Source: Micromonospora tarapacensis (GTDB lineage Bacteria > Actinomycetota > Actinomycetes > Mycobacteriales > Micromonosporaceae). From it: DNA of 64,000 bases. Location: positions 186,001 through 250,000 of the forward strand of contig NZ_JAHCDI010000004.1 of assembly GCF_019697375.1 (NCBI RefSeq), given 5' to 3'. The translations under genes and the position numbers were made by a program. The notes under the pieces were generated by a model. That model was not told where the DNA came from. It saw only the letters and a list, made by a program, of their open reading frames with translations, and ran no database searches. Position 1 is the stretch's first letter. The number at the start of each line of letters is the position of its first letter. This document shows positions 1 to 64,000 of this stretch, one piece after another.

Positions 1-2296
1 CGACGGCGATCCGGCGTCGACCCGGTTCGTGGTGGCCGGTGACTTCGTCACCACCGGTCAGGGCACCGGCATCGTGAGCACGGCCCCCGCGTACGGCGAG
101 GACGACATGCGAGTCGCCAAGGAGAACCACCTGCCGGTGGTCAATTACGTCGACACCGCCGGCTGCTTCGACCAGCGGGTCGGGCCCTACGCCGGAATGT
201 ACGTGCGTGACGTCAACGTCCAGGTGGTCCAGGACATGGAGGCGTCCGACTATCTGCTCTTCAGTGAGCTCTACTCGCACACGTTCCCGTTCTGCTGGCG
301 CTGCTCCACTCCGCTGCTCTACTATGCAAAGCCGTCCTGGTACATCGCCACCACCCGGTACCGCGACCGGCTGCTGGAGGAGAATGCCACGGTCGACTGG
401 CGCCCTGAGCACATCCGCTCAGGCCGCTACGGTGACTGGCTCACCAACAACGTCGACTGGGCTCTGTCCAGGGAACGTTACTGGGGCACGCCGATGCCGC
501 TCTGGCGATGCCAGGCGTGCCGGCACACCAAGGCGGTCGGCTCCCTGGCCGAGCTTGGCGAGCTGACCGGTGGCGACATGTCGGCCATGGACCCGCACCG
601 GCCGTTCGTCGACGATGTGACGATCGCCTGTGCCGCCTGCGGGGACGGTGAGATGCGCCGCGTACCGGAGGTGATCGATGCCTGGTACGACTCGGGTGCG
701 ATGCCGTTCGCGCAGTTCGGATATCCGCACAAGCCGGGAAGTAGCGAGAGTTTCGAGCGGTTCTTCCCGAGCGACTACACTGCCGAGGCTATCGACCAGA
801 CGCGTGGCTGGTGGTATTCGCTGCACGCGATCTCGACCATCCTGTTTGACCGGAACAGCTACCGGCGTGCTCTGTGCCTTGGTCATATCGTCGACGTCAA
901 CGGACGTAAGATGTCCAAGTCACTGGGAAATGTCCTAGATCCGTGGAGTCTGATCGACAGTCACGGTGCCGACGGCCTGCGTTGGCTGATGCTGGTAGAG
1001 GGTAACCCGTGGCAGCCCCGCCGGATCGGTGACGAGAGCGTCCGGCAGGTCACCCGCAAGCTGTTGTTGACCATCTGGAACACCTACTACTTCTTCGTGA
1101 CCCACGCGGAGCTTGCCGGCTGGAACCCGCGGACGGCTCGGCCGGTCACCGGGCCGGTGCCGGTGATGGACCGCTACGGGCTCGCCGAGGTCGCCGACGT
1201 GGTGACCGAGGTCGACCGGGCTTTCGCCGAGTTCGACATCACCCGAGCCGGGCGTCGGGTGGCTACCTTCGTCGACGATCTGTCGAACTGGTACCTCCGC
1301 CGTAACCGGGACCGGTTCTGGGACGCCAGTGCAACGGAGTTGTCCGATGATGCCAACTCGGCCTTCTCCACGCTCTACACCTGCCTGCGAACGCTTGCCG
1401 GAATGTTGGCGCCGCTGACGCCCTTCCTCGCCGACGAGATGTACGAGAACCTGGTGCGCCGATTCGACCCGGAGGCGCCGGATTCGGTACACCTGAGCCG
1501 GTTCCCGCAGGCGCGGACCGGCACCACAGACCCGGATCTACGTAAGGCGATGACACTGACCCGACGGGTGGTCGCGCTGGGCCGCGATGCCCGGGTGGGA
1601 GTCGGGGTGCCGGTGCGCTGTCCGTTGCAGCGGGCCGTGGTGACGGTGCCCGCCGACGAACGTGACTGGCTGGAACCGATGCGGGACATCATCGCCGCCG
1701 AGCTGAACCTCAAACAGGTGACGCTCGCGACGAGCGAGTCCGCCGAGATGGTGAAGTACACGACCAAACCGAACTTCCGGGTGCTGGGACCGCTGTTCGG
1801 CGCGCGTACCCCTGCGGTCGTCGCAGCGATCCAACAGGCCGACGCCGACACGGTGGTGGCCGCGCTGCGCGCCCACGGACAATTCGAGGTATGCGTCAAC
1901 GACGAGACGGTCACCATCGCCGCCGAGGCAGTGCAGGTCATCGAGGAGCCGGTGACCGGTTGGCAGATCTCGACCGAGGGTGGATACAGCATCGCGATCG
2001 ATCGGGCGATCACCACCGAGCTGAGGCTGGAATGGCTCGCCCGGGATCTGGTGCGAATGCTCAACGAGCTGCGCAAACGACGTGATCTGCACATCACCGA
2101 CCGGGTGCGGCTCTCACTGCGGATCGAGGATGACCCGCACAAGGAGATCGATTCGGCCTTGCGTGCCCATGAGGCGGCGCTGCGCCGGGACGTCCTGGCA
2201 GTTCAGATTGACCGGACCGAGACGCCGCCGGAGACCGGGGAGCGGATCCGTCTGGGCGACGGTACCGTCGTGGTCGATCTGGAGGTAGTCCGGTGA
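1..2296 (+). CDS. ileS: Isoleucyl-tRNA synthetase, 3' part (start lies outside the window)
   Basis: This class I synthetase charges tRNA-Ile with isoleucine. The window enters the gene inside the CP1 editing domain, so the HIGH motif is not visible. The reading frame is open from base 2, giving about 764 residues. The editing loop reads GTGIVSTAPAYGEDD; the family usually has His where this copy has Ser after GIV, while the conserved Asp is kept. The ERYWGTPMP segment and the KMSKS loop (908-922) are intact. The C-terminal anticodon-binding part is the long actinobacterial/eukaryote-like type without an obvious zinc finger. A cupin gene follows after 31 bases and an NRPS cluster lies 10 kb on. 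It may be the housekeeping gene or a second, inhibitor-resistant copy. The first is common in this phylum and the second is suggested by context. Confidence 0.95.
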   Translation, partial: DGDPASTRFVVAGDFVTTGQGTGIVSTAPAYGEDDMRVAKENHLPVVNYVDTAGCFDQRVGPYAGMYVRDVNVQVVQDMEASDYLLFSELYSHTFPFCWRCSTPLLYYAKPSWYIATTRYRDRLLEENATVDWRPEHIRSGRYGDWLTNNVDWALSRERYWGTPMPLWRCQACRHTKAVGSLAELGELTGGDMSAMDPHRPFVDDVTIACAACGDGEMRRVPEVIDAWYDSGAMPFAQFGYPHKPGSSESFERFFPSDYTAEAIDQTRGWWYSLHAISTILFDRNSYRRALCLGHIVDVNGRKMSKSLGNVLDPWSLIDSHGADGLRWLMLVEGNPWQPRRIGDESVRQVTRKLLLTIWNTYYFFVTHAELAGWNPRTARPVTGPVPVMDRYGLAEVADVVTEVDRAFAEFDITRAGRRVATFVDDLSNWYLRRNRDRFWDASATELSDDANSAFSTLYTCLRTLAGMLAPLTPFLADEMYENLVRRFDPEAPDSVHLSRFPQARTGTTDPDLRKAMTLTRRVVALGRDARVGVGVPVRCPLQRAVVTVPADERDWLEPMRDIIAAELNLKQVTLATSESAEMVKYTTKPNFRVLGPLFGARTPAVVAAIQQADADTVVAALRAHGQFEVCVNDETVTIAAEAVQVIEEPVTGWQISTEGGYSIAIDRAITTELRLEWLARDLVRMLNELRKRRDLHITDRVRLSLRIEDDPHKEIDSALRAHEAALRRDVLAVQIDRTETPPETGERIRLGDGTVVVDLEVVR

Positions 2297-2327
2297 CCTG
2301 TGTGACCACCACCAGATGGAGGAACCA

Positions 2328-2711
2328 ATGCCCGACCTTTACGAGTCGGATGCGCTCACTCCGAAGCAGGCCTGGGACGGCGTTTCCGTGCGCCTCCTCT
2401 CCGGGCAACGAATGACGATGGCGATCGCGGAACTTGGGCCCAACGTCCGGGTCCCCAGGCATCGGCACGACAACGAGCAGATCGGTACGGTGATCCAGGG
2501 CTCAGCCCGGTTCGTGACCGACACGGAGTCGTGCGAGCTGCACGCCGGTGGCACGTACCGGTTGCCGGGTGGGATCCCGCACGAAGTCACGGCGGGGACC
2601 GAGGGTGCGGTCATCGTGGAGTGCTTCAGCCCGCCGCGTGACGACTGGGACTCGCTGCCCGAGGCCCCCAGCGGTTCCCTCCGTTGGCCTACGCGACCGG
2701 ATTGGCGATGA
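2328..2711 (+). CDS. Small cupin-domain protein
   Basis: A 127-residue single-domain cupin of unknown substrate. The metal-binding motif 1 reads PRHRHDNEQIGTVIQG (roughly residues 44-59) and motif 2 includes PGGIPHEV, so the His/Glu ligands of a metal cupin are present. The ATG at 2328 is chosen over 2316 because GGAGG (2318-2322) lies five bases upstream of it. The stop overlaps the ATG of the next gene (ATGA at 2708-2711), so the two are translationally coupled. Cupins in biosynthetic clusters can be dioxygenases, isomerases or sensors, and nothing here decides between these. Confidence 0.85.
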   Translation: MPDLYESDALTPKQAWDGVSVRLLSGQRMTMAIAELGPNVRVPRHRHDNEQIGTVIQGSARFVTDTESCELHAGGTYRLPGGIPHEVTAGTEGAVIVECFSPPRDDWDSLPEAPSGSLRWPTRPDWR

Positions 2712-3658
2712 AGGCGCTGGTGTGCGTCGGCCCACCGAATCTGGTGGAGCTGCGTGAGGTGAAGCCCCCCTTCGCCGAACATGGCGACGCGGTTGTGCGG
2801 GTTGAGGCGGTCTCGGTCAACCGGGGGGAACTGCACCGGCTGATGTCGTCGTCACACTTCGGCTGGCAGCCGGGATGGGATTTCGCGGGGGTCGTGGTGC
2901 GTGCACCTGGAGGCACGATTCCCGCGGGCGGCCGGGTCTGCGGATTGGTCGTCGAGGGGAGTTGGGCGGAGCAGCTGACGGTTCCCACCGGGCAACTCGC
3001 CCGGATTCCGGACAACGTGAGCAGTGAGGCGGCGGCGGCCCTGCCCGTGGCGGGGCTGACCGCCCTCCGGGTGCTGCGCCTCCGTGGCGACCTAGCCGGA
3101 CAGTCGGTGCTGGTGCAAGGGGCGGCGGGCGGCGTCGGGCGGTTCGCGGTGCAGCTCGCGCGGCGTGCCGGAGCCCACGTGATCGCCGTGGTGGGCAGCC
3201 CCGATCGCGCTCGCGGTGTCCTGCAACTCGGGGCGCACGAGGTGGTGCACAGCCTTCAGGGCCTGCGCCGGAGGTACGACCTGATCCTTGAGTCGGTCGG
3301 CGGCAGCGTCCTGTGCCAGAGCATCGATCTGCTGGCCCCCGGCGGCCTGATGGTCTGTTTCGGCAGTTCCTCCCAGGCCGAGACCACTCTGTCGATCGCC
3401 GACTTCTACTCCAAACAGGCCACCATCCGGGGTTTCTACCTGCTGTACGACATCGTGCGGGAAGCCCCGGCCGCTGACCTGGAATATCTGCTCAGGCTCA
3501 GCGCCGACGGCGAGTTGGTGACGGATGTGGCCGCCGTCGCGGACTGGACCGACGCGGCGACCGTCCTCGGTCGGCTACGAGCCCGTCAAATAGCGGGTAA
3601 GGCCGTGCTGCGCACCTGCCCGCCCAGCCCGCGGACGCCGGGGGCGACCGATGAGTGA
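2708..3658 (+). CDS. MDR-family NAD(P)H:quinone/enoyl oxidoreductase
   Basis: A 316-residue zinc-independent medium-chain dehydrogenase/reductase. It has the GroES-like N-terminal half and then a Rossmann half with the nucleotide-binding stretch [16 protein letters not shown] (about residues 138-153). The cysteine pattern of the zinc alcohol dehydrogenases is absent, which fits the quinone oxidoreductase branch. Members reduce quinones or alpha,beta-unsaturated carbonyls with NADPH. The ATG at 2708 overlaps the cupin stop, and the 3' end overlaps the start of the acyl-CoA dehydrogenase by eight bases, so the three genes form one unit. A redox step on an acyl or small-molecule intermediate of the neighbouring cluster is inferred. 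Confidence 0.85.
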
Positions 3659-4796
3659 AGGGTCCTGGTCGCCACTCTCCGCGGCCCATGAGCAGGTTCG
3701 TGCGGAGGTCCGGACGATCGTGGAGGAGGTGGTGGCACCGCAGGCCGCGGAGCTGGACCGCAGCGGCGAGTACCCCTGGGCGTCCCATCGGGCACTGGTG
3801 GATGCCGGGCTCTATGCCCCGCACGTTCCCGCCGCCTACGGCGGCCGCGGTGCTGATGCGCTCACCTCGTGCCTGATCATCGAGGAGGTGGCCCGGGCGT
3901 GTGCCTCGTCGTCGCTGACCCCCAACGTGACCCGGCTGGTCAGCCTGGTGCTGCTGGCGGCTGGCGCCGATCAGGTCAGGGAGCGCTACCTGCCAGCGGT
4001 GATCCGGGACGGTGCGATCCTCTCGTTCGCTCTCTCCGAGACTGATGCCGGCAGCGACGTCTCGGCGATCTCGACGCGCGCCGTCCGCGACGGTGACTCC
4101 TACGTGCTGACCGGTGCCAAGCGCTGGATCACGAACGGTAACGTGGCCGATTACCACCTCGTGGTCGCGGCCACGGACCCTGGGCCAGCTTCGTGCTTCA
4201 TGGTGCACGCGGATGATCCAGGGGTCCGGGTCGGTACGGCCGAGGACAAGCTCGGGGTCCGCGCGTCACCGACCTGCCCGCTGTACTTCGAAGACACGCG
4301 AATTCCGGCAGACCGGTTGGTCGGACGCGAAGGGGAGGGGCTGCGCCTGGCGCTGTCCGCATTGGACCATAGCCGGATCACGATCGGTGCGCAGGCGGTC
4401 GGTGTCGCACAGGGGGCGCTGGACTATGCGGTCCGGTACATCGAGGGGCGGCGGCAGTTCGGTCGGGCCATCGCCGAGTTCCAGGGTGTCAAGTTCACGA
4501 TCGCAAACATGGCGATGAAGCTGGCTGCGGCCCGTGAACTCACCTACGCGGCGGCGGCCAGGTGTGAGGCGGGCGCCGAGGACCTGCGCTTCTACGCGGC
4601 GGCAGCGAAGTGTTTCGCCTCGGACGTCGCGATGGAGGTCACCATCAGCGCCGTACAGCTTCTCGGCGGCAACGGCTACACCCGGACGCACCCCGTCGAG
4701 CGGATGATGCGCGACGCGAAGGTGACCCAGATATATGAGGGCTCGAATGAGATCCAGCGGCTCGTCATGGCTCGAACACTGTTGGCCGACGCGTGA
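3651..4796 (+). CDS. Acyl-CoA dehydrogenase
   Basis: A 381-residue FAD flavoenzyme of standard length for the family, which removes two hydrogens between C-alpha and C-beta of an acyl thioester. Seen in the sequence are the FAD/substrate segment [13 protein letters not shown], the GAKRWITNG strand and the C-terminal YEGSNEIQR segment, whose Glu is at the usual catalytic-base position. The ATG overlaps the preceding MDR stop. In this setting it could desaturate a CoA- or carrier-bound building block for the NRPS, or simply feed catabolism. Its substrate cannot be told from sequence. Confidence 0.9.
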
Positions 4797-4825
4797 TGTC
4801 GAACCTCCCCGGTGTTGATCAGAGA

Positions 4826-4831
4826 TAGGAT
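4826..4831 (+). promoter_or_regulatory. -10 element (TAGGAT) of a leaderless AraC transcript
   Basis: TAGGAT is followed by six bases and then the ATG of the AraC gene. TANNNT six to seven bases before the start codon is the usual layout of leaderless promoters in actinomycetes. No Shine-Dalgarno sequence is present. Confidence 0.6.
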
Positions 4832-4837
4832 GGCCCG

Positions 4838-5659
4838 ATGCGGTCTGTGATGCGTCTGGTCGACTGTGGCGAATTTAGTGTGGACGACGTGCGGATCCGT
4901 GCCGACCGCAGGGCATGGTTTCCGCCCGAGGTGCACACGGATTACCGGTTGGTGTTCGTCCGTAGCGGTCTGTTTCGGCTGCGCGTGGGTGACTGGGATC
5001 TCGTGGCCGATCCCATGCTGGCTTACATCGCGCGACCCGGCGACGAGCAGCAGATAGCGCACCGGGTGGACGTCACCGACATGTGCACCAGCATCACCTT
5101 CTCCGCACCGTTGCTCCGCGATGTCGTTGGCACGGATGGGCTCGGTACCACTCGGCCGATGGTCACCACCGGCCGCATCGATCTGCTTCACCGACTGCTG
5201 GTCTCCCGGGCGCGGGCGGGCACGGACGAGTTCGAGCTGCACGAGCGGGTGTCCCAGTTGCTCTACGCGATGCTGGACCCGTCACGGCAGCCGAGTCCGC
5301 CAGCGACGGTGCCGAGTACGATAACCGTCCGTCGGCTGGTGGACGGCGCACGGGAACTGCTGACCGATGACCCGGTCTCGCTCAGCCTGCGGGATCTGGC
5401 GCGTGAGCTGCATTCGTCCCCGCCCTACCTCAGCAGGGTGTTCCACCGTAACGTGGGCATGTCACTGACCCGTTTCCGTAACCGCATCCGGGTGTGTCGC
5501 GTGCTTGAGCAGATCGAAGCCGGCGAGCAAGGGCTGGCCAAGATCGCCATCGAGCTAGGCTTCGCTGATCACGCCCATATGACCCGGACCGTCCGCGCCG
5601 AGTGCGGGCACCCACCCGCCGCCTTCCGTCGAATGCTGACATCGGCGGCGGCGAGTTGA
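4838..5659 (+). CDS. AraC-family transcriptional regulator
   Basis: A 273-residue regulator. The N-terminal half is an AraC-type cupin sensor domain and the last ~100 residues are the double helix-turn-helix DNA-binding domain. The first HTH includes SLRDLARELHSSPPYLSRVF and the second includes LAKIAIELGFADHAHMTR, followed by the typical HPPAAFRRML tail. The start at 4838 is supported by the leaderless -10 immediately upstream. It stands between the IleRS-cupin-MDR-dehydrogenase unit and the FlK-like thioesterase and probably controls one of them. Confidence 0.9.
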   Translation: MRSVMRLVDCGEFSVDDVRIRADRRAWFPPEVHTDYRLVFVRSGLFRLRVGDWDLVADPMLAYIARPGDEQQIAHRVDVTDMCTSITFSAPLLRDVVGTDGLGTTRPMVTTGRIDLLHRLLVSRARAGTDEFELHERVSQLLYAMLDPSRQPSPPATVPSTITVRRLVDGARELLTDDPVSLSLRDLARELHSSPPYLSRVFHRNVGMSLTRFRNRIRVCRVLEQIEAGEQGLAKIAIELGFADHAHMTRTVRAECGHPPAAFRRMLTSAAAS

Positions 5660-5775
5660 ACCGATCCGGCGTCGAGGCGGTGACGCGATCGCGGTTCCGC
5701 GACACGTACCAGAGCCGCCCCCCTGCACGCCGGACGCGGGCTCGTGGAGGACCCGGGACGCTGTCGAGCGGAGAG

Positions 5776-6213
5776 TCAGCTTGATTCGTCGTTGCCCGAC
5801 GCCGCTGCCTTCGTTATCACCCGATCGTTGAACTTCGCCAGGTCAATGACGTGGCGCTCGTGATGGCCGCGGCAAATCAGATCGGTGTCGTCGTGGCAGG
5901 TGACTCGGAAGCGTAGCCGCCTTCCGGCGACCTCGATGAGCTCGACCTCGGCCGAGACGGTCATGCCGATCGGCGTTGCGGCGACATGGCTCAGGTCGAC
6001 ATGGGTGCCGACGCTGTGCTGGCCAGCCGGAAGGACAGGTGCGATCGCCTCGATGCAGGTCGCCTCGACGAACGCGACCAGATACGCCGTCGCGAACACC
6101 CGGGGCATGTCGGCGAAGGCGCTGAGCGCGTGGTGCACGGAGGGAACGGTGAGGCCGTCGACGATCTTCAGCCGTCCAGCCCCGGCGAGGCCGGGGCGAA
6201 GTGTCGTTTGCAT
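5776..6213 (-). CDS. FlK-like hotdog acyl-CoA thioesterase
   Basis: A 145-residue single hotdog-fold thioesterase closely resembling FlK, the fluoroacetyl-CoA thioesterase of Streptomyces cattleya (139 residues). With the ATG at 6213, supported by AAGGAGGG just upstream, the catalytic residues fall at Thr42, Glu50 and His76, which are the FlK numbers. The environments VFATAYLVAFVEA and LSHVAATP also match. FlK's Phe36, part of the gate that favours fluoroacetyl-CoA, is Met36 here, so strict fluoroacetate specificity is unlikely. The gene is convergent with AraC and divergent from a TetR gene across ~100 bases. It probably hydrolyses a small acyl-CoA or clears a toxic thioester linked to the cluster. 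Confidence 0.85.
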   Translation of the reverse strand: MQTTLRPGLAGAGRLKIVDGLTVPSVHHALSAFADMPRVFATAYLVAFVEATCIEAIAPVLPAGQHSVGTHVDLSHVAATPIGMTVSAEVELIEVAGRRLRFRVTCHDDTDLICRGHHERHVIDLAKFNDRVITKAAASGNDESS

Positions 6214-6314
6214 GAGCCCTCCTTTCTCGCCGGTCGGGTCACTGCGAACGACCACGGACCCGTGCGCACTGCTCCGCGGATCATATTAGCGGCTGTGGGT
6301 GGCAAACTGGAATT

Positions 6315-6965
6315 GTGGAGTCGGATACCGAAGACAGCGACCGGGGCGTGACATCGGGCACCGACAGCGAGCGACGCGAGGAACTCATCGCCCGGGTCCT
6401 GGAATACTCGGCCACCCACGGGTTGTCCGACATGTCGCTACGGCCGCTGGCCACGGCCGTGGGTTCGAGCCCACGCGTCCTCCTCTACTATTTCGGATCC
6501 AAGGAGGGCCTGATTCGTGAGGTTTTGGCCCGATCCCGTGCCCGGCAGCTCGATGCCGTCGAGCAGGCCGCCAACTCCGGCAGCGATCCCATCGAGACAC
6601 TGTGGCGCTGGCTAACCGACCCCGGACAAGCAGAAATCGAGAGGCTGTTCTTCGAAGGGTGTGTCCGTTCGTTGCACAACCAGGACGGAGCCTGGCGTGA
6701 CTTCGGCGCGGCGAGCGTCCAGGAGTGGCTGACGCCGATGCGCCAGGTGGTGACTCGCACCGGTGCTGCCGGCAACACGCCCTACGCGCCGACGCTGGTA
6801 CTAGCGGCAATCCGGGGTCTCCTGCTCGACCTGCTGGCCACCCGCGACCAGGAACGGATCGAGGGAGCCTTTGCGGACCTGATCCGACTCCTCCGGACCG
6901 CACCGGAGGAGTCGGCCGGGTTGCCACCCCGTCCAGGAGTCACCTCGCCGGACGCAGCTCAGTAG
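6315..6965 (+). CDS. TetR-family transcriptional regulator
   Basis: A 216-residue TetR-type repressor. The N-terminal helix-turn-helix is visible in LATAVGSSPRVLLYYFGSKE (about residues 47-66), where LYYFGSKE is the recognition-helix end typical of the family. The remainder is a helical ligand-binding domain. The start is GTG at 6315 and no strong ribosome-binding site was found. The gene is divergent from the FlK-like thioesterase, which it is likely to control. Its 3' end overlaps the convergent peptidase gene by seven bases. Confidence 0.88.
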   Translation: MESDTEDSDRGVTSGTDSERREELIARVLEYSATHGLSDMSLRPLATAVGSSPRVLLYYFGSKEGLIREVLARSRARQLDAVEQAANSGSDPIETLWRWLTDPGQAEIERLFFEGCVRSLHNQDGAWRDFGAASVQEWLTPMRQVVTRTGAAGNTPYAPTLVLAAIRGLLLDLLATRDQERIEGAFADLIRLLRTAPEESAGLPPRPGVTSPDAAQ

Positions 6966-8311
6966 GCGTCGAGAAAGGCTTTCAGCACACGTGCTCCGAA
7001 CCGCAACGCGTCGATCGGCACCCGTTCGTCGTCGGCGTGGAACTGTGCGCTGAAGTCGAAGTCCGGGGGCAGCCGCAGCGGTGTGAAGCCATAGCAGGCC
7101 ATGCCCAGCTTGGCGAAGGACTTGGCATCGGTGCCGGCGGAGAGGGTGTACGGCGTGGACACAGCTGTCGGATCCTCGGTGCGCAACGCCCGCTCGATCG
7201 CGGTGAACACCGGATCCTTGAGCGCCCGGCTGGTGTTCGCCATGGCCACTGCCGGCAGCCATCGCTCAAATTCCCACTGGACGCCGCTGCCGTCGAGTAG
7301 CCGTTCCACCTCCTGGCGGAAGTCCTGTTCCAATCCCGGTAGGAAGCGTGCGTCTATCAGGGCATCAGCGGTGGAGGGTACGACGTTCTCCTTGAATCCG
7401 GCGTTGACGATGGTGGCGTTGTAGGTGTGGCGCAGCGAGGCGTGCAGCATGCGCGACACCGGCCCGAGTGAATCCAGCAGATGGCGTACCGCCTCGGCGT
7501 CGCGGACATCGGTGGGAGTCTCCCGCGCCTCGGCGATCACGTCCAGGAAACGTTCCGTGCCGGTGGTCAGCTGGAACCGGCCGCCGTCCTCCAGCCTGCG
7601 GATCGCGTGGGCGATCCGCGTGATCGGATTGTCGCCATGGATCATGCTGGCATGCCCACCCGCGCCGGCCGCGGTCAGTCGGATCCACGCCACACCCTTC
7701 TCCGCAGTCTCCACCAGGTAGATCCGGCGCCCGTCACCGACCGGGACGCTGAAGCCGCCCACCTCACCGATGGCGACCGTGCAGCCGCCTATGAGCGACG
7801 GGTGTGACCGCACCAGGTGGCCGGCGCCGAGATTGCCGCCCATCTCCTCGTCGGCCAGGAACGCCATGACCACGTCCCGGGCCGGGGAGTCCCCGGTACG
7901 GCCGTAATGCCGGGCGGAGGCCAGCATCATCGCGGCCATGTCCTTCATATCTACAGCACCGCGGCCCCACAGGCAGCCGTCGCGCTCCTCGCCGCCGAAC
8001 GGGTCGACTGTCCACCGTCGCTCGTCCACCGGCACCACGTCGAGGTGGCAGTGCACCAGCAGCGGGTCGAGCTTGGGCTGCCGACCCGGGATGCACACCA
8101 CCACGTTGGTGCGTCCCTCTTCCGCCGCGAGCACGGTCACCGGCCAGCCAGCCTCGGTCAGCAGGTCGGCCACGTACTCGGCGGCTGGACGTTCCAACCG
8201 GCCCGGATTGGAGGTGTCCATTCGTAGCAGACCTCGACAGATTCCGACTACCTCGTCGAGATCGGTCGCGTCGGGCACCGGTCCGCCCTCAGGGGTGGCC
8301 TGTCCTGACAT
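6959..8311 (-). CDS. M20-family metallopeptidase / amidohydrolase
   Basis: A 450-residue zinc hydrolase of the ArgE/DapE/CPG2 type, which cleaves amide bonds of N-acyl amino acids or small peptides. Visible metal and catalytic positions are the VHCHLDVVP strand, the GRGAVDMKD aspartate, the DEEMGG general-base glutamates and a C-terminal GTDAKSF segment. The ATG at 8311 is preferred over GTG at 8314 because GGAGG sits at the right distance. It is the last gene of an operon after an ABC importer, 58 bases behind the binding protein. That suggests the imported compound, or the cluster product, is an acylated amino acid or peptide that this enzyme trims. Confidence 0.87.
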   Translation of the reverse strand: MSGQATPEGGPVPDATDLDEVVGICRGLLRMDTSNPGRLERPAAEYVADLLTEAGWPVTVLAAEEGRTNVVVCIPGRQPKLDPLLVHCHLDVVPVDERRWTVDPFGGEERDGCLWGRGAVDMKDMAAMMLASARHYGRTGDSPARDVVMAFLADEEMGGNLGAGHLVRSHPSLIGGCTVAIGEVGGFSVPVGDGRRIYLVETAEKGVAWIRLTAAGAGGHASMIHGDNPITRIAHAIRRLEDGGRFQLTTGTERFLDVIAEARETPTDVRDAEAVRHLLDSLGPVSRMLHASLRHTYNATIVNAGFKENVVPSTADALIDARFLPGLEQDFRQEVERLLDGSGVQWEFERWLPAVAMANTSRALKDPVFTAIERALRTEDPTAVSTPYTLSAGTDAKSFAKLGMACYGFTPLRLPPDFDFSAQFHADDERVPIDALRFGARVLKAFLDAY

Positions 8312-8369
8312 CACTTCCTCCGCACAATGCTCGTGGCACCCACGACGACCTGGCCGGCCGGGGAGTCGG

Positions 8370-9407
8370 CTACCGAGAGGAAGTCGGGGCCGGCTCGGCG
8401 GATCCGGCGGGTGTGGCGCTCTGCTCCTCGAAGGCGACGGACGGCAGGGTGACGGAAAGTGCCGACAACGTCGTCTGGTTCACCTCCCAGGTTGCGCCGG
8501 TGGGTCGGATGAAGGGGATCGTCGCCGGGTCCTCACCCCGTACGGCGCGGGCCGCGGTACCGGCGGCGAGGCTGCCGAGTTGCGCGTAGTCGGGTCCGAC
8601 AGAGGCCAGCACCCCGGCCGTGGACGCGTCACCGGCGGTGATGATCAGAGGCACCTTTGCCTGTATCGCTGTGCCACCGACTGCGGGCATGCCAGCGATC
8701 ATCGTGGTGTCGGGTGGGATGATCCACAGGTCGCTTCGGCCCACCAACGAACGAGCCGCCGCCGTGATGTCGCCGGATGAGGCGATCGTGGCCTCCACCA
8801 GAGTGATGTCAGGCCCGCTGTGCAGCGCTTGCTTGAAGCTCTCCGTCCAGATCCGAGAGGCCTCGTTGCTGGGATCGTAGATTGTTCCGATCCGACGTGG
8901 CATCGGAGTGATCTGCACCAGTTGCGCGAGGATCTCCGGTGGCTCGATGAAGCCCAGGCTGCCGGTGACATTGCTCTGCGAGGCATCGAGACTCTTGGCG
9001 ACCTTGGCCTTGACCGGGTCGGTCATGGCCAGGCCGATGATCGGCTTTGTCGTCTCCATCTGGGCCAGTGCGATGATGCCCGGGGTGCCGGCGACCGCGA
9101 ACAGGTCGTTGTCGGAGGACGCGAACTGCTGGGCGATGTTCTGGATGAGGCTGTGGTCGCCCTGTGCGTTCTTGAGATCAAAAATGATCTCGCGTGGGGC
9201 GAGTTCATCGGTCAACTGGCTCCTGAACCCGCCAATGATCTCATCGAGAAGTTCGGCCTGGCTGAGCTGGAACAGGCCGACCTTGAGGGGCGGCTGCCCC
9301 TGGCGGTCTCTCGAATCGGAGTCGGAGGCACAGCCAGCCACCATCAGCAGTGCGACGACGGCAACGACAGTTGACATGCGGAAGCGGCGGCTACGGCGTC
9401 TGTGCAT
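8370..9407 (-). CDS. ABC transporter substrate-binding lipoprotein (ABC_sub_bind/TrpX type)
   Basis: A 345-residue lipoprotein that captures the ligand outside the membrane. The N-terminus has basic residues, a hydrophobic stretch and the lipobox VAGC at about residues 23-26. The mature part is the PF04392-type periplasmic-binding fold used in tryptophan/tyrosine and related importers, with segments such as NIAQQFASS, GTIYDPSNEAS and WIIPPDTT. The ATG at 9407 has AAGGAG seven bases upstream. It is third in the permease-ATPase-binding protein-peptidase operon. The ligand is unknown; aromatic or other amino acid derivatives are typical for the family. Confidence 0.85.
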   Translation of the reverse strand: MHRRRSRRFRMSTVVAVVALLMVAGCASDSDSRDRQGQPPLKVGLFQLSQAELLDEIIGGFRSQLTDELAPREIIFDLKNAQGDHSLIQNIAQQFASSDNDLFAVAGTPGIIALAQMETTKPIIGLAMTDPVKAKVAKSLDASQSNVTGSLGFIEPPEILAQLVQITPMPRRIGTIYDPSNEASRIWTESFKQALHSGPDITLVEATIASSGDITAAARSLVGRSDLWIIPPDTTMIAGMPAVGGTAIQAKVPLIITAGDASTAGVLASVGPDYAQLGSLAAGTAARAVRGEDPATIPFIRPTGATWEVNQTTLSALSVTLPSVAFEEQSATPAGSAEPAPTSSR

Positions 9408-9544
9408 GGCGCGGCTCCTTTACACGGTGGTTCAGCGACTTCGTGGTCGAGTGGCTTCGGGTGGTCGGGCCGGGCTGACGGTCTGCCTGCGTGTCTCGTC
9501 GTGCGGGCGCAGCGGGCCGGCCGGGCGGCCGGGTCGTTGTCGGC

Positions 9545-10348
9545 TCAGCCCTGCCCCCGAACGGCGAGTGCCGACCGGTCGGAGAGCACCGCACCCTTGG
9601 CGGCGATATCCGCGATCAGGGACTGCACGCTGAGGTTGGCCTTGGCGGAGCCCACGTAATCGCAGACGATGCGCCCGCCCGACATGACGATCAGCCGGTC
9701 ACCGAGGGAGATGGCGTGCTCCATGTTGTGCGTCACCATGATGGATTTGCATCCCATCGTCGCGATGAGCTGAACCGTCAGTTGGAGCACTCGCTCCTGG
9801 GTCACCGGATCGAGGGCCGAGAGGTGCTCGTCCAGCAGGAGGATCTGCGGATCACAGAGGCTGGCCATCACAAGGGTCAGGCTCTGTCGCTGGCCGGCCG
9901 AGAGCAGCCCCACCGGCTCACGCAACCGGTCTTCGAGGCCGAGTTGCACCTGTGCCAACCGATCGCGCATCGTGACCCGACGCCGGTTCGTTACGGCCCA
10001 CCGCAGGCTCCGGCGCCGACCTCGGTCCATGGCCAACGCCATGTTGTCCTCGATGCTGAGTTCTGCCATGGTGCCGGCGTGCGGGTTGTCGAAGACCCGT
10101 GCTATCCGGCCGCTACGCCGATAGTCCGGCAACTCGGTTATATCCACACCATCGGTGAGGATGCGCCCTCCGGTCGGACGGATCTCCCCTGACACCACGC
10201 CGACCAGCGAGCTCTTACCCGCACCATTCGAGCCGACCACGGTGATGAACTGCCCGTCTGGCATCCGCAGTGACAGATCGTCGAGGGCGATCGTCTCGGT
10301 CGCCGTGCCCCGGTTGTACGACAGTGAAATGTCAATGAGCTCCAGCAC
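9545..10348 (-). CDS. ABC transporter ATP-binding protein
   Basis: A 267-residue ATPase subunit that powers the importer encoded around it. Walker A is GSNGAGKSS (about residue 40), the signature appears as LLSAGQRQSL and Walker B as ILLLDEHLSALD. The GTG at 10348 is chosen because AAGGAG lies seven bases upstream and the LELIDISLSY strand starts there; the longer open frame upstream overlaps permease coding sequence in another frame. The start overlaps the permease 3' end by 17 bases. In the signature motif the usual LSGGQ is LSAGQ, a common variant. Confidence 0.9.
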   Translation of the reverse strand: MLELIDISLSYNRGTATETIALDDLSLRMPDGQFITVVGSNGAGKSSLVGVVSGEIRPTGGRILTDGVDITELPDYRRSGRIARVFDNPHAGTMAELSIEDNMALAMDRGRRRSLRWAVTNRRRVTMRDRLAQVQLGLEDRLREPVGLLSAGQRQSLTLVMASLCDPQILLLDEHLSALDPVTQERVLQLTVQLIATMGCKSIMVTHNMEHAISLGDRLIVMSGGRIVCDYVGSAKANLSVQSLIADIAAKGAVLSDRSALAVRGQG

Positions 10349-11294
10349 CGGCTGTCTCCTTGGTCCGGCCGCGTCGGGTAGATCCGCTCCAACGGCGGAA
10401 GGACGACGTCGATCCCGGGCTACGCAGCACCGTGCGCAGGCCACGCTCGGCTGCGAGCGCGGCTACCAGGATGATCGCTGTGACGCCCTTCAGATCGGTC
10501 GCTGGCACACCGAGTTGGAGCGCCAGGATCAGGATGAAACGGTAGGCCAGTGCGCCGACCAGCACGGCGATCACCACGCGCAGGACCTTGGAGCCGGCCG
10601 GTCGCACGATCAGATCGCCCAGCAGCACCGCGCCGATCCCCGCGATCAGGGTGCCGGCACCCATGTTGACGTCCGCGAAGTTCTGGCCTTGCACTACCAG
10701 GGCACCGCTGAGCCCGGCCAGCGCATTGGCGAGGAATAATGATAGAGCGAGCATTGCCCGGTCGTTGACCCCGCAGCTGCGGGCCATCCGGGCATTGACT
10801 CCGGTGGCTCGTAGTGCGAGCCCGATCCGGGTACGGAGCAGGAGCCCGACGGCCGCCAGCACGAACAGGACGACACTGCCGAAAATGGCCACCTTGATGA
10901 GGTCGCTGGTTACCGGATCCGCGACGTCGGACGCAGCGAGGATGTTCGGCGCACCGACCAGGCTCACCGATGGCCGTTCTAGGCCGCGCAGAGCCACGCT
11001 GTAGAAGCCGATCGACATGATCAGACCAGCCAGAATGACCGGTATTCGTAGCGCCAGGTGCAGCGCGGTGGTGATCAGGCCGAGACAGCCTGCAGCCATT
11101 GTGGCGACCATCAGACCCGCCGGAGCCGGTAGATCTCGCAGGACGAGACCGGTCAGCACGGTGGCGCCAATGGTGAAACTCACGTCGATCGTCAGATCAA
11201 AATCCGCGCGCAGCCGAAACACGAGGTAAATGCCGAGCACCGCGGGGACAAGGGGAAGGCCGGTGACCAAGGTGCCGAACATGAGATCGGACAT
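10332..11294 (-). CDS. ABC transporter permease (BPD_transp_2-like)
   Basis: A 320-residue integral membrane protein with about eight hydrophobic segments, the permease of the TrpXYZ-like importer. The segment MARSCGVNDRAMLALSLFLA matches the cytoplasmic coupling loop of this permease family, and GIGAVLLGDLI is typical of the C-terminal half. The ATG at 11294 is preferred over upstream starts because GAGGAG precedes it and the first transmembrane helix follows at once. It is the first gene of the operon; an inverted repeat that could be its operator lies 55 bases upstream. Confidence 0.87.
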   Translation of the reverse strand: MSDLMFGTLVTGLPLVPAVLGIYLVFRLRADFDLTIDVSFTIGATVLTGLVLRDLPAPAGLMVATMAAGCLGLITTALHLALRIPVILAGLIMSIGFYSVALRGLERPSVSLVGAPNILAASDVADPVTSDLIKVAIFGSVVLFVLAAVGLLLRTRIGLALRATGVNARMARSCGVNDRAMLALSLFLANALAGLSGALVVQGQNFADVNMGAGTLIAGIGAVLLGDLIVRPAGSKVLRVVIAVLVGALAYRFILILALQLGVPATDLKGVTAIILVAALAAERGLRTVLRSPGSTSSFRRWSGSTRRGRTKETAGAGAH

Positions 11295-11348
11295 CTGGCT
11301 CCTCGGGTTGGCGGCAACCGCCGAGGTCTGGTCGATTGATGATCTCGT

Positions 11349-11364
11349 TGAAACGACTGTTTCA
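11349..11364. promoter_or_regulatory. Inverted repeat upstream of the ABC importer operon
   Basis: TGAAAC-GACT-GTTTCA is a perfect 6-bp inverted repeat with a 4-base spacer; a further GAAAC lies three bases away at 11368-11372. It sits in the 137-base gap between the LysR 3' end and the permease start, so it is positioned as an operator or part of the promoter for the operon. The binding protein is unknown; the TetR and LysR regulators nearby are candidates. Confidence 0.5.
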
Positions 11365-11431
11365 GTAGAAACATAGTGGCGGTGCCAGATCAATGTCAAG
11401 AAAGTTGGTGCGGGGCCCGACGATCGGCCAA

Positions 11432-12379
11432 TCAGCTAACCGGCGGCAGGTCGTGCCGCAGTCTCTGGTCGGCAACCTTGATCAGATCTGCGCAGACGAG
11501 CCGGAGAATCTCGACCATTGCCAACGCCGCCGGCGAGCGGTACCCGGTCGCCGGTATCGCCGCTCGTACCCGACGGAACAACCCGGAGGCATCCAGCGGT
11601 CGTACGGCGATGCCCCGGCGTACCGCCGGTAGCGTGAGTCGTGGTACCAGGGCCACCCCCACGCCGGCAGCGACCAGACCTTCGAGCGTCATCCGGTCGT
11701 CGGTGCGCAGCACGACGGCGGGTTCGAAGCCGGCCAACCGGCACGCCCGGGGTAGGACGTCCAGTGTCGCGCCGTGCCACACGCCCTGGATCCACCGTGC
11801 CTCCGCCAGGTCGGCCAGGCGTACCCGGGGGTGCTTGGCCAGCGGGTGACTCTCCGGCAGACCGATGTGGAGCGGGTCGTCGATGAGATCGACCTGGTGC
11901 AGGTCGTCGCGCTCGGGCCGCTCCGGCTCGAACTCGTAGACCAGGGCCAGTTCGATCTCCCGGGTGAGCAGTTTGGGGATGCACTCGTCCGGGTCACCCT
12001 GAGAAAGTTCAAGCCGAATTCCGGGATGGCGTCGCCGGAATTCGGCGATTGCCTGCGGTACGAGATACGCCCCGGCGGTGGCGAACCAGCCGATCCGCAG
12101 CAGGCCGGAGTCGATCGCGGCCAGCGATTGCAGTGCCGCCTCGGCGATCGCCATCCGGGTAAGGATCTCCTCAGACTCCCGTACCAGCAGGCGCCCCGGC
12201 TCGGTCAGGGTAGCGCCCCGCGCCCCGCGCTCCACCAGCGTCGTGTTCACCTCGCGTTCGAGTATGGCGACCTGTTGGGAGACCGCCGAGGGGGTATAGG
12301 CCAGCGCGCGTGCGGCGCCGGTAAAGGATCCGTGGCGTGCGACCTCGCAAAGAATCCTCAAACGACGTACGTCGAGCAT
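11432..12379 (-). CDS. LysR-family transcriptional regulator
   Basis: A 315-residue LysR-type regulator. The N-terminal winged HTH (EVARHGSFTGAARALAYTPS, residues ~12-31) is followed by the linker helix and a periplasmic-binding-like effector domain (LRIGWFATAGAYLVPQAIAE and the rest). The ATG at 12379 has AAGGA seven bases upstream. It is divergent from the NRPS gene across about 180 bases that contain a perfect inverted repeat. This is the classic arrangement for a LysR protein controlling itself and the divergent operon, so it is the best candidate for cluster-specific control. Confidence 0.92.
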   Translation of the reverse strand: MLDVRRLRILCEVARHGSFTGAARALAYTPSAVSQQVAILEREVNTTLVERGARGATLTEPGRLLVRESEEILTRMAIAEAALQSLAAIDSGLLRIGWFATAGAYLVPQAIAEFRRRHPGIRLELSQGDPDECIPKLLTREIELALVYEFEPERPERDDLHQVDLIDDPLHIGLPESHPLAKHPRVRLADLAEARWIQGVWHGATLDVLPRACRLAGFEPAVVLRTDDRMTLEGLVAAGVGVALVPRLTLPAVRRGIAVRPLDASGLFRRVRAAIPATGYRSPAALAMVEILRLVCADLIKVADQRLRHDLPPVS

Positions 12380-12423
12380 GAAGCGATCCTTAAAGCTACC
12401 TATAGTGAGTGGAGCTTGTCTAA

Positions 12424-12445
12424 ATGCTAGCGAGGTGGCTAGCAT
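12424..12445. promoter_or_regulatory. LysR-type operator candidate between lysR and the NRPS gene
   Basis: ATGCTAGC-GAGGTG-GCTAGCAT is a perfect 8-bp inverted repeat with a 6-base spacer, 45 bases upstream of the lysR start and about 120 bases before the NRPS start. The arms contain the T...A pattern expected of LysR sites. No other strong repeat was seen in this divergent region. Confidence 0.6.
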
Positions 12446-12562
12446 CGGGCGAGCCATCCTGGTAACGGACTTTCTGTCCCCGGTGGGTGTCCATCCCCAG
12501 GGCTGCCGATCTCCGGGAGCTGGCGTCGGCGCCCTACGCTCGCCTCATGCATGGGGGATTTG

Positions 12563-15500
12563 ATGATCAGCAACTCCGTGTCGTCTACACGGCAGCCGCC
12601 AATCACGCCGCACCCCGCGGACGACGCCGTGCCTGCCACGTCCGCGCAGGAGCAGCTCTGGCTGTTGCAGCAACTGAAGCCCAACGCGACGGTGAATCAT
12701 CTTTCCCTGATGGTGGACATTCAAGGTCCACTGGAGATTGACGCCCTGCGCAGAGCTTTGCAGGCGGTGGTCACGCGGCATGATGCGCTGCGGGCCGTTT
12801 TTCGACGGTCCGCGGGAACGCTCATCCAGGAAGTTCTGGCTGACAATCCGCACTTCACGATCTGTGACCTGGAGTCGGTCAGCCCCGGCGAGCGGGATCG
12901 GCAGCTGGCGAATGTCCGGGCCGATCACCTGCGCAGACCATTCGACCTGGCGGATGGGCCGCTCATTCGATTCGTCCTGGTCGTCTTGGACTTGGACAGA
13001 TACCAGCTGCTCCTGGTCGGGCACCGGATCGTCATGGACGAGGCGTCACTCGACATCCTCACCCGCGAGCTGCTGGACTGCTACCGCAGCTTCGCGCAGC
13101 GCCGCCGACCCGAACTGCCCCCGTTACCGTTCCGTTTCATCGACTTCGCCCACCAGGCTGCCCGGCGTGGACCGGGTGCGGACCTCGATTACTGGCGTCG
13201 GGCGCTGGCCGACCTGCCCGATCCTCTGGAGCTGCCGTTCACCCGGGCCCGTGGCACCGAGCTCTGTCTCGATGCCGAGGTGCTGCCGTTCCGGATGACC
13301 GATCGGGTCGTGGGCGGCGTGCGGCAGCTCGCCGAACAGGAGGGCACCACGCCGTACGCCGTCCTGCTGACCGCGTTCGTGGTGCTCTTGCACCGGTACA
13401 CCCGGAGCCGGGACATCGTCCTGGGCGCGATGCGCGAGGGGCGTTCGGCGCCGGGTGCGACGGAAGTGATCGGTGCGTTCGCCGATCTCGCAGTTCTGCG
13501 GATCGGCCTGCCGCCGGACCCGACCTGGCGCGAAGCGGTGCGGCTGGTCCGCGACGAACTGGCGGCGGCGCAGGCGCACCCGGACGTGTCCTTCCAGCAG
13601 CTGGTGCAGGCGGTCCGCCCGGAGCGTCACCTCAACCTGCACCCGTTGTTCCAGGTCATGGTCGCCCCGGCCCCCGATGCCGGCCGACATGGCGTCGAGG
13701 AGGTGGTCTTCGACATCGATGCCGGCCACGGAGAGCAGATACTCTACGATGTCGAACTGCGTATCGACACCGACGGTGGTTTGCTCAAGGTGTCCCGCGA
13801 ACTGTTCGGCCGTGAGCATGCCGAGGAGATCCTGCACCACTACACCGGGCAGCTGGCGCAGTTGATCGAGGAGCCGGACACCCACCTGTCGAACCTGTCC
13901 CTGCTGACCGGTGTGGAACGAGCGGTGATCGTCCGGGACTGGAACCAGACCGGGACCGACTTTCCTGCCGGTAGCACCATTCAGTCACTCTTCGACACGT
14001 GGGCCGAGCGAACGCCGGACGCGCCTGCCCTGCACTGGCCCACCGTCGACCTGACCTACGCGGAACTGGAGATCCGCGCAAACCAACTCGCGCACCACCT
14101 TCGCGGCCTGGGGGTGGGGGTGGAGACCCGGGTGGGCCTCTACTTCGGGCACACCGCGTCCTGGGTGGTCGGCGCGCTGGCCACACTGAAGGCCGGCGGC
14201 CTCTACGTACCCCTCGACCCGGCATACCCGAGCGACCGGCTGACCGCCATGTGCGAGGACGCGGACGTCAAGGTGCTTCTGCTGCACAGCGCCGCGCAGG
14301 ACGGGCTGGACTTCCCGGCGGCGAAGCGGGTCTTCCTGGACACCGACGAGGCTGTGATAGCACGCGAGTCAAGCCATCCACCAAAGGTGGAGGTGGGCCC
14401 GGACAATCTCGCGTACATCATGTTCACCTCAGGGTCGACCGGCCGCGCCAAGGCGATCGGGGTCACCCACCGCAACGTGGTACGAACCGTGTGTGAAACT
14501 CCGTACGTGGATTTCCGGCCGACCGACACGGTGGGGCAGGCATCCAACATCTCCTTCGACGCGGCCACCTTCGAGGTGTGGGGCGCGCTGCTCAACGGCG
14601 CGCGTCTGGTCGGCCTGCGCAAGGAGGACGTGCTGGACCCGCACCGCCTCAAGGCGCAGTTGCTGGCGCACCAGATCACGATCTTCTTCCTGCCCGCCGC
14701 GTTAATGAAGCACATCGTCAGCGAACAGCCGGACACGTTCGGTTCGCTGCGATACTTCTTCTCCGGTGGAGAGCAGGCGGATCTACACACGATCCGCCGG
14801 ATGCTGCGGCACGGCCCGCCAGAAAATCTGATCAACCCGTACGGGCCAACCGAGACCACCGTCTTCGCCATCGTCTACCGGTGCAACGACATGCCCGACA
14901 CCGAGACGTACGTGCCCATCGGTTACCCGATCGGTAACACCACGAGCTACGTGCTCGACGAGTACCTCCAGCCGGTGCCCGTCGGTGTCGTGGGAGAACT
15001 TTTCGTCGGTGGTGACGGTGTGGCTCGCGGGTATATCGGCCAGAGCGATCTCACCGCGGACAAGTTCATCGCCGACCCGTTCAGCGATCAACCAGGTGCC
15101 CGCCTCTACCGCACCGGTGACCTGGCACGCTACCGCCAGGAGGGGATGATCGACTTTCTCGGCCGGATGGACCGCCAAGTCAAGATCCGCGGTTTCCGGG
15201 TCGAGCCCGCCGAGATCGAGAACTGTCTGCTCGGCACCGGCCTGGTGCGCGAGGCGTCGGTCCAGGTCGGCGTCGACCGCAGTGGCGACGAGGTGCTCGT
15301 GGGGTACGTGACGCCCATCGGCACCGAGGTCGACACCGAGCAACTGCGGGAACAGGTCCGCGCCCGGCTCCCGATCTACATGGTTCCCGGTGTTTTCGTC
15401 ACGCTCTCCGCGTTTCCGCTCAACGCAAACGGCAAGTTGGACATCCCCGCGCTCAAGCGCGTCCAGCCCAGCGAGGCGACGGGTGAAACGGCCGAGGCGC

Positions 15501-16141
15501 CGACGCCCACCGAAGCCCGCTTGCTGAAGCTGTGGCAACAGGTTCTCGGGGAGCGGATCGCGGTCTCCGACGACATGTTCACGGCGGGGGGCGACTCGCT
15601 GTCCCTGGTTCGGTTCATCGAGCAGGTTGGCGCCGAGTTCGTTATCGAGGTGCCCTACCGGGCCGCCTTCGATTGTCGGACCGTGGCTGCCCTGGCCGTC
15701 GAGATCGATCTGATACTGCCCGCAGGGCATGCGACGGAGACGGCGTACGGCGCATCGGCACCGTCGTCGGCCGAGGTCACGGGCAACGACCAACAGCAGT
15801 TGCTCGACATCTGGCGCGAGGTACTTGAGGTTCCCACCCTCGGCCCCGACGACAACTTTTTCGACAACGGCGGGCACTCGCTGAAGGTCACCCGGGTGGT
15901 GTCCCGGGTACGCACGGTCTTCGGCTGGGACGTGCCGGTCAGCCTACTGTTCGAGAATCCGACCGTAGCCACCTTCGCCGCGGCCTTGGCGGCGGTGATG
16001 GCCGAAGGGCCCGAGTCGCCCGTGTCAACGGCGATCAACCCGATGGCCACGGGTTCGCAGGACAGCATCGACTCCCTGCTCGACGAGATCGAGCGGCTAT
16101 CTGAGGGCGACGTGGATCGCCTCCTCAATCCCGAAAGCTGA
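12563..16141 (+). CDS. Nonribosomal peptide synthetase, C(degenerate)-A-T-T, isoleucine-like pocket
   Basis: A 1192-residue NRPS. A condensation domain (~25-430) carries HRIVMDE where HHxxxDG is expected; the catalytic second His is Arg, so it is probably inactive or has another role. The adenylation domain (~470-965) has intact core motifs: FTSGSTGRAK (~620), NPYGPTETT (~758), YRTGDLARY (~850), RQVKIRGFRVEPAEIE (~868) and LNANGKLD (~952). Read by eye against GrsA, the pocket is D-A-F-F-F-G-P-V-F-K. That shares seven of ten positions with the published Ile(2) code DAFFYGITFK. Two carrier domains follow in tandem, GGDSL (~1009) and GGHSL (~1102). The ATG at 12563 has GGGGA just upstream. A free-standing C protein is encoded 11 bases downstream. 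Confidence 0.92.
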   Translation: MISNSVSSTRQPPITPHPADDAVPATSAQEQLWLLQQLKPNATVNHLSLMVDIQGPLEIDALRRALQAVVTRHDALRAVFRRSAGTLIQEVLADNPHFTICDLESVSPGERDRQLANVRADHLRRPFDLADGPLIRFVLVVLDLDRYQLLLVGHRIVMDEASLDILTRELLDCYRSFAQRRRPELPPLPFRFIDFAHQAARRGPGADLDYWRRALADLPDPLELPFTRARGTELCLDAEVLPFRMTDRVVGGVRQLAEQEGTTPYAVLLTAFVVLLHRYTRSRDIVLGAMREGRSAPGATEVIGAFADLAVLRIGLPPDPTWREAVRLVRDELAAAQAHPDVSFQQLVQAVRPERHLNLHPLFQVMVAPAPDAGRHGVEEVVFDIDAGHGEQILYDVELRIDTDGGLLKVSRELFGREHAEEILHHYTGQLAQLIEEPDTHLSNLSLLTGVERAVIVRDWNQTGTDFPAGSTIQSLFDTWAERTPDAPALHWPTVDLTYAELEIRANQLAHHLRGLGVGVETRVGLYFGHTASWVVGALATLKAGGLYVPLDPAYPSDRLTAMCEDADVKVLLLHSAAQDGLDFPAAKRVFLDTDEAVIARESSHPPKVEVGPDNLAYIMFTSGSTGRAKAIGVTHRNVVRTVCETPYVDFRPTDTVGQASNISFDAATFEVWGALLNGARLVGLRKEDVLDPHRLKAQLLAHQITIFFLPAALMKHIVSEQPDTFGSLRYFFSGGEQADLHTIRRMLRHGPPENLINPYGPTETTVFAIVYRCNDMPDTETYVPIGYPIGNTTSYVLDEYLQPVPVGVVGELFVGGDGVARGYIGQSDLTADKFIADPFSDQPGARLYRTGDLARYRQEGMIDFLGRMDRQVKIRGFRVEPAEIENCLLGTGLVREASVQVGVDRSGDEVLVGYVTPIGTEVDTEQLREQVRARLPIYMVPGVFVTLSAFPLNANGKLDIPALKRVQPSEATGETAEAPTPTEARLLKLWQQVLGERIAVSDDMFTAGGDSLSLVRFIEQVGAEFVIEVPYRAAFDCRTVAALAVEIDLILPAGHATETAYGASAPSSAEVTGNDQQQLLDIWREVLEVPTLGPDDNFFDNGGHSLKVTRVVSRVRTVFGWDVPVSLLFENPTVATFAAALAAVMAEGPESPVSTAINPMATGSQDSIDSLLDEIERLSEGDVDRLLNPES

Positions 16142-16152
16142 GCGGCCAGCCG

Positions 16153-17571
16153 ATGCTGGACTTCGTCAAGCGGATCGACGCGATGACTCCGGAGCAGCGC
16201 CGCGCGCTGCGCACCACGCTGGACACGCGGGGAGAGCAGCTGAATGTCTTCCCACTCTCCCCGGCACAGCAACGGATGTGGTTCCTCAACCAGATCTACG
16301 GCGATCTGCCGCTCTACACCGTGCCGTACGCATTCTGGCTCGTGGGGCGTCTTGACACCGGTGCCCTCGGCGAGGCGCTGCTCGGGCTGGCTCGCCGGCA
16401 CGACGCGCTACGCACGGCGTTCTTCGACGTCGACGGAGTGCCGTACCAGACGGTGCTTCCGGACAGCGACTTCCGCCTGGCGGTGCGGCACTGGCGGCCG
16501 CAGGACGCGGCCCGGCGCGACCTGGTGGACCGCCTCCTCGACGCCGAGGCAAGGCGCACATTCGACCTCACCCGCGGCTCGTTGGTCTCCGGCACGGTAC
16601 TGACCAGCGGAGATCAGGACGACCGACACCTGTTGCTGCTGACCATGCATCACATCATCTGCGACGGCTGGAGCATGGGCATCATCTTCCGTGAGATCGA
16701 GGAGGGTTACACCGCCGTGATCGAAGGGAGAGAGCCGAATTTCGAGCCGCTGTCCGTCCGTTACGTTGACTTCGCCCGTTGGCAGGCCACCGATGTCAAT
16801 GGCGAGAGATGCCAGAGACAGTTGCGGTACTGGCAGGACGAGTTGGCCGATCCGCCGGCGGCGCTGACGTTTCCGGACCGACCGCCTCCGTCGACGGCCG
16901 GCCTGTCCGTTGGCGAGTTGGAGTTGGCGCTCTGGCCCGCGTCTCTTGCCAGATCGGTGGAAGCCCTCAGCCGAGCTGAAGGAGCGACGCCGTTCATCAC
17001 GATGCTGGCCATCTTTGCCGATCTGCTGCGTCGACGGACCGGGACCACCGATTTCATCGTAGGGACACCGGTGGCAAACCGGACCAGGCTGGAGGTCGAA
17101 GGGCTGGTCGGCCTCTTCGTCAACACGCTGCCGCTGCGGCTACGGCCATCCGGCGAGGAAAGCCTGCGCGAGTCGCTGCGGAAGGTGCGCTCGGTGACTT
17201 TGCGTGCGCAGACGCACCAGGACGTCCCGTTCGGAACGATCGTCGAGTCGCTCGGGGTGCACCGTACGAGTGGCCGCAATCCCCTGTTCGAGGTCTCCTT
17301 CATCGTCCAGGACCGGGAGACAGAACTCCTTCGCCTCCCCGGGCTGGAGGTGTCGATCGCACACGGCCACAGTGGCACGGCAAAGTTCGATCTGGCTGTG
17401 GGTTTGGTGTTCCTGACCGACGGGCTCAAGTGTTCCATCGAATACCGCCGGTCGGTGTTCGACCGGGAGTACGTGCGTGGACTACTCGACGAGATGCGAG
17501 AGCATCTGGAGGCCGCGCTCGCCGACCCGGATCAACCGATGGGATCGTTGAACGGCCGGGTGCCCCGGTGA
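16153..17571 (+). CDS. Free-standing NRPS condensation-domain protein
   Basis: A 472-residue protein consisting of a short helical N-terminal region (possible docking segment) and a single condensation domain. The catalytic motif HHIICDGWS (~residue 166) is complete, unlike that of the preceding NRPS, and LSPAQQRMWF at the start of the domain and GRNPLFEVSF near its end are standard C-domain segments. It lies 11 bases after the NRPS and its stop overlaps the MFS start, so the genes are one operon. It probably performs the one amide or ester bond-forming step, using the aminoacyl group held on the tandem carrier domains. Confidence 0.92.
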   Translation: MLDFVKRIDAMTPEQRRALRTTLDTRGEQLNVFPLSPAQQRMWFLNQIYGDLPLYTVPYAFWLVGRLDTGALGEALLGLARRHDALRTAFFDVDGVPYQTVLPDSDFRLAVRHWRPQDAARRDLVDRLLDAEARRTFDLTRGSLVSGTVLTSGDQDDRHLLLLTMHHIICDGWSMGIIFREIEEGYTAVIEGREPNFEPLSVRYVDFARWQATDVNGERCQRQLRYWQDELADPPAALTFPDRPPPSTAGLSVGELELALWPASLARSVEALSRAEGATPFITMLAIFADLLRRRTGTTDFIVGTPVANRTRLEVEGLVGLFVNTLPLRLRPSGEESLRESLRKVRSVTLRAQTHQDVPFGTIVESLGVHRTSGRNPLFEVSFIVQDRETELLRLPGLEVSIAHGHSGTAKFDLAVGLVFLTDGLKCSIEYRRSVFDREYVRGLLDEMREHLEAALADPDQPMGSLNGRVPR

Positions 17572-19049
17572 TGAGGATCGAGCGTCCACGGGGAATGGCG
17601 GCCTTCGTCGTCATCTGGCTGGGCCAGCTGTTGTCGGCCGCCGGCACACGAATGATCAACTTCGCGCTGGCCATCTGGGTCTGGCAACAGACCGGACGTG
17701 CCTCCGATCTCGCCCTGCTCACACTCATGGCGTTCGCCGCCACCGTGGTGGTCAGCCCGATGGTGGGCAGCCTGGTCGACCGGATCGGTCAGCGGACGTC
17801 AATCATCGTGAGCGACGTGGGCTCGGTGCTGACGACCGTCGCGGCCCTGGTCCTGTTCGCGACCGGCGCCGCCTCGTTCTGGCCGCTCGTCGCGGTGAAC
17901 ACGATCAGCGGAGCGTTCCTGGCATTCCAGTACCCCGCCTACGCCAAGCTCATCACGCTGCTGCTGGTCAAGGAGCAGTACACCCGCGCCAACGGGATGC
18001 TCTCGCTGGTGCGTTCGGTTCCCGCGATTTTCGCTCCCGGCATCGCCGGGCTGCTCATCGCCTACTCCGGCATCTGGAGTGTGCTGCTGGTGGCCCTGGC
18101 GTCCTTCGGGATCGCGATCGTGACGGTCCTGCTGATCGCGCTGCCGAAGCGCCCCGAGATCCAAGCTGATCCGGGCGGGAGCAGGTTCTGGAAGGACTCG
18201 ATCCTCGGCTTCCGCTACCTGTTCCGCCGCGCTGGCTTTCTCGGTATGCAGGCGATCCTGTTCGTGGTGGGCCTGGTGTCCGCGATGGGTTTCATCGTGC
18301 TGACACCTCTGGTCCTGATCAAGGCTGACAACAACGAGGCACTTCTCGGTGCCATCAATTCGATCGGCGCGGTGGGCGGTGCGTTGGGTGCGTTGCTGGT
18401 CAGCGTGCTCAGGCCACCGTCACGCAAAATCTGGTGGATCCTGGGCGCGAGCATCGTCTTCAGCCTGTTCGGCAGGGTCCTCATGGGGTTCGGCGACGGC
18501 CTCGTCCTCTGGGCGATCGCCTGGTTCGTCTCCTGGATGAGTGTGCCGTTCGTCGAGGCGTACTCACTGACGATCTGGCAGCAGAAGATCCCGCCCGCGG
18601 TGCAGGGTCGGGTCTTCGCCGCCATGCAGTTCATCAGTCAACTCGCGCTACTCATCGGCTTCTCGGTGACCGGCGCGTTGATCGACCGCGTTTTCGAACC
18701 GCAGGCTCGGGAGGGGTACGGCCTCGTCGCGCTGTTCGAGCCGGTGGTGGGCACGGGCCCCGGGGCGGGGATGAAGCTGGTGTTCCTGCTGTCCGGCCTG
18801 ATCGGCATCGCCGCAGCTCTCTACGGCATCTTCGCCCGGAGCGTTCGCGACCTGGAGATTCTCGTGCCCGACCACGGCGCTGCCGATCCCAGCTCCCCCG
18901 AAGGGGACGCCGCCTCGGACCCCGGCACCCAGGAGAAGGTCAGCCCGATCGTGGGGGCGTCCCTGGCGGGTGCCGAGCACGAGCCGGCGAGCTTGACTGA
19001 CGTGCCGTCAACCGCTTCCACAGTAAATGAAAGGCGCGAGGACCGGTGA
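17571..19049 (+). CDS. MFS exporter (EntS-like, MFS_3)
   Basis: A 492-residue major-facilitator transporter with about twelve hydrophobic helices, resembling EntS and other siderophore/peptide exporters. The loop after the second helix reads GSLVDRIGQR, the conserved motif A region of MFS proteins. The last ~60 residues are hydrophilic and Pro/Ser/Glu-rich. The ATG at 17571 overlaps the TGA of the condensation gene (TGATG), and the stop overlaps the GTG of the MbtH gene. Its position inside the NRPS operon points to export of the product, which would also contribute to self-protection. Confidence 0.88.
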   Translation: MRIERPRGMAAFVVIWLGQLLSAAGTRMINFALAIWVWQQTGRASDLALLTLMAFAATVVVSPMVGSLVDRIGQRTSIIVSDVGSVLTTVAALVLFATGAASFWPLVAVNTISGAFLAFQYPAYAKLITLLLVKEQYTRANGMLSLVRSVPAIFAPGIAGLLIAYSGIWSVLLVALASFGIAIVTVLLIALPKRPEIQADPGGSRFWKDSILGFRYLFRRAGFLGMQAILFVVGLVSAMGFIVLTPLVLIKADNNEALLGAINSIGAVGGALGALLVSVLRPPSRKIWWILGASIVFSLFGRVLMGFGDGLVLWAIAWFVSWMSVPFVEAYSLTIWQQKIPPAVQGRVFAAMQFISQLALLIGFSVTGALIDRVFEPQAREGYGLVALFEPVVGTGPGAGMKLVFLLSGLIGIAAALYGIFARSVRDLEILVPDHGAADPSSPEGDAASDPGTQEKVSPIVGASLAGAEHEPASLTDVPSTASTVNERREDR

Positions 19050-19231
19050 GCATCGACGAGCCGTACTACCGGGTCGTGGTCAATGACGAAGAGCAGTACT
19101 CGCTCTGGCCACTCCACAAGGAACCAGCAGTCGGCTGGCGGGACGTCGGAACGTCCGGCAGCCGTAGCGAATGCTTGGCTGAGATCAAACGGATCTGGAC
19201 GGATCTCCGCCCGAAGAGCCTGCGCGTCTAG
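19046..19231 (+). CDS. MbtH-like NRPS accessory protein
   Basis: A 61-residue MbtH-family protein that binds and activates adenylation domains. The family pattern is plain: NDEEQYSLWP, PAVGWRDVGTSG, the CLAEI segment and WTDLRPKSLR at the end. The GTG at 19046 overlaps the MFS stop (GTGA), so translation is coupled. Its presence suggests the neighbouring adenylation domain needs this chaperone for activity or solubility. Confidence 0.95.
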   Translation: MSIDEPYYRVVVNDEEQYSLWPLHKEPAVGWRDVGTSGSRSECLAEIKRIWTDLRPKSLRV

Positions 19232-19233
19232 TC

Positions 19234-20040
19234 GTGGCGAGAGCGGGAGTCATGTACGGATACTCGTTGAACGGGGTCGGCGGCCTGCACGTCCTGCGAT
19301 CCGGCGGCTCACCCCATCTACACCTGGTGCATCCGGGTGGCGGTGGCATCACCGCTTATCAGGGCCTGGCCGCCGCATTACCACAGGGGTGGACCGTCAC
19401 TGCATCCGATGACATGGGCCAGGGCGATTCGGTGGAATTGTTGGCCGGTACCTACCTCCGCGAGCTACTCGGCCGTTCGTACCTGCCTGACCTGCTGGGG
19501 GGATGGTCACTGGGCGGCCTGGTCGCGTTCCAGGTAGCACGACTCCTGGTCGCCGCCCGCCGTCCACCGCCACCGCTGGTGCTGTTGGACACTCCACCTC
19601 CAGGCACCAGTGGTGCGATGCCCGACCGGCCGCGCATGAATCTCGAGTTCGTCGGGATGTTGTGGTCCTCGCTCGGGCTGCCGGTCGATCGCGCTCCGCA
19701 GCGGCTCGACGGCGATGACGAGCCGGCGATGCGGGTGTTGGCGGAGGCGTTGCAAAGCGTCGGCGAGTCGTTGGAGCTGGAGTTTCTGCTGACCCGGCTC
19801 AACATTTTCCGGCGTCACCGACGAGCCTTGGTCAGCTATGCTCCGGCTAAGCCGATCGCCACGCCCAGTCTCATCATCCGTGGTGCCCTGGGCGAAGATG
19901 TGGTCCTCGGCTGGCGCAGGTTGTTGGACGTGGATCCGACCGTGGTGGCGATTCCCGGCGGCCACTACAGCATCCTTGCGCCCCCCAACCTTTCTCTGGT
20001 CGCCGGCTTGATCTGCGAACTGTCGGCCCGCGAACGCTGA
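19234..20040 (+). CDS. Thioesterase (alpha/beta hydrolase, type II NRPS thioesterase or releasing enzyme)
   Basis: A 268-residue alpha/beta hydrolase of the NRPS/PKS thioesterase family. The nucleophile elbow is GWSLGG (~residues 89-94). An Asp in VLLDTPPPG (~119) and the His in PGGHYSIL (~249) complete a plausible triad. The start may be GTG at 19234 or ATG at 19252; neither has an ideal ribosome-binding site. It follows MbtH by two bases. No releasing domain is fused to the NRPS, so this protein could either edit misloaded carriers or free the final product. Confidence 0.88.
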   Translation: MARAGVMYGYSLNGVGGLHVLRSGGSPHLHLVHPGGGGITAYQGLAAALPQGWTVTASDDMGQGDSVELLAGTYLRELLGRSYLPDLLGGWSLGGLVAFQVARLLVAARRPPPPLVLLDTPPPGTSGAMPDRPRMNLEFVGMLWSSLGLPVDRAPQRLDGDDEPAMRVLAEALQSVGESLELEFLLTRLNIFRRHRRALVSYAPAKPIATPSLIIRGALGEDVVLGWRRLLDVDPTVVAIPGGHYSILAPPNLSLVAGLICELSARER

Positions 20041-20064
20041 TCCGGGCCGAAATGAATGACGGGT

Positions 20065-20083
20065 GAGCCGGCCTCGCCGGTTC
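20065..20083 (+). terminator. Hairpin after the NRPS operon
   Basis: GAGCCGGC-CTC-GCCGGTTC forms an 8-bp stem (one G-U pair) with a 3-base loop, 25 bases after the thioesterase stop. There is no U-tract, as is usual in high-GC actinomycetes. It marks the likely end of the NRPS transcript. Confidence 0.5.
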
Positions 20084-20270
20084 AGATCGGAATTGATGTA
20101 TCGAGGGTGATTAGCGAGGGATGCGCCCGAGCTGCAAGGATGCGAGTGGTTGACGCCTGCGCACACTGCGAATTGACGCAACCCGAGTTTGTGATGGGCG
20201 ACCTCATCCGCGTTCACCGCCCGAGAGGGCGGTAGCGGAGGTGTACGACGCCGTTTCGGAATCGGCGCTC

Positions 20271-20426
20271 ATCGGCCGTGAGGTCGGACTGCGCGGCCAG
20301 AGCGGCGTCGGTCTCCCAGACGGCCATCGCCTCGTACCGTCGCCGCCCGTACAGGAACGTGCCCACGGACCGCAGGAGATCGGTGTAGAGCGCGAATACC
20401 TCGTCGTCCATTGGCAACCAGCCGAG
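20271..20426 (-). pseudogene. Relic of a DHFR-like (RibD C-terminal) reductase gene
   Basis: About 52 codons on the minus strand encode DDEVFALYTDLLRSVGTFLY and then GRRRYEAMAVWETDAALAAQ. This is the internal strand-helix region of dihydrofolate-reductase-family proteins, where RSVGTFLYGRRMYE-like wording is typical. The N-terminal SLDG strand and the C-terminal half are missing and no start codon with a ribosome-binding site is near. An intact but different family member lies at 39946-40644. It is read as a degraded fragment at the edge of the biosynthetic cluster. Confidence 0.6.
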
Positions 20427-20534
20427 CCACCGGCACATCGAGCGCCCGGAGCCCGGCATACAGCGCCCGGCCCCCCTCGGCGTGCTGACCGAGGCCCGGG
20501 TGGCAAGGTCGGCCACCCAACCCGGAGGGTGCAT

Positions 20535-20932
20535 CGGCCATCATCTCCTGTGACTGCTACAGCACCCTCATGGGCTGTCCCTTACCCTGACTACGAACGA
20601 CCCTGCCCGAATCCGACACCTCCGGTCGACATCAACCCAGACAAGTTCAGACCGATTTTCAGCCCGGAACGGGCCTCGCCAGAGGCGACAAGGACTAACC
20701 CCACACCGCGACAAGATCAGTGACGGGTCCGGTGAGACCTACAAAGGCCCACAAGCCGACGGATCGACGGGCCGGAGGCCGCTATAGGAGTTCCCTACAG
20801 GGGTAGCGGAAGCTGCAGTCACGGCGGACGCACGACATCGCCCGCTCACAGCGGGATGAATAATTTCGGGACGGGACAGCGCCGCGAGGACGACCGCGAG
20901 ACCATTCAACAGCACGAGGGAGGAGCAACATC
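20535..20932. other. Intergenic stretch without a recognisable gene
   Basis: About 400 bases between the reductase relic and the small membrane protein. Short open frames occur on both strands, but none has a ribosome-binding site together with actinomycete codon use. The last 30 bases hold the GGGAGGAG ribosome-binding site of the next gene. Confidence 0.5.
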
Positions 20933-21412
20933 ATGAGAACCCGACGGATGCTCCCCGGCGCGTTCGCGGTGTGCCTGATCGTGCTGGCCCAGCTCGCTGG
21001 CATGGCCGCGCTTCTCACGGCGGCGGCCAGTACGGAGGTGGAGCTCAACCACGGCCAGGGCCTGAGCTGCCACTACGTTGACATGCCCGACCAGGTTCCG
21101 CTCGACGGCATCGAGTCCCGGCGGTTCGACCAATCCTGGACGTGGTTCCCTCCGGGCCTAACCTGCCGGACGGAGGTCGCCGACCGCACCGTCACCGTTC
21201 GGGAGCCAACGTGGAAAAACATGGCCGGGCCGCTGTCCGCCCTTCTCGCCTGCATCCTGGTCACCGCCGTCGCGACCGCGCTCGCCGCGCCCATAGGGAA
21301 ATCCGCATGGTGGCGCCACCATCGGATCCTCGTCGCGGCGCTGATGACCGCCGTACAGCCCCTCACCGCCGCAACGGCCCTGGCCGCCGCTGCCCTCCGA
21401 GCCGGAGTATGA
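20933..21412 (+). CDS. Small membrane protein of unknown function
   Basis: A 159-residue protein not assigned to a family. It starts with a basic N-terminus and a hydrophobic helix (residues ~9-32). An ~65-residue exposed segment with two cysteines follows (GLSCHYVDMP and GLTCRTEVAD), which could form a disulfide outside the cell. Two further hydrophobic helices (~100-120 and ~130-157) complete it. A strong ribosome-binding site (GGAGGAG) precedes the ATG, so translation is likely. No neighbour gives a clue to function. Confidence 0.65.
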   Translation: MRTRRMLPGAFAVCLIVLAQLAGMAALLTAAASTEVELNHGQGLSCHYVDMPDQVPLDGIESRRFDQSWTWFPPGLTCRTEVADRTVTVREPTWKNMAGPLSALLACILVTAVATALAAPIGKSAWWRHHRILVAALMTAVQPLTAATALAAAALRAGV

Positions 21413-21919
21413 ACGGCCTGGCCTACTGCGTACTGCGCCATCAGCCCTAACAGTGGCTTACGTAGGCAGCTGCGACATCGGACCGCGCGGCCCCGACCAG
21501 AGTGCGGCAGCCATCTGCGCCGGCTCGCCCTAGATAACGTCCATAGATAGCGTTCAGGTGAGTGGCGTCAGCGGCTGAGCGGGGACCGAACGCACTCAAT
21601 TCGACAGATCCGGAAGCTAGCGGCTCGTGGCGGTGCCGGTCACGGCCGTCCTCCGCGGAGTTCATCTCATCCAGCATGGTCGCCCGTCACAAGATCAGCG
21701 ACAGAGCCACTGGCGTACCCGACTCTGCACCGGAACCCGTACGCCGACACCGGCCACGATCGTGGCAACGCTACCGGCGCGTCATGGCGTGATCTCACCT
21801 GCGAGGTGCCCCTCTCGAACGGCGGAATAAAAGCCTGAAGAACTCCTATCCTTCCGGTTCAGAGGGCACTCTCTATCTCCGGGGTCCCATCGATCCATCC
21901 TTTATCGGTGGATCGAGGC
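21413..21919. other. Intergenic stretch without a recognisable gene
   Basis: About 500 bases between the membrane protein and the SnoaL-like gene. Two short overlapping open frames on opposite strands were examined and neither resembles a known family or has a ribosome-binding site. No tRNA, repeat or terminator was recognised. Confidence 0.5.
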
Positions 21920-22267
21920 TCAGACGGCGGGCGTGAAGAAATATGAGCGGCGACCCGCGACAAGCCCGTCGGTGAAGCGGTAGACCTCGGCGAACTGGAG
22001 ATCGAAGGCGACACCGGTGACGAGCCTACCGACCACCTGACCCCACGCCGCACCGCTTTCCGCTTGCCGCAGGACCTCGTCGAGCGTGTGGTGGGATTCA
22101 ACGATGGCGCGTTCGTCCCGGTAGAACCGCATGAGCCGGTCCAGGCCGACCAGTGGCTCATAACCTGGCCGCTCGTAGACCACCTCCGGATGGAAACACG
22201 TGGCCAGTTCCGCCCAGTCGGCTCGGTCGATCTGATGGAACATCCGTGATATCAGCAGATCTGTCAT
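21920..22267 (-). CDS. SnoaL-like / NTF2-like protein
   Basis: A 115-residue protein with the cone-shaped NTF2/SnoaL fold: an N-terminal helix pair (ISRMFHQIDRADWAELATCF), then HPEVVYERPGYEPLVGLDRL and C-terminal strands ending in FFTPAV. Members are small-molecule isomerases, cyclases or hydrolases, or non-enzymatic binding proteins, and the substrate cannot be read from sequence. It lies ~60 bases downstream of the response regulator on the same strand and may be cotranscribed with it. Confidence 0.75.
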   Translation of the reverse strand: MTDLLISRMFHQIDRADWAELATCFHPEVVYERPGYEPLVGLDRLMRFYRDERAIVESHHTLDEVLRQAESGAAWGQVVGRLVTGVAFDLQFAEVYRFTDGLVAGRRSYFFTPAV

Positions 22268-22325
22268 GTGTACCTCGCACCTCGTTTTGTCATTTCAGAT
22301 CGAGGACCTCGGGGTGGCCTGGATG

Positions 22326-23033
22326 TCAGGCGAGGCCGGCCTTGGAGGCGCGACGAACCGCGTCCGTGCGCGACGTGGCACCCAACTTGGCGTATATGTT
22401 GGTCAGGTGGCGCTTGACGGTGCCCTCGGCGATGAACAGCTTGCTGGCAATCTCCGAGTTACGCAATCCGTCGGAGACGAGGGTCAGGACCTCGATCTCG
22501 CGGTCGGAGAGCATGGGATCACTTCCTGCCCTCAAGCGGTTCATGGTTTGCCGCGAAACTGATAGGACAATTCGGTCGCGATTTCGGTCGATCACTCTTA
22601 TGGTGGTCACCAGTTCTTCAAGGGTGGTGCTTTTGAGTATGTAGGCATCCGCACCCGAGGATAGTAGATGCTTGACTCTGCGAGGATCGTCGCGGGTGGC
22701 AAGTATGATTATTTTCGACAACGGTGCGGCGCTCAGGAGGGCGCGGAGATCCTCGACAGCGGTCGGGCTGGCCGCGTCGGTGCCCACGAGGAGCACGTCG
22801 GGTCTGTAGTGCCGCACTATTCCCACGGCTTCATTTCCCACAGATGCCTTGGCGAGCACTCGTATGTCGGGCTCTGCCTCGAGCAGGTTCGCCAGTCCTT
22901 CCCGGAACAGCCCTTGCTCATCCACGATCACGACGCCTATCGGTGCACCTGCGCTTGAAACTCCCTCGGTCAGGTCCGGCTCGATGGCCATCTCACGGCC
23001 GAGCGGGATCGTCTTTGTGCCTTTCTGGATCAC
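22326..23033 (-). CDS. Orphan NarL/LuxR-type response regulator without phospho-acceptor Asp
   Basis: A 235-residue regulator: a receiver-like domain (~35-150) and a C-terminal LuxR HTH (~170-235, LSDREIEVLTLVSDGLRNSE, then VKRHLTNIYAKLGATSRTDA). The acidic pair at the start of the receiver is kept (IVDEQGLFREGL). At the phosphorylation site the sequence is PDVLLVGTDA, with Gly where the Asp is expected. Signalling by phosphotransfer is therefore unlikely and no histidine kinase gene is adjacent. The GTG at 23033 is chosen because GGAG lies five bases upstream; ATG at 22991 is possible. Confidence 0.83.
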   Translation of the reverse strand: MIQKGTKTIPLGREMAIEPDLTEGVSSAGAPIGVVIVDEQGLFREGLANLLEAEPDIRVLAKASVGNEAVGIVRHYRPDVLLVGTDAASPTAVEDLRALLSAAPLSKIIILATRDDPRRVKHLLSSGADAYILKSTTLEELVTTIRVIDRNRDRIVLSVSRQTMNRLRAGSDPMLSDREIEVLTLVSDGLRNSEIASKLFIAEGTVKRHLTNIYAKLGATSRTDAVRRASKAGLA

Positions 23034-23574
23034 AGGTTCTCCGTCCCCGTCTAGATCAACATGCGGAGCGGCTTTCCGCTCCCTTCTGGCTGCGCAGGTG
23101 CGGGATGAGTCACGCATACCGGGCAGCGGTAAGCTGGTCCGGTCTATCTGAGAAGCGGAGGAGCTGACTGGGTGCGCCGGTGCCGACCGTCAACAGTGTT
23201 CACGACCAATCCTGTCTCGAATCCGCCACGCGATCTCCAGAAGGGCAGGCGGGGGGTGCAGCCCGCAGGCGTGGACAATCGGAGCCTCGCCCCAAAAGCA
23301 TAATGCGGCGAGCGCAACAGAAAGTAAAGGCTCTTCCCAGTGGTTGCCGATGGGGGTTATGCGTAGCTACACGGAAAGTCGTAGCGGCCAATGTCTACCG
23401 TAGTGCCAGAATTGGACTTCTGATCATTGTGTCGGTGCTGCTACGATCCTCATCCCGGTGTGTCCGTGCACGCGATCCACATCGTCCCAGCCCGATGTCG
23501 TTTTGCGCCCATGCTGCGATGGCGGCGATCGGATTGAGATGTTTTGCAGGATTGCGACCAGGCTTGGGGTTGCA
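23034..23574. other. Intergenic stretch leading into decayed DNA
   Basis: No convincing gene is present in these ~540 bases. A long plus-strand frame starting at 23180 runs through here into the AtuA fragment, but its first ~130 codons have no family resemblance and lack GC-rich third positions. It is taken as accidental read-through across relics. Confidence 0.5.
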
Positions 23575-23695
23575 GAGCCGTGAGCAGACGACGAAGGTGC
23601 CTACCGGCAACGCCGCCGCCCTACTCACCCACGTCAGGACCCACTGGTGGATCGAGAACAGATTCACTGGGTCCGTGACGTACTGTGCCGCCCGC
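23575..23695 (+). mobile_element. Transposase relic, ISAs1/H-repeat type, frameshifted
   Basis: About 40 codons match the C-terminal core of ISAs1-family transposases. One frame reads LLTHVRTHWWIENR and the adjacent frame continues IHWVRDVLCR, corresponding to the family's RGHWxIENRLHWVRDV stretch. The split between the two frames shows a one-base deletion. No terminal repeats or remaining transposase were found, so the element is dead and mostly deleted. It marks a recombination point between the biosynthetic and catabolic regions. Confidence 0.6.
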
Positions 23696-23769
23696 GCGGC
23701 ATGCTCGCCGAGCGGTTCGCGCCGCCCCCCGAATTACCTCGCCCAGCAGCACCGCCGCCACCGGCGAGC

Positions 23770-23988
23770 TCAGCGTTCCCGGACGCGCTCGGCGATCGCG
23801 CGGCCCTCGCGGACCGCCAGGAAGTCGATGTCGCCGGGCTCGCGGTCGGCGAGTGGGCTGCGGACGCCGGGCATGAGCCGGCACGGGCGTAGGTTCACGA
23901 ACTGGTCGAAGGTGCGCCGGAACTGGAGCAGGCTGCCCCAGAGCGAGATGTGGTCGGGCACCACGGCGGGCCAGCCGACCGCGCCGAA
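23770..23988 (-). pseudogene. Fragment of an isopropylmalate/tartrate dehydrogenase-like gene
   Basis: On the minus strand the frame reads GAVGWPAVVPDHISLWGSLL, then RTFDQFVNLRPCRLMPGVRS and GDIDFLAVRE. This is the central part of the isocitrate/isopropylmalate dehydrogenase family, where FDQYVNLRP and DIDFVVVREN are characteristic. The substrate loop (NTEGEYS) and the whole C-terminal half are missing: after VRE the frame gives ten residues and stops at 23770. The 5' side ends abruptly at about 23988, two bases from where the AtuA fragment begins on the other strand. Confidence 0.65.
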
Positions 23989-23989
23989 C

Positions 23990-24757
23990 GGTTCGTGCGG
24001 CACCAGCGGCACCGACGCCGGTGTCGACTGGGTCGCCGGCATCACCCGGGAGATCCTGGCCGGGGAGGGCCTGGACCTGCGGCTGGCCACGATCTACAGC
24101 TCGCAGCGGGCCGCCGACCTCGATCTGGACCGGATCCGGCCGCTCCCGCCGGCCGGCGACCTCGACCGGGCGACCCTGGAGAGCTGCGCCAACATCGTCG
24201 GGATGATGGGCCACGAACCGATCGCCGCGGCCCTGACCGACGGCGCCGACGTGGTCCTCGCCGGGCGGGCCACCGACACTGCCGTGGCCGCCGCCTATCC
24301 GCTGCTCAGGGGCATGCCGGCCGGGCCTGTGTGGCACGCCGCGAAGATCGTCGAGTGTGGCGGGCAGTGCACCACGAACCCGCGTGCCGGCGGGGTGCTG
24401 GCCACCGTCGACGCCACCGGGTTCACCATCGAGCCGCTCGATCCGGCCAATGCGTGCACGCCCACCTCGGTCGCGGCGCACATGCTCTACGAGACGGTCG
24501 ACCCGTTCACGATGCGCGAGCCGGCCGGCACCATCGAGGTCGGCGACGCGGTCTACCGGGCGCTGGACGAGCGGCGCGTCCGCGTGGAGGGCTCCCGGTT
24601 CGAGCCCGCCGCGCAGCACACCATCAAGCTGGAGGGCGCCCGGATCACCGGGTACGAGACCGAGCGGGGCGCGGTCTACGAGTTCGTGCTCAACCACGTC
24701 GTCGAGGTGCCGTCGCCGACCAGCCTGTTCCGCGTCTACCTGGAGGACAACCGATGA
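23990..24757 (+). pseudogene. AtuA-family (DUF1446) gene, 5'-truncated and probably internally deleted
   Basis: The frame begins in GSCGTSGTDAGVDWVAGI and runs through VGMMGHEP, GADVVLAGRATDTA, WHAAKIVECGG and TPTSVAAHMLYE to AVYEFVLNHVVEV, all characteristic of acyclic-terpene-utilisation AtuA-like proteins that pair with DUF4387. The first ~75 residues normally seen are missing. After EGARITGYE the family usually has ~100 further residues that are absent here. About 255 codons remain of ~450. The stop overlaps the ATG of the DUF4387 gene (ATGA), the original operon arrangement. A short functional variant cannot be excluded, but no start codon with a ribosome-binding site was found. Confidence 0.65.
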
Positions 24758-25071
24758 CCGTGGTCGCTGATCTCGCACTGGAGGTCCGGTCGAAGAACGC
24801 CGGGCCGTTCTGGGTGACGATGGAGGTGTTCGCGCGGGACGCCGCCGCCTACGCGCTCCTCGCCGATCCGTCGTTCCTGGACGCCTCGGTGATCGCCCGC
24901 CTCTACGGCGTCGCCGCGGAGGGCGTCCAGTTCTTCCGGATCCCCGCGCTGAACGTCGTGAAGATCTCGTTCCCGCGGCCGGTCGTGCAGGGCAGCCTGC
25001 ACGACCGCGACATCCACGCCGGCCAACACCACGTGCCACTGGCCATGCTGGCCGTCCCTCCCGCCACCTGA
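24754..25071 (+). CDS. DUF4387 protein, partner of AtuA-type proteins
   Basis: A 105-residue DUF4387 protein, recognised by RSKNAGPFWVTMEVF near the N-terminus, the Tyr-Gly-Val segment RLYGV and the ending GSLHDRDIHAGQHHVPL. In other genomes it is encoded next to DUF1446/AtuA-like proteins and the two are thought to act together on an unknown (acyl-CoA related) substrate. Here the partner gene is truncated, so its activity is doubtful although the gene itself looks intact. The ATG at 24754 overlaps the AtuA stop. Confidence 0.8.
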   Translation: MTVVADLALEVRSKNAGPFWVTMEVFARDAAAYALLADPSFLDASVIARLYGVAAEGVQFFRIPALNVVKISFPRPVVQGSLHDRDIHAGQHHVPLAMLAVPPAT

Positions 25072-25246
25072 CCGCGCCGGCCGGAGAGCCGGACCATCCG
25101 GCGGTGACCGCAATGCGTCGCGGCACTGCGGGCCGCCGCCGCGAACACGCCCGACGAACCGGTCGAGTAGCACCCGGCACTGCCCGAGCCGCCGACGCCG
25201 CCGACGCTCGACGCTCGCCGCATCCTGTGCGAGCAGTCGAGGGACG

Positions 25247-26425
25247 TTACTCCGGCGGGCCGTACCTGCGCACGGCGCGTCGGGCCAGTGACATGCGGTG
25301 GACCTCCGAGGGGCCGTCGTAGATCCGGAAGGGCCTGATCTCCCGGGCGATCCGGGCGGTCGGCAGGTCGGCGGAGACGCCGGCACCGCCGCACATCTGG
25401 ACCGCGCGGTCGGCGACGCGATGCGCGGCCTCGGCTCCGAAGACCTTGGCCAGCGAGGTCTCCTCGCGGCCGGCGTGGCCGGCGTCGAGGACCCGGCACG
25501 CGGTGAGCAGCAGGGAGCGGGTCGCGGCAAGGTCGATCTCGTTGTCGGCGATCATGAGTTCGACCATTCCGTGCCGGGCCAGCGGGCGACCGAAGGCGGA
25601 GCGCTCACTGACGTAGGCGACCGCCGTCTCGTGGGCCCGCTGGGCCGCGCCGAGCCAGCGCATCACGTGGGTCAGGCGCGCCGGGCCGAGCCGGACCTGC
25701 GCGTGGTCGAACCCCTGGTCGACCGCGCCGAGCACGTCCTCCGGGCCGACCCGGACGTCGGTCAGGTCGAGTTCACAGTGGCCGCCGAGCATCGACCTGT
25801 CCATCGTGTTCACATGCCGGATCACCCGGATCCCGGTGCGGTCGGCGGGCACGAGGAACATCGTCGCGCCGCCGGTGGAGTCCGGCTCCCCGCTGGTGCG
25901 GGCCATCACGATGAAGAAGCCGGCACCGTCGGCACCGGTGATGAACTTCTTCCGGCCGTTGATCAGCCATCCGTCGCCGTCGGGGCGGGCGAGCGTCCGC
26001 AGTGCGCCCGGGTCCGACCCGGCACCGGGCGGCGGCTCGGTCATCGCGAAGGCCGACCGCTGTTCGCCCCGGGCCAGCGGCGCGAGGTAGCGCTCCCGCT
26101 GTGCGCCGGTCGCGACCCGTTCGAGCAGGTGGAGGTTGCCTTCGTCGGGCGCGTTGATGTTGAGCGCCAGCGGGCCGAAGAGGGAGCGTCCGGCGGCCTC
26201 GAAGACCGGGGCGCGTTCCTCCATCCCGAGGCCGAGACCGCCGTACTCCCGGGGCGCGTGCGGGGCGAAGACGCCCGCCGTACGCGCCTGCTGTTGCAGT
26301 CCGGCGCGCAGCTTGGCACCGCCGGCGGCGGCGACGTCCCCGTCGAACTCGTCCTCGACGGGGATCACGTGTGTATCGATGAAGGCCCGCGTACGGGCGA
26401 CGAGATCATCGATTTGGCTGGTCAT
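25247..26425 (-). CDS. Acyl-CoA dehydrogenase of the ACAD10/11 type
   Basis: A 392-residue acyl-CoA dehydrogenase. Family segments include FAMTEPPPGAGSDPGALRTL, GRKKFITGADGAGFFIVMAR, CGGAGVSAD and the C-terminal FRIYDGPSEVHRMSLARR. The last is the form seen in ACAD10/ACAD11-like enzymes rather than the YEG(T/S)N form of short-chain enzymes. The ATG at 26425 has GAGGTG five bases upstream. It is divergent from the monooxygenase operon across 160 bases that carry a palindrome. With the phosphotransferase at 35216-36241 it supplies the two activities found fused in ACAD10/11, which degrade 4-hydroxyacyl-CoA through a 4-phospho intermediate. Confidence 0.9.
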   Translation of the reverse strand: MTSQIDDLVARTRAFIDTHVIPVEDEFDGDVAAAGGAKLRAGLQQQARTAGVFAPHAPREYGGLGLGMEERAPVFEAAGRSLFGPLALNINAPDEGNLHLLERVATGAQRERYLAPLARGEQRSAFAMTEPPPGAGSDPGALRTLARPDGDGWLINGRKKFITGADGAGFFIVMARTSGEPDSTGGATMFLVPADRTGIRVIRHVNTMDRSMLGGHCELDLTDVRVGPEDVLGAVDQGFDHAQVRLGPARLTHVMRWLGAAQRAHETAVAYVSERSAFGRPLARHGMVELMIADNEIDLAATRSLLLTACRVLDAGHAGREETSLAKVFGAEAAHRVADRAVQMCGGAGVSADLPTARIAREIRPFRIYDGPSEVHRMSLARRAVRRYGPPE

Positions 26426-26534
26426 GAGGCACCTCGCTGACGGAGGACGGTGGCTGGTCCCGTGACAATCTTGTTGCGAGAAAGTTTCGCGAGAGTGTTG
26501 CTCGTCACGTGTTCGAGGTCCAGACTCTTGGCTA

Positions 26535-26550
26535 CCGAGCGAGCGCTCGG
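26535..26550. promoter_or_regulatory. Palindromic operator candidate upstream of the catabolic operon
   Basis: CCGAGCG-AG-CGCTCGG is a perfect 7-bp inverted repeat with a 2-base spacer, extended at both ends by TA..TA-like bases. It lies between the divergent dehydrogenase (26425) and monooxygenase (26587). Such GAGCG/CGCTC palindromes are typical TetR-family sites in actinomycetes, and the TetR gene at 33740 is in the same cluster. Confidence 0.55.
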
Positions 26551-26586
26551 ACTGTACCAGGGTGATACGGACGGAAGGGCGCGTCA

Positions 26587-28380
26587 ATGGCGACGGAGAC
26601 AACCCAGGCCACCGCGGCCGAGGTCACGGCGGAGACCACCTTCGCCGCCTGGCTGGACCGACTCACGCCGGCACTCCAGGCCGCCGACGTGCCGACAACC
26701 ACGATGCTGCTGGCCGCCGACTGCTGGTGGCGCGACCTGCTCGCGCTCACCGGAGCCCTCGGCACCTACCACGGCCGGGACCGGGTCGCGGCGATGCTGG
26801 GCGAGCACCTCCGGCCCGGCTCCCTCGCCAACATCCGGATGACCACCGAGTTCGGGCCGCGCTACCAGGGTGCCGACGACGAGCTGATCGAGGGGTTCAT
26901 CACCTTCGAGACCCCACTCGGGTTCGGGCGGGGCGCCGTCCGGCTGCGCCACCAGGACGGCGACTGGGTCGCCTGGACCGTGCTGACCGAGCTGGACGAC
27001 CTGCGCGGCCACGAGCGGGCGATCGGCCACCATCGCTCCAAGGGGCCCCGGCACACCCCGGCCGTACGTGGCCGCAACTGGCGTGACGAACGGCAGGAGA
27101 AGGCGCGCTACGTCGACCGGGACCCGGACGTGGTCGTCGTCGGTGCCGGGCAGGGCGGTCTGTCGGTCGCCGCGAACCTCGGGCTGATGGGTGTCGACAC
27201 GTTGATCCTGGAGCGGAGCGAGCGGATCGGCGACGGGTGGCGCAAGCGCTACCACTCGCTGGTCCTGCACGACCCGGTGTGGGCCGACCACCTTCCCTAC
27301 CTGCCCTATCCCGAGTCGTGGCCGGTCTACTGCCCCAAGGACAAGATCGCCGACTGGTTCGAGTCGTACGCCTCGGCGATGGAGCTCAACGTCTGGACGT
27401 CGGCCGAGATGACCTCCTCCAGCTACGACGAGGCGCGCGGGCGGTGGACGCTGCGGGTCCGTACGCCCGACGGTGAGCGGGAGTTGCACCCGCGCGACGT
27501 CATCCTCGCCACCGGCGCCGCGGGCGAACCGAACGTACCCGACGTGCCGGGGCGCGAGCTGTTCGCGGGCACCAGCTACCACTCCAGCCAGCACGCCTCC
27601 GCCACCGACTGGGCCGGGAAGAAGGCGGTCGTGGTCGGCGCCTGCAACAGCGGCCACGACATCGCGCAGGACCTCCACGAGGCAGGGGCGGACGTCACGC
27701 TCGTCCAGCGCTCGTCGACCCACATCATCAGCCAGGAGCACGGCATCCCGGCGATCTTCGGCAGCAACTTCGTCGAGGGCGGCCCACCGACCGCGTACGC
27801 CGACCTGCTGGCCAGCGGCACCCCGTGGCCCCTCGTGCTCGAACTGGCCAAGGAGGGGGTGCAGGAGACGGCCAGGAAGGACGCCGAACTGCTCGCGGCG
27901 CTCGACGCGGTCGGCTTCAAGCGCAACGACGGGCCCGACGGCACCGGGCTGATGGGCTACGCGCTGGCGTACGGCGGCGGCTACTACATCGACGTGGGCG
28001 CCTCGCGGCTGATCGCCGACGGGAAGATCAAACTCGCGCAGGGATCCGGGCTCGCGGAGTTCACCCCCGAGGGCATCCGCCTGGCGGACGGCCGGACCCT
28101 CCAGGCCGACGTGGTGGTGCTGGCGACCGGGTACCGGAACATGCGCGAGACGGCTCGCCGGCTCTTCGGCGACGAGGTCGCCGACCGGCTGCCGCTGGTC
28201 CTCGGCATCGGCGAGGACGGCGAGATCGGCGGGCTCTACCGGCGTACCGGACACCCGGGGTTCTGGTACATGGGCGGCCCACTCGCCTGGGTCCGCATCT
28301 ACGCCAAGCACCTGGCGCTACAGCTCACCGCGAAGCACGCGGGCATCCAGCTGCCCCGACCGGACGCGGCGGCGCAGTAG
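26587..28380 (+). CDS. Flavin-containing monooxygenase with N-terminal SnoaL-like domain
   Basis: A 597-residue protein. The first ~150 residues form an NTF2/SnoaL-like domain. The rest is an FAD/NADPH monooxygenase of the FMO/YUCCA/Baeyer-Villiger group. The FAD dinucleotide motif is VVVVGAGQGGLSVAANLG (~183), followed by the FMO-type stretch ELFAGTSYHSSQH (~325) and the NADPH site VVVGACNSGHDIAQDL (~350). The final ATG...Y segment is VVVLATGYRNMRE. The ATG at 26587 is preceded by GGAAGGG. It probably oxygenates a ketone or terpenoid feeding the downstream CoA-dependent steps; the substrate is not known. This fused architecture recurs in actinomycete and proteobacterial genomes. Confidence 0.9.
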   Translation: MATETTQATAAEVTAETTFAAWLDRLTPALQAADVPTTTMLLAADCWWRDLLALTGALGTYHGRDRVAAMLGEHLRPGSLANIRMTTEFGPRYQGADDELIEGFITFETPLGFGRGAVRLRHQDGDWVAWTVLTELDDLRGHERAIGHHRSKGPRHTPAVRGRNWRDERQEKARYVDRDPDVVVVGAGQGGLSVAANLGLMGVDTLILERSERIGDGWRKRYHSLVLHDPVWADHLPYLPYPESWPVYCPKDKIADWFESYASAMELNVWTSAEMTSSSYDEARGRWTLRVRTPDGERELHPRDVILATGAAGEPNVPDVPGRELFAGTSYHSSQHASATDWAGKKAVVVGACNSGHDIAQDLHEAGADVTLVQRSSTHIISQEHGIPAIFGSNFVEGGPPTAYADLLASGTPWPLVLELAKEGVQETARKDAELLAALDAVGFKRNDGPDGTGLMGYALAYGGGYYIDVGASRLIADGKIKLAQGSGLAEFTPEGIRLADGRTLQADVVVLATGYRNMRETARRLFGDEVADRLPLVLGIGEDGEIGGLYRRTGHPGFWYMGGPLAWVRIYAKHLALQLTAKHAGIQLPRPDAAAQ

Positions 28381-28492
28381 CGGGACCCGTTCCGGAGCAC
28401 TCCGCCCCCGCCCACCAGCCGTGGGCCCTGATGCACACCCGCAAGCGTTCTTGCCGCCATCCGGCGTGAAAGTTCAGCAGAGGAGTTGCCCA

Positions 28493-29638
28493 GTGAAACG
28501 TCAGTCCTATGGTCCCACCCTCCGGGCGGTCGTCGCCGCAGGCGCGTGCGCCAGCCTCCTTCTCGTCGCGGCCTGCGGCGGTGCCGACTCCGGCACCGGC
28601 GACGGCGGCGCCGACTCGAAGCTCGTCTACTTCATGGCGCCCAACACCACACCCACCCGCTACATCCAGCAGGACGGCCCGGCGTTCGAGAAGGCGATCA
28701 AGGCGTTGGACCCCGGCGTCGAGGTCAAGTTCGTCAACGCCGGCGGTGACTCCAACCAGCAACTCGCCCAGGCCAACGCCGCGATCGCCGCCGGCGCCAA
28801 GGCACTGGTCGTGGTCGCCGCCGACCCGAACACCAGCGCCGGTCTGCTACAGGCCGCCGAACAGGCCAAGGTGCCGGTCATCGGGTACGAGAACCCGCCG
28901 GTCAACGGCACCATGTACGCCCAGGTGGTCTTCGATCCGGAGAAGGTCGGCGCCCAGCAGGCGACCTACTTCGCCGCGCAGGTGACCGGTGGAGCGCTCG
29001 GCGCCACGCCGGTCAAGATCGCCCGCCAGTACGGCAACAAGGGCGACGTCTACACCACCCAGATGCTCGCCGGGCAGAACAGGATCCTCGATCCGCTCAT
29101 CTCCAGCGGTGACATCGAGGTGGTCTGCGAGGACTACATCAAGGACTGGGCGCCGGACAACGCCACCAAGGCCGCCGAGCAGTGCCTGACCAGGACGCAG
29201 AACGGCGTCGCCGCGTTCCTCGGGTTCTACGACGGCATCACGGCGGGCATCATCGCGGCGCTCAAGGGCAAGAACCTCGACATCCCCGTGTACGGCGGCC
29301 AGAATCCCGAGCTGACCGGCCTGCAATACATGCTCACCGGCGACCAGCAGGACAACGTGCTCAAGGCGTTCTCGGTCGAGGCGGAGGCGGCGGCGAAGAT
29401 CGCGATCGCCGCGATCGCCGGCCAGCAGCCCCCGGCCGACCTCGTCAAGGACACCATCGACAACGGGGCGATGCAGGTGCCCACGGCCAAGCTCGACGCG
29501 ACGCTCATCCACCTCGAAGAGGGCAAGGATCCCGGCGACGCGGTACAGCAGGCCGTCGACCTCGGCATGTTCACCTGGGCGCAGATCTGCACGGGCCCCG
29601 CCGAGCAGACCGAGACCTGCAAGACCAGGAACAACTAG
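28493..29638 (+). CDS. ABC transporter substrate-binding lipoprotein (sugar-type fold)
   Basis: A 381-residue lipoprotein with signal sequence and lipobox LVAAC (about residues 22-26) and a Peripla_BP_4-like domain. Segments such as GAKALVVVAADPNTSAGLLQ and VPVIGYENPP correspond to the hinge and ligand-binding strands of the sugar/AI-2/branched substrate group. The GTG at 28493 has AGGAG seven bases upstream. It starts the importer unit downstream of the monooxygenase. Family members classically bind sugars, but clusters of this type use them for other small polar substrates, so the ligand is open. Confidence 0.88.
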   Translation: MKRQSYGPTLRAVVAAGACASLLLVAACGGADSGTGDGGADSKLVYFMAPNTTPTRYIQQDGPAFEKAIKALDPGVEVKFVNAGGDSNQQLAQANAAIAAGAKALVVVAADPNTSAGLLQAAEQAKVPVIGYENPPVNGTMYAQVVFDPEKVGAQQATYFAAQVTGGALGATPVKIARQYGNKGDVYTTQMLAGQNRILDPLISSGDIEVVCEDYIKDWAPDNATKAAEQCLTRTQNGVAAFLGFYDGITAGIIAALKGKNLDIPVYGGQNPELTGLQYMLTGDQQDNVLKAFSVEAEAAAKIAIAAIAGQQPPADLVKDTIDNGAMQVPTAKLDATLIHLEEGKDPGDAVQQAVDLGMFTWAQICTGPAEQTETCKTRNN

Positions 29639-29695
29639 CCCAACCGATCGGCAGCGGGCGGTCGGCAGCCGCCGGCCGCCCGCGTGGAGGACACC

Positions 29696-30502
29696 ATGAC
29701 CGTGGACAGCGAACCGCAGCTTTCCGATCCACCCGACGGTGGGCCACTCCCGACTCCCTTGCTCCAGCTCACGAAGGTCTCGAAGCACTTCGGTGGGGTG
29801 CGGGCACTGCACGAGGTCGACATGTCCGTGCACCAGGGTGAGGTGGTCGCGCTCGTCGGCGACAACGGCGCCGGCAAGTCAACCCTGGTCAAGATCGTGT
29901 CGGGGGTGGCGTCGCCGGACACGGGGGAGATCAGGGTGCGTGGCGAGAGCGCCCGCCTGGAGTCGCCGCGGGCCGCGGCCGAGGCGGGTATCCGCACCGT
30001 CTTCCAGGACCTCTCGTTGTGCGACAACCTCGACGCGGTCCAGAACCTCTTCCTGGGGCAGGAGTGCCACGGCCCGGTCTGGTCCGGTCGGCGGATCCGG
30101 CGCCACGTCATGGAGGAGCAGGCTCGGCGGGTTCTGGAGTCGCTGTCGGTCAAGCTCCGCTCGCTCAACACCCCGGTCCTCGCGCTCTCGGGCGGCCAGC
30201 GTCAGGGCATCGCGATCTGCCGCGCGCTGATCAGCGACCCGGCGGTGGTGATCCTCGACGAGCCGACCGCGGCGCTCGGCGTGTCGCAACGCGCGGAGGT
30301 GCTGGATCTGATCCACCGCCTACGCGATCAGGGTCGGGGCGTGGTCGTGGTCTCGCACGACATGAGGGACGTCCGGCAGGTCGCCGACCGGGTCGTGGTC
30401 CTGCGGCTCGGCTCGAAGGTCGCCGAGTTCCGCCGCGGCGGTTACACGGCATCGGAGCTGGTCGGCGCGATGACCGGTGCGCACGAGTCAAGCGACGATT
30501 GA
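29696..30502 (+). CDS. ABC transporter ATP-binding protein (sugar-type)
   Basis: A 268-residue single-domain ATPase. Walker A is GDNGAGKST (~residue 58), the signature is LSGGQRQGI and Walker B is VVILDEPTAALG. This is half the length of the usual two-domain RbsA/XylG ATPases, so it should act as a homodimer, as in the FrcA-type importers. The ATG at 29696 has GGAGG five bases before it, which rules against the earlier GTG. Permease coding starts 14 bases after its stop. Confidence 0.9.
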   Translation: MTVDSEPQLSDPPDGGPLPTPLLQLTKVSKHFGGVRALHEVDMSVHQGEVVALVGDNGAGKSTLVKIVSGVASPDTGEIRVRGESARLESPRAAAEAGIRTVFQDLSLCDNLDAVQNLFLGQECHGPVWSGRRIRRHVMEEQARRVLESLSVKLRSLNTPVLALSGGQRQGIAICRALISDPAVVILDEPTAALGVSQRAEVLDLIHRLRDQGRGVVVVSHDMRDVRQVADRVVVLRLGSKVAEFRRGGYTASELVGAMTGAHESSDD

Positions 30503-30515
30503 GGGCGGGATTCCT

Positions 30516-31721
30516 GTGAGCATTTCCACGTCACCCGCGGCCGGCGTGTCGGCGGCCCGCCGCACCCGGGTCAGCCGGGCGATCGAGACGGCCGCGGGCG
30601 GGCACCGGAGCATCCCGGTGCTGGTCGTGCTGGCGATCATCTGGGCTGTCTTCTACAGCCGGAGTTCGGCGTACCTCAGCTTCCAGAACATCACCAACCT
30701 CACGTTGCAGATCGTGACGACCGCGATCCTCGCCCTGGGCGTGGTCTTCGTCCTGCTCGTCGGCGAGATCGACCTGTCCTCGGCCGTGCTGTCCGGGGTG
30801 TGCGCGGCGGTGGCCGCGGGGCTGACCGTCAACAGCGGCCTGCCGTTGCCCGTCGGCGTCGCGGCGGCGGTCGTCGCGGGGATGGCCGTCATGTTCGTCC
30901 AGGCCCAGGCGGTCATGTTCGGCGTACCGTCGCTGATCGTGACGCTGGGCGGCATGGTGATCCTCCAGGGCCTGATCCTCGTCGTGCTTCCGCCCGAGTT
31001 CACCATCAGTGTGGCCGGCACACCGTTCGCCACGATCGCGAGCACGGCGATCCCGGCCGGCACGAGTTACGCGCTGGCCGCGGTGGCGACCCTGGCGTTC
31101 GCGGCGTACCGCCTGTTCCAGCACCGGGAGCGGTTGTCCACGGGCTCGCTCACCTCGCTGGCAACGGTCTTCGTGCCCGCCGCGGTCGCCGCCGCGGTGC
31201 TCTTCGGCGGAGTCTTCACGCTGACCCGGCAACGCGGCCTGCCGATGCCCGTGCTGATCGTCGCGGTCATGCTGCTGATCGCCTGGTACGTCACCACCCA
31301 GACCCGCTACGGCATCCACCTGTACGCGGTGGGCGGCGACCGCGAGGCGGCCCAGCGGGCCGGGATCCCGGTCCGGCGGATGGTGCTCTACTCCTTCCTC
31401 GTCCTGGGGGTGTGCGCCGCCGTCGCGGGCATGGTCGACGCGTCCCGCCAGCTCGGCGTCTCGGTCACCTCCGGTTCGGGCCCGCTGATGCTGAACGCGA
31501 TCGCGGCGGCGGTGGTGGGCGGCACCAGCCTCTTCGGCGGACGCGGATCGATCTGGTCGGCGTTTCTGGGCGCTCTGGTCATCGGCTCGATCAGCAATGG
31601 CGTCCAACTGCTGGGCCTCTCGACGGAGGTGCAGTATTTCGCGACCGGGTCCGTACTCGTCATTGCCGTGGCCGTCGACGTGGTCCTCACCCGCGGATCG
31701 CTCCTGCCGGGGCGGCGCTGA
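30516..31721 (+). CDS. ABC transporter permease (sugar-type)
   Basis: A 401-residue BPD_transp_2 permease with about ten hydrophobic helices. Characteristic segments are FVLLVGEIDLSSAVLSGVCA (the EIDLS motif of the family), GVPSLIVTLGGM, and the coupling loop AAQRAGIPVRRMVLYSFLVL, plus GGTSLFGGRGSIWSAFLGAL. The GTG at 30516 was chosen because the helix-containing part starts shortly after and the upstream start would overlap the ATPase gene; the ribosome-binding site is weak. It completes the three-part importer. Confidence 0.88.
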   Translation: MSISTSPAAGVSAARRTRVSRAIETAAGGHRSIPVLVVLAIIWAVFYSRSSAYLSFQNITNLTLQIVTTAILALGVVFVLLVGEIDLSSAVLSGVCAAVAAGLTVNSGLPLPVGVAAAVVAGMAVMFVQAQAVMFGVPSLIVTLGGMVILQGLILVVLPPEFTISVAGTPFATIASTAIPAGTSYALAAVATLAFAAYRLFQHRERLSTGSLTSLATVFVPAAVAAAVLFGGVFTLTRQRGLPMPVLIVAVMLLIAWYVTTQTRYGIHLYAVGGDREAAQRAGIPVRRMVLYSFLVLGVCAAVAGMVDASRQLGVSVTSGSGPLMLNAIAAAVVGGTSLFGGRGSIWSAFLGALVIGSISNGVQLLGLSTEVQYFATGSVLVIAVAVDVVLTRGSLLPGRR

Positions 31722-31769
31722 CCGAGCCCGTACCCGCCGAGACGCACTGATCGCGAAGAAAGGTCGACG

Positions 31770-33743
31770 ATGACTGTCATCGAACCGAGCTGGCTTCCGG
31801 ACCCCGCGCGGGTCCGGGATACCCGGATCGTGCGTTTCGCGACGTGGCTCGCCGCGCAGGGCCGCGCGACGCTCGACGACGTGACCGACTACCGCGAGCT
31901 CCACGCGTGGTCCGTGTCGTCGCCCGGGGACTTCTGGGCCGCGGTCGCCGACTTCTTCGACGTGGACTGGGAAACCCGGCCACGCGGTGCGCTCGCCGAC
32001 CGCCGGATGCCCGGCGCGGTGTGGTTCCCGGGCGGCACCCTCAACTTCGGCGGGCATCTGCTGCGTGCCGGCGACGACGATCAGGACGCGGTGATCCTGG
32101 TCACGGAGACCGGTGAGCGGTCGTCGATCACGTTCGCTGAGCTGCGGGCCCAGGCCGCCGCCGTTGCCGGGCGACTGCGCGACCTCGGTGTCCGGCCCGG
32201 GCACCGGGTCGCGGCCTACCTGCCGAACTGCGTCGAAGGGGTGGTCGCGTTCGTGGCGAGCGCCATGGTCGGCGCGGTGTGGGCGCAGACCAGCCTCGAC
32301 TACGCGGCGCCCTCGGCCGCGGAGCGGATGGCGCAGCTGTCGCCCCGGGTCCTGATCGTCGGCTCGGGCTACCGCTTCGGCGGTAAGGTGCACGACCGGC
32401 GCGACGACGCGCGGCGGCTGCGGGAGTTGCTTCCGGAACTGCGGCACACCATCACCGTCGAGACCGCGGGGCTGGCCAACCCCGTGGTCGGCGCGGACGC
32501 CAGCGCCTGGGCGGAGGCGCTCGCCGCCGCACCCGCGAACGGCGTCGCCGTGGGGTTCGACCACCCGCTCTGGGTCCTGTTCACCTCCGGTACGACCGGC
32601 CGGCCCAAGGGAGTCGTCCACGGGCACGGGGGCGCGTTGCTGGAGCAACTGGTGTCACCGGGCCTGCACATGGACCTGCGCGCCGGTGACGTCTTCTTCT
32701 GGTTCACCACGCCGAACTGGATGATGTGGAACGCCCAGGTCTGCGGGCTGCTGCACGGCGCGACCATCGTCCTCTACGACGGCCGGCCGACATCGCCGGG
32801 CCCGGATGCGCTGTGGCGGCTGGTCGCCGACCTCGGCGTGTCCGTGTTCGGCACGAGCCCGGGGTATCTCGAAGCCTCGCAGCGGGCGGGTCTGGCGCCG
32901 GGCAAGGAGCTGGACCTCTCGGCGCTACGGCTGGTCGGAGTGACCGGTTCGGTGCTGCCGCCGGCCGCCAACGAGTGGTTCCGGGAGCACGTCAGCGCAC
33001 AGATCCAACTCGGATCGATGAGTGGCGGGACGGACATCGTGGGAATCTTCGTTGCCAGCGCTCCGACCACCCCGGTGTACGACGGTGAGATCAGTGCCCC
33101 CGCGCTGGGCGCGGCGGTCCAGGTGTGGGACGCCGAAGGCGGGCGGGCCCGGGCCGGCGTGCCGGGCGAGATGGTGGTCACCGAGCCGATGCCGTCGATG
33201 CCCCTGCGTTTCTGGGACGACCCCGACGACCGGAAGCTGCGAGACACCTACTTCGATATGTTTCCTGGTGTGTGGCGACACGGGGATCTGGCCGTGATGA
33301 CGGAGCGTGGCACCGTCGTCATCCTCGGGCGCTCGGACGCGACCATCAACCGGCACGGGGTCCGGCTGGGCTCCGCGGAGATCTACGCGGCTATCAGCGG
33401 GCTGCCGCAGGTGGCGGACGCCCTCGTCGTGGGTGTCGAGGAGCCGGACGGCGGGTACTGGATGCCGCTGTTCGTCGTCGCGAACGGTGACGAGGAGCCG
33501 GCCGACCTCGCCGACCGGATCCGGCGGCGCATCGCCGAGCGGGCCTCGCCCAGACACGTACCCGACGAGGTGATCGTCGTGCCGCGGCTGCCGCACACGA
33601 AGACCGGCAAGCGCCTGGAGGTTCCGGTCAAACGCATCCTTCAGGGCGCCGACCCCGAGCGCGTGCTCGACCGCGGAGCCGTCGACGACCCGGCGGCTCT
33701 CGACACGCTGATCACCGCGGCACGCGCGAGGCGTGCGCCGTGA
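31770..33743 (+). CDS. Acetoacetyl-CoA synthetase-like acyl-CoA ligase
   Basis: A 657-residue ANL-superfamily ligase, the length and layout of acetoacetyl-CoA synthetase. It has an N-terminal ACAS_N segment (LHAWSVSSPGDFWAAVADFF), the P-loop LFTSGTTGRPKGVVHGHGG (~272), the A5-like region GSMSGGTDI, and the C-terminal A8/A10 motifs (GRSDATINRHGVRLGSAEIY and KTGKRLEVPVKR with the catalytic lysine). It activates a carboxylic acid as CoA thioester via acyl-AMP. In this cluster a keto acid is the natural guess. The stop overlaps the GTG of the TetR gene. Confidence 0.92.
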   Translation: MTVIEPSWLPDPARVRDTRIVRFATWLAAQGRATLDDVTDYRELHAWSVSSPGDFWAAVADFFDVDWETRPRGALADRRMPGAVWFPGGTLNFGGHLLRAGDDDQDAVILVTETGERSSITFAELRAQAAAVAGRLRDLGVRPGHRVAAYLPNCVEGVVAFVASAMVGAVWAQTSLDYAAPSAAERMAQLSPRVLIVGSGYRFGGKVHDRRDDARRLRELLPELRHTITVETAGLANPVVGADASAWAEALAAAPANGVAVGFDHPLWVLFTSGTTGRPKGVVHGHGGALLEQLVSPGLHMDLRAGDVFFWFTTPNWMMWNAQVCGLLHGATIVLYDGRPTSPGPDALWRLVADLGVSVFGTSPGYLEASQRAGLAPGKELDLSALRLVGVTGSVLPPAANEWFREHVSAQIQLGSMSGGTDIVGIFVASAPTTPVYDGEISAPALGAAVQVWDAEGGRARAGVPGEMVVTEPMPSMPLRFWDDPDDRKLRDTYFDMFPGVWRHGDLAVMTERGTVVILGRSDATINRHGVRLGSAEIYAAISGLPQVADALVVGVEEPDGGYWMPLFVVANGDEEPADLADRIRRRIAERASPRHVPDEVIVVPRLPHTKTGKRLEVPVKRILQGADPERVLDRGAVDDPAALDTLITAARARRAP

Positions 33744-34432
33744 GCCGGCCCACCGCGAACGAGGCCCCCGGGTCCACGACGAGAGAGGCGACGACCGAGC
33801 CGATGTCTGCCCAGTTCGACTGGCGGGAGTACCGGCCGCTCGAGTTGTCCCGCATTCTCGACGCCGCCCTCCAGGCCTTCTACGAGCACGGCTATCACGG
33901 CACGACCACCCGCGACCTGGCGCGCCGGGCCGGCCTCTCCGTGCCGGGCGTCTATCACTACTACCCGTCCAAGCAGGACATCCTCTTCGACCTGATGACG
34001 GTGATCATCGACGAGTTGCTGATCCACAGCCGGCAGGCGCTGGCGACCGCGCCCGCCGATCCCCGCTCGCAGTTCGACGCGCTGGTCGAGTCGCTGCTGC
34101 GGTTCCACATGTACCGTCGCACCGGCGCCATGGTGTCCACGGCGGAACTGCGCAGCCTGGAGCCGGACAACCGGGCGCGCTACGTCGCCAAACGCGACGA
34201 GCAGCAACGCATGCTCGACGGGGTGATCCTCGACGGCGTGCGGGACGGCGTCTGCACGACGCCCTATCCGAAGGACGCGAGCCGGGCCATCGCCTCGCTC
34301 TGCGTGGGCGTCGCGTCCTGGTACCGGCCGGACGGAACACTCCCGGTCGACGCGCTGCTCGACCGCTACCTCCTGATCGCGCGTTCGATCGTCGGCATCG
34401 GCGAAGCGACGGTCCCGGGACGGCCGCGATGA
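33740..34432 (+). CDS. TetR-family regulator of the catabolic cluster
   Basis: A 230-residue TetR-type repressor. The HTH lies at about residues 35-80 with TTRDLARRAGLSVPGVYHYY and PSKQDILFDL. The C-terminal ligand domain includes ESLLRFHMYRRTGAMVSTAE, resembling the KstR2-like subgroup that responds to CoA thioesters. The GTG at 33740 overlaps the ligase stop and its own stop overlaps the next ATG. The palindrome at 26535-26550 is its most likely operator, and a CoA-linked pathway intermediate its most likely inducer. Confidence 0.9.
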   Translation: MSRPTANEAPGSTTREATTEPMSAQFDWREYRPLELSRILDAALQAFYEHGYHGTTTRDLARRAGLSVPGVYHYYPSKQDILFDLMTVIIDELLIHSRQALATAPADPRSQFDALVESLLRFHMYRRTGAMVSTAELRSLEPDNRARYVAKRDEQQRMLDGVILDGVRDGVCTTPYPKDASRAIASLCVGVASWYRPDGTLPVDALLDRYLLIARSIVGIGEATVPGRPR

Positions 34433-35219
34433 CCACGATGCCCGCAGTCCCGCCCGGGCCGTCGGGGCGACCGGCCCCGAGCCGGTCCGGTCCGCGCTGG
34501 TCACCGGCGCATCCCGCGGCATCGGGCGGGGCATCGCGCTCGCGCTCGCCGAGCGGGGCTGGTGCCTGACCCTGGCCGCCCGCGACCCGGCCCGGCTGGC
34601 CGCCGCGGCGGCCGAGGCGACGGCGGCCGGTGCGGCGCGGGTGGACTGCGTCGAGGTCGACCTCGCCGCACCTGACGCGCCGGCGGCGCTCGTCGCCGCG
34701 CACGCGGCACGGCACGACGGCCTGGACGCTCTCGTCCTCGCGGCCGGCGTGGGCTCGGCCGGGCCGCTCGACGGATATCCGATCGCGCGGTACGACAAGC
34801 AGTTCGCGCTGAACACCCGGGCACCGTTCGTCCTGGTCAGCCAGGCACTGCCGCTCCTTCGGGCGGCGGCGCGGCGGCGCCCGTCCTCCGGGGCGCGGAT
34901 CGTCGCCCTGGCGTCGATCGGCGGGGTCTACGCCGAGCCGTCTCTCACCGTCTACGGGGCCACCAAGGCCGCGCTGCTGGCCCTGTGCCGCGGGCTCAAC
35001 GCCGAGGAGTCGGCCGGCGGCGTCACCGCGACGGCGATCGCTCCCGGCTATGTCGACACCGACATGAGCGCGTGGGTCCACGACACGGTGCCGCCCGAGA
35101 CGATGATCCCGGTCGACGACGTCGTCACGGCGGTGACCGCACTGCTCGACCTGTCACCCCGCAGTGTGATCAACGAGATCGTGATCAGCCGCGCCGGGAC
35201 CGGGGGATACCAGGCATGA
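34429..35219 (+). CDS. Short-chain dehydrogenase/reductase, apparent -1 frameshift near the 5' end
   Basis: An SDR of about 263 residues if one base is restored. The NAD(P) motif ALVTGASRGIGRGIALALAE is in the downstream frame, with the NAG-equivalent LAAGVGS and the catalytic Ser and YGATK (LASIGG, VYGATKAALLAL). That frame has no ATG, GTG or TTG until 34641, which would delete the whole cofactor motif. The ATG at 34429 overlaps the TetR stop in the usual coupled way but is in another frame. One extra G in GGGG (34464-34467) joins them. This is more probably a sequence undercall than gene loss, since the remainder is well preserved. It would reduce a keto group or oxidise an alcohol in the pathway. 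Confidence 0.8.
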
Positions 35220-36241
35220 ACACCGACCCACCGATCCTCGACGTGCGGGGCGTGCGAGCGTTCCTCGAAAGCCGGCGCGTCCCGGTGACCGGGCCGCTGA
35301 CCAGCGAGCTGGTCAGCGGCGGAAGGTCCAACCTCACCTACGTCGTCACCGACGGCACCCACCGCTGGGTCCTCCGGCGCCCACCACTGTCCGGCCTCAC
35401 CCCGTCGGCGCACGACGTGGTGCGGGAGTGGCGGGTCACGCAGGCGCTCCAGTACAGCGCCGTACCCGTGCCTCCCGCGGTCGCCCTCTGCGAGGACCCG
35501 GCCGTCATCGGCGCGCCGTTCGCGGTGACCGCCTTCATCGCCGGTCAGGTGGTGCGCACCCGCGCGCAACTCGACGGCTACACCACACCCGAACTCATGT
35601 CCTGCGTCACCGAACTGGTCCGGATCCTGGCTGATCTGCACACCGTCGACGTCGACGAGGTCGGCCTGCACGGCATGGGTCGGCCGGTCGGCTTCCTGGA
35701 GCGCCAGGTCCGCCTGTGGTGGCGGCAGTGGCACGAGGTCAGGAGCCGGGACCTCGCCGATGCGACGAACCTGCACTCACGCCTGGTCACCGCCCTGCCG
35801 CCCAGTTCGGCGCAGATCGGTGTGGTCCACGGGGACTACCGGATCGACAACACGTTGCTCGACCGTGCCGACATCGGCAAGGTGCTCGCCGTGGTCGACT
35901 GGGAGCTGGCAACCGTCGGCGACGTACTCACCGACATCGCGCTCATGTGCGTCTACCGCCAACCGCAGCTCGACCCGATCCTCGGCCTCGACGCGGCCTG
36001 GGCGAGCGATCGGCTGCCGGACGGCGACGCGATCGCCGAGGCGTACGCCCGCCGGCGCGGTGTCGACCTCGCGCACTGGCCCTTCTACCTGGGGCTGGCC
36101 AACTTCAAACTCGCCGTCATCGCGCAGGGGATCAGCTATCGCGCGCGGCAGGGCGCCGCGGCCGACCCGACCTCGGCGGTTGCCGAACAGGCTGTCCCGG
36201 CGCTGCTCGCCGCCGGCCTCAGGGCGTTGGGGCCGGTGTGA
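35216..36241 (+). CDS. ACAD10/11-type phosphotransferase (LvaA-like kinase)
   Basis: A 341-residue aminoglycoside-phosphotransferase-fold kinase of the ACAD10/ACAD11 N-domain type. It shows SGGRSNLTYVV near the nucleotide site, WVLRRPP with the ATP lysine region, the catalytic loop VVHGDYRIDNTL and the metal-binding VVDWELATVGD. In mammals this domain is fused to an acyl-CoA dehydrogenase, and in Pseudomonas putida LvaA phosphorylates the 4-hydroxyl of 4-hydroxyvaleryl-CoA. The ATG at 35216 overlaps the SDR stop. With the ligase, SDR and dehydrogenase here it would convert a 4-hydroxyacyl-CoA to a form that can enter beta-oxidation. Confidence 0.88.
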   Translation: MNTDPPILDVRGVRAFLESRRVPVTGPLTSELVSGGRSNLTYVVTDGTHRWVLRRPPLSGLTPSAHDVVREWRVTQALQYSAVPVPPAVALCEDPAVIGAPFAVTAFIAGQVVRTRAQLDGYTTPELMSCVTELVRILADLHTVDVDEVGLHGMGRPVGFLERQVRLWWRQWHEVRSRDLADATNLHSRLVTALPPSSAQIGVVHGDYRIDNTLLDRADIGKVLAVVDWELATVGDVLTDIALMCVYRQPQLDPILGLDAAWASDRLPDGDAIAEAYARRRGVDLAHWPFYLGLANFKLAVIAQGISYRARQGAAADPTSAVAEQAVPALLAAGLRALGPV

Positions 36242-36266
36242 CCGGGGCGTGCGGAAGGATACCGGC

Positions 36267-37175
36267 GTGACACTGCACCAGGGTGAGGTCCCGGTCGACG
36301 ACCGGATCGTCAGGTCGTTGGTGACGGAGCAGTGCCCCCGGTGGGCGCGCCGGTCGCTGTCGCCGGCGGGTGCCGGGACCGACAACACCATGTACCGGTT
36401 GGGCGACGACCTGCTCGTGCGGCTACCGCGCACCGCCGACAAGGCACGGTCGCTGCGTAAGGAACTGCAATGGCTTCCGCGGCTGGCGCCCCTGCTCGCG
36501 TGCCGGATCCCGGAGCCGCTGCATGCCGGCGTTCCCACCGGCGCGTTCCCGCTGCCCTGGGCGGTGTACCGGTGGATCGACGGCGACGAGACCCGGCCGG
36601 ACACCGTAACGGACTGGGCGGCGTTCGGCACCGATCTGGCGGCCTTCGTGCGGGATCTGCACGGCCTGGACCTGATGGGAGCGGCCCGCACCGGTGACCT
36701 GAGCTGGTACCGCGGGGGAGACCTGCGGGCCTGCGACGGGTGGGTCGGCAGGGCTCTCGGGGACTGCCGGGCCGTCGTCGGTGGCGAGATCGACGTCGAG
36801 ACGCTGGAACGGTGGTGGCGTGCGGCGCTCGCCCTGCCCGAACCCGCCGGACCACACGTGTGGCTGCACGGCGATCTCAAGCCCACCAATCTGCTGGTAC
36901 GACACGGCAGGCTGCACGCGGTCATCGACTTCGGCGGCCTGTCGATCGGCCTGCCCGACGCCGAGCACGCCACCGTGTGGGACCTACCGCCCGAGGCGCG
37001 CCGGGCCTACCGCGATGCCGCCGGCGTCGACGACGCGACCTGGCGGCGTGCCCGCGCCTGGGCGATCGCCGTCGGCGCCACCGGCATCTCGTACTACTGG
37101 CACACCTTTCCGGCCTTCGTCGCCGAGTGTCGAAGCCGCCTTGAGGCGATCCTCGCCGACGACGGCACGCGGTGA
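36267..37175 (+). CDS. Aminoglycoside-phosphotransferase-family protein
   Basis: A 302-residue APH-fold protein distinct from its neighbour. The catalytic loop is VWLHGDLKPTNLLV and the metal-binding segment IDFGGLSIGLPDAEH. The segment following IDFG is shorter and less canonical than the DFGDLGVGDPA-type wording of most members. The GTG at 36267 has AAGGA seven bases upstream. Relatives include small-molecule antibiotic kinases and many proteins of unknown substrate. It stands at the edge of the catabolic cluster and need not belong to it. Confidence 0.85.
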   Translation: MTLHQGEVPVDDRIVRSLVTEQCPRWARRSLSPAGAGTDNTMYRLGDDLLVRLPRTADKARSLRKELQWLPRLAPLLACRIPEPLHAGVPTGAFPLPWAVYRWIDGDETRPDTVTDWAAFGTDLAAFVRDLHGLDLMGAARTGDLSWYRGGDLRACDGWVGRALGDCRAVVGGEIDVETLERWWRAALALPEPAGPHVWLHGDLKPTNLLVRHGRLHAVIDFGGLSIGLPDAEHATVWDLPPEARRAYRDAAGVDDATWRRARAWAIAVGATGISYYWHTFPAFVAECRSRLEAILADDGTR

Positions 37176-37218
37176 CGGCGCGGAGCGGGTGGACAGCCGG
37201 CGGTACGGTTTCTCATCG

Positions 37219-38459
37219 ATGCGACCCGAGTGGATGCGGACGTCCCGGATACTGCCCGCCGTCGTGGCCGGGCTGCTGGTGGCGACCGCGCTCGGCGGCG
37301 ACCGGGGGATCGGTGGCGCCCTCGGCTGAGCCTGGCGGTGACGCCGGCCGCCGCACTCGCGGACGAGCCGGTGCGGGTCCGCGTCGGCGGCCTGGCCGCG
37401 GGGGAGCGGGTCGTCGTCTCCGCCGAGGCCGAGGAGTACTCGGGGCGGTCGTGGCGCTCGGAGGCGATCTTCGTGGCCGACGCGAACGGCACCGTGGACG
37501 TGTCCCGGGACGCCCCCGTCGAGGGCTCGTACTCCGGCGTCGACCCGATGGGCCTGTTCTGGTCGATGGACCCGCTCGACGGTGACGCGTCCTACTTCCA
37601 GCCGGTCTGGCCGCACGTGCGAGGTGAGTTCACGGTGCGGCTGTCGGCCACCGGTGGCGAGCGCGAGCCGGCCACCGCCACCGTACGCCGGGACTGGACG
37701 GCCGGCGCGGTGTCCTTCACCGAGCTGACGACGAAGACCGACGGGGTGCGGGGGATGCTCGTGCTGCCCCCGCCGGGGGTGCCGCGACGGGCCGGCGTGC
37801 TGCGGTTCGGCGGCTCCGAGGGTGGCGTCGATGGGCTGTACGACGCACCGCTGCTCGCCTCCCGCGGGCATCCGGTGTTGTGCCTGGGCTATTTCGGCGT
37901 TGCGGGCCTGCCGGACAGCCTGCACGACATCCCGCTGGAGTACTTCGCCACCGCCGCCGGCCTGCTCGCCCGGCACGCCGGTGACGAGGTGGCGGTAGTG
38001 GGCTACTCGCGCGGCACCGAGGCCGCGTTGCTGCTGGCGCAGTTGCGTCCCGAACTGGTGCGCGCCGTCGTCGTCTACGCGCCGAGCAACGTGGTCCATT
38101 CGGGATACCCGTACACCGGTGCCGCCGCCTGGACCATGGCCGGCCGGCCCTTCCCGACCGGCCCGATACCGGTCGACCGGATCGACGCTCCGGTGCTGGC
38201 GATCGCCGGAGCGGACGACCAACTCTGGGACGCGGCCACCCACAGCGCCGAGCTGATGCTGGCCCTCGGCGGCCCGCCCCACCGCGCGCTGTTCTATCCC
38301 GACGCGGGTCACGGCGTCGGCACCGTCCCGTACCTGCCGTCGAAGACGGTGCACCAGGGGCGGACCGGTGTGCAGACGCACGGCGGCACCCGCGCGGGCG
38401 ACGCCGCCGCCCGGCAGGACGGGTGGTCGCAGGTCCGCGCCTTCCTCGCCGCGGTCTGA
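37219..38459 (+). CDS. BAAT/acyl-CoA thioester hydrolase-like protein with signal peptide, apparent -1 frameshift
   Basis: The downstream frame encodes an N-terminal BAAT/thioesterase domain (TPAAALADEPVRVRVGGL) and an alpha/beta hydrolase with the nucleophile VVGYSRGTE, an Asp in GADDQLWD and the His in DAGHGVG. Upstream, the ATG at 37219 or 37234 opens a second frame with a clear signal peptide (RILPAVVAGLLVATALGG). One extra G in GGGGG (37304-37308) joins them into ~413 residues. Without it, translation would have to start at GTG 37230 or 37338, neither with a ribosome-binding site. Relatives hydrolyse or transfer acyl thioesters. Ser replaces the Cys used by true conjugating enzymes. Confidence 0.75.
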
Positions 38460-38477
38460 GCACCGCCCGGCCGGTGC
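38460..38477. terminator. Hairpin between convergent genes
   Basis: GCACCG-CCCGGC-CGGTGC makes a 6-bp perfect stem directly after the hydrolase stop and about 60 bases from the convergent DUF4153 stop. It could serve as terminator for both transcripts. Confidence 0.4.
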
Positions 38478-38536
38478 GTCCCGTCGCGGTCAGGTCCGCC
38501 GTGCCGCTGTGGCCCCTCGGCAGCAGCCCGGCCCGG

Positions 38537-39882
38537 TCAACGCGTCGCTCGGGGGTTCTTCGGCAGGTCGAACTGGTCTGCGCGACGACAGTCACGCTGG
38601 TTGCCGATCGCGTCCGGCCCCAGCCGGTCGAGCACCGCCCGGGCCCGCTGCCGGCCCAGGTTCCAGGCGTACCACGGGTCCGGCTCGGCCAGGTCGTCGA
38701 CGATCCAGCTGAGCGTGCAGCGGCGTACCGGATCCGGCAGCCTGGACAGGGCGGCGCCGAAGAGCACGGTGAACTGCACGGCGACGAAGCCGCCGAACAG
38801 GGCGGTCAGGGTGGCGATCGGCGGCGCCCACTCGACCAGGCCGACACTGCGCGCGGTCGGCCGGTCCACCGACGTCAGGTCCGGCGGGGCGGCGATCGTG
38901 TAGACCGCGGCCACCGCGATCAGCGCGCCCACGGCGGCCAGGAACAGCCACCGGAACACCCCGCCCACGCTGATCTCCGGGATGAGTGCGCCCAACACCT
39001 GGGAGAAGGCGGCGTCGGCCGAGGAGAGCAGCGCTCCGAAGACCACCAGGACCACCACCGTGGCGGTGACCGAGCCGACGACCCGGCGCGCGTCACCGGC
39101 CTCGCCGGGTGCCCGGATGTGGCCACGCACCCAGGGCAGCCCGCGTACCGCCGCGATCGGGGCGGCCACCAGGCTGAACAGGATCGAGCGGACCCCCCGT
39201 CCGCCGACGATCGCCAGTGCCGCGCAGCCCAGCGCTCCCAGCACACAGAATGTCACCAACCACCAGGCGTTGCGGAAGCCGAGCACGGCGAGCACGGCGA
39301 GCAGGGCCAGGGCGGCAGCGGCCCAGCCCGCCCGGACCCAGCGCTGCGGGCGGGGCAGCTCGGCGGCGTGACGCCGCACCGCGACGACGACGCCGGCGGT
39401 GAGGACCAGCCAGCCGAGGAACCAGCCGATGCCGGTGCGGCCCAACGGCACGAAGGCGGCCACGCCCAGCGCCCCGGCCAGGACGGCCAGCGGGGTGACC
39501 CGGTCCCGGGTCGAGCCGGGCCGGGCCAGGCCCGGTCGAGGAACGACGGTTGCGGCGGTGGCGGCCGGAAGGCGTACGCCGGACCGGGCCGTGGGTAGCC
39601 AGCCGGGCCGGCGGGTGCCGGCGACGGTACGACGGAGGTGCCGGCGGCGGGCCGAGCCGGGCCACCCGCGCCGGCCGGCGTGGTCGCGGTCCCTGCCGGA
39701 ACGCCGCCCGGTGCCGTGACGGCCGTCGCCGCGTCCTTCGGTGTGCTGACGGTCGCGGCCGGGGCGTTGTCCGGTGTGCTGACGGTCGCGTCCGGCTCGG
39801 CCGGGGCGGCGCCGGATGCGACGGTGACCTCGTCGGGTTCCCCGGTGCCCGGGAGGCCCTCGACGGGTGGCGGCTCGGACAC
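38537..39882 (-). pseudogene. DUF4153 membrane protein gene, frameshifted and internally deleted
   Basis: The gene starts at GTG 39882 (AGGAGGG upstream) with a Pro/Ala/Thr-rich N-terminus ending in PSFLDRAWPGPARPG. The membrane part is in another frame (DRVTPLAVLAGALGVAAFVP). One extra base in CCCGGG (39506-39511) joins them. The membrane domain carries about seven helices and family segments such as FRNAWWLVTF and SSADAAFSQVLG. After FVAVQFTVLFG it passes straight to AALSRLPDPVRRC and the usual C-terminal DPWYAWNLGRQRAR. The ~150 residues with the remaining helices normally between these points are absent. The frameshift may be a sequence error but the deletion looks real. Confidence 0.65.
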
Positions 39883-39945
39883 CGCGCCCTCCTAGATCGA
39901 CAAGTTGCCGCCACTCTAGGGCCGACCGCCCGTTCGCGTTGTCCC

Positions 39946-40644
39946 TCAGTCGGTGGGCGTGCCGGCGCCGCTGCCGCGGTCGTCCAGGACCAGCGGGGCG
40001 CGGCCGTGCACGGCGTACCGGAGGTGGGTGACGTGTGGGGTCGGGACCACGCGGGTCGGGGTCAACTCGATCGCCTCGAAGTCGTCGAGGCCCAGGTCCC
40101 CGTCGAGCAGGCGCAGCCCGCTGCCGAGCACGACCGGCACGACGTGCAGTTCCAGTTCGTCGAGCAGACCGGCCCGCAGCACCTGCCGGACCAGGCTGCC
40201 ACCGCCGGCCACCGCCACGTTCTTCCCGCCCGCCGCGGCCCGGGCCTGCGCGACGGCGCTGGCCACCCCGTCGGTGACGTAGGTGAAGCTGGTGCCGCCC
40301 CGGCGCAACAGCTTCGGACGGGGCCGGTGGGTCACCACGAAGACGGGGGCGCGGAAGGGTGGTTCGTCGCCCCACGGCACCTCACCGCCGTCGGCCATCC
40401 GGCGACCCATCACGTACGCGCCGGCACTGCCGAACGACTCGGCGATGATCTCCGAGTCGACGTCCTGGTTGCCGCCGCTGAAGCCCTGCCGCTCGCGCCA
40501 GGCCATCGCGTCGGTGGCCCACCGGGTGACCCGGAAGAAGCCGTGGCTCTCCGCCGAGCGCATCCAGTCGCCGTCTCCGTCGTGCCGTGGGCCGGCGTAG
40601 CAGCCGTCCAGCGACACCGACAGCTGCGCGGTCACCTTGGTCAT
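39946..40644 (-). CDS. Dihydrofolate-reductase-family (RibD C-terminal) protein
   Basis: A 232-residue protein of the DHFR/RibD-C family. The N-terminal strand LSVSLDGCYAGPRHDGDGDW, the central GAYVMGRRMADGGE and the C-terminal GGGSLVRQVLRAGLLDELEL are all typical. Members bind NADPH; few have a proven substrate, and many accompany sigma-factor/YCII genes in actinomycetes, as here. The ATG at 40644 has GGAGG seven bases upstream. It is 76 bases downstream of the sigma-factor gene on the same strand and may be part of that transcript. Confidence 0.87.
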   Translation of the reverse strand: MTKVTAQLSVSLDGCYAGPRHDGDGDWMRSAESHGFFRVTRWATDAMAWRERQGFSGGNQDVDSEIIAESFGSAGAYVMGRRMADGGEVPWGDEPPFRAPVFVVTHRPRPKLLRRGGTSFTYVTDGVASAVAQARAAAGGKNVAVAGGGSLVRQVLRAGLLDELELHVVPVVLGSGLRLLDGDLGLDDFEAIELTPTRVVPTPHVTHLRYAVHGRAPLVLDDRGSGAGTPTD

Positions 40645-40720
40645 GTCCGTTCCTCCCGGATCCGGCGGCACCCACCCCGGGTGCCCGCTCGGTTGGGGAT
40701 CGGAGCCGGCCCGGCCGCCG

Positions 40721-41977
40721 CTACCTGCGCTGACTGTGATCCGGGTCACCTGTTGTGGCCGATCGGCGCAGCAGGTGCCGCCGTTCGGGCTCGCTGCCGG
40801 CGTGGTCCGCCGCCGTCCGCCAGGCCAGCGCTGCGGTGGCCCGGTCGCCGGCCAGCTCCAGCAGGTGGGCGCGGACGGCGTGCAGCCGGTGGTGCCCGGC
40901 GAGCAGCCCCGACTCCACCTCGGACAGCAGGGCCAGCCCGGCGGCCGGCCCGTGCACCATGCCCACCGCGACCGCCCGGTTGAGCGTCGCCACCGGGTTG
41001 GGCGCGAGGCGGTCCAGCAGCTCGTAGAGGGCCAGCACCTGCGGCCAGTCGGTGTCCGCCGCGCTCGGCGCCTCGGTATGCACCGCGGCGATGGCGGCCT
41101 GGATCCGGTACGGGCCCGGTGGCGCGACGGCCAGGCTCCACTCGACCAGCCGGCGCCCCTCGTCGATCGCCGCCCGGTCCCACCGGGCACGATCCTGTTC
41201 CGCCAGCGGCACCAGCTCGCCGTCCGGCCCGACCCGGGCCGCGGCCCGCGCCTCGGTGAGCAGCATCAGCGCCAGCAGTCCCGCCGTCTCCGCGTCGCCG
41301 GGCAGCCGGTCGTGCAACCGCCGGGTCAGCCGCAGCGCCTGCCGGGTCAACTCGGCGCGGCGCAGGTCGGGGCCACTGCTGGCGCTGTAGCCCTCGTTGA
41401 ACATCAGGTACAGCACCTGGCGGACGACGGCCAGGCGTGGTCGCTGCTCGGCCGCCGTCGGCAGCGCGAACCGGGCGCCCGCCTCCCGCAGCCGCTGCTT
41501 GGCCCGCGAGATCCGTTGCCGGGTGGTCTTCTCCGGCAGCAGGAAGGCCGCCGCGACCTCCGCGGTGGTCAGCCCGCCCACCGCGCGCAGGGTGAGCGCC
41601 AGCTGCGCGGGCGCCGGCAGCGCCGGATGGCAGCAGAGCAGGAACAGCTCCAGCAGGTCGTCGCGGGGCGGCTCGGCGTCGGACGGTGGGGCGACGAGTG
41701 CGTCGCGCGGTGTGGTGTCGAGCACCACCCGCTCCCGGCGGGCCCGGGCGACCTCGCCGCGCACCTGGTCGACGTAGCGACGGGCGGCCACGGTGTGCAG
41801 CCAGCCCGCCGGATGCTCCGGAACGCCGCCGCGCGGCCACGTCTCGACGGCGGCGACCAGCGCCTCCTGCGCCGCGTCCTCGGCGCGGGCGAAGTCGCCG
41901 TAGCGGCGTACCAGCGTGGCCACCAGCTGCGGCGTGAGCCGGCGGAGCAACTCGACGGTGGCCTCGTCGAGGTTCAG
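40721..41977 (-). CDS. ECF sigma factor with C-terminal TPR-like extension (ECF42 type)
   Basis: A ~418-residue sigma factor. Region 2 includes RYGDFARAEDAAQEALVAAV and GWLHTVAARRYVDQVR; region 4 includes LTLRAVGGLTTAEVAAAFLL and RISRAKQRLRE. A long C-terminal domain (NEGYSASSGPDL, RLLDRLAPNP-like repeats) is typical of ECF42, whose genes sit next to YCII/DGPF proteins. No ATG, GTG or TTG exists in frame upstream of region 2. The codon overlapping the YCII stop (CTGA, 41977-41974) is CTG, the position where such pairs usually have ATG. A CTG start with coupled translation is therefore proposed; otherwise translation would begin inside region 2. Confidence 0.85.
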   Translation of the reverse strand: MNLDEATVELLRRLTPQLVATLVRRYGDFARAEDAAQEALVAAVETWPRGGVPEHPAGWLHTVAARRYVDQVRGEVARARRERVVLDTTPRDALVAPPSDAEPPRDDLLELFLLCCHPALPAPAQLALTLRAVGGLTTAEVAAAFLLPEKTTRQRISRAKQRLREAGARFALPTAAEQRPRLAVVRQVLYLMFNEGYSASSGPDLRRAELTRQALRLTRRLHDRLPGDAETAGLLALMLLTEARAAARVGPDGELVPLAEQDRARWDRAAIDEGRRLVEWSLAVAPPGPYRIQAAIAAVHTEAPSAADTDWPQVLALYELLDRLAPNPVATLNRAVAVGMVHGPAAGLALLSEVESGLLAGHHRLHAVRAHLLELAGDRATAALAWRTAADHAGSEPERRHLLRRSATTGDPDHSQRR

Positions 41978-42342
41978 CGGTCGTCCCCGGCCGAGGCCAT
42001 CAGCGGCCAGATCTCGATGCCGCCGGAGGAGGCGCCGAACCGCAGGCCCGGATAGCTGCGGGCGATCTCCAGCGCGCGCTGTTCGCCGGCGACGTCGACC
42101 ACGAAGTACGAGCCGACGTACTCCTTGGCCTCCAGGTACGGCCCGTCCGTCACGACCGGGACGTCGTCCGTGATCCGCACCGCCCGGGGTCGGGACACCA
42201 GCCCCTGCACGTCCACCAGCTCGCCGGTGGCGCGCAGCGCCTCGTTGAAGGCGTCGACCTCGCCGATCAGCGTGGCCAGCTCGGTGTCCGGAAGGCCGCC
42301 CCAGATCTCGTCGTTTCCATAGATCAACATCAGATACTTCAC
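41974..42342 (-). CDS. YCII-related (DGPF-type) protein
   Basis: A 122-residue YCII-like protein with a ferredoxin-like fold: MKYLMLIYGND at the start, the VVTDGPYLEAKEYVGSYFVV segment (DGPY in place of DGPF) and an Ile-Trp-Pro ending. These proteins accompany ECF42-type sigma factors and are thought to modulate or respond to the same signal, though the mechanism is not settled. The GTG at 42342 has GGAGG six bases upstream. Its stop overlaps the proposed CTG start of the sigma factor, so the two are coupled. Confidence 0.9.
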   Translation of the reverse strand: MKYLMLIYGNDEIWGGLPDTELATLIGEVDAFNEALRATGELVDVQGLVSRPRAVRITDDVPVVTDGPYLEAKEYVGSYFVVDVAGEQRALEIARSYPGLRFGASSGGIEIWPLMASAGDDR

Positions 42343-42675
42343 GTGTCGCCTCCATCAGGGTCAATGTGTCTGTAAACGGACAAGACGCCGAGCCCTGCCC
42401 CGACGCACTGTTGTAGCAGGTACAGAGGCTGCGGATGGCGGGCCACATCCGACCCTCCGGCCGGGCCGGGGCGGCAGCGTCCCCGCCGGGCCGCCAGCCC
42501 GGAGCCCGGCCTCGGGACGGGTGTCACCGCGCCCGACAGCGACGTCGCCGCACCGCACCGGACCTACCCGGGGCGCGCCGCAGCGCCACCCGGCTCCGGA
42601 CCCGCCGTCGCATACCCGCCGCACCACGGGGAGTAGACCCGCTGGTCGCGGCGACCGAGCCAGGAAGGAGCTGCC
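42343..42675. promoter_or_regulatory. Divergent intergenic region with near-perfect inverted repeat
   Basis: Between the YCII-sigma unit and the small plus-strand protein. TGTCTG-TAAA-CGGACA (42367-42382) is a 6-bp inverted repeat with one mismatch, 25 bases upstream of the YCII start, and is placed to act in control of that unit. The remaining ~290 bases show no convincing gene. The ribosome-binding site AAGGAG at 42663-42668 serves the next gene. Confidence 0.4.
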
Positions 42676-42945
42676 ATGGCCGCTCCCACCGCTTCCGCCT
42701 CACTCAACGCGACCAGCTACGTCCCGGGCGCCCAGATGTTGCTCACCGTCACCTACGGCGACCCGGACAACAAGACCCTCACCGTCAGCATCGTGGTCAC
42801 CGATGCCCAGGGCAACAGCAGCGCGCCGGTCAAGGTCAGTCCCGTCATCGATCCCCTCACCGTCGCCGTCACCGACGACTCGGGCCGCACCTGGACCCGG
42901 GTGTCGGACAACGGTTCGGTGGCCGTGTACCGGGCGGTGGCGTGA
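42676..42945 (+). CDS. Small Ig-like beta protein of unknown function
   Basis: An 89-residue protein rich in Thr, Val and Ser that alternates polar and hydrophobic residues (LLTVTYGDPDNKTLTVSIVV, then TVAVTDDSGRTWTRVSDNGS), which suggests an Ig-like or fibronectin-like beta sandwich. The ATG has AAGGAG seven bases upstream. Its TGA overlaps the ATG of the next gene (TGATG at 42943-42947), and that gene begins with a similar repeat (VTVTVRDSAGRTATAAANYT). The two may have been one multidomain protein or act as a pair. There is no signal peptide. No family was recognised. Confidence 0.6.
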   Translation: MAAPTASASLNATSYVPGAQMLLTVTYGDPDNKTLTVSIVVTDAQGNSSAPVKVSPVIDPLTVAVTDDSGRTWTRVSDNGSVAVYRAVA

Positions 42946-43985
42946 TGGCCCGGGTGACCGTCACGGTGCGGGACTCCGCCGGGCGGACCGCCACCGCCGC
43001 GGCCAACTACACGATCACGCCGCGGGTGCTGGGCGGCTACTACCTCTCCGGCGGCGCGGACCCGACGGCCGACATGGCCGGCGGCAACTTCCAATCGCTG
43101 ACCCAGTACCGCAGCTTCGCCGACGGCTATGTCTTCCCCGGCTACCACCGGCCCTGGCTGGTCACCCTCGGCCGGTCCGGTGTGCGGCTCAACATGGTGC
43201 TGGAGTTGAAGCACTACGGCGCATCCGGCACCGGGCCGCAGACCTTCACGGTGGATGGCGTGACGTACACCGTGCCGGCGCCGGCGATGACCATCCAGCA
43301 GCGCCCGGGCACGATCTGGCCGAAGGCGTACGGCTACGGCCAGGTCCTCGCCGGGCAGTGCGACGGGTTGTTCGCCCGGGCGCTGTCGCAGTACCGGACG
43401 ATGGGTTTCGGGGTGAACATCCAGCTCGCCTCCGAGTTGGACACCGACCACGAGTTCGGCACCACCGAGTCCGGCAAGGCGTACGCCTGGGCCGAGTCGG
43501 ACGTGCGGGCCGTGCAGGCGGTGACGTACATCGTCAACTGGTTCCGGGCCAAGGAACTGCCCCAGGGCACCACCTTCTCGGTCGGCGTCGGCGGCTTCGA
43601 CCGCGCCTGCTTCCAGCGCACCCACCCGGAGGCGCTGATGACGCGGCTGGACCACCTCCAGTGGAACGTCTACGCGACCAGCCCCACCCACACCGCGCTG
43701 GAGCGGTTCCGGCGAACCAAGGACTGGGCGGTGGCCGATCTCGGGCCGGTCGCCCTGTCCCGTCCGGTGCTCGTCGCCGAATGGGGCGTACGGGTCGCCG
43801 AGATACCCGACCAGGCGGGTTGGATCGCCACCGTGCCCCCGGCGATCGTCCGGCTCAACACCGAGCGGGGGCCGTTCATCGTCCGGACGAACTACTTCAA
43901 CTCCGGCTGGGGCACCCTCAGCCCGAAGGCGACCGGTCTGGCCGCGTTGCGGGCCGCGTACGCCCGACCGCCGTACGCGCCTTGA
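42945..43985 (+). CDS. Putative glycoside-hydrolase-like barrel protein
   Basis: A 346-residue protein. An N-terminal beta segment (~1-25) is followed by a domain that reads like a TIM barrel of clan GH-A (GH26-like). A Glu lies in NIQLASELDTDHEF, at the position of an acid/base after strand 4, and another in VLVAEWGVR, at the position of the strand-7 nucleophile. It also has aromatic-rich loops (VNWFRAKELPQ, LDHLQWNVYATS). No signal peptide is present, which is unusual for a secreted glycosidase and fits a phage-tail-type or cytoplasmic protein instead. The family assignment is an inference from these landmarks only. Confidence 0.55.
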   Translation: MARVTVTVRDSAGRTATAAANYTITPRVLGGYYLSGGADPTADMAGGNFQSLTQYRSFADGYVFPGYHRPWLVTLGRSGVRLNMVLELKHYGASGTGPQTFTVDGVTYTVPAPAMTIQQRPGTIWPKAYGYGQVLAGQCDGLFARALSQYRTMGFGVNIQLASELDTDHEFGTTESGKAYAWAESDVRAVQAVTYIVNWFRAKELPQGTTFSVGVGGFDRACFQRTHPEALMTRLDHLQWNVYATSPTHTALERFRRTKDWAVADLGPVALSRPVLVAEWGVRVAEIPDQAGWIATVPPAIVRLNTERGPFIVRTNYFNSGWGTLSPKATGLAALRAAYARPPYAP

Positions 43986-44011
43986 CAGCGGGGCCACTCT
44001 GGTTGCATGGT
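43982..44011 (+). promoter_or_regulatory. Sigma-A-type promoter candidate for the GntR-ABC unit
   Basis: TTGACA (43982-43987), an 18-base spacer and CATGGT (44006-44011) give a good -35 and a fair -10, about 45 bases before the GntR start. The -35 overlaps the stop codon of the upstream gene. Confidence 0.4.
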
Positions 44012-44056
44012 TAGTTACATGAGTAGTGAACCGGCCAACCAGGGCGGCGAGTCGGG

Positions 44057-44428
44057 GTGGTCGACGTGATGGAGGACGGTCGGCCGATCTTCCTCCAGGT
44101 CGCCGAGCTGCTGGAGAACTCGATCCTGGACGGCACGCTGCCCGAGGAGAGCCAGGTGCCCTCGACCAACGAGTTGGCGGCCTTCCACCGGATCAACCCG
44201 GCGACCGCCGCCAAGGGGGTCAGCAAGCTGGTCGACGACGGAACCCTCTACAAGAAACGAGGAATCGGCATGTTCGTCTCTCCCGGCGCCCGCGTGAAGC
44301 TGCGCGGCCGGCGCCGCGACGAGTTCGCCCGCCAGTACGTCCGGCCGCTGCTGGCCGAGGCCCGCAAGCTCGGCATCGACCCGGCCGAACTCAAGAACAT
44401 GATCGACCACTGGGAGGGAGACCGATGA
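44057..44428 (+). CDS. GntR-family regulator (YtrA type)
   Basis: A 123-residue GntR regulator of the short YtrA type. The winged HTH spans residues ~10-78 (PIFLQVAELLENSILDGTLP, QVPSTNELAAFHRINPATAA and GTLYKKRGIGMFV), followed by a short C-terminal dimerisation tail. Start is GTG 44057 or ATG 44069. Its stop overlaps the ABC ATPase start (ATGA). YtrA-type repressors usually control the ABC transporter operon they head, and the same is expected here. Confidence 0.92.
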   Translation: MVDVMEDGRPIFLQVAELLENSILDGTLPEESQVPSTNELAAFHRINPATAAKGVSKLVDDGTLYKKRGIGMFVSPGARVKLRGRRRDEFARQYVRPLLAEARKLGIDPAELKNMIDHWEGDR

Positions 44429-45342
44429 GCCCGGTCGTCACCGTCACCGACCTGACGAAGCGTTATCGGGGCGTCACCGCGCTGGACCGGGTCAGCTTCT
44501 CGCTCACCGGGAACCGGATCTACGGCCTGCTCGGGCGCAACGGCGCCGGCAAGACCACCCTGATGCAGATCCTCACCGCACAGAACTTCGCCACCAGCGG
44601 GCAGGTCGCCGTCTTCGGCCAGCACCCGTACGAGAACGAGTCGGTCCTCGCCCGGACCTCCTTCATCAAGGAGAGCCAGACCTATCCATCGCACCTGCGG
44701 GTGGCGCACGTCCTGCGGGCGGCCGGCCTGGCCTACCCGGGCTGGGACGAGGAGTTCGCCCAGCGGCTGGTCGACGTGTTCCAACTGCCGCGGCAGCGCA
44801 ACGTCCGCAAGCTCTCCCGGGGCATGCTCTCCGCGCTCGGCATCGTCGTCGGGCTCGCCTCGCGGGCCCCGCTGACCTTCTTCGACGAGCCCTACCTCGG
44901 CCTGGACGCCGTCGCCCGGCAACTCTTCTACGACCACCTGCTGGCCGACTACACCGCACACCCCCGCACGATCGTGCTGTCCACCCACCTCATCGACGAG
45001 GTGAGCGACCTGATCGAGCATGTCCTGCTGATCGACCGGGGTCGGTTGCTGCTCGACGTCGAGGCGGAGGTCCTGCGCGGCCAGGTGGTCACCGTCTCCG
45101 GCCCCGTCGCGGCGGTGGACGAGTTCGCCGGCACCGGTGCCGAACTGCACCGGGTGCTGCTCGCCGGCACGGCCCGGGCCACCGTACGCGGCGACTTCGG
45201 CCCGGCCGCGCACGACCGCGCCCGATCCCTGGGCCTCGGCCTCGAGGCCTCCTCACTCCAGGACATCGTCGTCCGCCTGACCACGTCGCACACCGGGCAC
45301 CCGGCGAGCGACGGCGCGACCAGCAAGGAGGCTGTCCGATGA
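44425..45342 (+). CDS. ABC transporter ATP-binding protein
   Basis: A 305-residue ATPase subunit of a drug- or peptide-export type ABC transporter. Walker A is GRNGAGKTT (~38), Walker B LTFFDEPYLGLD and the H-loop STHLIDEV. The signature motif reads KLSRGMLSAL, where the usual second residue Gly of LSGGQ is Arg, as in YtrB-like members. The ATG has GGGAGG upstream and overlaps the GntR stop; the stop overlaps the next ATG. It powers the membrane protein encoded next. Confidence 0.9.
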   Translation: MSPVVTVTDLTKRYRGVTALDRVSFSLTGNRIYGLLGRNGAGKTTLMQILTAQNFATSGQVAVFGQHPYENESVLARTSFIKESQTYPSHLRVAHVLRAAGLAYPGWDEEFAQRLVDVFQLPRQRNVRKLSRGMLSALGIVVGLASRAPLTFFDEPYLGLDAVARQLFYDHLLADYTAHPRTIVLSTHLIDEVSDLIEHVLLIDRGRLLLDVEAEVLRGQVVTVSGPVAAVDEFAGTGAELHRVLLAGTARATVRGDFGPAAHDRARSLGLGLEASSLQDIVVRLTTSHTGHPASDGATSKEAVR

Positions 45343-46034
45343 ACCGTGCCCTGATGGTCGCCCGGCTACAGTTCGTGGCCTGGCGCAGTGTGGTCGGCTG
45401 GCCGTGGGGAATCCTGGCGCTCAGCTTCTTCGTGAACTTCGGGCTCTTCACCGCCATGAACGAGAGTGACGACTTCGAGCCCACCACCGGCGGCCTGATG
45501 AGCATCTACGTGGTGATGTTCATCGCCAGCATCAGCGCGATCACCCAGGAGTTCCCGTTCGCGATCGGGCTGGGCATCTCCCGCCGGAGCTTCTACCTCG
45601 GCAACGTGCTCCAGTACGTCGGCCAGGCGATCAGTTACGCGGCGGTGCTCTACCTGCTGGCGCTGGTCGAGGAGACCACCGACGGTTGGGGCATCGACCT
45701 GCGCTTCTTCGGCCTGCCGTTCCTCTGGGTGGAGAACCCGGTGCTGCGGTTCCTCGGTTTCGCGATCCCGTTCCTGCTGCTCGGCTTCCTCGGCTTTGCG
45801 ATCGCCCTGGTCTTCAAGCGCTGGGGCGTCAACGGCCTGCTCACCGTGAGCACCGCCGCGCTGGTCGGGATCGGCGGGCTGGTCGTGCTCGCCACCTGGC
45901 GGGGCTGGTGGCCGGCGATCGGCGGCTGGTTCGCCGACCAATCCGGGGCGGCCCTGCTGGTGGGCTGGCCGGCGCTGCTCACCCTGCCGCTCGCCGGGCT
46001 CAGCTACCTCGCCATCCGGCGCGCGACGCCCTGA
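45339..46034 (+). CDS. ABC transporter membrane subunit
   Basis: A 231-residue integral membrane protein with about six hydrophobic helices, e.g. VGWPWGILALSFFVNFGLFT, LLLGFLGFAIALVF and LLTVSTAALVGIGGLVVLAT. The ISRRSFYLGNVLQYVG segment is a cytoplasmic loop placed like the coupling helix of ABC-2-type exporters. ATG overlaps the ATPase stop. With the ATPase it forms a half- or full-size exporter of unknown substrate, controlled by the GntR protein. Confidence 0.8.
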   Translation: MNRALMVARLQFVAWRSVVGWPWGILALSFFVNFGLFTAMNESDDFEPTTGGLMSIYVVMFIASISAITQEFPFAIGLGISRRSFYLGNVLQYVGQAISYAAVLYLLALVEETTDGWGIDLRFFGLPFLWVENPVLRFLGFAIPFLLLGFLGFAIALVFKRWGVNGLLTVSTAALVGIGGLVVLATWRGWWPAIGGWFADQSGAALLVGWPALLTLPLAGLSYLAIRRATP

Positions 46035-46043
46035 CGGGGCGGC

Positions 46044-46068
46044 CCCTCCCGACCGGGTGTCGGGAGGG
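46044..46068 (+). terminator. Strong hairpin after the GntR-ABC operon
   Basis: CCCTCCCGAC-CGGGT-GTCGGGAGGG forms a 10-bp perfect stem with a 5-base loop starting ten bases after the membrane-subunit stop. It lacks a U-tract but is the most stable hairpin seen in this part of the window. Confidence 0.6.
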
Positions 46069-46122
46069 CCGCGGGGGCCGCCGACCAGCCGATCGGCCCG
46101 GAGTCCCGCCCGGCGGCCTGCC

Positions 46123-46128
46123 TATGCT
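46123..46128 (+). promoter_or_regulatory. -10 element (TATGCT) of a leaderless transcript
   Basis: TATGCT is followed by six bases and then the ATG of the LLM oxidoreductase gene, the usual leaderless layout. No Shine-Dalgarno sequence is present. Confidence 0.6.
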
Positions 46129-46134
46129 CGACCC

Positions 46135-47064
46135 ATGGAATTGCGGATCTTCACCGAACCCCAGCAGGGTGCCAGCTACGACGACCTGCTCGGCGTGGCC
46201 CGCCGCGCCGAGGAGACCGGCTTTGGCGCCTTCTTTCGCTCGGACCACTATCTGAAGATGGGGTCGGGCAGCGGCGAACCCGGCCCCACCGACGCGTGGA
46301 CGACCCTGGCCGGGCTGGCCCGCGACACCCGCTCCATCCGGCTCGGCACGCTGATGAGCGCCGCGACGTTCCGACTGCCCGGCCCGCTGGCGATCACGGT
46401 CGCCCAGGTCGACCAGATGAGCGGCGGCCGGGTCGAGCTGGGCATCGGCACCGGCTGGTACGACGCCGAACACCGCGCGTACGGGATCCCGTTCCCGGGG
46501 CTGGGGGAGCGGTTCGACCGGCTGGACGAGCAGCTGGCGGTGATCACCGGGCTGTGGCACACCCCGTCGGGCGGGACGTTCGACTTCACCGGCCACCACT
46601 ACCAGATCAGCGACTCACCCGCGCTGCCCAAGCCGGTGCAGCACCCCCACCCACCGATCCTGATCGGTGGGATGGGCGCGAGGCGTACGCCGCAGCTGGC
46701 CGCCCGCTATGCCGACGAGTTCAACCTGCCGTTCGTCTCGCTGGACGACACGGTCGCCCAGTTCGAGCGCGTCCGGGCCGCCTGCACGGCGATCGGCCGG
46801 GATCCGGCGGAGCTGACCTGGTCCAACGCGCTGGTGCTGTGCTGCGGGCGGGACGACGCCGAGGTGGCCCGGCGGGCCGCCGTGATCGGCCGCGAACCGG
46901 ACGAGCTGCGCGCCAACGGGCTCGCCGGCACGCCCGCCGAGCTGGTCGACCGGATCGGCCGGTACGCGGCGGTCGGCAGCCAGCGGCTCTACCTCCAGGT
47001 GCTCGACCTGGCCGACCTGGACCACCTGGACCTGGTCGCCACCGAGGTGATGCGCCAGCTCTGA
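46135..47064 (+). CDS. LLM-class F420-dependent oxidoreductase
   Basis: A 309-residue luciferase-like monooxygenase-fold enzyme that most likely uses F420. Family landmarks are FFRSDHYLKMG (~38), TLAGLARDTRSIRLGTLMS, GRVELGIGTGWYDAEHRAYG (~100) and PPILIGGMGARRTPQLAARY (~177). The start is fixed by a leaderless -10 six bases upstream. It lies alone between the ABC operon and a convergent small gene, so the substrate cannot be inferred. Confidence 0.9.
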   Translation: MELRIFTEPQQGASYDDLLGVARRAEETGFGAFFRSDHYLKMGSGSGEPGPTDAWTTLAGLARDTRSIRLGTLMSAATFRLPGPLAITVAQVDQMSGGRVELGIGTGWYDAEHRAYGIPFPGLGERFDRLDEQLAVITGLWHTPSGGTFDFTGHHYQISDSPALPKPVQHPHPPILIGGMGARRTPQLAARYADEFNLPFVSLDDTVAQFERVRAACTAIGRDPAELTWSNALVLCCGRDDAEVARRAAVIGREPDELRANGLAGTPAELVDRIGRYAAVGSQRLYLQVLDLADLDHLDLVATEVMRQL

Positions 47065-47104
47065 GGTGCCGCTCCGGCAGGTGCGGCCGGCACCGGCAGC
47101 GGGA

Positions 47105-47403
47105 TCAGACCCGCTGGCCCGGCTCGTCGCGCAGCACCGTGTCCCGCCGGCCGCCGGCCTCGACCCGCGGCGGCGGGCCGGGGTGGGCGGCGGCGACGGG
47201 GCCGGACCGGGTGCGGGCGCCGGTTGCGGGCCGGGCTGGCTCGTCACCGGCCCGCCGTACGCCGAGGCCGCGGTGGCGGCGGCCGAGTCGGCGACGGCGC
47301 CGGCCGGGCCGGCGGCCTGTGTCACGCCGCTGCCGGCCGGGTCGATCTCCTCCTCGGAGGGGTACACGTCGCCGCGAGGGGCGGGATCACGGTAGCTGCT
47401 CAT
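47105..47403 (-). CDS. Small proline/alanine-rich protein, apparent -1 frameshift
   Basis: The minus-strand ATG at 47403 opens SSYRDPAPRGDVYPSEEEID followed by a Pro/Ala-rich stretch. Around 47190 the frame with G/C at third codon positions changes. The new frame continues RVEAGGRRDTVLRDEPGQRV and stops at 47105, while the original frame would run on through the LLM gene. One extra C in the CCCC run near 47182 joins them into ~99 residues. The protein is probably disordered; no function is suggested. The composition change between frames is the evidence, so confidence is limited. Confidence 0.4.
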
Positions 47404-47462
47404 CGGCGTAGGGTTCCCCGACGGGACCGGCGGTAACCGCCGACACGGAAAAGGGGGGCGCA

Positions 47463-48698
47463 GTGCCGACGCACCGTAACTGGGCCGGCAACGTCGAGTA
47501 CGCCGCCCGGGCGTACCACCGGCCGTCGTCCGTGGACGAGCTGCGCGGGCTGGTCGCCGGCAGCGACCGGATCCGTGCGGTGGGCAGCGGGCACTCCTTC
47601 AACCGGCTCGGCGACACGACCGGCGACCTGGTGACCCTGGCCGGGCTGCCGGCCGCCGTGCGCCTCGACGAGCGGCGCCGGACGGTCGACGTGCCGGCCG
47701 CGCTGCGCTACGGGGACCTGGCGACCTGGCTGCACCAGCGCGGGTACGCGCTGGGCAACCTCGCCTCGCTGCCGCACATCTCGGTGGCCGGCGCGGTCGC
47801 CACCGGCACCCACGGCTCCGGCGAGACCGTCGGCAACCTGGCCACCGCGGTCGCCCGGCTGGAACTGGTCACCGCCGACGGCGAGCTGCTCACCGTGGCA
47901 CGCGGCGACCCCGACTTCCCCGGGATGGTGGTCTCCCTCGGCGCGCTGGGCATCGTCACCCGCCTGACCCTGGACGTGGTGCCCACCTTCGACGTCCGCC
48001 AGTACGTCCGACTGGACCTGCCCCGCGAGGCCCTGGGCGAGGCGTTCTCCTCGGCGTACAGCGTCAGCGTCTTCACCGACTGGCGCTCCACCCGCGGCAC
48101 CCAGGTCTGGCGCAAGCAGCTCGCGGACCAGCCCCCGCCGCCGGCGGACTGGCTCGGCACCACGGCGGCCGACCGGCCCTGGCATCCGGTGCCCGGCATG
48201 CCGGTGGTCAACTGCACCGAGCAACTCGGCGTGGCCGGCCCCTGGCACGAGCGGCTGCCGCACTTCCGGCTCGGCTTCACCCCCAGCAACGGCGACGAGT
48301 TGCAGTCCGAATACCACCTGCCCCGGGCGGTGGCCGCCGACGCGCTGGCCGCGCTGGACCGGGTGGCACATCTGATGGCGCCGGTCGCGCAGACCAGCGA
48401 GCTGCGCACGATCGCCGCCGACGACCTCTGGCTCAGCCCGCAGCACGGCCGGGACAGCCTCGCGGTGCACTTCACCTGGATCGCCGACGTGGCGGCGGTG
48501 CTGCCGGTGGTCGCCGAGGTCGAGCGGGCACTGGCTCCGTTCGCCCCCCGCCCGCACTGGGGCAAGGTCTTCACCCTCACCCGGGCCGAGATCGCCCCCA
48601 CCTACCCCCGCTGGCCCGACTTCGCCGCCCTGGTGGCCCGCCTGGACCCGGCCGGGAAGTTCCACACCGGAGAACTGGACCGTCTCTTCCCCCGCTGA
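47463..48698 (+). CDS. Alditol-oxidase-like FAD-linked oxidase
   Basis: A 411-residue VAO-family flavoenzyme resembling AldO/xylitol oxidase and D-arabinono-1,4-lactone oxidase. The covalent-FAD histidine is expected in AVGSGHSFNRLGDT (~40-50). The PP-loop region SVAGAVATGTHGSGETVGNL (~108-127) and the C-terminal HWGKVFTLTRAEI and DPAGKFHTGEL segments are typical. It oxidises a polyol or sugar lactone with O2 as acceptor, giving H2O2. The GTG at 47463 is preceded by AGGGGGG. Confidence 0.9.
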   Translation: MPTHRNWAGNVEYAARAYHRPSSVDELRGLVAGSDRIRAVGSGHSFNRLGDTTGDLVTLAGLPAAVRLDERRRTVDVPAALRYGDLATWLHQRGYALGNLASLPHISVAGAVATGTHGSGETVGNLATAVARLELVTADGELLTVARGDPDFPGMVVSLGALGIVTRLTLDVVPTFDVRQYVRLDLPREALGEAFSSAYSVSVFTDWRSTRGTQVWRKQLADQPPPPADWLGTTAADRPWHPVPGMPVVNCTEQLGVAGPWHERLPHFRLGFTPSNGDELQSEYHLPRAVAADALAALDRVAHLMAPVAQTSELRTIAADDLWLSPQHGRDSLAVHFTWIADVAAVLPVVAEVERALAPFAPRPHWGKVFTLTRAEIAPTYPRWPDFAALVARLDPAGKFHTGELDRLFPR

Positions 48699-48721
48699 CC
48701 CGCCCTCGGCCTCGACCCCGG

Positions 48722-49861
48722 TCAGCGGCCGGCGGTGAGCTGGTCGCGCATGCTGCCGCGTTGGACGGCGCGGCTGATGTCGCTGGGCGAGACGATGCCG
48801 ACCAGGCGACCGTCGGCGACCACCAGCGCCCGGCCGTCGGCGCAGTCGCTGAGCCGGGGCAGCAGGTCGGTGAGCGGCTCGTCGGGGGAGGCGAGCACCA
48901 GGTCGTCGGCCCGGCAGGCCACCGCCTCCAGGGTGGTGCTGCCCCGTGCGTCGGACGGCACGCCGCGTACCCGGTCGAGGGTGACCAGGCCCACGGGCCG
49001 GCCGTCCTCGGTCAGCGGCAGCGCCGTGTGCCGGTAGGCGAAGAGGTAGTTGTCCACGAAGTCGGCCACCGTCATCTCGCCCGAGGCGGTCTGCGGCTGT
49101 GGGGTCATCACGTCGGCGACCCGGATTCCGCGCAGCGCACTGCCCATCCTGGCCTGGCGCTCCTCCATGCTGGCCGCGCCGATCAGGAACCAGCCGATCA
49201 ACGCCAGCCACAGCCCGCCGACGCCGGCACCGGTGAGGAACCGCCACAGCCCGAACCCGATCAGCACCACGCCGAGGATCCAGCCGGCGCGGGCCGCCAC
49301 CACCGAGGCGCGGGTGCGGTCCCCGGTGGCCTTCCACACCGCCGCGCGCAGCAGCCGCCCGCCGTCCAGCGGTGCCGCCGGCAGGATGTTGAACAGCGCC
49401 AGCAGCAGGTTGATGCCGCCCAACCAGGCCAACACGCCGAGCAGCAGCCCCTGCACCCCGGCGAGGGCGAGCACCGTCGCGATCGCCCCGAAGAAGGCAC
49501 CGATGATCAGGCTGACCAGCGGCCCGACCCCGGCGATGCGCAGCTCCGCACCCGGGCTGCGGGCCTCACCGCGCAGCTCGGCGACCCCGCCGAAGAGCCA
49601 CAGCGTGATTCCCTCGACGCCCAGCCCGTTGCGTCGCGCCACCACCGCGTGGGACACCTCGTGGGCGAGCAGGCCCAGGAAGAAGACCACCGCCGCCGCC
49701 AGACCCGCCAGCAGGTACGCGACCACCGGCCGATCCGGGTACGACTGGGGAAACAGGTTGGCCGACAGCCCCCACCAGATCAGCGCGAAGATGACCAGGA
49801 CACTCCAGTTGACACCGACAGGTACGCCCACGATCCGGCCGAGCCGGAAACTCGCCCTCAT
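48722..49861 (-). CDS. M50 site-2 metalloprotease with two CBS domains
   Basis: A 379-residue intramembrane zinc protease of the SpoIVFB/Rip3-like group. The catalytic motif is LLAHEVSHAVVARR (HEVSH, ~68-72) and the third ligand is in APLDGGRLLRA (~155-165); hydrophobic helices surround both. Two CBS domains follow (~240-295 and ~305-375, with VADVMTPQPQT and LVASPDEPLTDLLPRLSD-like segments), which may sense nucleotides. The ATG at 49861 is preceded by TATGAC with six bases between, a leaderless layout. Such proteases cut membrane-bound regulators; the target here is unknown. Confidence 0.9.
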   Translation of the reverse strand: MRASFRLGRIVGVPVGVNWSVLVIFALIWWGLSANLFPQSYPDRPVVAYLLAGLAAAVVFFLGLLAHEVSHAVVARRNGLGVEGITLWLFGGVAELRGEARSPGAELRIAGVGPLVSLIIGAFFGAIATVLALAGVQGLLLGVLAWLGGINLLLALFNILPAAPLDGGRLLRAAVWKATGDRTRASVVAARAGWILGVVLIGFGLWRFLTGAGVGGLWLALIGWFLIGAASMEERQARMGSALRGIRVADVMTPQPQTASGEMTVADFVDNYLFAYRHTALPLTEDGRPVGLVTLDRVRGVPSDARGSTTLEAVACRADDLVLASPDEPLTDLLPRLSDCADGRALVVADGRLVGIVSPSDISRAVQRGSMRDQLTAGR

Positions 49862-50054
49862 GTTCCGGTCATACCCCCGCAGCGTGATCCCATGCCAGAG
49901 GCGAAGGTCACCTGATCGGCCCGCCTGACCGTTTTCGTCGTCCCGGCCGAAACAGGCCCTCCGTCCGGTCCGGCTCCCCGCCGCTCTCGCCGCGGACGGG
50001 TAAGGTGCGGAGGCTGAGCCGGGCCGTTGCCGGCCAGGGTGGAGGAGTCGGCGC

Positions 50055-53000
50055 ATGCGTGAGGATTCGCCGCGCTGGGAGCAGATCAACGCCAGTTCCC
50101 ACGTCCACGAGCAGGACGGGCTGCGCGAGCTGGCCAGCTACCTGCCGGATGCCGATCCGTACCACGTCTGGGCGAACGTCGAGTTCGTGGGTACCGACGG
50201 CTCGATCAACGAGGTCGACGCCCTGGTGCTCACCCCCAGCGGCCTCTGCGTGCTGGAACTCAAGCACTGGCAGGGTGACATCCGCGGTGACGGTACGCAG
50301 TGGGTGCGGCGGGTCGGCAACCACCGGCTCACCCCGGAGGACAACCCGTACATCCTGGCGAACCGCAAGGCCAAGCGGCTGGCCAGCCTGATCCGCTACT
50401 ACGCTCGGCAACAGGGCCGCGAGTCCCAGGCGCCCTACATCGGCGCGGCCGTGTTCCTGCACGCACCGAACATGAGCGCCCGAGGTCTGGACGCCATCGG
50501 CAGGCAGCACGTCTACGGACTCGAAGGGCACGACCGCGGGGTGCCCGGGCTCAAGCAGCTCCTGCTTGCGCCGCCGCGCAACCCGGCGCACCGGGTCGAC
50601 GGGCTCCGTGGCCGGCAGATCGTCGAGCTGGTCCGGGGCGCCAAGATCCGGCCGTCGGTGGCGGACCGAAAGGTCGGTCAGCTGCTGCTGCATCCGAAGC
50701 CGTTCGCCGAGGGGCTCGGCTGGCAGGACTTCCTCGGCGGGCACGTCATGAACACCTCGCTGGTGCGGCGGGTCCGCTTCTACCTGACCAGCCGGGCCGC
50801 CGAGCACGAGGTGCCGGCGATCCGTAAGGCGGCCGAGCGGGAGTTCCGCCTGCTCCAGGGCATCCACCACCCCGGGGTGGCGCGGGCCCATGACCTGGTC
50901 GAGCATGCCTGGGGGCCGGCGGTCGTCTTCGAACACCAGCAGGACTGGGTGCGCTTCGACCAGTGGCTGCTGCAACGCGGGAACTCCTTGACGCTCGCCC
51001 AGCGGCTGCAACTGGTGCAGGACCTGGCCGAGATCATCGACTACGCGCACTCCCGCCGGCTGGCCCACCGGGCTCTCTCACCCCGGGCGATCTACGTCGG
51101 CGGCGCGGATGGTCCACGCCCCACGTTGGTGGTGACCGACTGGCAGACCGGTGGCCGGTTGAAGGGCACGACCGAATTGACCCGGCTCGGGCCGTCGAGC
51201 GACCCGGCCAGCCTGGAGATGTTCTTCGACGACGAGGTCCGCTGCTACCAGGCACCGGAGGCGGAGAATGCCGCCAGGCTGCCCGGGCACCAGCTGGACG
51301 TGTTCTCGGTCGGTGCGACGGCGTACCGGATCCTCGCCGGCACGGCACCGGCGGCGAGCCCGGAGGAACTGGTCGGCGCGGTCCGGGACAGCGGCCTGCA
51401 TCTGGACGCCGTCGTCGACGGAATGCCGCACTCGCTGGTGACGCTGGTCTACGACGCGACCCGCGGCGACCCGGCGCAGCGGCTGCGCAGCGTCGCGGCG
51501 ATCCGCGACGGCCTGGAGAAGGTGTGGGAGGAGCTGACCGCCCCGGAGCCCGAGCCGGTGACCGATCCGCTCTCGGCGCATCGGGGCGACATCCTGGACG
51601 GTGGCCTGGAGGTCAAGGACCGGCTCGGCGCCGGCGCCACCGCCGTGGCCCTGCTGGTGCGTCGCCCGGAGGACTCCGACGACCTGGTGCTGAAGGTCGC
51701 CCGCGACGAGCAGCACGAGGAACGGCTGACCGCGGAGGCGGGTACCCTCGCGGGTTTGAAACACCCCCAGGTGGCCGCGTTGGTCGACGGCCCGGTGCGG
51801 GTCGGTGGCCGGACCGCCCTGCTGCTGGAGAGCGCCGGGCGGCAGACCCTCGCCGAGGAGCTGCGTGGCGGCCGGCTCGCGCTGGACCTGCTGGAGCGGT
51901 ACGGACGGGACCTGCTCGACATCGTCAACTACCTCGACGGCCAGGGTGTCTGGCACCGTGACCTGAAACCGGCGAACCTGGCCGCCCGACCCCGGCCGAA
52001 GGACAAGCAGCCGCACCTGTGCGTCTTCGACTTCTCGCTGGCCGCCACGCCCGCCGATCGGATCAACGCGGGTACGGTCGGCTACCTGGATCCGTTCCTG
52101 GGCCCGCCGCGGCGGCTGCGCTACGACGCGGCGGCGGAACGCTTCGCCGCAGCCGTGGTGCTCTACGAGATGGCGACGGGCACGCTGCCCCGGTGGGGCG
52201 ACAACGCCAACCCGGTCACGATCCGCGACGAGGTGGCCCTGGAAGCCGCGGCGTTCGACGCCGCCGCGGCGGACCGGCTGGTGGAGTTCTTCCGTCGGGC
52301 GCTGGCCCGCGACGCCGCGGCTCGCTTCGACACCGTCGACGAGATGACCGACGCCTGGCGGGCCATCTTCAAACAGATCCCGAAGGCGGCACCGGGCGGC
52401 CCGGCCGCGCCGGGGCTGCCCCGGAGTCACCGCTGGCCGCCGCGGAGCTGACCGACCGTGCCCGGTCGGCGCTGGAGCGGCTCGGCCTGGTCACCGTCGG
52501 GGATCTGCTGGACGCGGAACCGTCGGTGCTGACCCGGGCCAGGGGGGTGCCCGACGCCACCCGCAAGGAAATCCTCGCCAAGGCGCGAGCACTGCGCCCG
52601 GTGGTGCCGGCCGGCACCGAGCCCGCCACCACCGAGGACCGGCCGCTGGCGCAGGGGGTGGAGGCGCTCTGCGCCACCCTGCTGCCCGGACCCACGTCGC
52701 GCAACCATCGTTCGCTGGCCGTGCTGCTGGGACAGGCACCGACCGACGAGGGGACGTTCCTGCCCTGGCCGGCACAGACCGAGGTGGCCCGGACCATCGG
52801 GCGCGGCCAGCCGCAGATCTCCAGGATGCTGGCCGCACAGGCGAAGGTGTGGCTGGCAGAGCCGGCGCTGACGGCGGTCCGCAACGAGCTGGTCGCGTTG
52901 CTCGACCTCCGTGGCGGGGTGATGTCCGCCGAGGAACTGGCCCAGGCGTTGATGGCCGCGCGCGGCTCCTACACCGCCGGCCCGAAGCGGTTTCCGCAGG

Positions 53001-54208
53001 CGATCGGCCTGGTCCGCGCGGCCGTCGAGGCCGAGCTGAGCATGGGCGGTGACGCCCGGGTGGCGATTGCGCGCCTGCGGGCGACCGGGCTCGTCCTGGT
53101 CGGCCGGGAGCCCGACGATCCGGCGTCCGACGTCACCGCCGCCGACTTTCTTGAGTACGTGGTGACACTGGGCAACCGGGCGGCTGAGCTGACCGGCGCT
53201 GACGAGCCGCCTGACCGGCGCCACCGGGCCGGCGAACCGCTGCCGACCCGGCAACGGGCCGTCGAGGAACTGCGCCGGCTGCCCGTACCGGCGGGCATGC
53301 CGTCGGCGACCGACCCGCGGTTGCTGCAACTGGCGGCGATCGGCAGCAACGACCGGGTGGACGTCAACGCGCAGGGGCAGCTCTACCCGGTCGGCATGCC
53401 GGCGGAGGCGGCGCTACGGCTGTCCACGGGCACCCTCGTCGGCCAGCGGCTCAGCGATCGGCAGCTCCGTGACCGGGTGCAGAGCCGCTTCCCGCGTGCC
53501 GAGCAGCTCCCTGGCCGCCCGACGCTCACCAACCTGCTGGCCGCGGCGGAGGTGCCGCTGACCTGGCATGCACAGGATCGGGTCTACGGTCCGGTGAGTG
53601 TGCCGACATCGGTCACCGGCACCCGTACCGTGACCGGCCATGCCCCGTTGCTCACGCTCACCGCTGTCGACGAGGTGGGCGACCGGCTCGCCGCGGCGAT
53701 GAAACGGCACGCCTTCCTGGCGGTGCTGGCACCCTGGCGCCGGCTCGGCCCCGCCCGGCAGGCCCTGCTGACCAGGCTGTCGTTGGTCGAGGTGGACGTC
53801 ACGGCGATCCTGCTGGAACGGCTGCGGTCGTTGGGCTTTCCGTGGGAGGCGATCGTGGCGGCCGACAACGGTTCACCGCAGGACGCGGACTTCCGCAGCC
53901 TGGTCGATCTGGTCCGGCACCAGGTGATGCCGGCACTACGCGCCGCGATCACCGCCGCAGACGGTCCGGTGCTGATCACCGAGGCAGCGCCGCTGGCCCG
54001 GTACGGGCAGCTCGGGCTGTTCCAGGAGCTGGCCGATCCGACCCGGCCCCGACCGGCGGCCCGGCTGCTGCTGCTGCCGACCCGGCGCGCCGAGTCGGCG
54101 ACGCTCGACGGCGTGCAACTCCCGCTGACCTCCCCGACCAGCCAGACGCTCTACCTGGCGCAGGACTGGATCGCCGCGGCCGACGACGCCCGCCCGCGGG
54201 TCGGTTGA
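50055..54208 (+). CDS. pglW: PglW-like NERD/tandem-kinase protein of a BREX type 2 (Pgl) locus, apparent -1 frameshift
   Basis: About 1384 residues if one base is restored. N-terminal NERD nuclease-like domain (~10-150; DALVLTPSGLCVLELKHW). First kinase-like domain (~230-500) is a pseudokinase: HRALSP replaces HRD-LKP and DWQ replaces DFG. Second kinase domain (~515-790) keeps HRDLKPAN (~633) and ends KPAN...DFSLA, so it should be active. A ~590-residue C-terminal region with a helix-hairpin-helix-like start (LERLGLVTVGDLLDAEPSVL) lies in another frame. The frames join if GGGG at 52412-52415 has one more G. The ATG follows GGAGGAG. PglW kinases are part of the phage growth limitation system of Streptomyces. 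The frameshift may be an undercall, a mutation or phase variation. Confidence 0.85.
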
Positions 54209-54323
54209 TCAATGGGCGTTCCGGCACGTGTGGTGCCGGTGGGACAGCCGGTGCGGCGCGAGCGGATCGTGAGCGGCTACTGTGTCCCGCGGACCGGACG
54301 TCGAGTCGGCGGGAGGAACGGAC

Positions 54324-57300
54324 GTGGCGAAGCTCGCGCTGACGCCGGCCGAGGCGGCACTCTACGACCTCGTCGGTCCCCGGGTTTTCCTGCGAGCCCG
54401 CCGGCACCTCGACGACGGGGAACTGGTCGACGTGCAGTGGGACGCGACGGCCGGCCGTGGGCGTGCCCGGCTCGCCGGCAGCGATCCGGGCCTGGTGGTC
54501 GCCGCGACGACGACCGTCGACGGAGCCATCGCGACGGCGGACGGCTCGTGCAGCTGCGGGCAGGCCGGCTGCGCCCACCCGACGGCACTGGTCCTGGCGA
54601 CGCTGCCGACGACCGCGGCACCCGCGCCGCGCCCGGCACCCCGCACGATGGGCTGGGAGAAGGCCCTCAGCAAGCTGGTCCGCGACGTCACCGTGCCACG
54701 GCCGGCCGCCGCGCCCGAGCAGGCGGGTCTCGGGTTGCAGTTCGACGTCGTGCCGGCCACACCGGGCACCGACGGTTTCCGCGTCGCCCTGCGCCCGGTG
54801 GTGCCGGGCCGCACCGGTTGGGTCCGGACCGGGATCAGCTGGTCCAGCTTGAGCTACGCCAACGTCGGCAGGTCCAAGCAGATCGAGCGGCAGCGCCGGC
54901 TGCTCGGCGAGATCGTGCGGTTGGCCACCGCGGGCCACGACCCGTACGGCTACTACTACGGCGGCCAGCGGCAGAACGTCTTCCTGGACGAGTTCGAGAC
55001 CCGCCGGATCTGGGACCTGCTGGCCGAGGCCGACGAGGCCGGTCTGCCGTTCGTGCAGACCGGCAAGCACGTGGCTCCGGTCGTGGTCGGCCGCAACCCG
55101 GCCCGGCTGTCGGTCCGGGTCGACCGGGCCGACGGGGAGTTGCTGCTGGAGCCCGCACTGGCGGCCGACGGCACCCTGATCCGGGCGGCGCAGCTGGCCC
55201 TGATCGGCGACCCGGCGCACGGCATCGCCTGGTTGCGGGATCCAGCCGCGGGCGAGGCCCGGCCGGCCAAGCCGGCACTGTGGCTGGCGCCGCTGGCCGG
55301 GACGATGTCGCCGCCGATCCTGCGGGCGTTGTCCGGCCCGGCGATCCGGATCCCGGCAGCGGACGAGGAGCGCTTCTTCGACCAGTTCTATCCGGAGCTG
55401 CTGCGGCAGGTGCAGGTGCACGCGGCCGATCCGGCGGTCCGCCTGCCGGCGGTCGGCCCGGTCACGTTGGTGGTGACGATGACGCCCGAGCCCGGTCAGC
55501 GCCTCGCGCTGCGCTGGGAGTGGCATCGCCCCGTTGGTGGCCGGCGCCACCCCGAACCGCTGCGAGCGCTGCCCAACGGGGTCGACGACCGGCGGGCGGA
55601 GGTGCTCCGCCGGGTCGTCGAACTGGTCGCCAAACCCGTACCGGAGCTGCTGGAGCCGTCACCGGTCGGGCCTTCGCTGGCCGAGTCGGCCACCGTCGGC
55701 GGTGACGCCCTGGTCCGCCTGCTCGGCGACGTGGTGCCGCGGCTCGCCGAGATGGATGACGTCGAGGTGGTCACCCCGTCGGGCGGGGAGCTGCCCGACT
55801 ACCAGGAGACGTACGAGGCGCCGACGATCACGTTCGCGGGCGGCGATGCCGGTGAGCACGACTGGTTCGACCTGTCGGTGCAGGTCAGCGTCGGCGGCGA
55901 GGCGGTCGGCTTCGCCGAGCTGTTCGCCGCGCTCGCGCAGGACCAGCAGTACCTCATCCTGCCCAGCGGCAGCTACTTCGCCCTGGACCGCCCCGAGTTC
56001 GGCCAGCTCCGGGAGCTGATCGCCGAGTCACGGGCGCTCGCCGACGCCCCGCCCGGGACGCTGCGGGTCGGCCGGTTCCAGGCCGGGCTCTGGGACGAGC
56101 TGGCAGACCTGGGTGAGATCACCGGCCAGGCCGCCGGCTGGCAACGGTCGGTGCGCGCGCTCAGCGAGGCGGACCCGGCCGCCGACCAGCCGGTCCCACC
56201 GGAGGTACGGGCGCAGCTGCGCCCGTACCAGCAGGATGGCTTCCGGTGGCTCGCGACCCTGCACGGCCACGGCCTCGGCGGCGTCCTCGCCGACGACATG
56301 GGGCTCGGCAAGACGTTGCAGACGTTGGCGTTGATCTGCCACGCCCGCGCCGACCGACCGTTCCTGGTGGTGTGCCCGGCCAGCGTCGTGGACAACTGGG
56401 CGCGGGAGGCCGCCCGCTTCACCCCCGAACTGGATGTCCGGACCATCACCCAGACGGCGGCGCGGCGCGGTGCCGGGCTGGCCGATGCGGTGGGCGGGGC
56501 CGAGGTCGTCGTCACCTCGTACACCCTGTTCCGGCTGGAGTACGACGACTACCGCGCGCACGACTGGGCCGGCCTGATCCTGGACGAGGCGCAGTTCGTC
56601 AAGAACTCCCAGTCCCAGGCACACCGGTGCGCGAAGCTGCTGCCGGCGCCGTTCAAGCTGGCGATCACCGGCACCCCGATGGAGAACAACCTCGGCGAAC
56701 TGTGGGCGCTGTGCTCGATCACGGCACCCGGGCTGCTGCCGCGTGCCGACCGGTTCACCGAGTACTACCGCAAGCCGATCGAGAAGGACCGCGACACGGA
56801 ACGGCTCGCGCAGCTGCGCCGCCGGATCCGGCCGCTGATGCTGCGCCGCCGCAAGGCGGACGTGGCCGCCGACCTGCCACCCAAGCAGGAGCAGATCCTT
56901 GAGATCGAGTTGGACCGCAAGCATCGGCGGGTCTACCAGGCATACCTGCAACGGGAGCGGCAGAAGGTGCTCGGCCTGCTCGGTGACCTGGAGAAGAACC
57001 GGTTCGAGATCTTCCGGTCGCTGACCCTGCTGCGGCAGGCGAGCCTCGACGTCACGCTGGTCGATTCGGCGCAGCACGCCGTGCCGTCGACCAAGCTGGA
57101 CGTGCTCACCGAGCGGGTCGCCGACCTGGTCGCCGAGGGCCACCGCAGCCTGGTGTTCAGCCAGTTCACCCGGTTCCTGGGCCAGGCCCGGCAACGCCTG
57201 ACCGCGGCCGGCATCGGATGCAGCTATCTGGACGGCACCACCCGCGACCGGGCCGCCGTGATCGACGAGTTCAAGCGTGGCACCAACCCGGTCTTCCTGA

Positions 57301-57590
57301 TCAGCCTCAAGGCCGGCGGGTTCGGCCTCAACCTCACCGAGGCCGACTACTGCCTGCTGCTCGACCCGTGGTGGAACCCGGCCGCCGAGAACCAGGCCGT
57401 CGACCGGGTGCACCGCATCGGCCAGACCCGCAACGTCATGGTGTACCGGCTGGTTGCCAAGGACACCATCGAGGAGAAGGTGATGGCCCTCAAGGCGCGC
57501 AAGGCGGAGCTGTTCGACAGCGTCCTCGACGGCGGCGAGTTCGCCTCCGCCCAGCTCACCGCCGGCGACATCCGGAGCCTGCTGGAGTAG
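54324..57590 (+). CDS. SWIM zinc-finger SNF2-type helicase
   Basis: A 1088-residue helicase/translocase. The SWIM finger CSCGQAGCAH lies at ~75-84. A ~500-residue middle region follows. The SNF2 ATPase core begins with LRPYQQDGFRWLATLHGHGL, Walker A DDMGLGKTLQTL (~655) and the motif II LILDEAQFVKN (~752). Motif III reads ITGTPMENNLGELWAL, and motif VI lies in NPAAENQAVDRVHRIGQTR. Start GTG 54324 is chosen because GGGAGG lies eight bases upstream; GTG 54282 is possible. It is encoded 115 bases after the PglW-like gene on the same strand. It likely moves along DNA or remodels protein-DNA complexes as part of the defence island. Confidence 0.92.
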   Translation: MAKLALTPAEAALYDLVGPRVFLRARRHLDDGELVDVQWDATAGRGRARLAGSDPGLVVAATTTVDGAIATADGSCSCGQAGCAHPTALVLATLPTTAAPAPRPAPRTMGWEKALSKLVRDVTVPRPAAAPEQAGLGLQFDVVPATPGTDGFRVALRPVVPGRTGWVRTGISWSSLSYANVGRSKQIERQRRLLGEIVRLATAGHDPYGYYYGGQRQNVFLDEFETRRIWDLLAEADEAGLPFVQTGKHVAPVVVGRNPARLSVRVDRADGELLLEPALAADGTLIRAAQLALIGDPAHGIAWLRDPAAGEARPAKPALWLAPLAGTMSPPILRALSGPAIRIPAADEERFFDQFYPELLRQVQVHAADPAVRLPAVGPVTLVVTMTPEPGQRLALRWEWHRPVGGRRHPEPLRALPNGVDDRRAEVLRRVVELVAKPVPELLEPSPVGPSLAESATVGGDALVRLLGDVVPRLAEMDDVEVVTPSGGELPDYQETYEAPTITFAGGDAGEHDWFDLSVQVSVGGEAVGFAELFAALAQDQQYLILPSGSYFALDRPEFGQLRELIAESRALADAPPGTLRVGRFQAGLWDELADLGEITGQAAGWQRSVRALSEADPAADQPVPPEVRAQLRPYQQDGFRWLATLHGHGLGGVLADDMGLGKTLQTLALICHARADRPFLVVCPASVVDNWAREAARFTPELDVRTITQTAARRGAGLADAVGGAEVVVTSYTLFRLEYDDYRAHDWAGLILDEAQFVKNSQSQAHRCAKLLPAPFKLAITGTPMENNLGELWALCSITAPGLLPRADRFTEYYRKPIEKDRDTERLAQLRRRIRPLMLRRRKADVAADLPPKQEQILEIELDRKHRRVYQAYLQRERQKVLGLLGDLEKNRFEIFRSLTLLRQASLDVTLVDSAQHAVPSTKLDVLTERVADLVAEGHRSLVFSQFTRFLGQARQRLTAAGIGCSYLDGTTRDRAAVIDEFKRGTNPVFLISLKAGGFGLNLTEADYCLLLDPWWNPAAENQAVDRVHRIGQTRNVMVYRLVAKDTIEEKVMALKARKAELFDSVLDGGEFASAQLTAGDIRSLLE

Positions 57591-57682
57591 GCGCAGACTC
57601 CGCTCCAGCAAGGAGTGGCCGGCGACGATCGGTCCGTCCGGCGTGGCCAACCGCAGGGCACCGGAGCCGTCACGGATTGTGG

Positions 57683-57688
57683 TAGGAA
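57683..57688 (+). promoter_or_regulatory. -10-like element (TAGGAA) of a leaderless transcript
   Basis: TAGGAA is followed by seven bases and the ATG of the DUF3696 ATPase gene. It fits a leaderless start imperfectly (final base A rather than T). No properly spaced Shine-Dalgarno sequence is present. Confidence 0.4.
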
Positions 57689-57695
57689 TCTAGGA

Positions 57696-58949
57696 ATGCC
57701 GCTGCGCAGGATCGTGTTGGAGAATTACCGCTGCTTCCGGGACCGGCAGGAGATCGAGCTGGCCCCGGTGACCGTGGTGCTCGGCAAGAACAACTCCGGC
57801 AAGAGCGTGCTGACCCGCGCCCCACTGGTCATCGCCACCGGCTTCGACACCACCAGCACCGCACCGCTCGACCTGGACCGGCTGCATCCGTTGCCGGTGG
57901 ACGGTTTCCCCGACCTGATCTTCGAGCAGAGCACCCACGGCCGCTTCACGCTGGGCGTGGAGGTCGAGGGTCGGGGTGCCTTCGCGATGGAGGCGAGCAT
58001 CCGCTACGTCGACGAGGACCGCTCGGCGTACGTCTCCGGTCTTCGCGTCACGGCCGAGGGTGAGTCCGTCGAGTACCGGTTGCAGCCGACCATCGAGGTG
58101 ACCGCCAAGGGACTGATCTACGACATCCAGCGTGGCCAGGACTCGACCACCAAGCCGGTCACCTTCGCGGGACTGCTGCCACACTATTTCGAGTTTCAGC
58201 GCTACTGGCCGGGAAAGCGCCCATGGCTGCCGTCCCTGGGGCCGATCCGTTTCCTCAGTGCCTACCGCGACCGTCCGGAGCGACAGCACCGGCTGCCGTT
58301 CGGGACGGCACGCGAGGTGGGGGAGCAGGGCCAGGGGGTGTACGGCATCCTCGCCGACGACCGGGCCCGGCGCAGCGGAGAGCTGATCGAGCGGGTCAAC
58401 GTGCTGCTCGCCCACATCGTGCCCGACTGGCGGATCGAGGAGATCCCGGCCGGCCCACTGTGGTCGACGGTGCTCACCCGTCGGGGCAGCCAGGTGCGGG
58501 TGAATCTCGCCGACGCCGGCACTGGCCTGGCGCAGGTGCTGCCGATCCTGGTGCAGTGCGCTCTCGACGAACTGCGTGGCGGCACCGTCAAGCCGTTGCA
58601 GATCGTCGAGGAACCGGAGATGCACCTGCATCCCGGAGCCCATGCCGCGCTGGCGGATCTCTATCTCGACACCGCACGCGAGACCGGCACCCGATTTCTG
58701 ATCGAAACCCACAGCGAAACCTTGTTGTTGCGGCTGCGACGCCGCATCGCGGAAGGCGCATGTCAGCCCGACACCGTGGCGGTCTACGTGGTGGAGCAGA
58801 AGGACGGTGTGTCGACCGTGCAGCGGGTGTCAATCGACGAGCTGGGCAATCTCGGTGTCGGCTGGCCGGACGGGTACTTCTCCCAGGACTACGAGGAGGC
58901 ACGGGCGTTGGCGACCGCGCAGATGAGCCGGAGCGGCTATGGATCTTGA
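57696..58949 (+). CDS. DUF3696-type AAA ATPase (OLD/AriA-like)
   Basis: A 417-residue ABC/SMC-like AAA ATPase. Walker A is GKNNSGKS (30-37) after LENYRCFRDRQEIELAPVTV. The signature-like region ADAGTGLAQVLPILVQCA precedes Walker B QIVEEPEMHLHP (~300-312), then LIETHSETLLLRLRRRI (~335-350). The tail WPDGYFSQDYEEARAL is the DUF3696 hallmark. The same ATPase fold is used in OLD-family nucleases, Gabija GajA and PARIS AriA. Unlike OLD or GajA, no TOPRIM domain is fused; the next gene, overlapping by 11 bases, supplies a TOPRIM-like protein. Upstream ORF extension was rejected because the conserved N-terminus starts at 57696. Confidence 0.9.
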   Translation: MPLRRIVLENYRCFRDRQEIELAPVTVVLGKNNSGKSVLTRAPLVIATGFDTTSTAPLDLDRLHPLPVDGFPDLIFEQSTHGRFTLGVEVEGRGAFAMEASIRYVDEDRSAYVSGLRVTAEGESVEYRLQPTIEVTAKGLIYDIQRGQDSTTKPVTFAGLLPHYFEFQRYWPGKRPWLPSLGPIRFLSAYRDRPERQHRLPFGTAREVGEQGQGVYGILADDRARRSGELIERVNVLLAHIVPDWRIEEIPAGPLWSTVLTRRGSQVRVNLADAGTGLAQVLPILVQCALDELRGGTVKPLQIVEEPEMHLHPGAHAALADLYLDTARETGTRFLIETHSETLLLRLRRRIAEGACQPDTVAVYVVEQKDGVSTVQRVSIDELGNLGVGWPDGYFSQDYEEARALATAQMSRSGYGS

Positions 58950-59778
58950 TATCAAGCCCGAGGTGTTCATCCAGGGCGACAAGATTGCCGTGGTCAAGCT
59001 ACTCGAACTGCTCATGCACGAGCGGCACGAGTGGCGACCGGACAAGACCACCGCCGACAGTGCCGCCCGCTTCGCCGACACCCTGCCGTTCGACGGGGTC
59101 AAGGTGTTCGTCGAGGAAGCCTTCATCAGAGCCACGAGCACGGTGTCCGCTCCACAGGGGCGGCGGGCACCGATCACCGCCGCCGAGCTGAAGGATCTGG
59201 TGGCGGATCTGAGCCGGCCGGCGGTGCTGGTGGTCGAGGACGAGATCTCCGAGGAGTGTTTCCTGCTCGCGCTCGCCGAGGCGTTCAACGAGAAGCGCAT
59301 CGTGCAGGCCATCCGTGCGGATTGGCTGACCGTCGGGCACGCGGGCGGCAAGGACCGGATGCCACTGTTCGTCGAGCGTCGCCGTCGGCAGTTCGCCATC
59401 CTGGTACGGCTGGCGGCGCTGATGGACAGCGACCGCAAATATGCCGGGCACCGGACTCGTAACGACACCTACGCCGCGAAGATCCGGGCCATCGATGGTG
59501 TCGAGCTGCACCTGTGGGGCTGCCGGGAGATGGAGAACTACATACCCTGCCGGGCGTGGGAGGAGAGCCTGCCGACGCGGATGCCCAAGGTGGACGCCCT
59601 GCGCGGCAAAAGCGCCGAGGAGCGGCGCTATCTCGACGTCAAGGAGCACTTCGGCGCCATGCCTCGGCCGCTGATCGCCGAGCACACCTGCCTGACGGAG
59701 GAGGACTTCGCCGAGTTGGGGCCGGAGGTCGTGGCGGAGCTGCGCAGGTTGCTCGCGATGATCCACCGGATCCTGTAG
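58939..59778 (+). CDS. TOPRIM-like partner of the DUF3696 ATPase
   Basis: A 279-residue protein with landmarks of a TOPRIM/OLD-type nuclease in the right order. These are VVEDE (98-102) for the first acidic site, GGK (136-138), the Asp pair in LMDSDR (161-166), and REMENYIP (196-203), which recalls the (E/D)xENY segment of DUF4435/AriB-like and OLD proteins. About 90 residues precede the TOPRIM-like core. The start overlaps the ATPase stop by 11 bases, so the proteins are made together and probably form one complex. I do not recognise the exact family; metal-dependent nuclease activity is inferred from the acidic residues. Confidence 0.65.
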   Translation: MDLDIKPEVFIQGDKIAVVKLLELLMHERHEWRPDKTTADSAARFADTLPFDGVKVFVEEAFIRATSTVSAPQGRRAPITAAELKDLVADLSRPAVLVVEDEISEECFLLALAEAFNEKRIVQAIRADWLTVGHAGGKDRMPLFVERRRRQFAILVRLAALMDSDRKYAGHRTRNDTYAAKIRAIDGVELHLWGCREMENYIPCRAWEESLPTRMPKVDALRGKSAEERRYLDVKEHFGAMPRPLIAEHTCLTEEDFAELGPEVVAELRRLLAMIHRIL

Positions 59779-59790
59779 GAGACTGGGGCC

Positions 59791-61512
59791 ATGCGCACCG
59801 ACCAGGCCGAGATCCGGCCCGACCCGACCATCGCGCTCGTCGATGATCTGCTGGGCGGCATCGGTCGGGGTGAGATCCGGGTGCCGGCGTTCCAGCGGCC
59901 CTTCGTCTGGCGACCCCACCAGATGCTGGAGCTGTTCGACAGCATCGAGCGCGGCTACCCGATCGGCAGCCTGCTGCTCTGGCAGACCGACGAGCGGGTG
60001 CCCTCGCTGGACGAGATCGGCGGCCTGGCGGTGCCGCCGCCACCGGACGGCCGCCAGGTCTCCTATCTGCTCGACGGGCACCAGCGGGTGTCCACACTGT
60101 TCGGGGTGCTGAACCGGCCGCTGCGCGACGGCCCGGCCGAGGGCGAGGGAGACTGGATCTGGCAGATCTACCGCGACCTGCGCCCCGACCCGCTCGGCTC
60201 GGACCGCTACCGGCACCACCGTTCCGGCAGGTTCTCCCCGCACCTGCTGCCACTGGCCGCGGTGATGCGCACCCGGGACTTCCTCCGGCACTTCCACCGG
60301 GTGGAGCTGACGGTCAAGGATCCCGCCCAGGCGGATGCGCTGATCCGGGAGGCCGAGGCGGTCGCGCAGCGGATCAAGGGCTACAAGCTGACCATGGTCA
60401 GGCTCCAGGGGGCCAGCATCGACCAGGCGGTCAACGTGTACGCCCGGCTCAACCGCACCGGCACCCGGATGGACCCGGACCAGATGGTCTCCGCGCTGAC
60501 CTACCGCAAGGAGCAGCCGTCCCTGGCGAGCCGGATCGACGACATCGTGACCGCCATCGCCGACACCGGCTTCGGTGAGCTGCCCCGGCTGGCGGTGTTC
60601 CGCTCGTTGCTGGCCATCGCCGGGGAGACCGACATCATGTCGCCCCGCTGGAGCCTGGTCGCCGACTACGTGCAGAACCGCCTGCACGACGCCCTGCCGC
60701 AGACCGACCGCGCGGTACGCCTCGCCGCCCAGTTCCTGCGCACCGGCGTGAACCTGCCGCAGGCGAAGTTCCTTCCGTACTCACACCAGCTCGTGCTGCT
60801 GGCGATGTTCTTCCACGTCTGCCCGGAGCCGAGCGGCCGGCAGTACGACCGGCTGCGCCGCTGGTTCTGGGTGACCTCCTGGTCGAGCGCGTTCGCCGGA
60901 GCGACCTCCACCGTGCTACGCAAGGCGCTGGCGGAGATGCGCACCTTCGCCAGCGGCGCGGGTGACCTCGACCCGGACGTCGGCGACGTCCGGCCGATGC
61001 CCGAGTCGTTCAACCTCAACAGCGCCCGCACCAAGGCGTACGTGGCCTGGGAGACGCTGGAGTTTCCCCGCCGGCTCGACATGCTGGGCCAGCCGTTCGA
61101 CGTGGTGAAGGTGCTGGAGGCCGCGGACAGCCAGATCTTCCGGCACGTCGTGCCGAAGGACAGTCGCCCCGCCAACCGGCTGATCTTCCCCACCACGCCG
61201 AACACGGGCGTGCTGGCCGCGCTCAAGGGGCTCAGCCCGCCCCGAGGTCCGGGCCTGTTCGACGGCAACCCGGAGCTGAGTGGCCTGGTGGGCCGCTCGG
61301 TCACCGAGCAGATCCTGGACAGCCACGGCATCCCGATCAAGGCGTGGCGGCGGCTCTGCGAGGGCGGCAACGGCAACCAGATCTTCGTCGACGACCGGAC
61401 CGACTTCCTGGCGGAACGGATCCGGGCCTTCGCCGACCATCTCGACGTGCCGATCTCCGGCCGCCTCGACGTGCCGCTCGCCGGGAGCATGGCCGACGAC
61501 GACTGGGAGTAG
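59791..61512 (+). CDS. DUF262 (GmrS/SspE-like N-terminal) protein
   Basis: A 573-residue protein. The ParB/Srx-like DUF262 domain (~10-230) starts with RVPAFQRPFVWRPHQMLELF and DSIERGYPIGSLLLW, and contains LLDGHQRVSTLFGVL (~92-106). Most family members have DGQQR at this nucleotide-binding site; here it is DGHQR. The C-terminal ~340 residues are helical with no HNH (DUF1524) motif recognised, unlike GmrSD. DUF262 proteins hydrolyse NTPs and sense modified DNA in GmrSD, SspE and BrxU-type defences. The ATG lies nine bases after AGGAG and 13 after the TOPRIM-like gene stop. Confidence 0.88.
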   Translation: MRTDQAEIRPDPTIALVDDLLGGIGRGEIRVPAFQRPFVWRPHQMLELFDSIERGYPIGSLLLWQTDERVPSLDEIGGLAVPPPPDGRQVSYLLDGHQRVSTLFGVLNRPLRDGPAEGEGDWIWQIYRDLRPDPLGSDRYRHHRSGRFSPHLLPLAAVMRTRDFLRHFHRVELTVKDPAQADALIREAEAVAQRIKGYKLTMVRLQGASIDQAVNVYARLNRTGTRMDPDQMVSALTYRKEQPSLASRIDDIVTAIADTGFGELPRLAVFRSLLAIAGETDIMSPRWSLVADYVQNRLHDALPQTDRAVRLAAQFLRTGVNLPQAKFLPYSHQLVLLAMFFHVCPEPSGRQYDRLRRWFWVTSWSSAFAGATSTVLRKALAEMRTFASGAGDLDPDVGDVRPMPESFNLNSARTKAYVAWETLEFPRRLDMLGQPFDVVKVLEAADSQIFRHVVPKDSRPANRLIFPTTPNTGVLAALKGLSPPRGPGLFDGNPELSGLVGRSVTEQILDSHGIPIKAWRRLCEGGNGNQIFVDDRTDFLAERIRAFADHLDVPISGRLDVPLAGSMADDDWE

Positions 61513-61534
61513 TGGCCTGATGAGCGGCAGACCT

Positions 61535-61540
61535 TAGGAT
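61535..61540 (+). promoter_or_regulatory. -10 element (TAGGAT) of a leaderless pglX transcript
   Basis: TAGGAT, six bases and then GTG 61547 match the actinomycete leaderless promoter pattern exactly. There is no Shine-Dalgarno sequence. It suggests pglX can be transcribed separately from the upstream genes. Confidence 0.6.
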
Positions 61541-61546
61541 CTAGCG

Positions 61547-64000
61547 GTGATCGAGCTGAAGGCGTTGCAGGCGCAGGTCAAGACCCTGGTGGAGGATCTG
61601 CGCGGGCAGGTCGCGCAGACGCCGGGCCTGCGCGCCGAGCTGCGCCAGGAGTGGGCTGCGGCGCAGGCCGCCGAGCGGGTCGGTGCCAGCTTCGAGACCT
61701 GGCTGGAGGACATCCTCGACCAGGCGGCGGTGGCTTGGGTGCTCGGCTGCGTCTTCGTCCGCTTCTGCGAGGACAACCAGCTCGTCGACGGGCTGTGGAT
61801 CGGCGGCGCCGACCCGGCCGCGCCGGCCGAGCAGGCGGTGCAGCGCCGGCAGGCGTACCTGATCGCCAACCCCCGCCACAACGACCGGCACTGGCTGCGC
61901 GAAGCCTTCGGCTACCTGGCCGAGCTGCGCGCCACCGGCAAGATCTTCGACCGGCACAACCCGGTCTGGCGCTTCGCCATCTCCGGCCCCGCCGCCGAGG
62001 ATCTCAGCGACTTCTTCCGCCGCGGCGCCGCCGCCGCGACGCTGCGCCGCGACGACCTGAACACCCGCTTCCTTGGCGACCTCTACCAGGACCTCTCCGC
62101 CCACGCCAAGAAGACGTACGCCCTGTTGCAGACCCCCGAGTTCGTCGAGGAATTCATCCTCGACCGCACCTTCGAGCCGGCAGTCAAGGAATTCGGCCTG
62201 CCCGCCACCAGCGTCATCGACCCGACCTGCGGCTCCGGCCACTTCCTGCTCGGCGCCTTCCACCGGCTGTTCGACAAGTGGCGCGACCGCGAGCCGGCCA
62301 CCGACCCCCGGGTGTTGGCGGAGCGGGCACTCGGCCAGGTCACCGGCGTCGACATCAACCCCTTCGCGGTGGCCATCGCCCGCTTCCGGCTGCTCATCGC
62401 CGCCATGAAAGCCTGCCAACTGACCACCCTGGAACGCACCCCCGCCTTCCCCGTCCGGGTAGCCACCGGCGACTCCCTGCTCCCCTGGGGCGCATTCAGC
62501 TCCCGCGCCCAGGGCGACCTGCTCGCCGAGCTGGAAGGCAAGGAAATCTTCGCGTACGAGAGCGAAGACGCCGACCTGCTCAAGGACTACCTGGCCGAGA
62601 ACCAGTATTCAGTGGTGGTCGGCAACCCGCCCTACATCACGGTCTCCGACAGCGCCCGCAACAAGCTCTACCGAGGGCTCTACGAAACCTGCTCCGGCAA
62701 GTACGCCCTCACCGTGCCCTTCGCGGAACGCTTCTTCGCGCTGGCCAAGCGTGGCGACCACGACGGAGATGGTGCCGGCCACGTCGGTCAGATCACCGGC
62801 AACGCCTTCATGAAGCGCGAGTTCGGCAAGAAACTGATCAACGAATACTTTGCGAACAGCGTGGAGTTGGCCGAGGTGATCGACACCTCCGGTGCTTATA
62901 TCCCTGGCCACGGCACTCCGACCGTGCTCTTGATCGGCCGTAACCGTTTCGTGAGTTCGCGCTATAGCGGCACGATTCGGACCGTGCTTGGTGTCCGCGG
63001 AGAACCATCCACCCCTGACGACCCCTCAGAAGGCAAGGTCTGGCTCGCGATCAAGGCGCAGGTAGATGCACCGGATTCTGAATCCGGATGGGTTAGTGTT
63101 GCCGACTTCGCTCGCGTTCAACTTGCCTCTCACCCATGGAGCCTCAGTGGTGGCGGCGCGCCCGGATTAATGGATGCGATTCAGGGACAAGTCGAAGCCA
63201 GAATCCGTGACCAAGCATCCATGATGGGGTTCGTCGCCATCACCGCAGAGGATGATGCATTTTTCTTGACTAAATCAGCAACTCGACGCCTGGGTGTTGA
63301 GACCACCAGGCCAATGGTTACCGGCGACGTCGTCCGCGACTTTAGAATTGCCGCCGATATTGCCGCGATTTTCCCCTACGAGGGCGATCTCGACGTGGCT
63401 GTGCCAGCCAAACTTCCGCAGATCATGAAGGTGCTGTGGCCAAACCGGCGGGTTCTTCAACGCCGCAAGCGGTTTGGTGTGCTAATCGAAGACATTCCTT
63501 CTCTGCGATGGTATGAGTTCGGTGAGCTTTACCGGGAGAAGTTGCAGACGCCGCTGTCGATTGCGTTTGCGTTTGTGGCTACGCATAACCATTTTGTGTT
63601 GGATCGGGGTGGGAAGGTCTTCAAGCAGTCGGCACCGGTGATCAAGTTGCCGGAGGGGGCGTCGGAGGACGATCACCTGCGGCTGCTCGGGGTGCTGAAC
63701 AGCTCGACCGCCTGCTTCTGGCTCAAGCAGGTCAGCCAGAGCAAGGCAGGTAGCGGGATCGGTCGGGGCATCCAGCCTGAGGCTTGGATGGATCGGTGGG
63801 AGTTCACCGGTACCAAGCTTGAAGAGTTTCCGTTGCCTTCGGCGTACCCGCTTGGGCGGGCGCGGGAGTTGGATGGGCTGGCGCAGCGGCTCGGTAGCTT
63901 GACTCCGGCGGCGGTGGCCGCGTCGGGGGTGCCGAGTCGGCAGCGGCTTGCGGAGGCTGAGGCGGAGTACCACTCGGTGCGGGCGCGGATGATCGCGGTG
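61547..64000 (+). CDS. pglX: PglX-like adenine-specific DNA methyltransferase (3' end outside the window)
   Basis: The frame stays open from GTG 61547 to the last base (818 codons), so the protein is incomplete; PglX proteins are about 1200 residues. The N-terminus (IELKALQAQVKTLVEDLRGQ and VAWVLGCVFVRFCEDNQLV) and NTRFLGDLYQDLSAHAKKTY, LLQTPEFVEEFILD are the PglX type of BREX-2. SAM-binding motif I is DPTCGSGHFLLGAFH (~225) and the catalytic motif IV is NPPY (~360), with GVDINPFAVAIARFRLL between. It modifies host DNA at adenine or, in classical Pgl, marks phage DNA. Third-position GC falls after about 62950 (e.g. 63000-63640), then recovers, which hints at recombined specificity sequence. 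Confidence 0.92.
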   Translation, partial: MIELKALQAQVKTLVEDLRGQVAQTPGLRAELRQEWAAAQAAERVGASFETWLEDILDQAAVAWVLGCVFVRFCEDNQLVDGLWIGGADPAAPAEQAVQRRQAYLIANPRHNDRHWLREAFGYLAELRATGKIFDRHNPVWRFAISGPAAEDLSDFFRRGAAAATLRRDDLNTRFLGDLYQDLSAHAKKTYALLQTPEFVEEFILDRTFEPAVKEFGLPATSVIDPTCGSGHFLLGAFHRLFDKWRDREPATDPRVLAERALGQVTGVDINPFAVAIARFRLLIAAMKACQLTTLERTPAFPVRVATGDSLLPWGAFSSRAQGDLLAELEGKEIFAYESEDADLLKDYLAENQYSVVVGNPPYITVSDSARNKLYRGLYETCSGKYALTVPFAERFFALAKRGDHDGDGAGHVGQITGNAFMKREFGKKLINEYFANSVELAEVIDTSGAYIPGHGTPTVLLIGRNRFVSSRYSGTIRTVLGVRGEPSTPDDPSEGKVWLAIKAQVDAPDSESGWVSVADFARVQLASHPWSLSGGGAPGLMDAIQGQVEARIRDQASMMGFVAITAEDDAFFLTKSATRRLGVETTRPMVTGDVVRDFRIAADIAAIFPYEGDLDVAVPAKLPQIMKVLWPNRRVLQRRKRFGVLIEDIPSLRWYEFGELYREKLQTPLSIAFAFVATHNHFVLDRGGKVFKQSAPVIKLPEGASEDDHLRLLGVLNSSTACFWLKQVSQSKAGSGIGRGIQPEAWMDRWEFTGTKLEEFPLPSAYPLGRARELDGLAQRLGSLTPAAVAASGVPSRQRLAEAEAEYHSVRARMIAV

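Follow-up and report, generated by a model that had tools for sequence, protein, structure and literature searches.

The locus described here is probably a type 2 BREX system that carries, in the cargo slot that separates pglW from pglX, a self-contained candidate cassette (PDC-M55) whose sensor, relay and TOPRIM components would provide a second layer of defence. It begins in the window, which is the whole 64,000-nucleotide stretch of DNA from the soil actinomycete Micromonospora tarapacensis that was analysed (G000:C4:186001-250000, from a 6.9 Mb genome assembled in 4 contigs), and extends beyond it. The closest named relatives of its proteins come from Micromonospora. The nesting of defence systems one inside another is a current question, and the cassette offers a natural experiment: the same genes occur alone, in type 2 BREX (BREX-2) in at least three arrangements, and in DISARM, and have given way to other cargo in one BREX lineage. 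A database candidate is also turned into a testable hypothesis, that of a nuclease-dead GmrSD sensor controlling a TOPRIM nuclease in trans.

The type 2 BREX locus

From position 50055 the genes run on the + strand in the order pglW, SWIM/SNF2 helicase, ATPase, a small gene without Pfam match, DUF262 gene and pglX (Table 1), the last two separated by 34 bases. When the downstream DNA was read to C4:285999, pglX was found to be complete and to be followed by ~10.9 kb of other genes and then by pglY, pglZ, brxD and brxHI, each a strong PADLOC match. PADLOC therefore matched 6/6 core genes of type 2 BREX in one locus (pglY being brxC). These matches bear out an earlier note on this DNA, which had recognised a Pgl/BREX-2 locus from its PglW-like and PglX-like genes; the SNF2, ATPase-TOPRIM and DUF262 genes do lie between the two as it described, and the PglY and PglZ that it predicted past the window were both present, along with brxD and brxHI. 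A scan for sigma-70 promoters found none.

Table 1. Features of the locus, in window coordinates
Feature	Position	Strand	Matches and extent
pglW, N-terminal half	50055..52451	+	PADLOC PglW PDLC02512 E=0, profile 2-779/1403; open frame stops at frame break
pglW, C-terminal half, other frame	52439..54208	+	PADLOC PglW 6.2e-128, profile 809-1396/1403
SWIM-type zinc motif (by eye) and SNF2 helicase	54282..57590	+	1102 aa; Pfam SNF2-rel_dom 1.5e-61, Helicase_C
PDC-M55A, OLD-type ABC ATPase with DUF3696	57615..58949	+	PADLOC PDC-M55A 2.9e-180; AAA_15, AAA_21, DUF3696
PDC-M55B, predicted TOPRIM nuclease of OLD type by fold	58939..59778	+	279 aa; PADLOC PDC-M55B 1.2e-91
PDC-M55C, DUF262 protein, full-length GmrSD/BrxU-type fold (predicted)	59791..61512	+	PADLOC PDC-M55C 4.3e-247; Pfam GmrSD_N 3e-22
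pglX methyltransferase	61547..64000, ends at position 5051 of L005 beyond the window	+	1167 aa; PADLOC PDLC02529 E=0, profile 8-1175/1189

The core gene set is not intact in the sequence as assembled, as pglW lies in two frames. Its N-terminal half contains a NERD nuclease domain and two kinase-like stretches (Pfam NERD, Pkinase, PK_Tyr_Ser-Thr). The frame break falls at window positions 52379-52451, where five aligned relatives are one base longer (near 52.42 kb), and the open frame is uninterrupted in many relatives. The break could be an assembly error or real gene decay, and BREX function in this strain is therefore uncertain. If BREX is inactive here, the cassette may be the working part of the locus.

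Two further observations concern the downstream DNA. Beyond approximately residue 1190 of 1331, the C-terminal tail of the pglY frame (L005:19500-19948) is unmatched in relatives and runs over an open frame leading into pglZ, a possible second frame break; this extension, too, could reflect assembly error or decay. Within the interval between pglX and pglY (L005:5068-15813) are a helicase-C-like gene, a gene for an HTH/DUF5753 regulator, and one that matches AbiEi-type and, weakly, REase_MTES_1575 models, besides unknown genes. The interval varies in size among relatives, so that it may be a second cargo slot.

Protein parts of the trio

A PADLOC run, which the earlier note had proposed, identified the ATPase, the small gene and the DUF262 gene as the catalogued candidate PDC-M55, components A, B and C. 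A and C were matched almost end to end, and the best stretch for B spanned residues 1-241. PDC stands for phage defence candidate (PMC11514479). According to PMC12988326, which cites preprint 10.1101/2024.01.29.577857, PDCs were found via 'guilt by embedding', and most of those that it covers still await validation. In the literature searched, no paper naming PDC-M55 and no described mechanism or test of it was found, nor any paper on DUF262 together with DUF3696.

The likely start of M55A is the ATG at 57696, as indicated by the protein start common to relatives. Its Walker A Lys63 is kept in 65/66 rows and its Walker B Glu332 in 66/66. For M55B, the structural model matched the fold of the OLD and GajA TOPRIM domains, and the acidic residues (E and DxD) were intact in all 69 rows of an alignment from which L037, a spurious frame, was left out. 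This suggests, on the strength of the model, that M55B is an OLD-type nuclease. A sequence search of M55B against solved structures returned nothing significant (best E 0.15), Pfam found no family common to more than two of 23 M55B relatives, and Foldseek alone with the model was uninformative.

M55C retains the NTPase motif DGxQR (here D-G-H-Q-R), with Gln98/Arg99 in 71/72 rows, a count biased by the scan pattern, and the serine of the FDS motif (Ser51) in 70/72. The nuclease Asp-His pair (DHIYP motif) was found in 0/71 rows with letters at the mapped place, and the pattern [DE]H[IVLMF]xP was absent after residue 350 in 72/72 rows, two of which are short. Despite this loss, the predicted fold of the C-terminal region still aligns with that of BrxU. 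The model and alignment suggest that M55C is a full-length BrxU/GmrSD relative in which the NTPase residues have been kept and the nuclease Asp-His pair lost.

Cargo of the slot and distribution of the cassette

Searches of 201 relatives at E<=1e-60 recovered PglW from 49 genomes and PglX from 39; the two share a contig in 38. The distance between them was 75 bases or less in 14/38, as measured by match coordinates, and 2.2-12.1 kb in 23/38. G174 was rejected as an occupied slot, its apparent gap being the unmatched C-terminal part of pglW, and G027 fell outside the count, having pglW and pglX on different contigs. The trio occupied 8 of the 23 filled slots, co-oriented in seven (G000, G020, G035, G080, G083, G114, G118) and on the opposite strand in G038; G162, with a weak partial match (2.6e-5), was not counted. 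These eight were the only relatives with a full trio, and all carried it in the pglW-pglX gap (arithmetic chance 8.5e-7, which is not a probability since descent is shared). Other slots held different genes. A Shedu-like SduA_C gene was present in G067, in another BREX-2 clade (L114:4900-6072), with genes of the same cluster in G024 and G004 (L117, L118), and an RmrA-like gene in G064; the G020 slot contained a DDE transposase gene in addition to the trio. In place of the trio, G088 had a prolyl oligopeptidase (S9) gene by Pfam, and G014 a gene of the same cluster together with a UvrD-like helicase gene (peptidase-cluster genes at L126:668-2521 and L127:10436-11737). In a pglX tree of 22 rows, from which G035 was left out as the same genome as L025, the trio loci and the two peptidase-cluster loci formed one clade (100/99), apart from the eight sampled cargo-free loci. 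The peptidase-cluster loci were nested among the trio loci, and cargo has therefore been exchanged on a common BREX background.

The SNF2 gene was present in 3 of the 9 known co-oriented pglW-pglX slots and absent from six (L022-L026, L063); among relatives, in-slot copies were seen only in the window, G083 and G118. In G083 the match was divided between two frames and another contig carried a second copy; the G118 match in a single frame was limited to residues 257-1102. Orthologues of 77-82% identity lay on other contigs than pglW in G059 and G082, and ~730 kb from pglW in G061, and a match at E<=1e-150 was found in 36/201 genomes (three candidates scored per genome). Because close orthologues occur away from BREX and both other in-slot copies look broken, the SNF2 gene is probably a passenger of the slot, unrelated to the trio. 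Its best PADLOC model was DpdE (4.3e-212). Assignment as a Dpd component by that name alone was rejected, as the ZorD, DrmD and DpdE SNF2 models all match; SNF2 models cross-match widely, and no DpdA-named match occurred among the matches listed for the scanned genes, which are part of the neighbourhood.

These data bear directly on the proposal of the earlier note that the six genes, including SNF2, are co-adapted parts of one composite system. The six-gene order does recur, in three genomes (the window, L027 = G083 and L106 = G118). The slots that lack SNF2, its split and partial in-slot copies and its close homologues elsewhere nevertheless contradict the proposal already, and we regard it as very improbable. 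The note had also named what would count against it, namely that the extra genes be absent from all other PglW-PglX loci or be separate known systems inserted by chance. They are neither absent from such loci nor randomly placed, yet the trio is a separate catalogued candidate, repeatedly embedded in BREX.

An alignment scan with M55C of contigs from 84,980 species gave 77 loci, and the trio spans several phyla. An ATPase relative lay just upstream of the DUF262 gene in 71/77; of the other six, L064, L065, L095 and L098 had too little upstream DNA, while flanking DNA was present for L058 and L066. An open frame was picked between A and C in 69 of the 71 (the pick in L037 being spurious) and none in L041 and L046. 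BREX-2 genes were present in 12/77 loci, within the fetched DNA, and DISARM in 3/77. Seven of the 12 BREX-2 loci had the arrangement of the window (L022-L027, L063). In L050 and L056 the trio followed brxHI, in L054 and L059 it lay on the opposite strand between pglX and pglW, with a further opposite-strand case in genome G038 (L099/L100), and L058 had the DUF262 gene only, between brxD and pglW. In Thermomonospora (L031:2411-20964) the trio was flanked by drmB-drmA on one side and drmMI on the other, all of one DISARM system, and in two Actinomadura loci (L035, L053) it was beside the same two large gene clusters as in L031.

The remaining 62/77 loci, many of them short, had no clear match to the BREX-2 genes of the window and no DISARM-cluster gene; single hits of 50-59 bits in L039, L082 and L083 were taken as generic kinase or helicase hits and not counted as BREX. 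The trio is a self-contained cassette, independent of BREX, because it occurs without clear BREX-2 genes in these loci. Together with the presence of SNF2 in only three of nine slots, this finding fails to bear out a single composite defence system. Possible defence neighbours were seen at some of the 62: L028 has a mads_8-like gene (3.1e-19), L029 an MkoA-like gene (1.7e-54), L030 a partial BrxL match (4.1e-13) and L057 restriction-type genes. Beyond A, B, C and the BREX genes, the commonest neighbour cluster occurred in 9 loci of several genera and has an N-terminus that we take to be like that of an XRE-type regulator; next came three clusters in 5-7 Streptomyces loci each, and the rest were in four loci or fewer. 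Seven Streptomyces loci (L043, L045, L047-L049, L051, L067) had the trio near the same gene families, one of them with a presumably thioredoxin-domain-like N-terminus, in what looks like a chromosomal hotspot.

Mobile elements were searched as well. The phage collection gave one distant record and the plasmid collection 18, of which the two examined (L151, L152, typed conjugative) carried a lone DUF262 gene. These lone genes speak against an obligatory trio. No ATPase or TOPRIM neighbour was seen beside the M55C relatives of L151, L152 and L058, the last within a BREX-2 locus.

It could be argued that the trio is integral to a distinct BREX-2 subtype, as a backup effector that would sense BREX failure (e.g. 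inhibition of PglX or PglZ) and not phage DNA. The placement of all eight full trios between pglW and pglX, 7/8 co-oriented, and the short gap between M55C and pglX agree with this view, as does the backup role proposed, in the available part of PMC12839542, for OLD-ABC/TOPRIM ATPase pairs described there as embedded in BREX loci. We consider it unlikely, given the 62 loci above, the occurrence of the trio inside DISARM, and the replacement of the trio by other cargo in G088 and G014 of the same BREX clade. Classification as a new BREX subtype was rejected, since the trio occurs without BREX and the SNF2 gene looks like a passenger.

A tree of 72 M55C proteins placed the eight co-oriented BREX rows in one clade (100/100) and the opposite-strand BREX rows (L054, L058, L059, L100) in a second (100/99). 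L050 and L056 fell apart from both, the DISARM rows elsewhere, and stand-alone rows between. We read this topology, with the differing positions and strands, to mean that the trio entered BREX-2 at least three times and DISARM at least once; movement of the trio out of BREX may also be compatible with the tree. The component trees differed within the slots. The M55A and M55B trees grouped the window with L023 and L025 (M55A of L024 and L025 being read by tblastn interval), and the M55C tree grouped it with L023, L022 and L024 (94/96, not starred). In topology tests the C grouping was rejected by the B data (p-AU 2.1e-12) and the A data (2.2e-5), and the A/B grouping by the C data (0.013), p values that are weakened by the groupings having been chosen after identity values were seen. 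Within BREX slots, the ATPase-TOPRIM pair recombines as a unit against the putative sensor M55C. That M55A and M55B travel together is as expected if the two form a complex.

Proposed mechanism and comparison with known systems

In the cassette reading that we favour, whose sensing cue, substrate and relay are modelled on BrxU and PARIS, M55C would read a foreign-DNA cue (modified phage DNA, by analogy with BrxU) and bind or hydrolyse NTP. It would no longer cut, because its nuclease Asp-His pair is gone. The signal would pass to the OLD-type ATPase M55A, which would hold the TOPRIM nuclease M55B in a complex like that of AriA-AriB in PARIS, and the activated M55B would cut nucleic acid and stop infection. 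Within BREX, the trio would act on phages that evade BREX through modified DNA or through inhibitors of it, a role that BrxU plays alongside type 1 BREX. BrxU and BREX act complementarily against different phages (PMC8565348), which gives a reason for keeping such a cassette beside BREX. The division into sensing (DUF262, ATPase) and killing (TOPRIM) put forward in the earlier note is plausible.

Compared with known systems, the locus has the complete core gene set of type 2 BREX, and differs from it here in the cargo between pglW and pglX, the ~10.9 kb between pglX and pglY, and the split pglW. The trio has the A, B, C gene order of PDC-M55 (PADLOC-DB 2.0.0) and, with no difference at the family level, is a member. 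It resembles the auxiliary effectors of PMC12839542 in being an ATPase-TOPRIM pair embedded in a BREX locus; in the accessible text of that paper, however, the term DUF262 has 0 occurrences, and GmrSD and OLD-ABC modules are described separately.

Menshen likewise combines a DUF262 protein with an ATPase. We take its PADLOC names to be NsnA, NsnB and NsnC, the last being the third gene; a literature search for Nsn names gave nothing relevant. NsnB matched M55A over nearly its full length (5.1e-42) and NsnA matched M55C (2.1e-6), whereas M55B showed no relation to NsnC (hhalign probability 0.1 against one NsnC-like protein). No NsnC match was found among 23 M55B relatives (E<=1) or in the genome of the window (E<=1e-20), and membership of Menshen by the third gene was rejected. 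According to a review (PMC10952713), an OLD-type TOPRIM domain is found in one component of Menshen, and on that basis the two may have a working logic in common.

PARIS (AriA-AriB) also pairs an OLD-type ABC ATPase with a separate TOPRIM gene, and M55A matches AriA (2.8e-20). M55A-C might then be a toxin-antitoxin-like relative of PARIS triggered by a phage-encoded anti-restriction protein, in which M55C would serve as an adaptor without reading DNA or hydrolysing NTP; the trio occurs next to BREX and DISARM, and inhibitors of these systems would act as the trigger. This seems improbable to us, as M55C keeps the FDS serine and the DGxQR motif of GmrSD enzymes, and 62/77 loci showed neither a BREX-2 nor a DISARM gene in the vicinity. 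The trio further differs from PARIS in that its ATPase scored 598 bits with the M55A model and 72 bits with AriA, and in having a DUF262 gene as the usual third partner.

With the type IV restriction enzymes BrxU/GmrSD, M55C has in common a DUF262 domain with NTPase motif and the GmrSD/BrxU-type fold. It differs in missing the Asp-His pair in the DHIYP motif of the DUF1524 HNH nuclease, and the trio differs in its ATPase-TOPRIM pair, which comes from separate genes. It is quite possible, though we hold this tentatively, that PDC-M55 is a split type IV restriction system, in which a nuclease-less GmrSD/BrxU sensor would delegate cutting to a PARIS/OLD-like ATPase-TOPRIM pair; this cassette nests in BREX-2 and DISARM, and the swapping of its A-B block would make the coupling modular.
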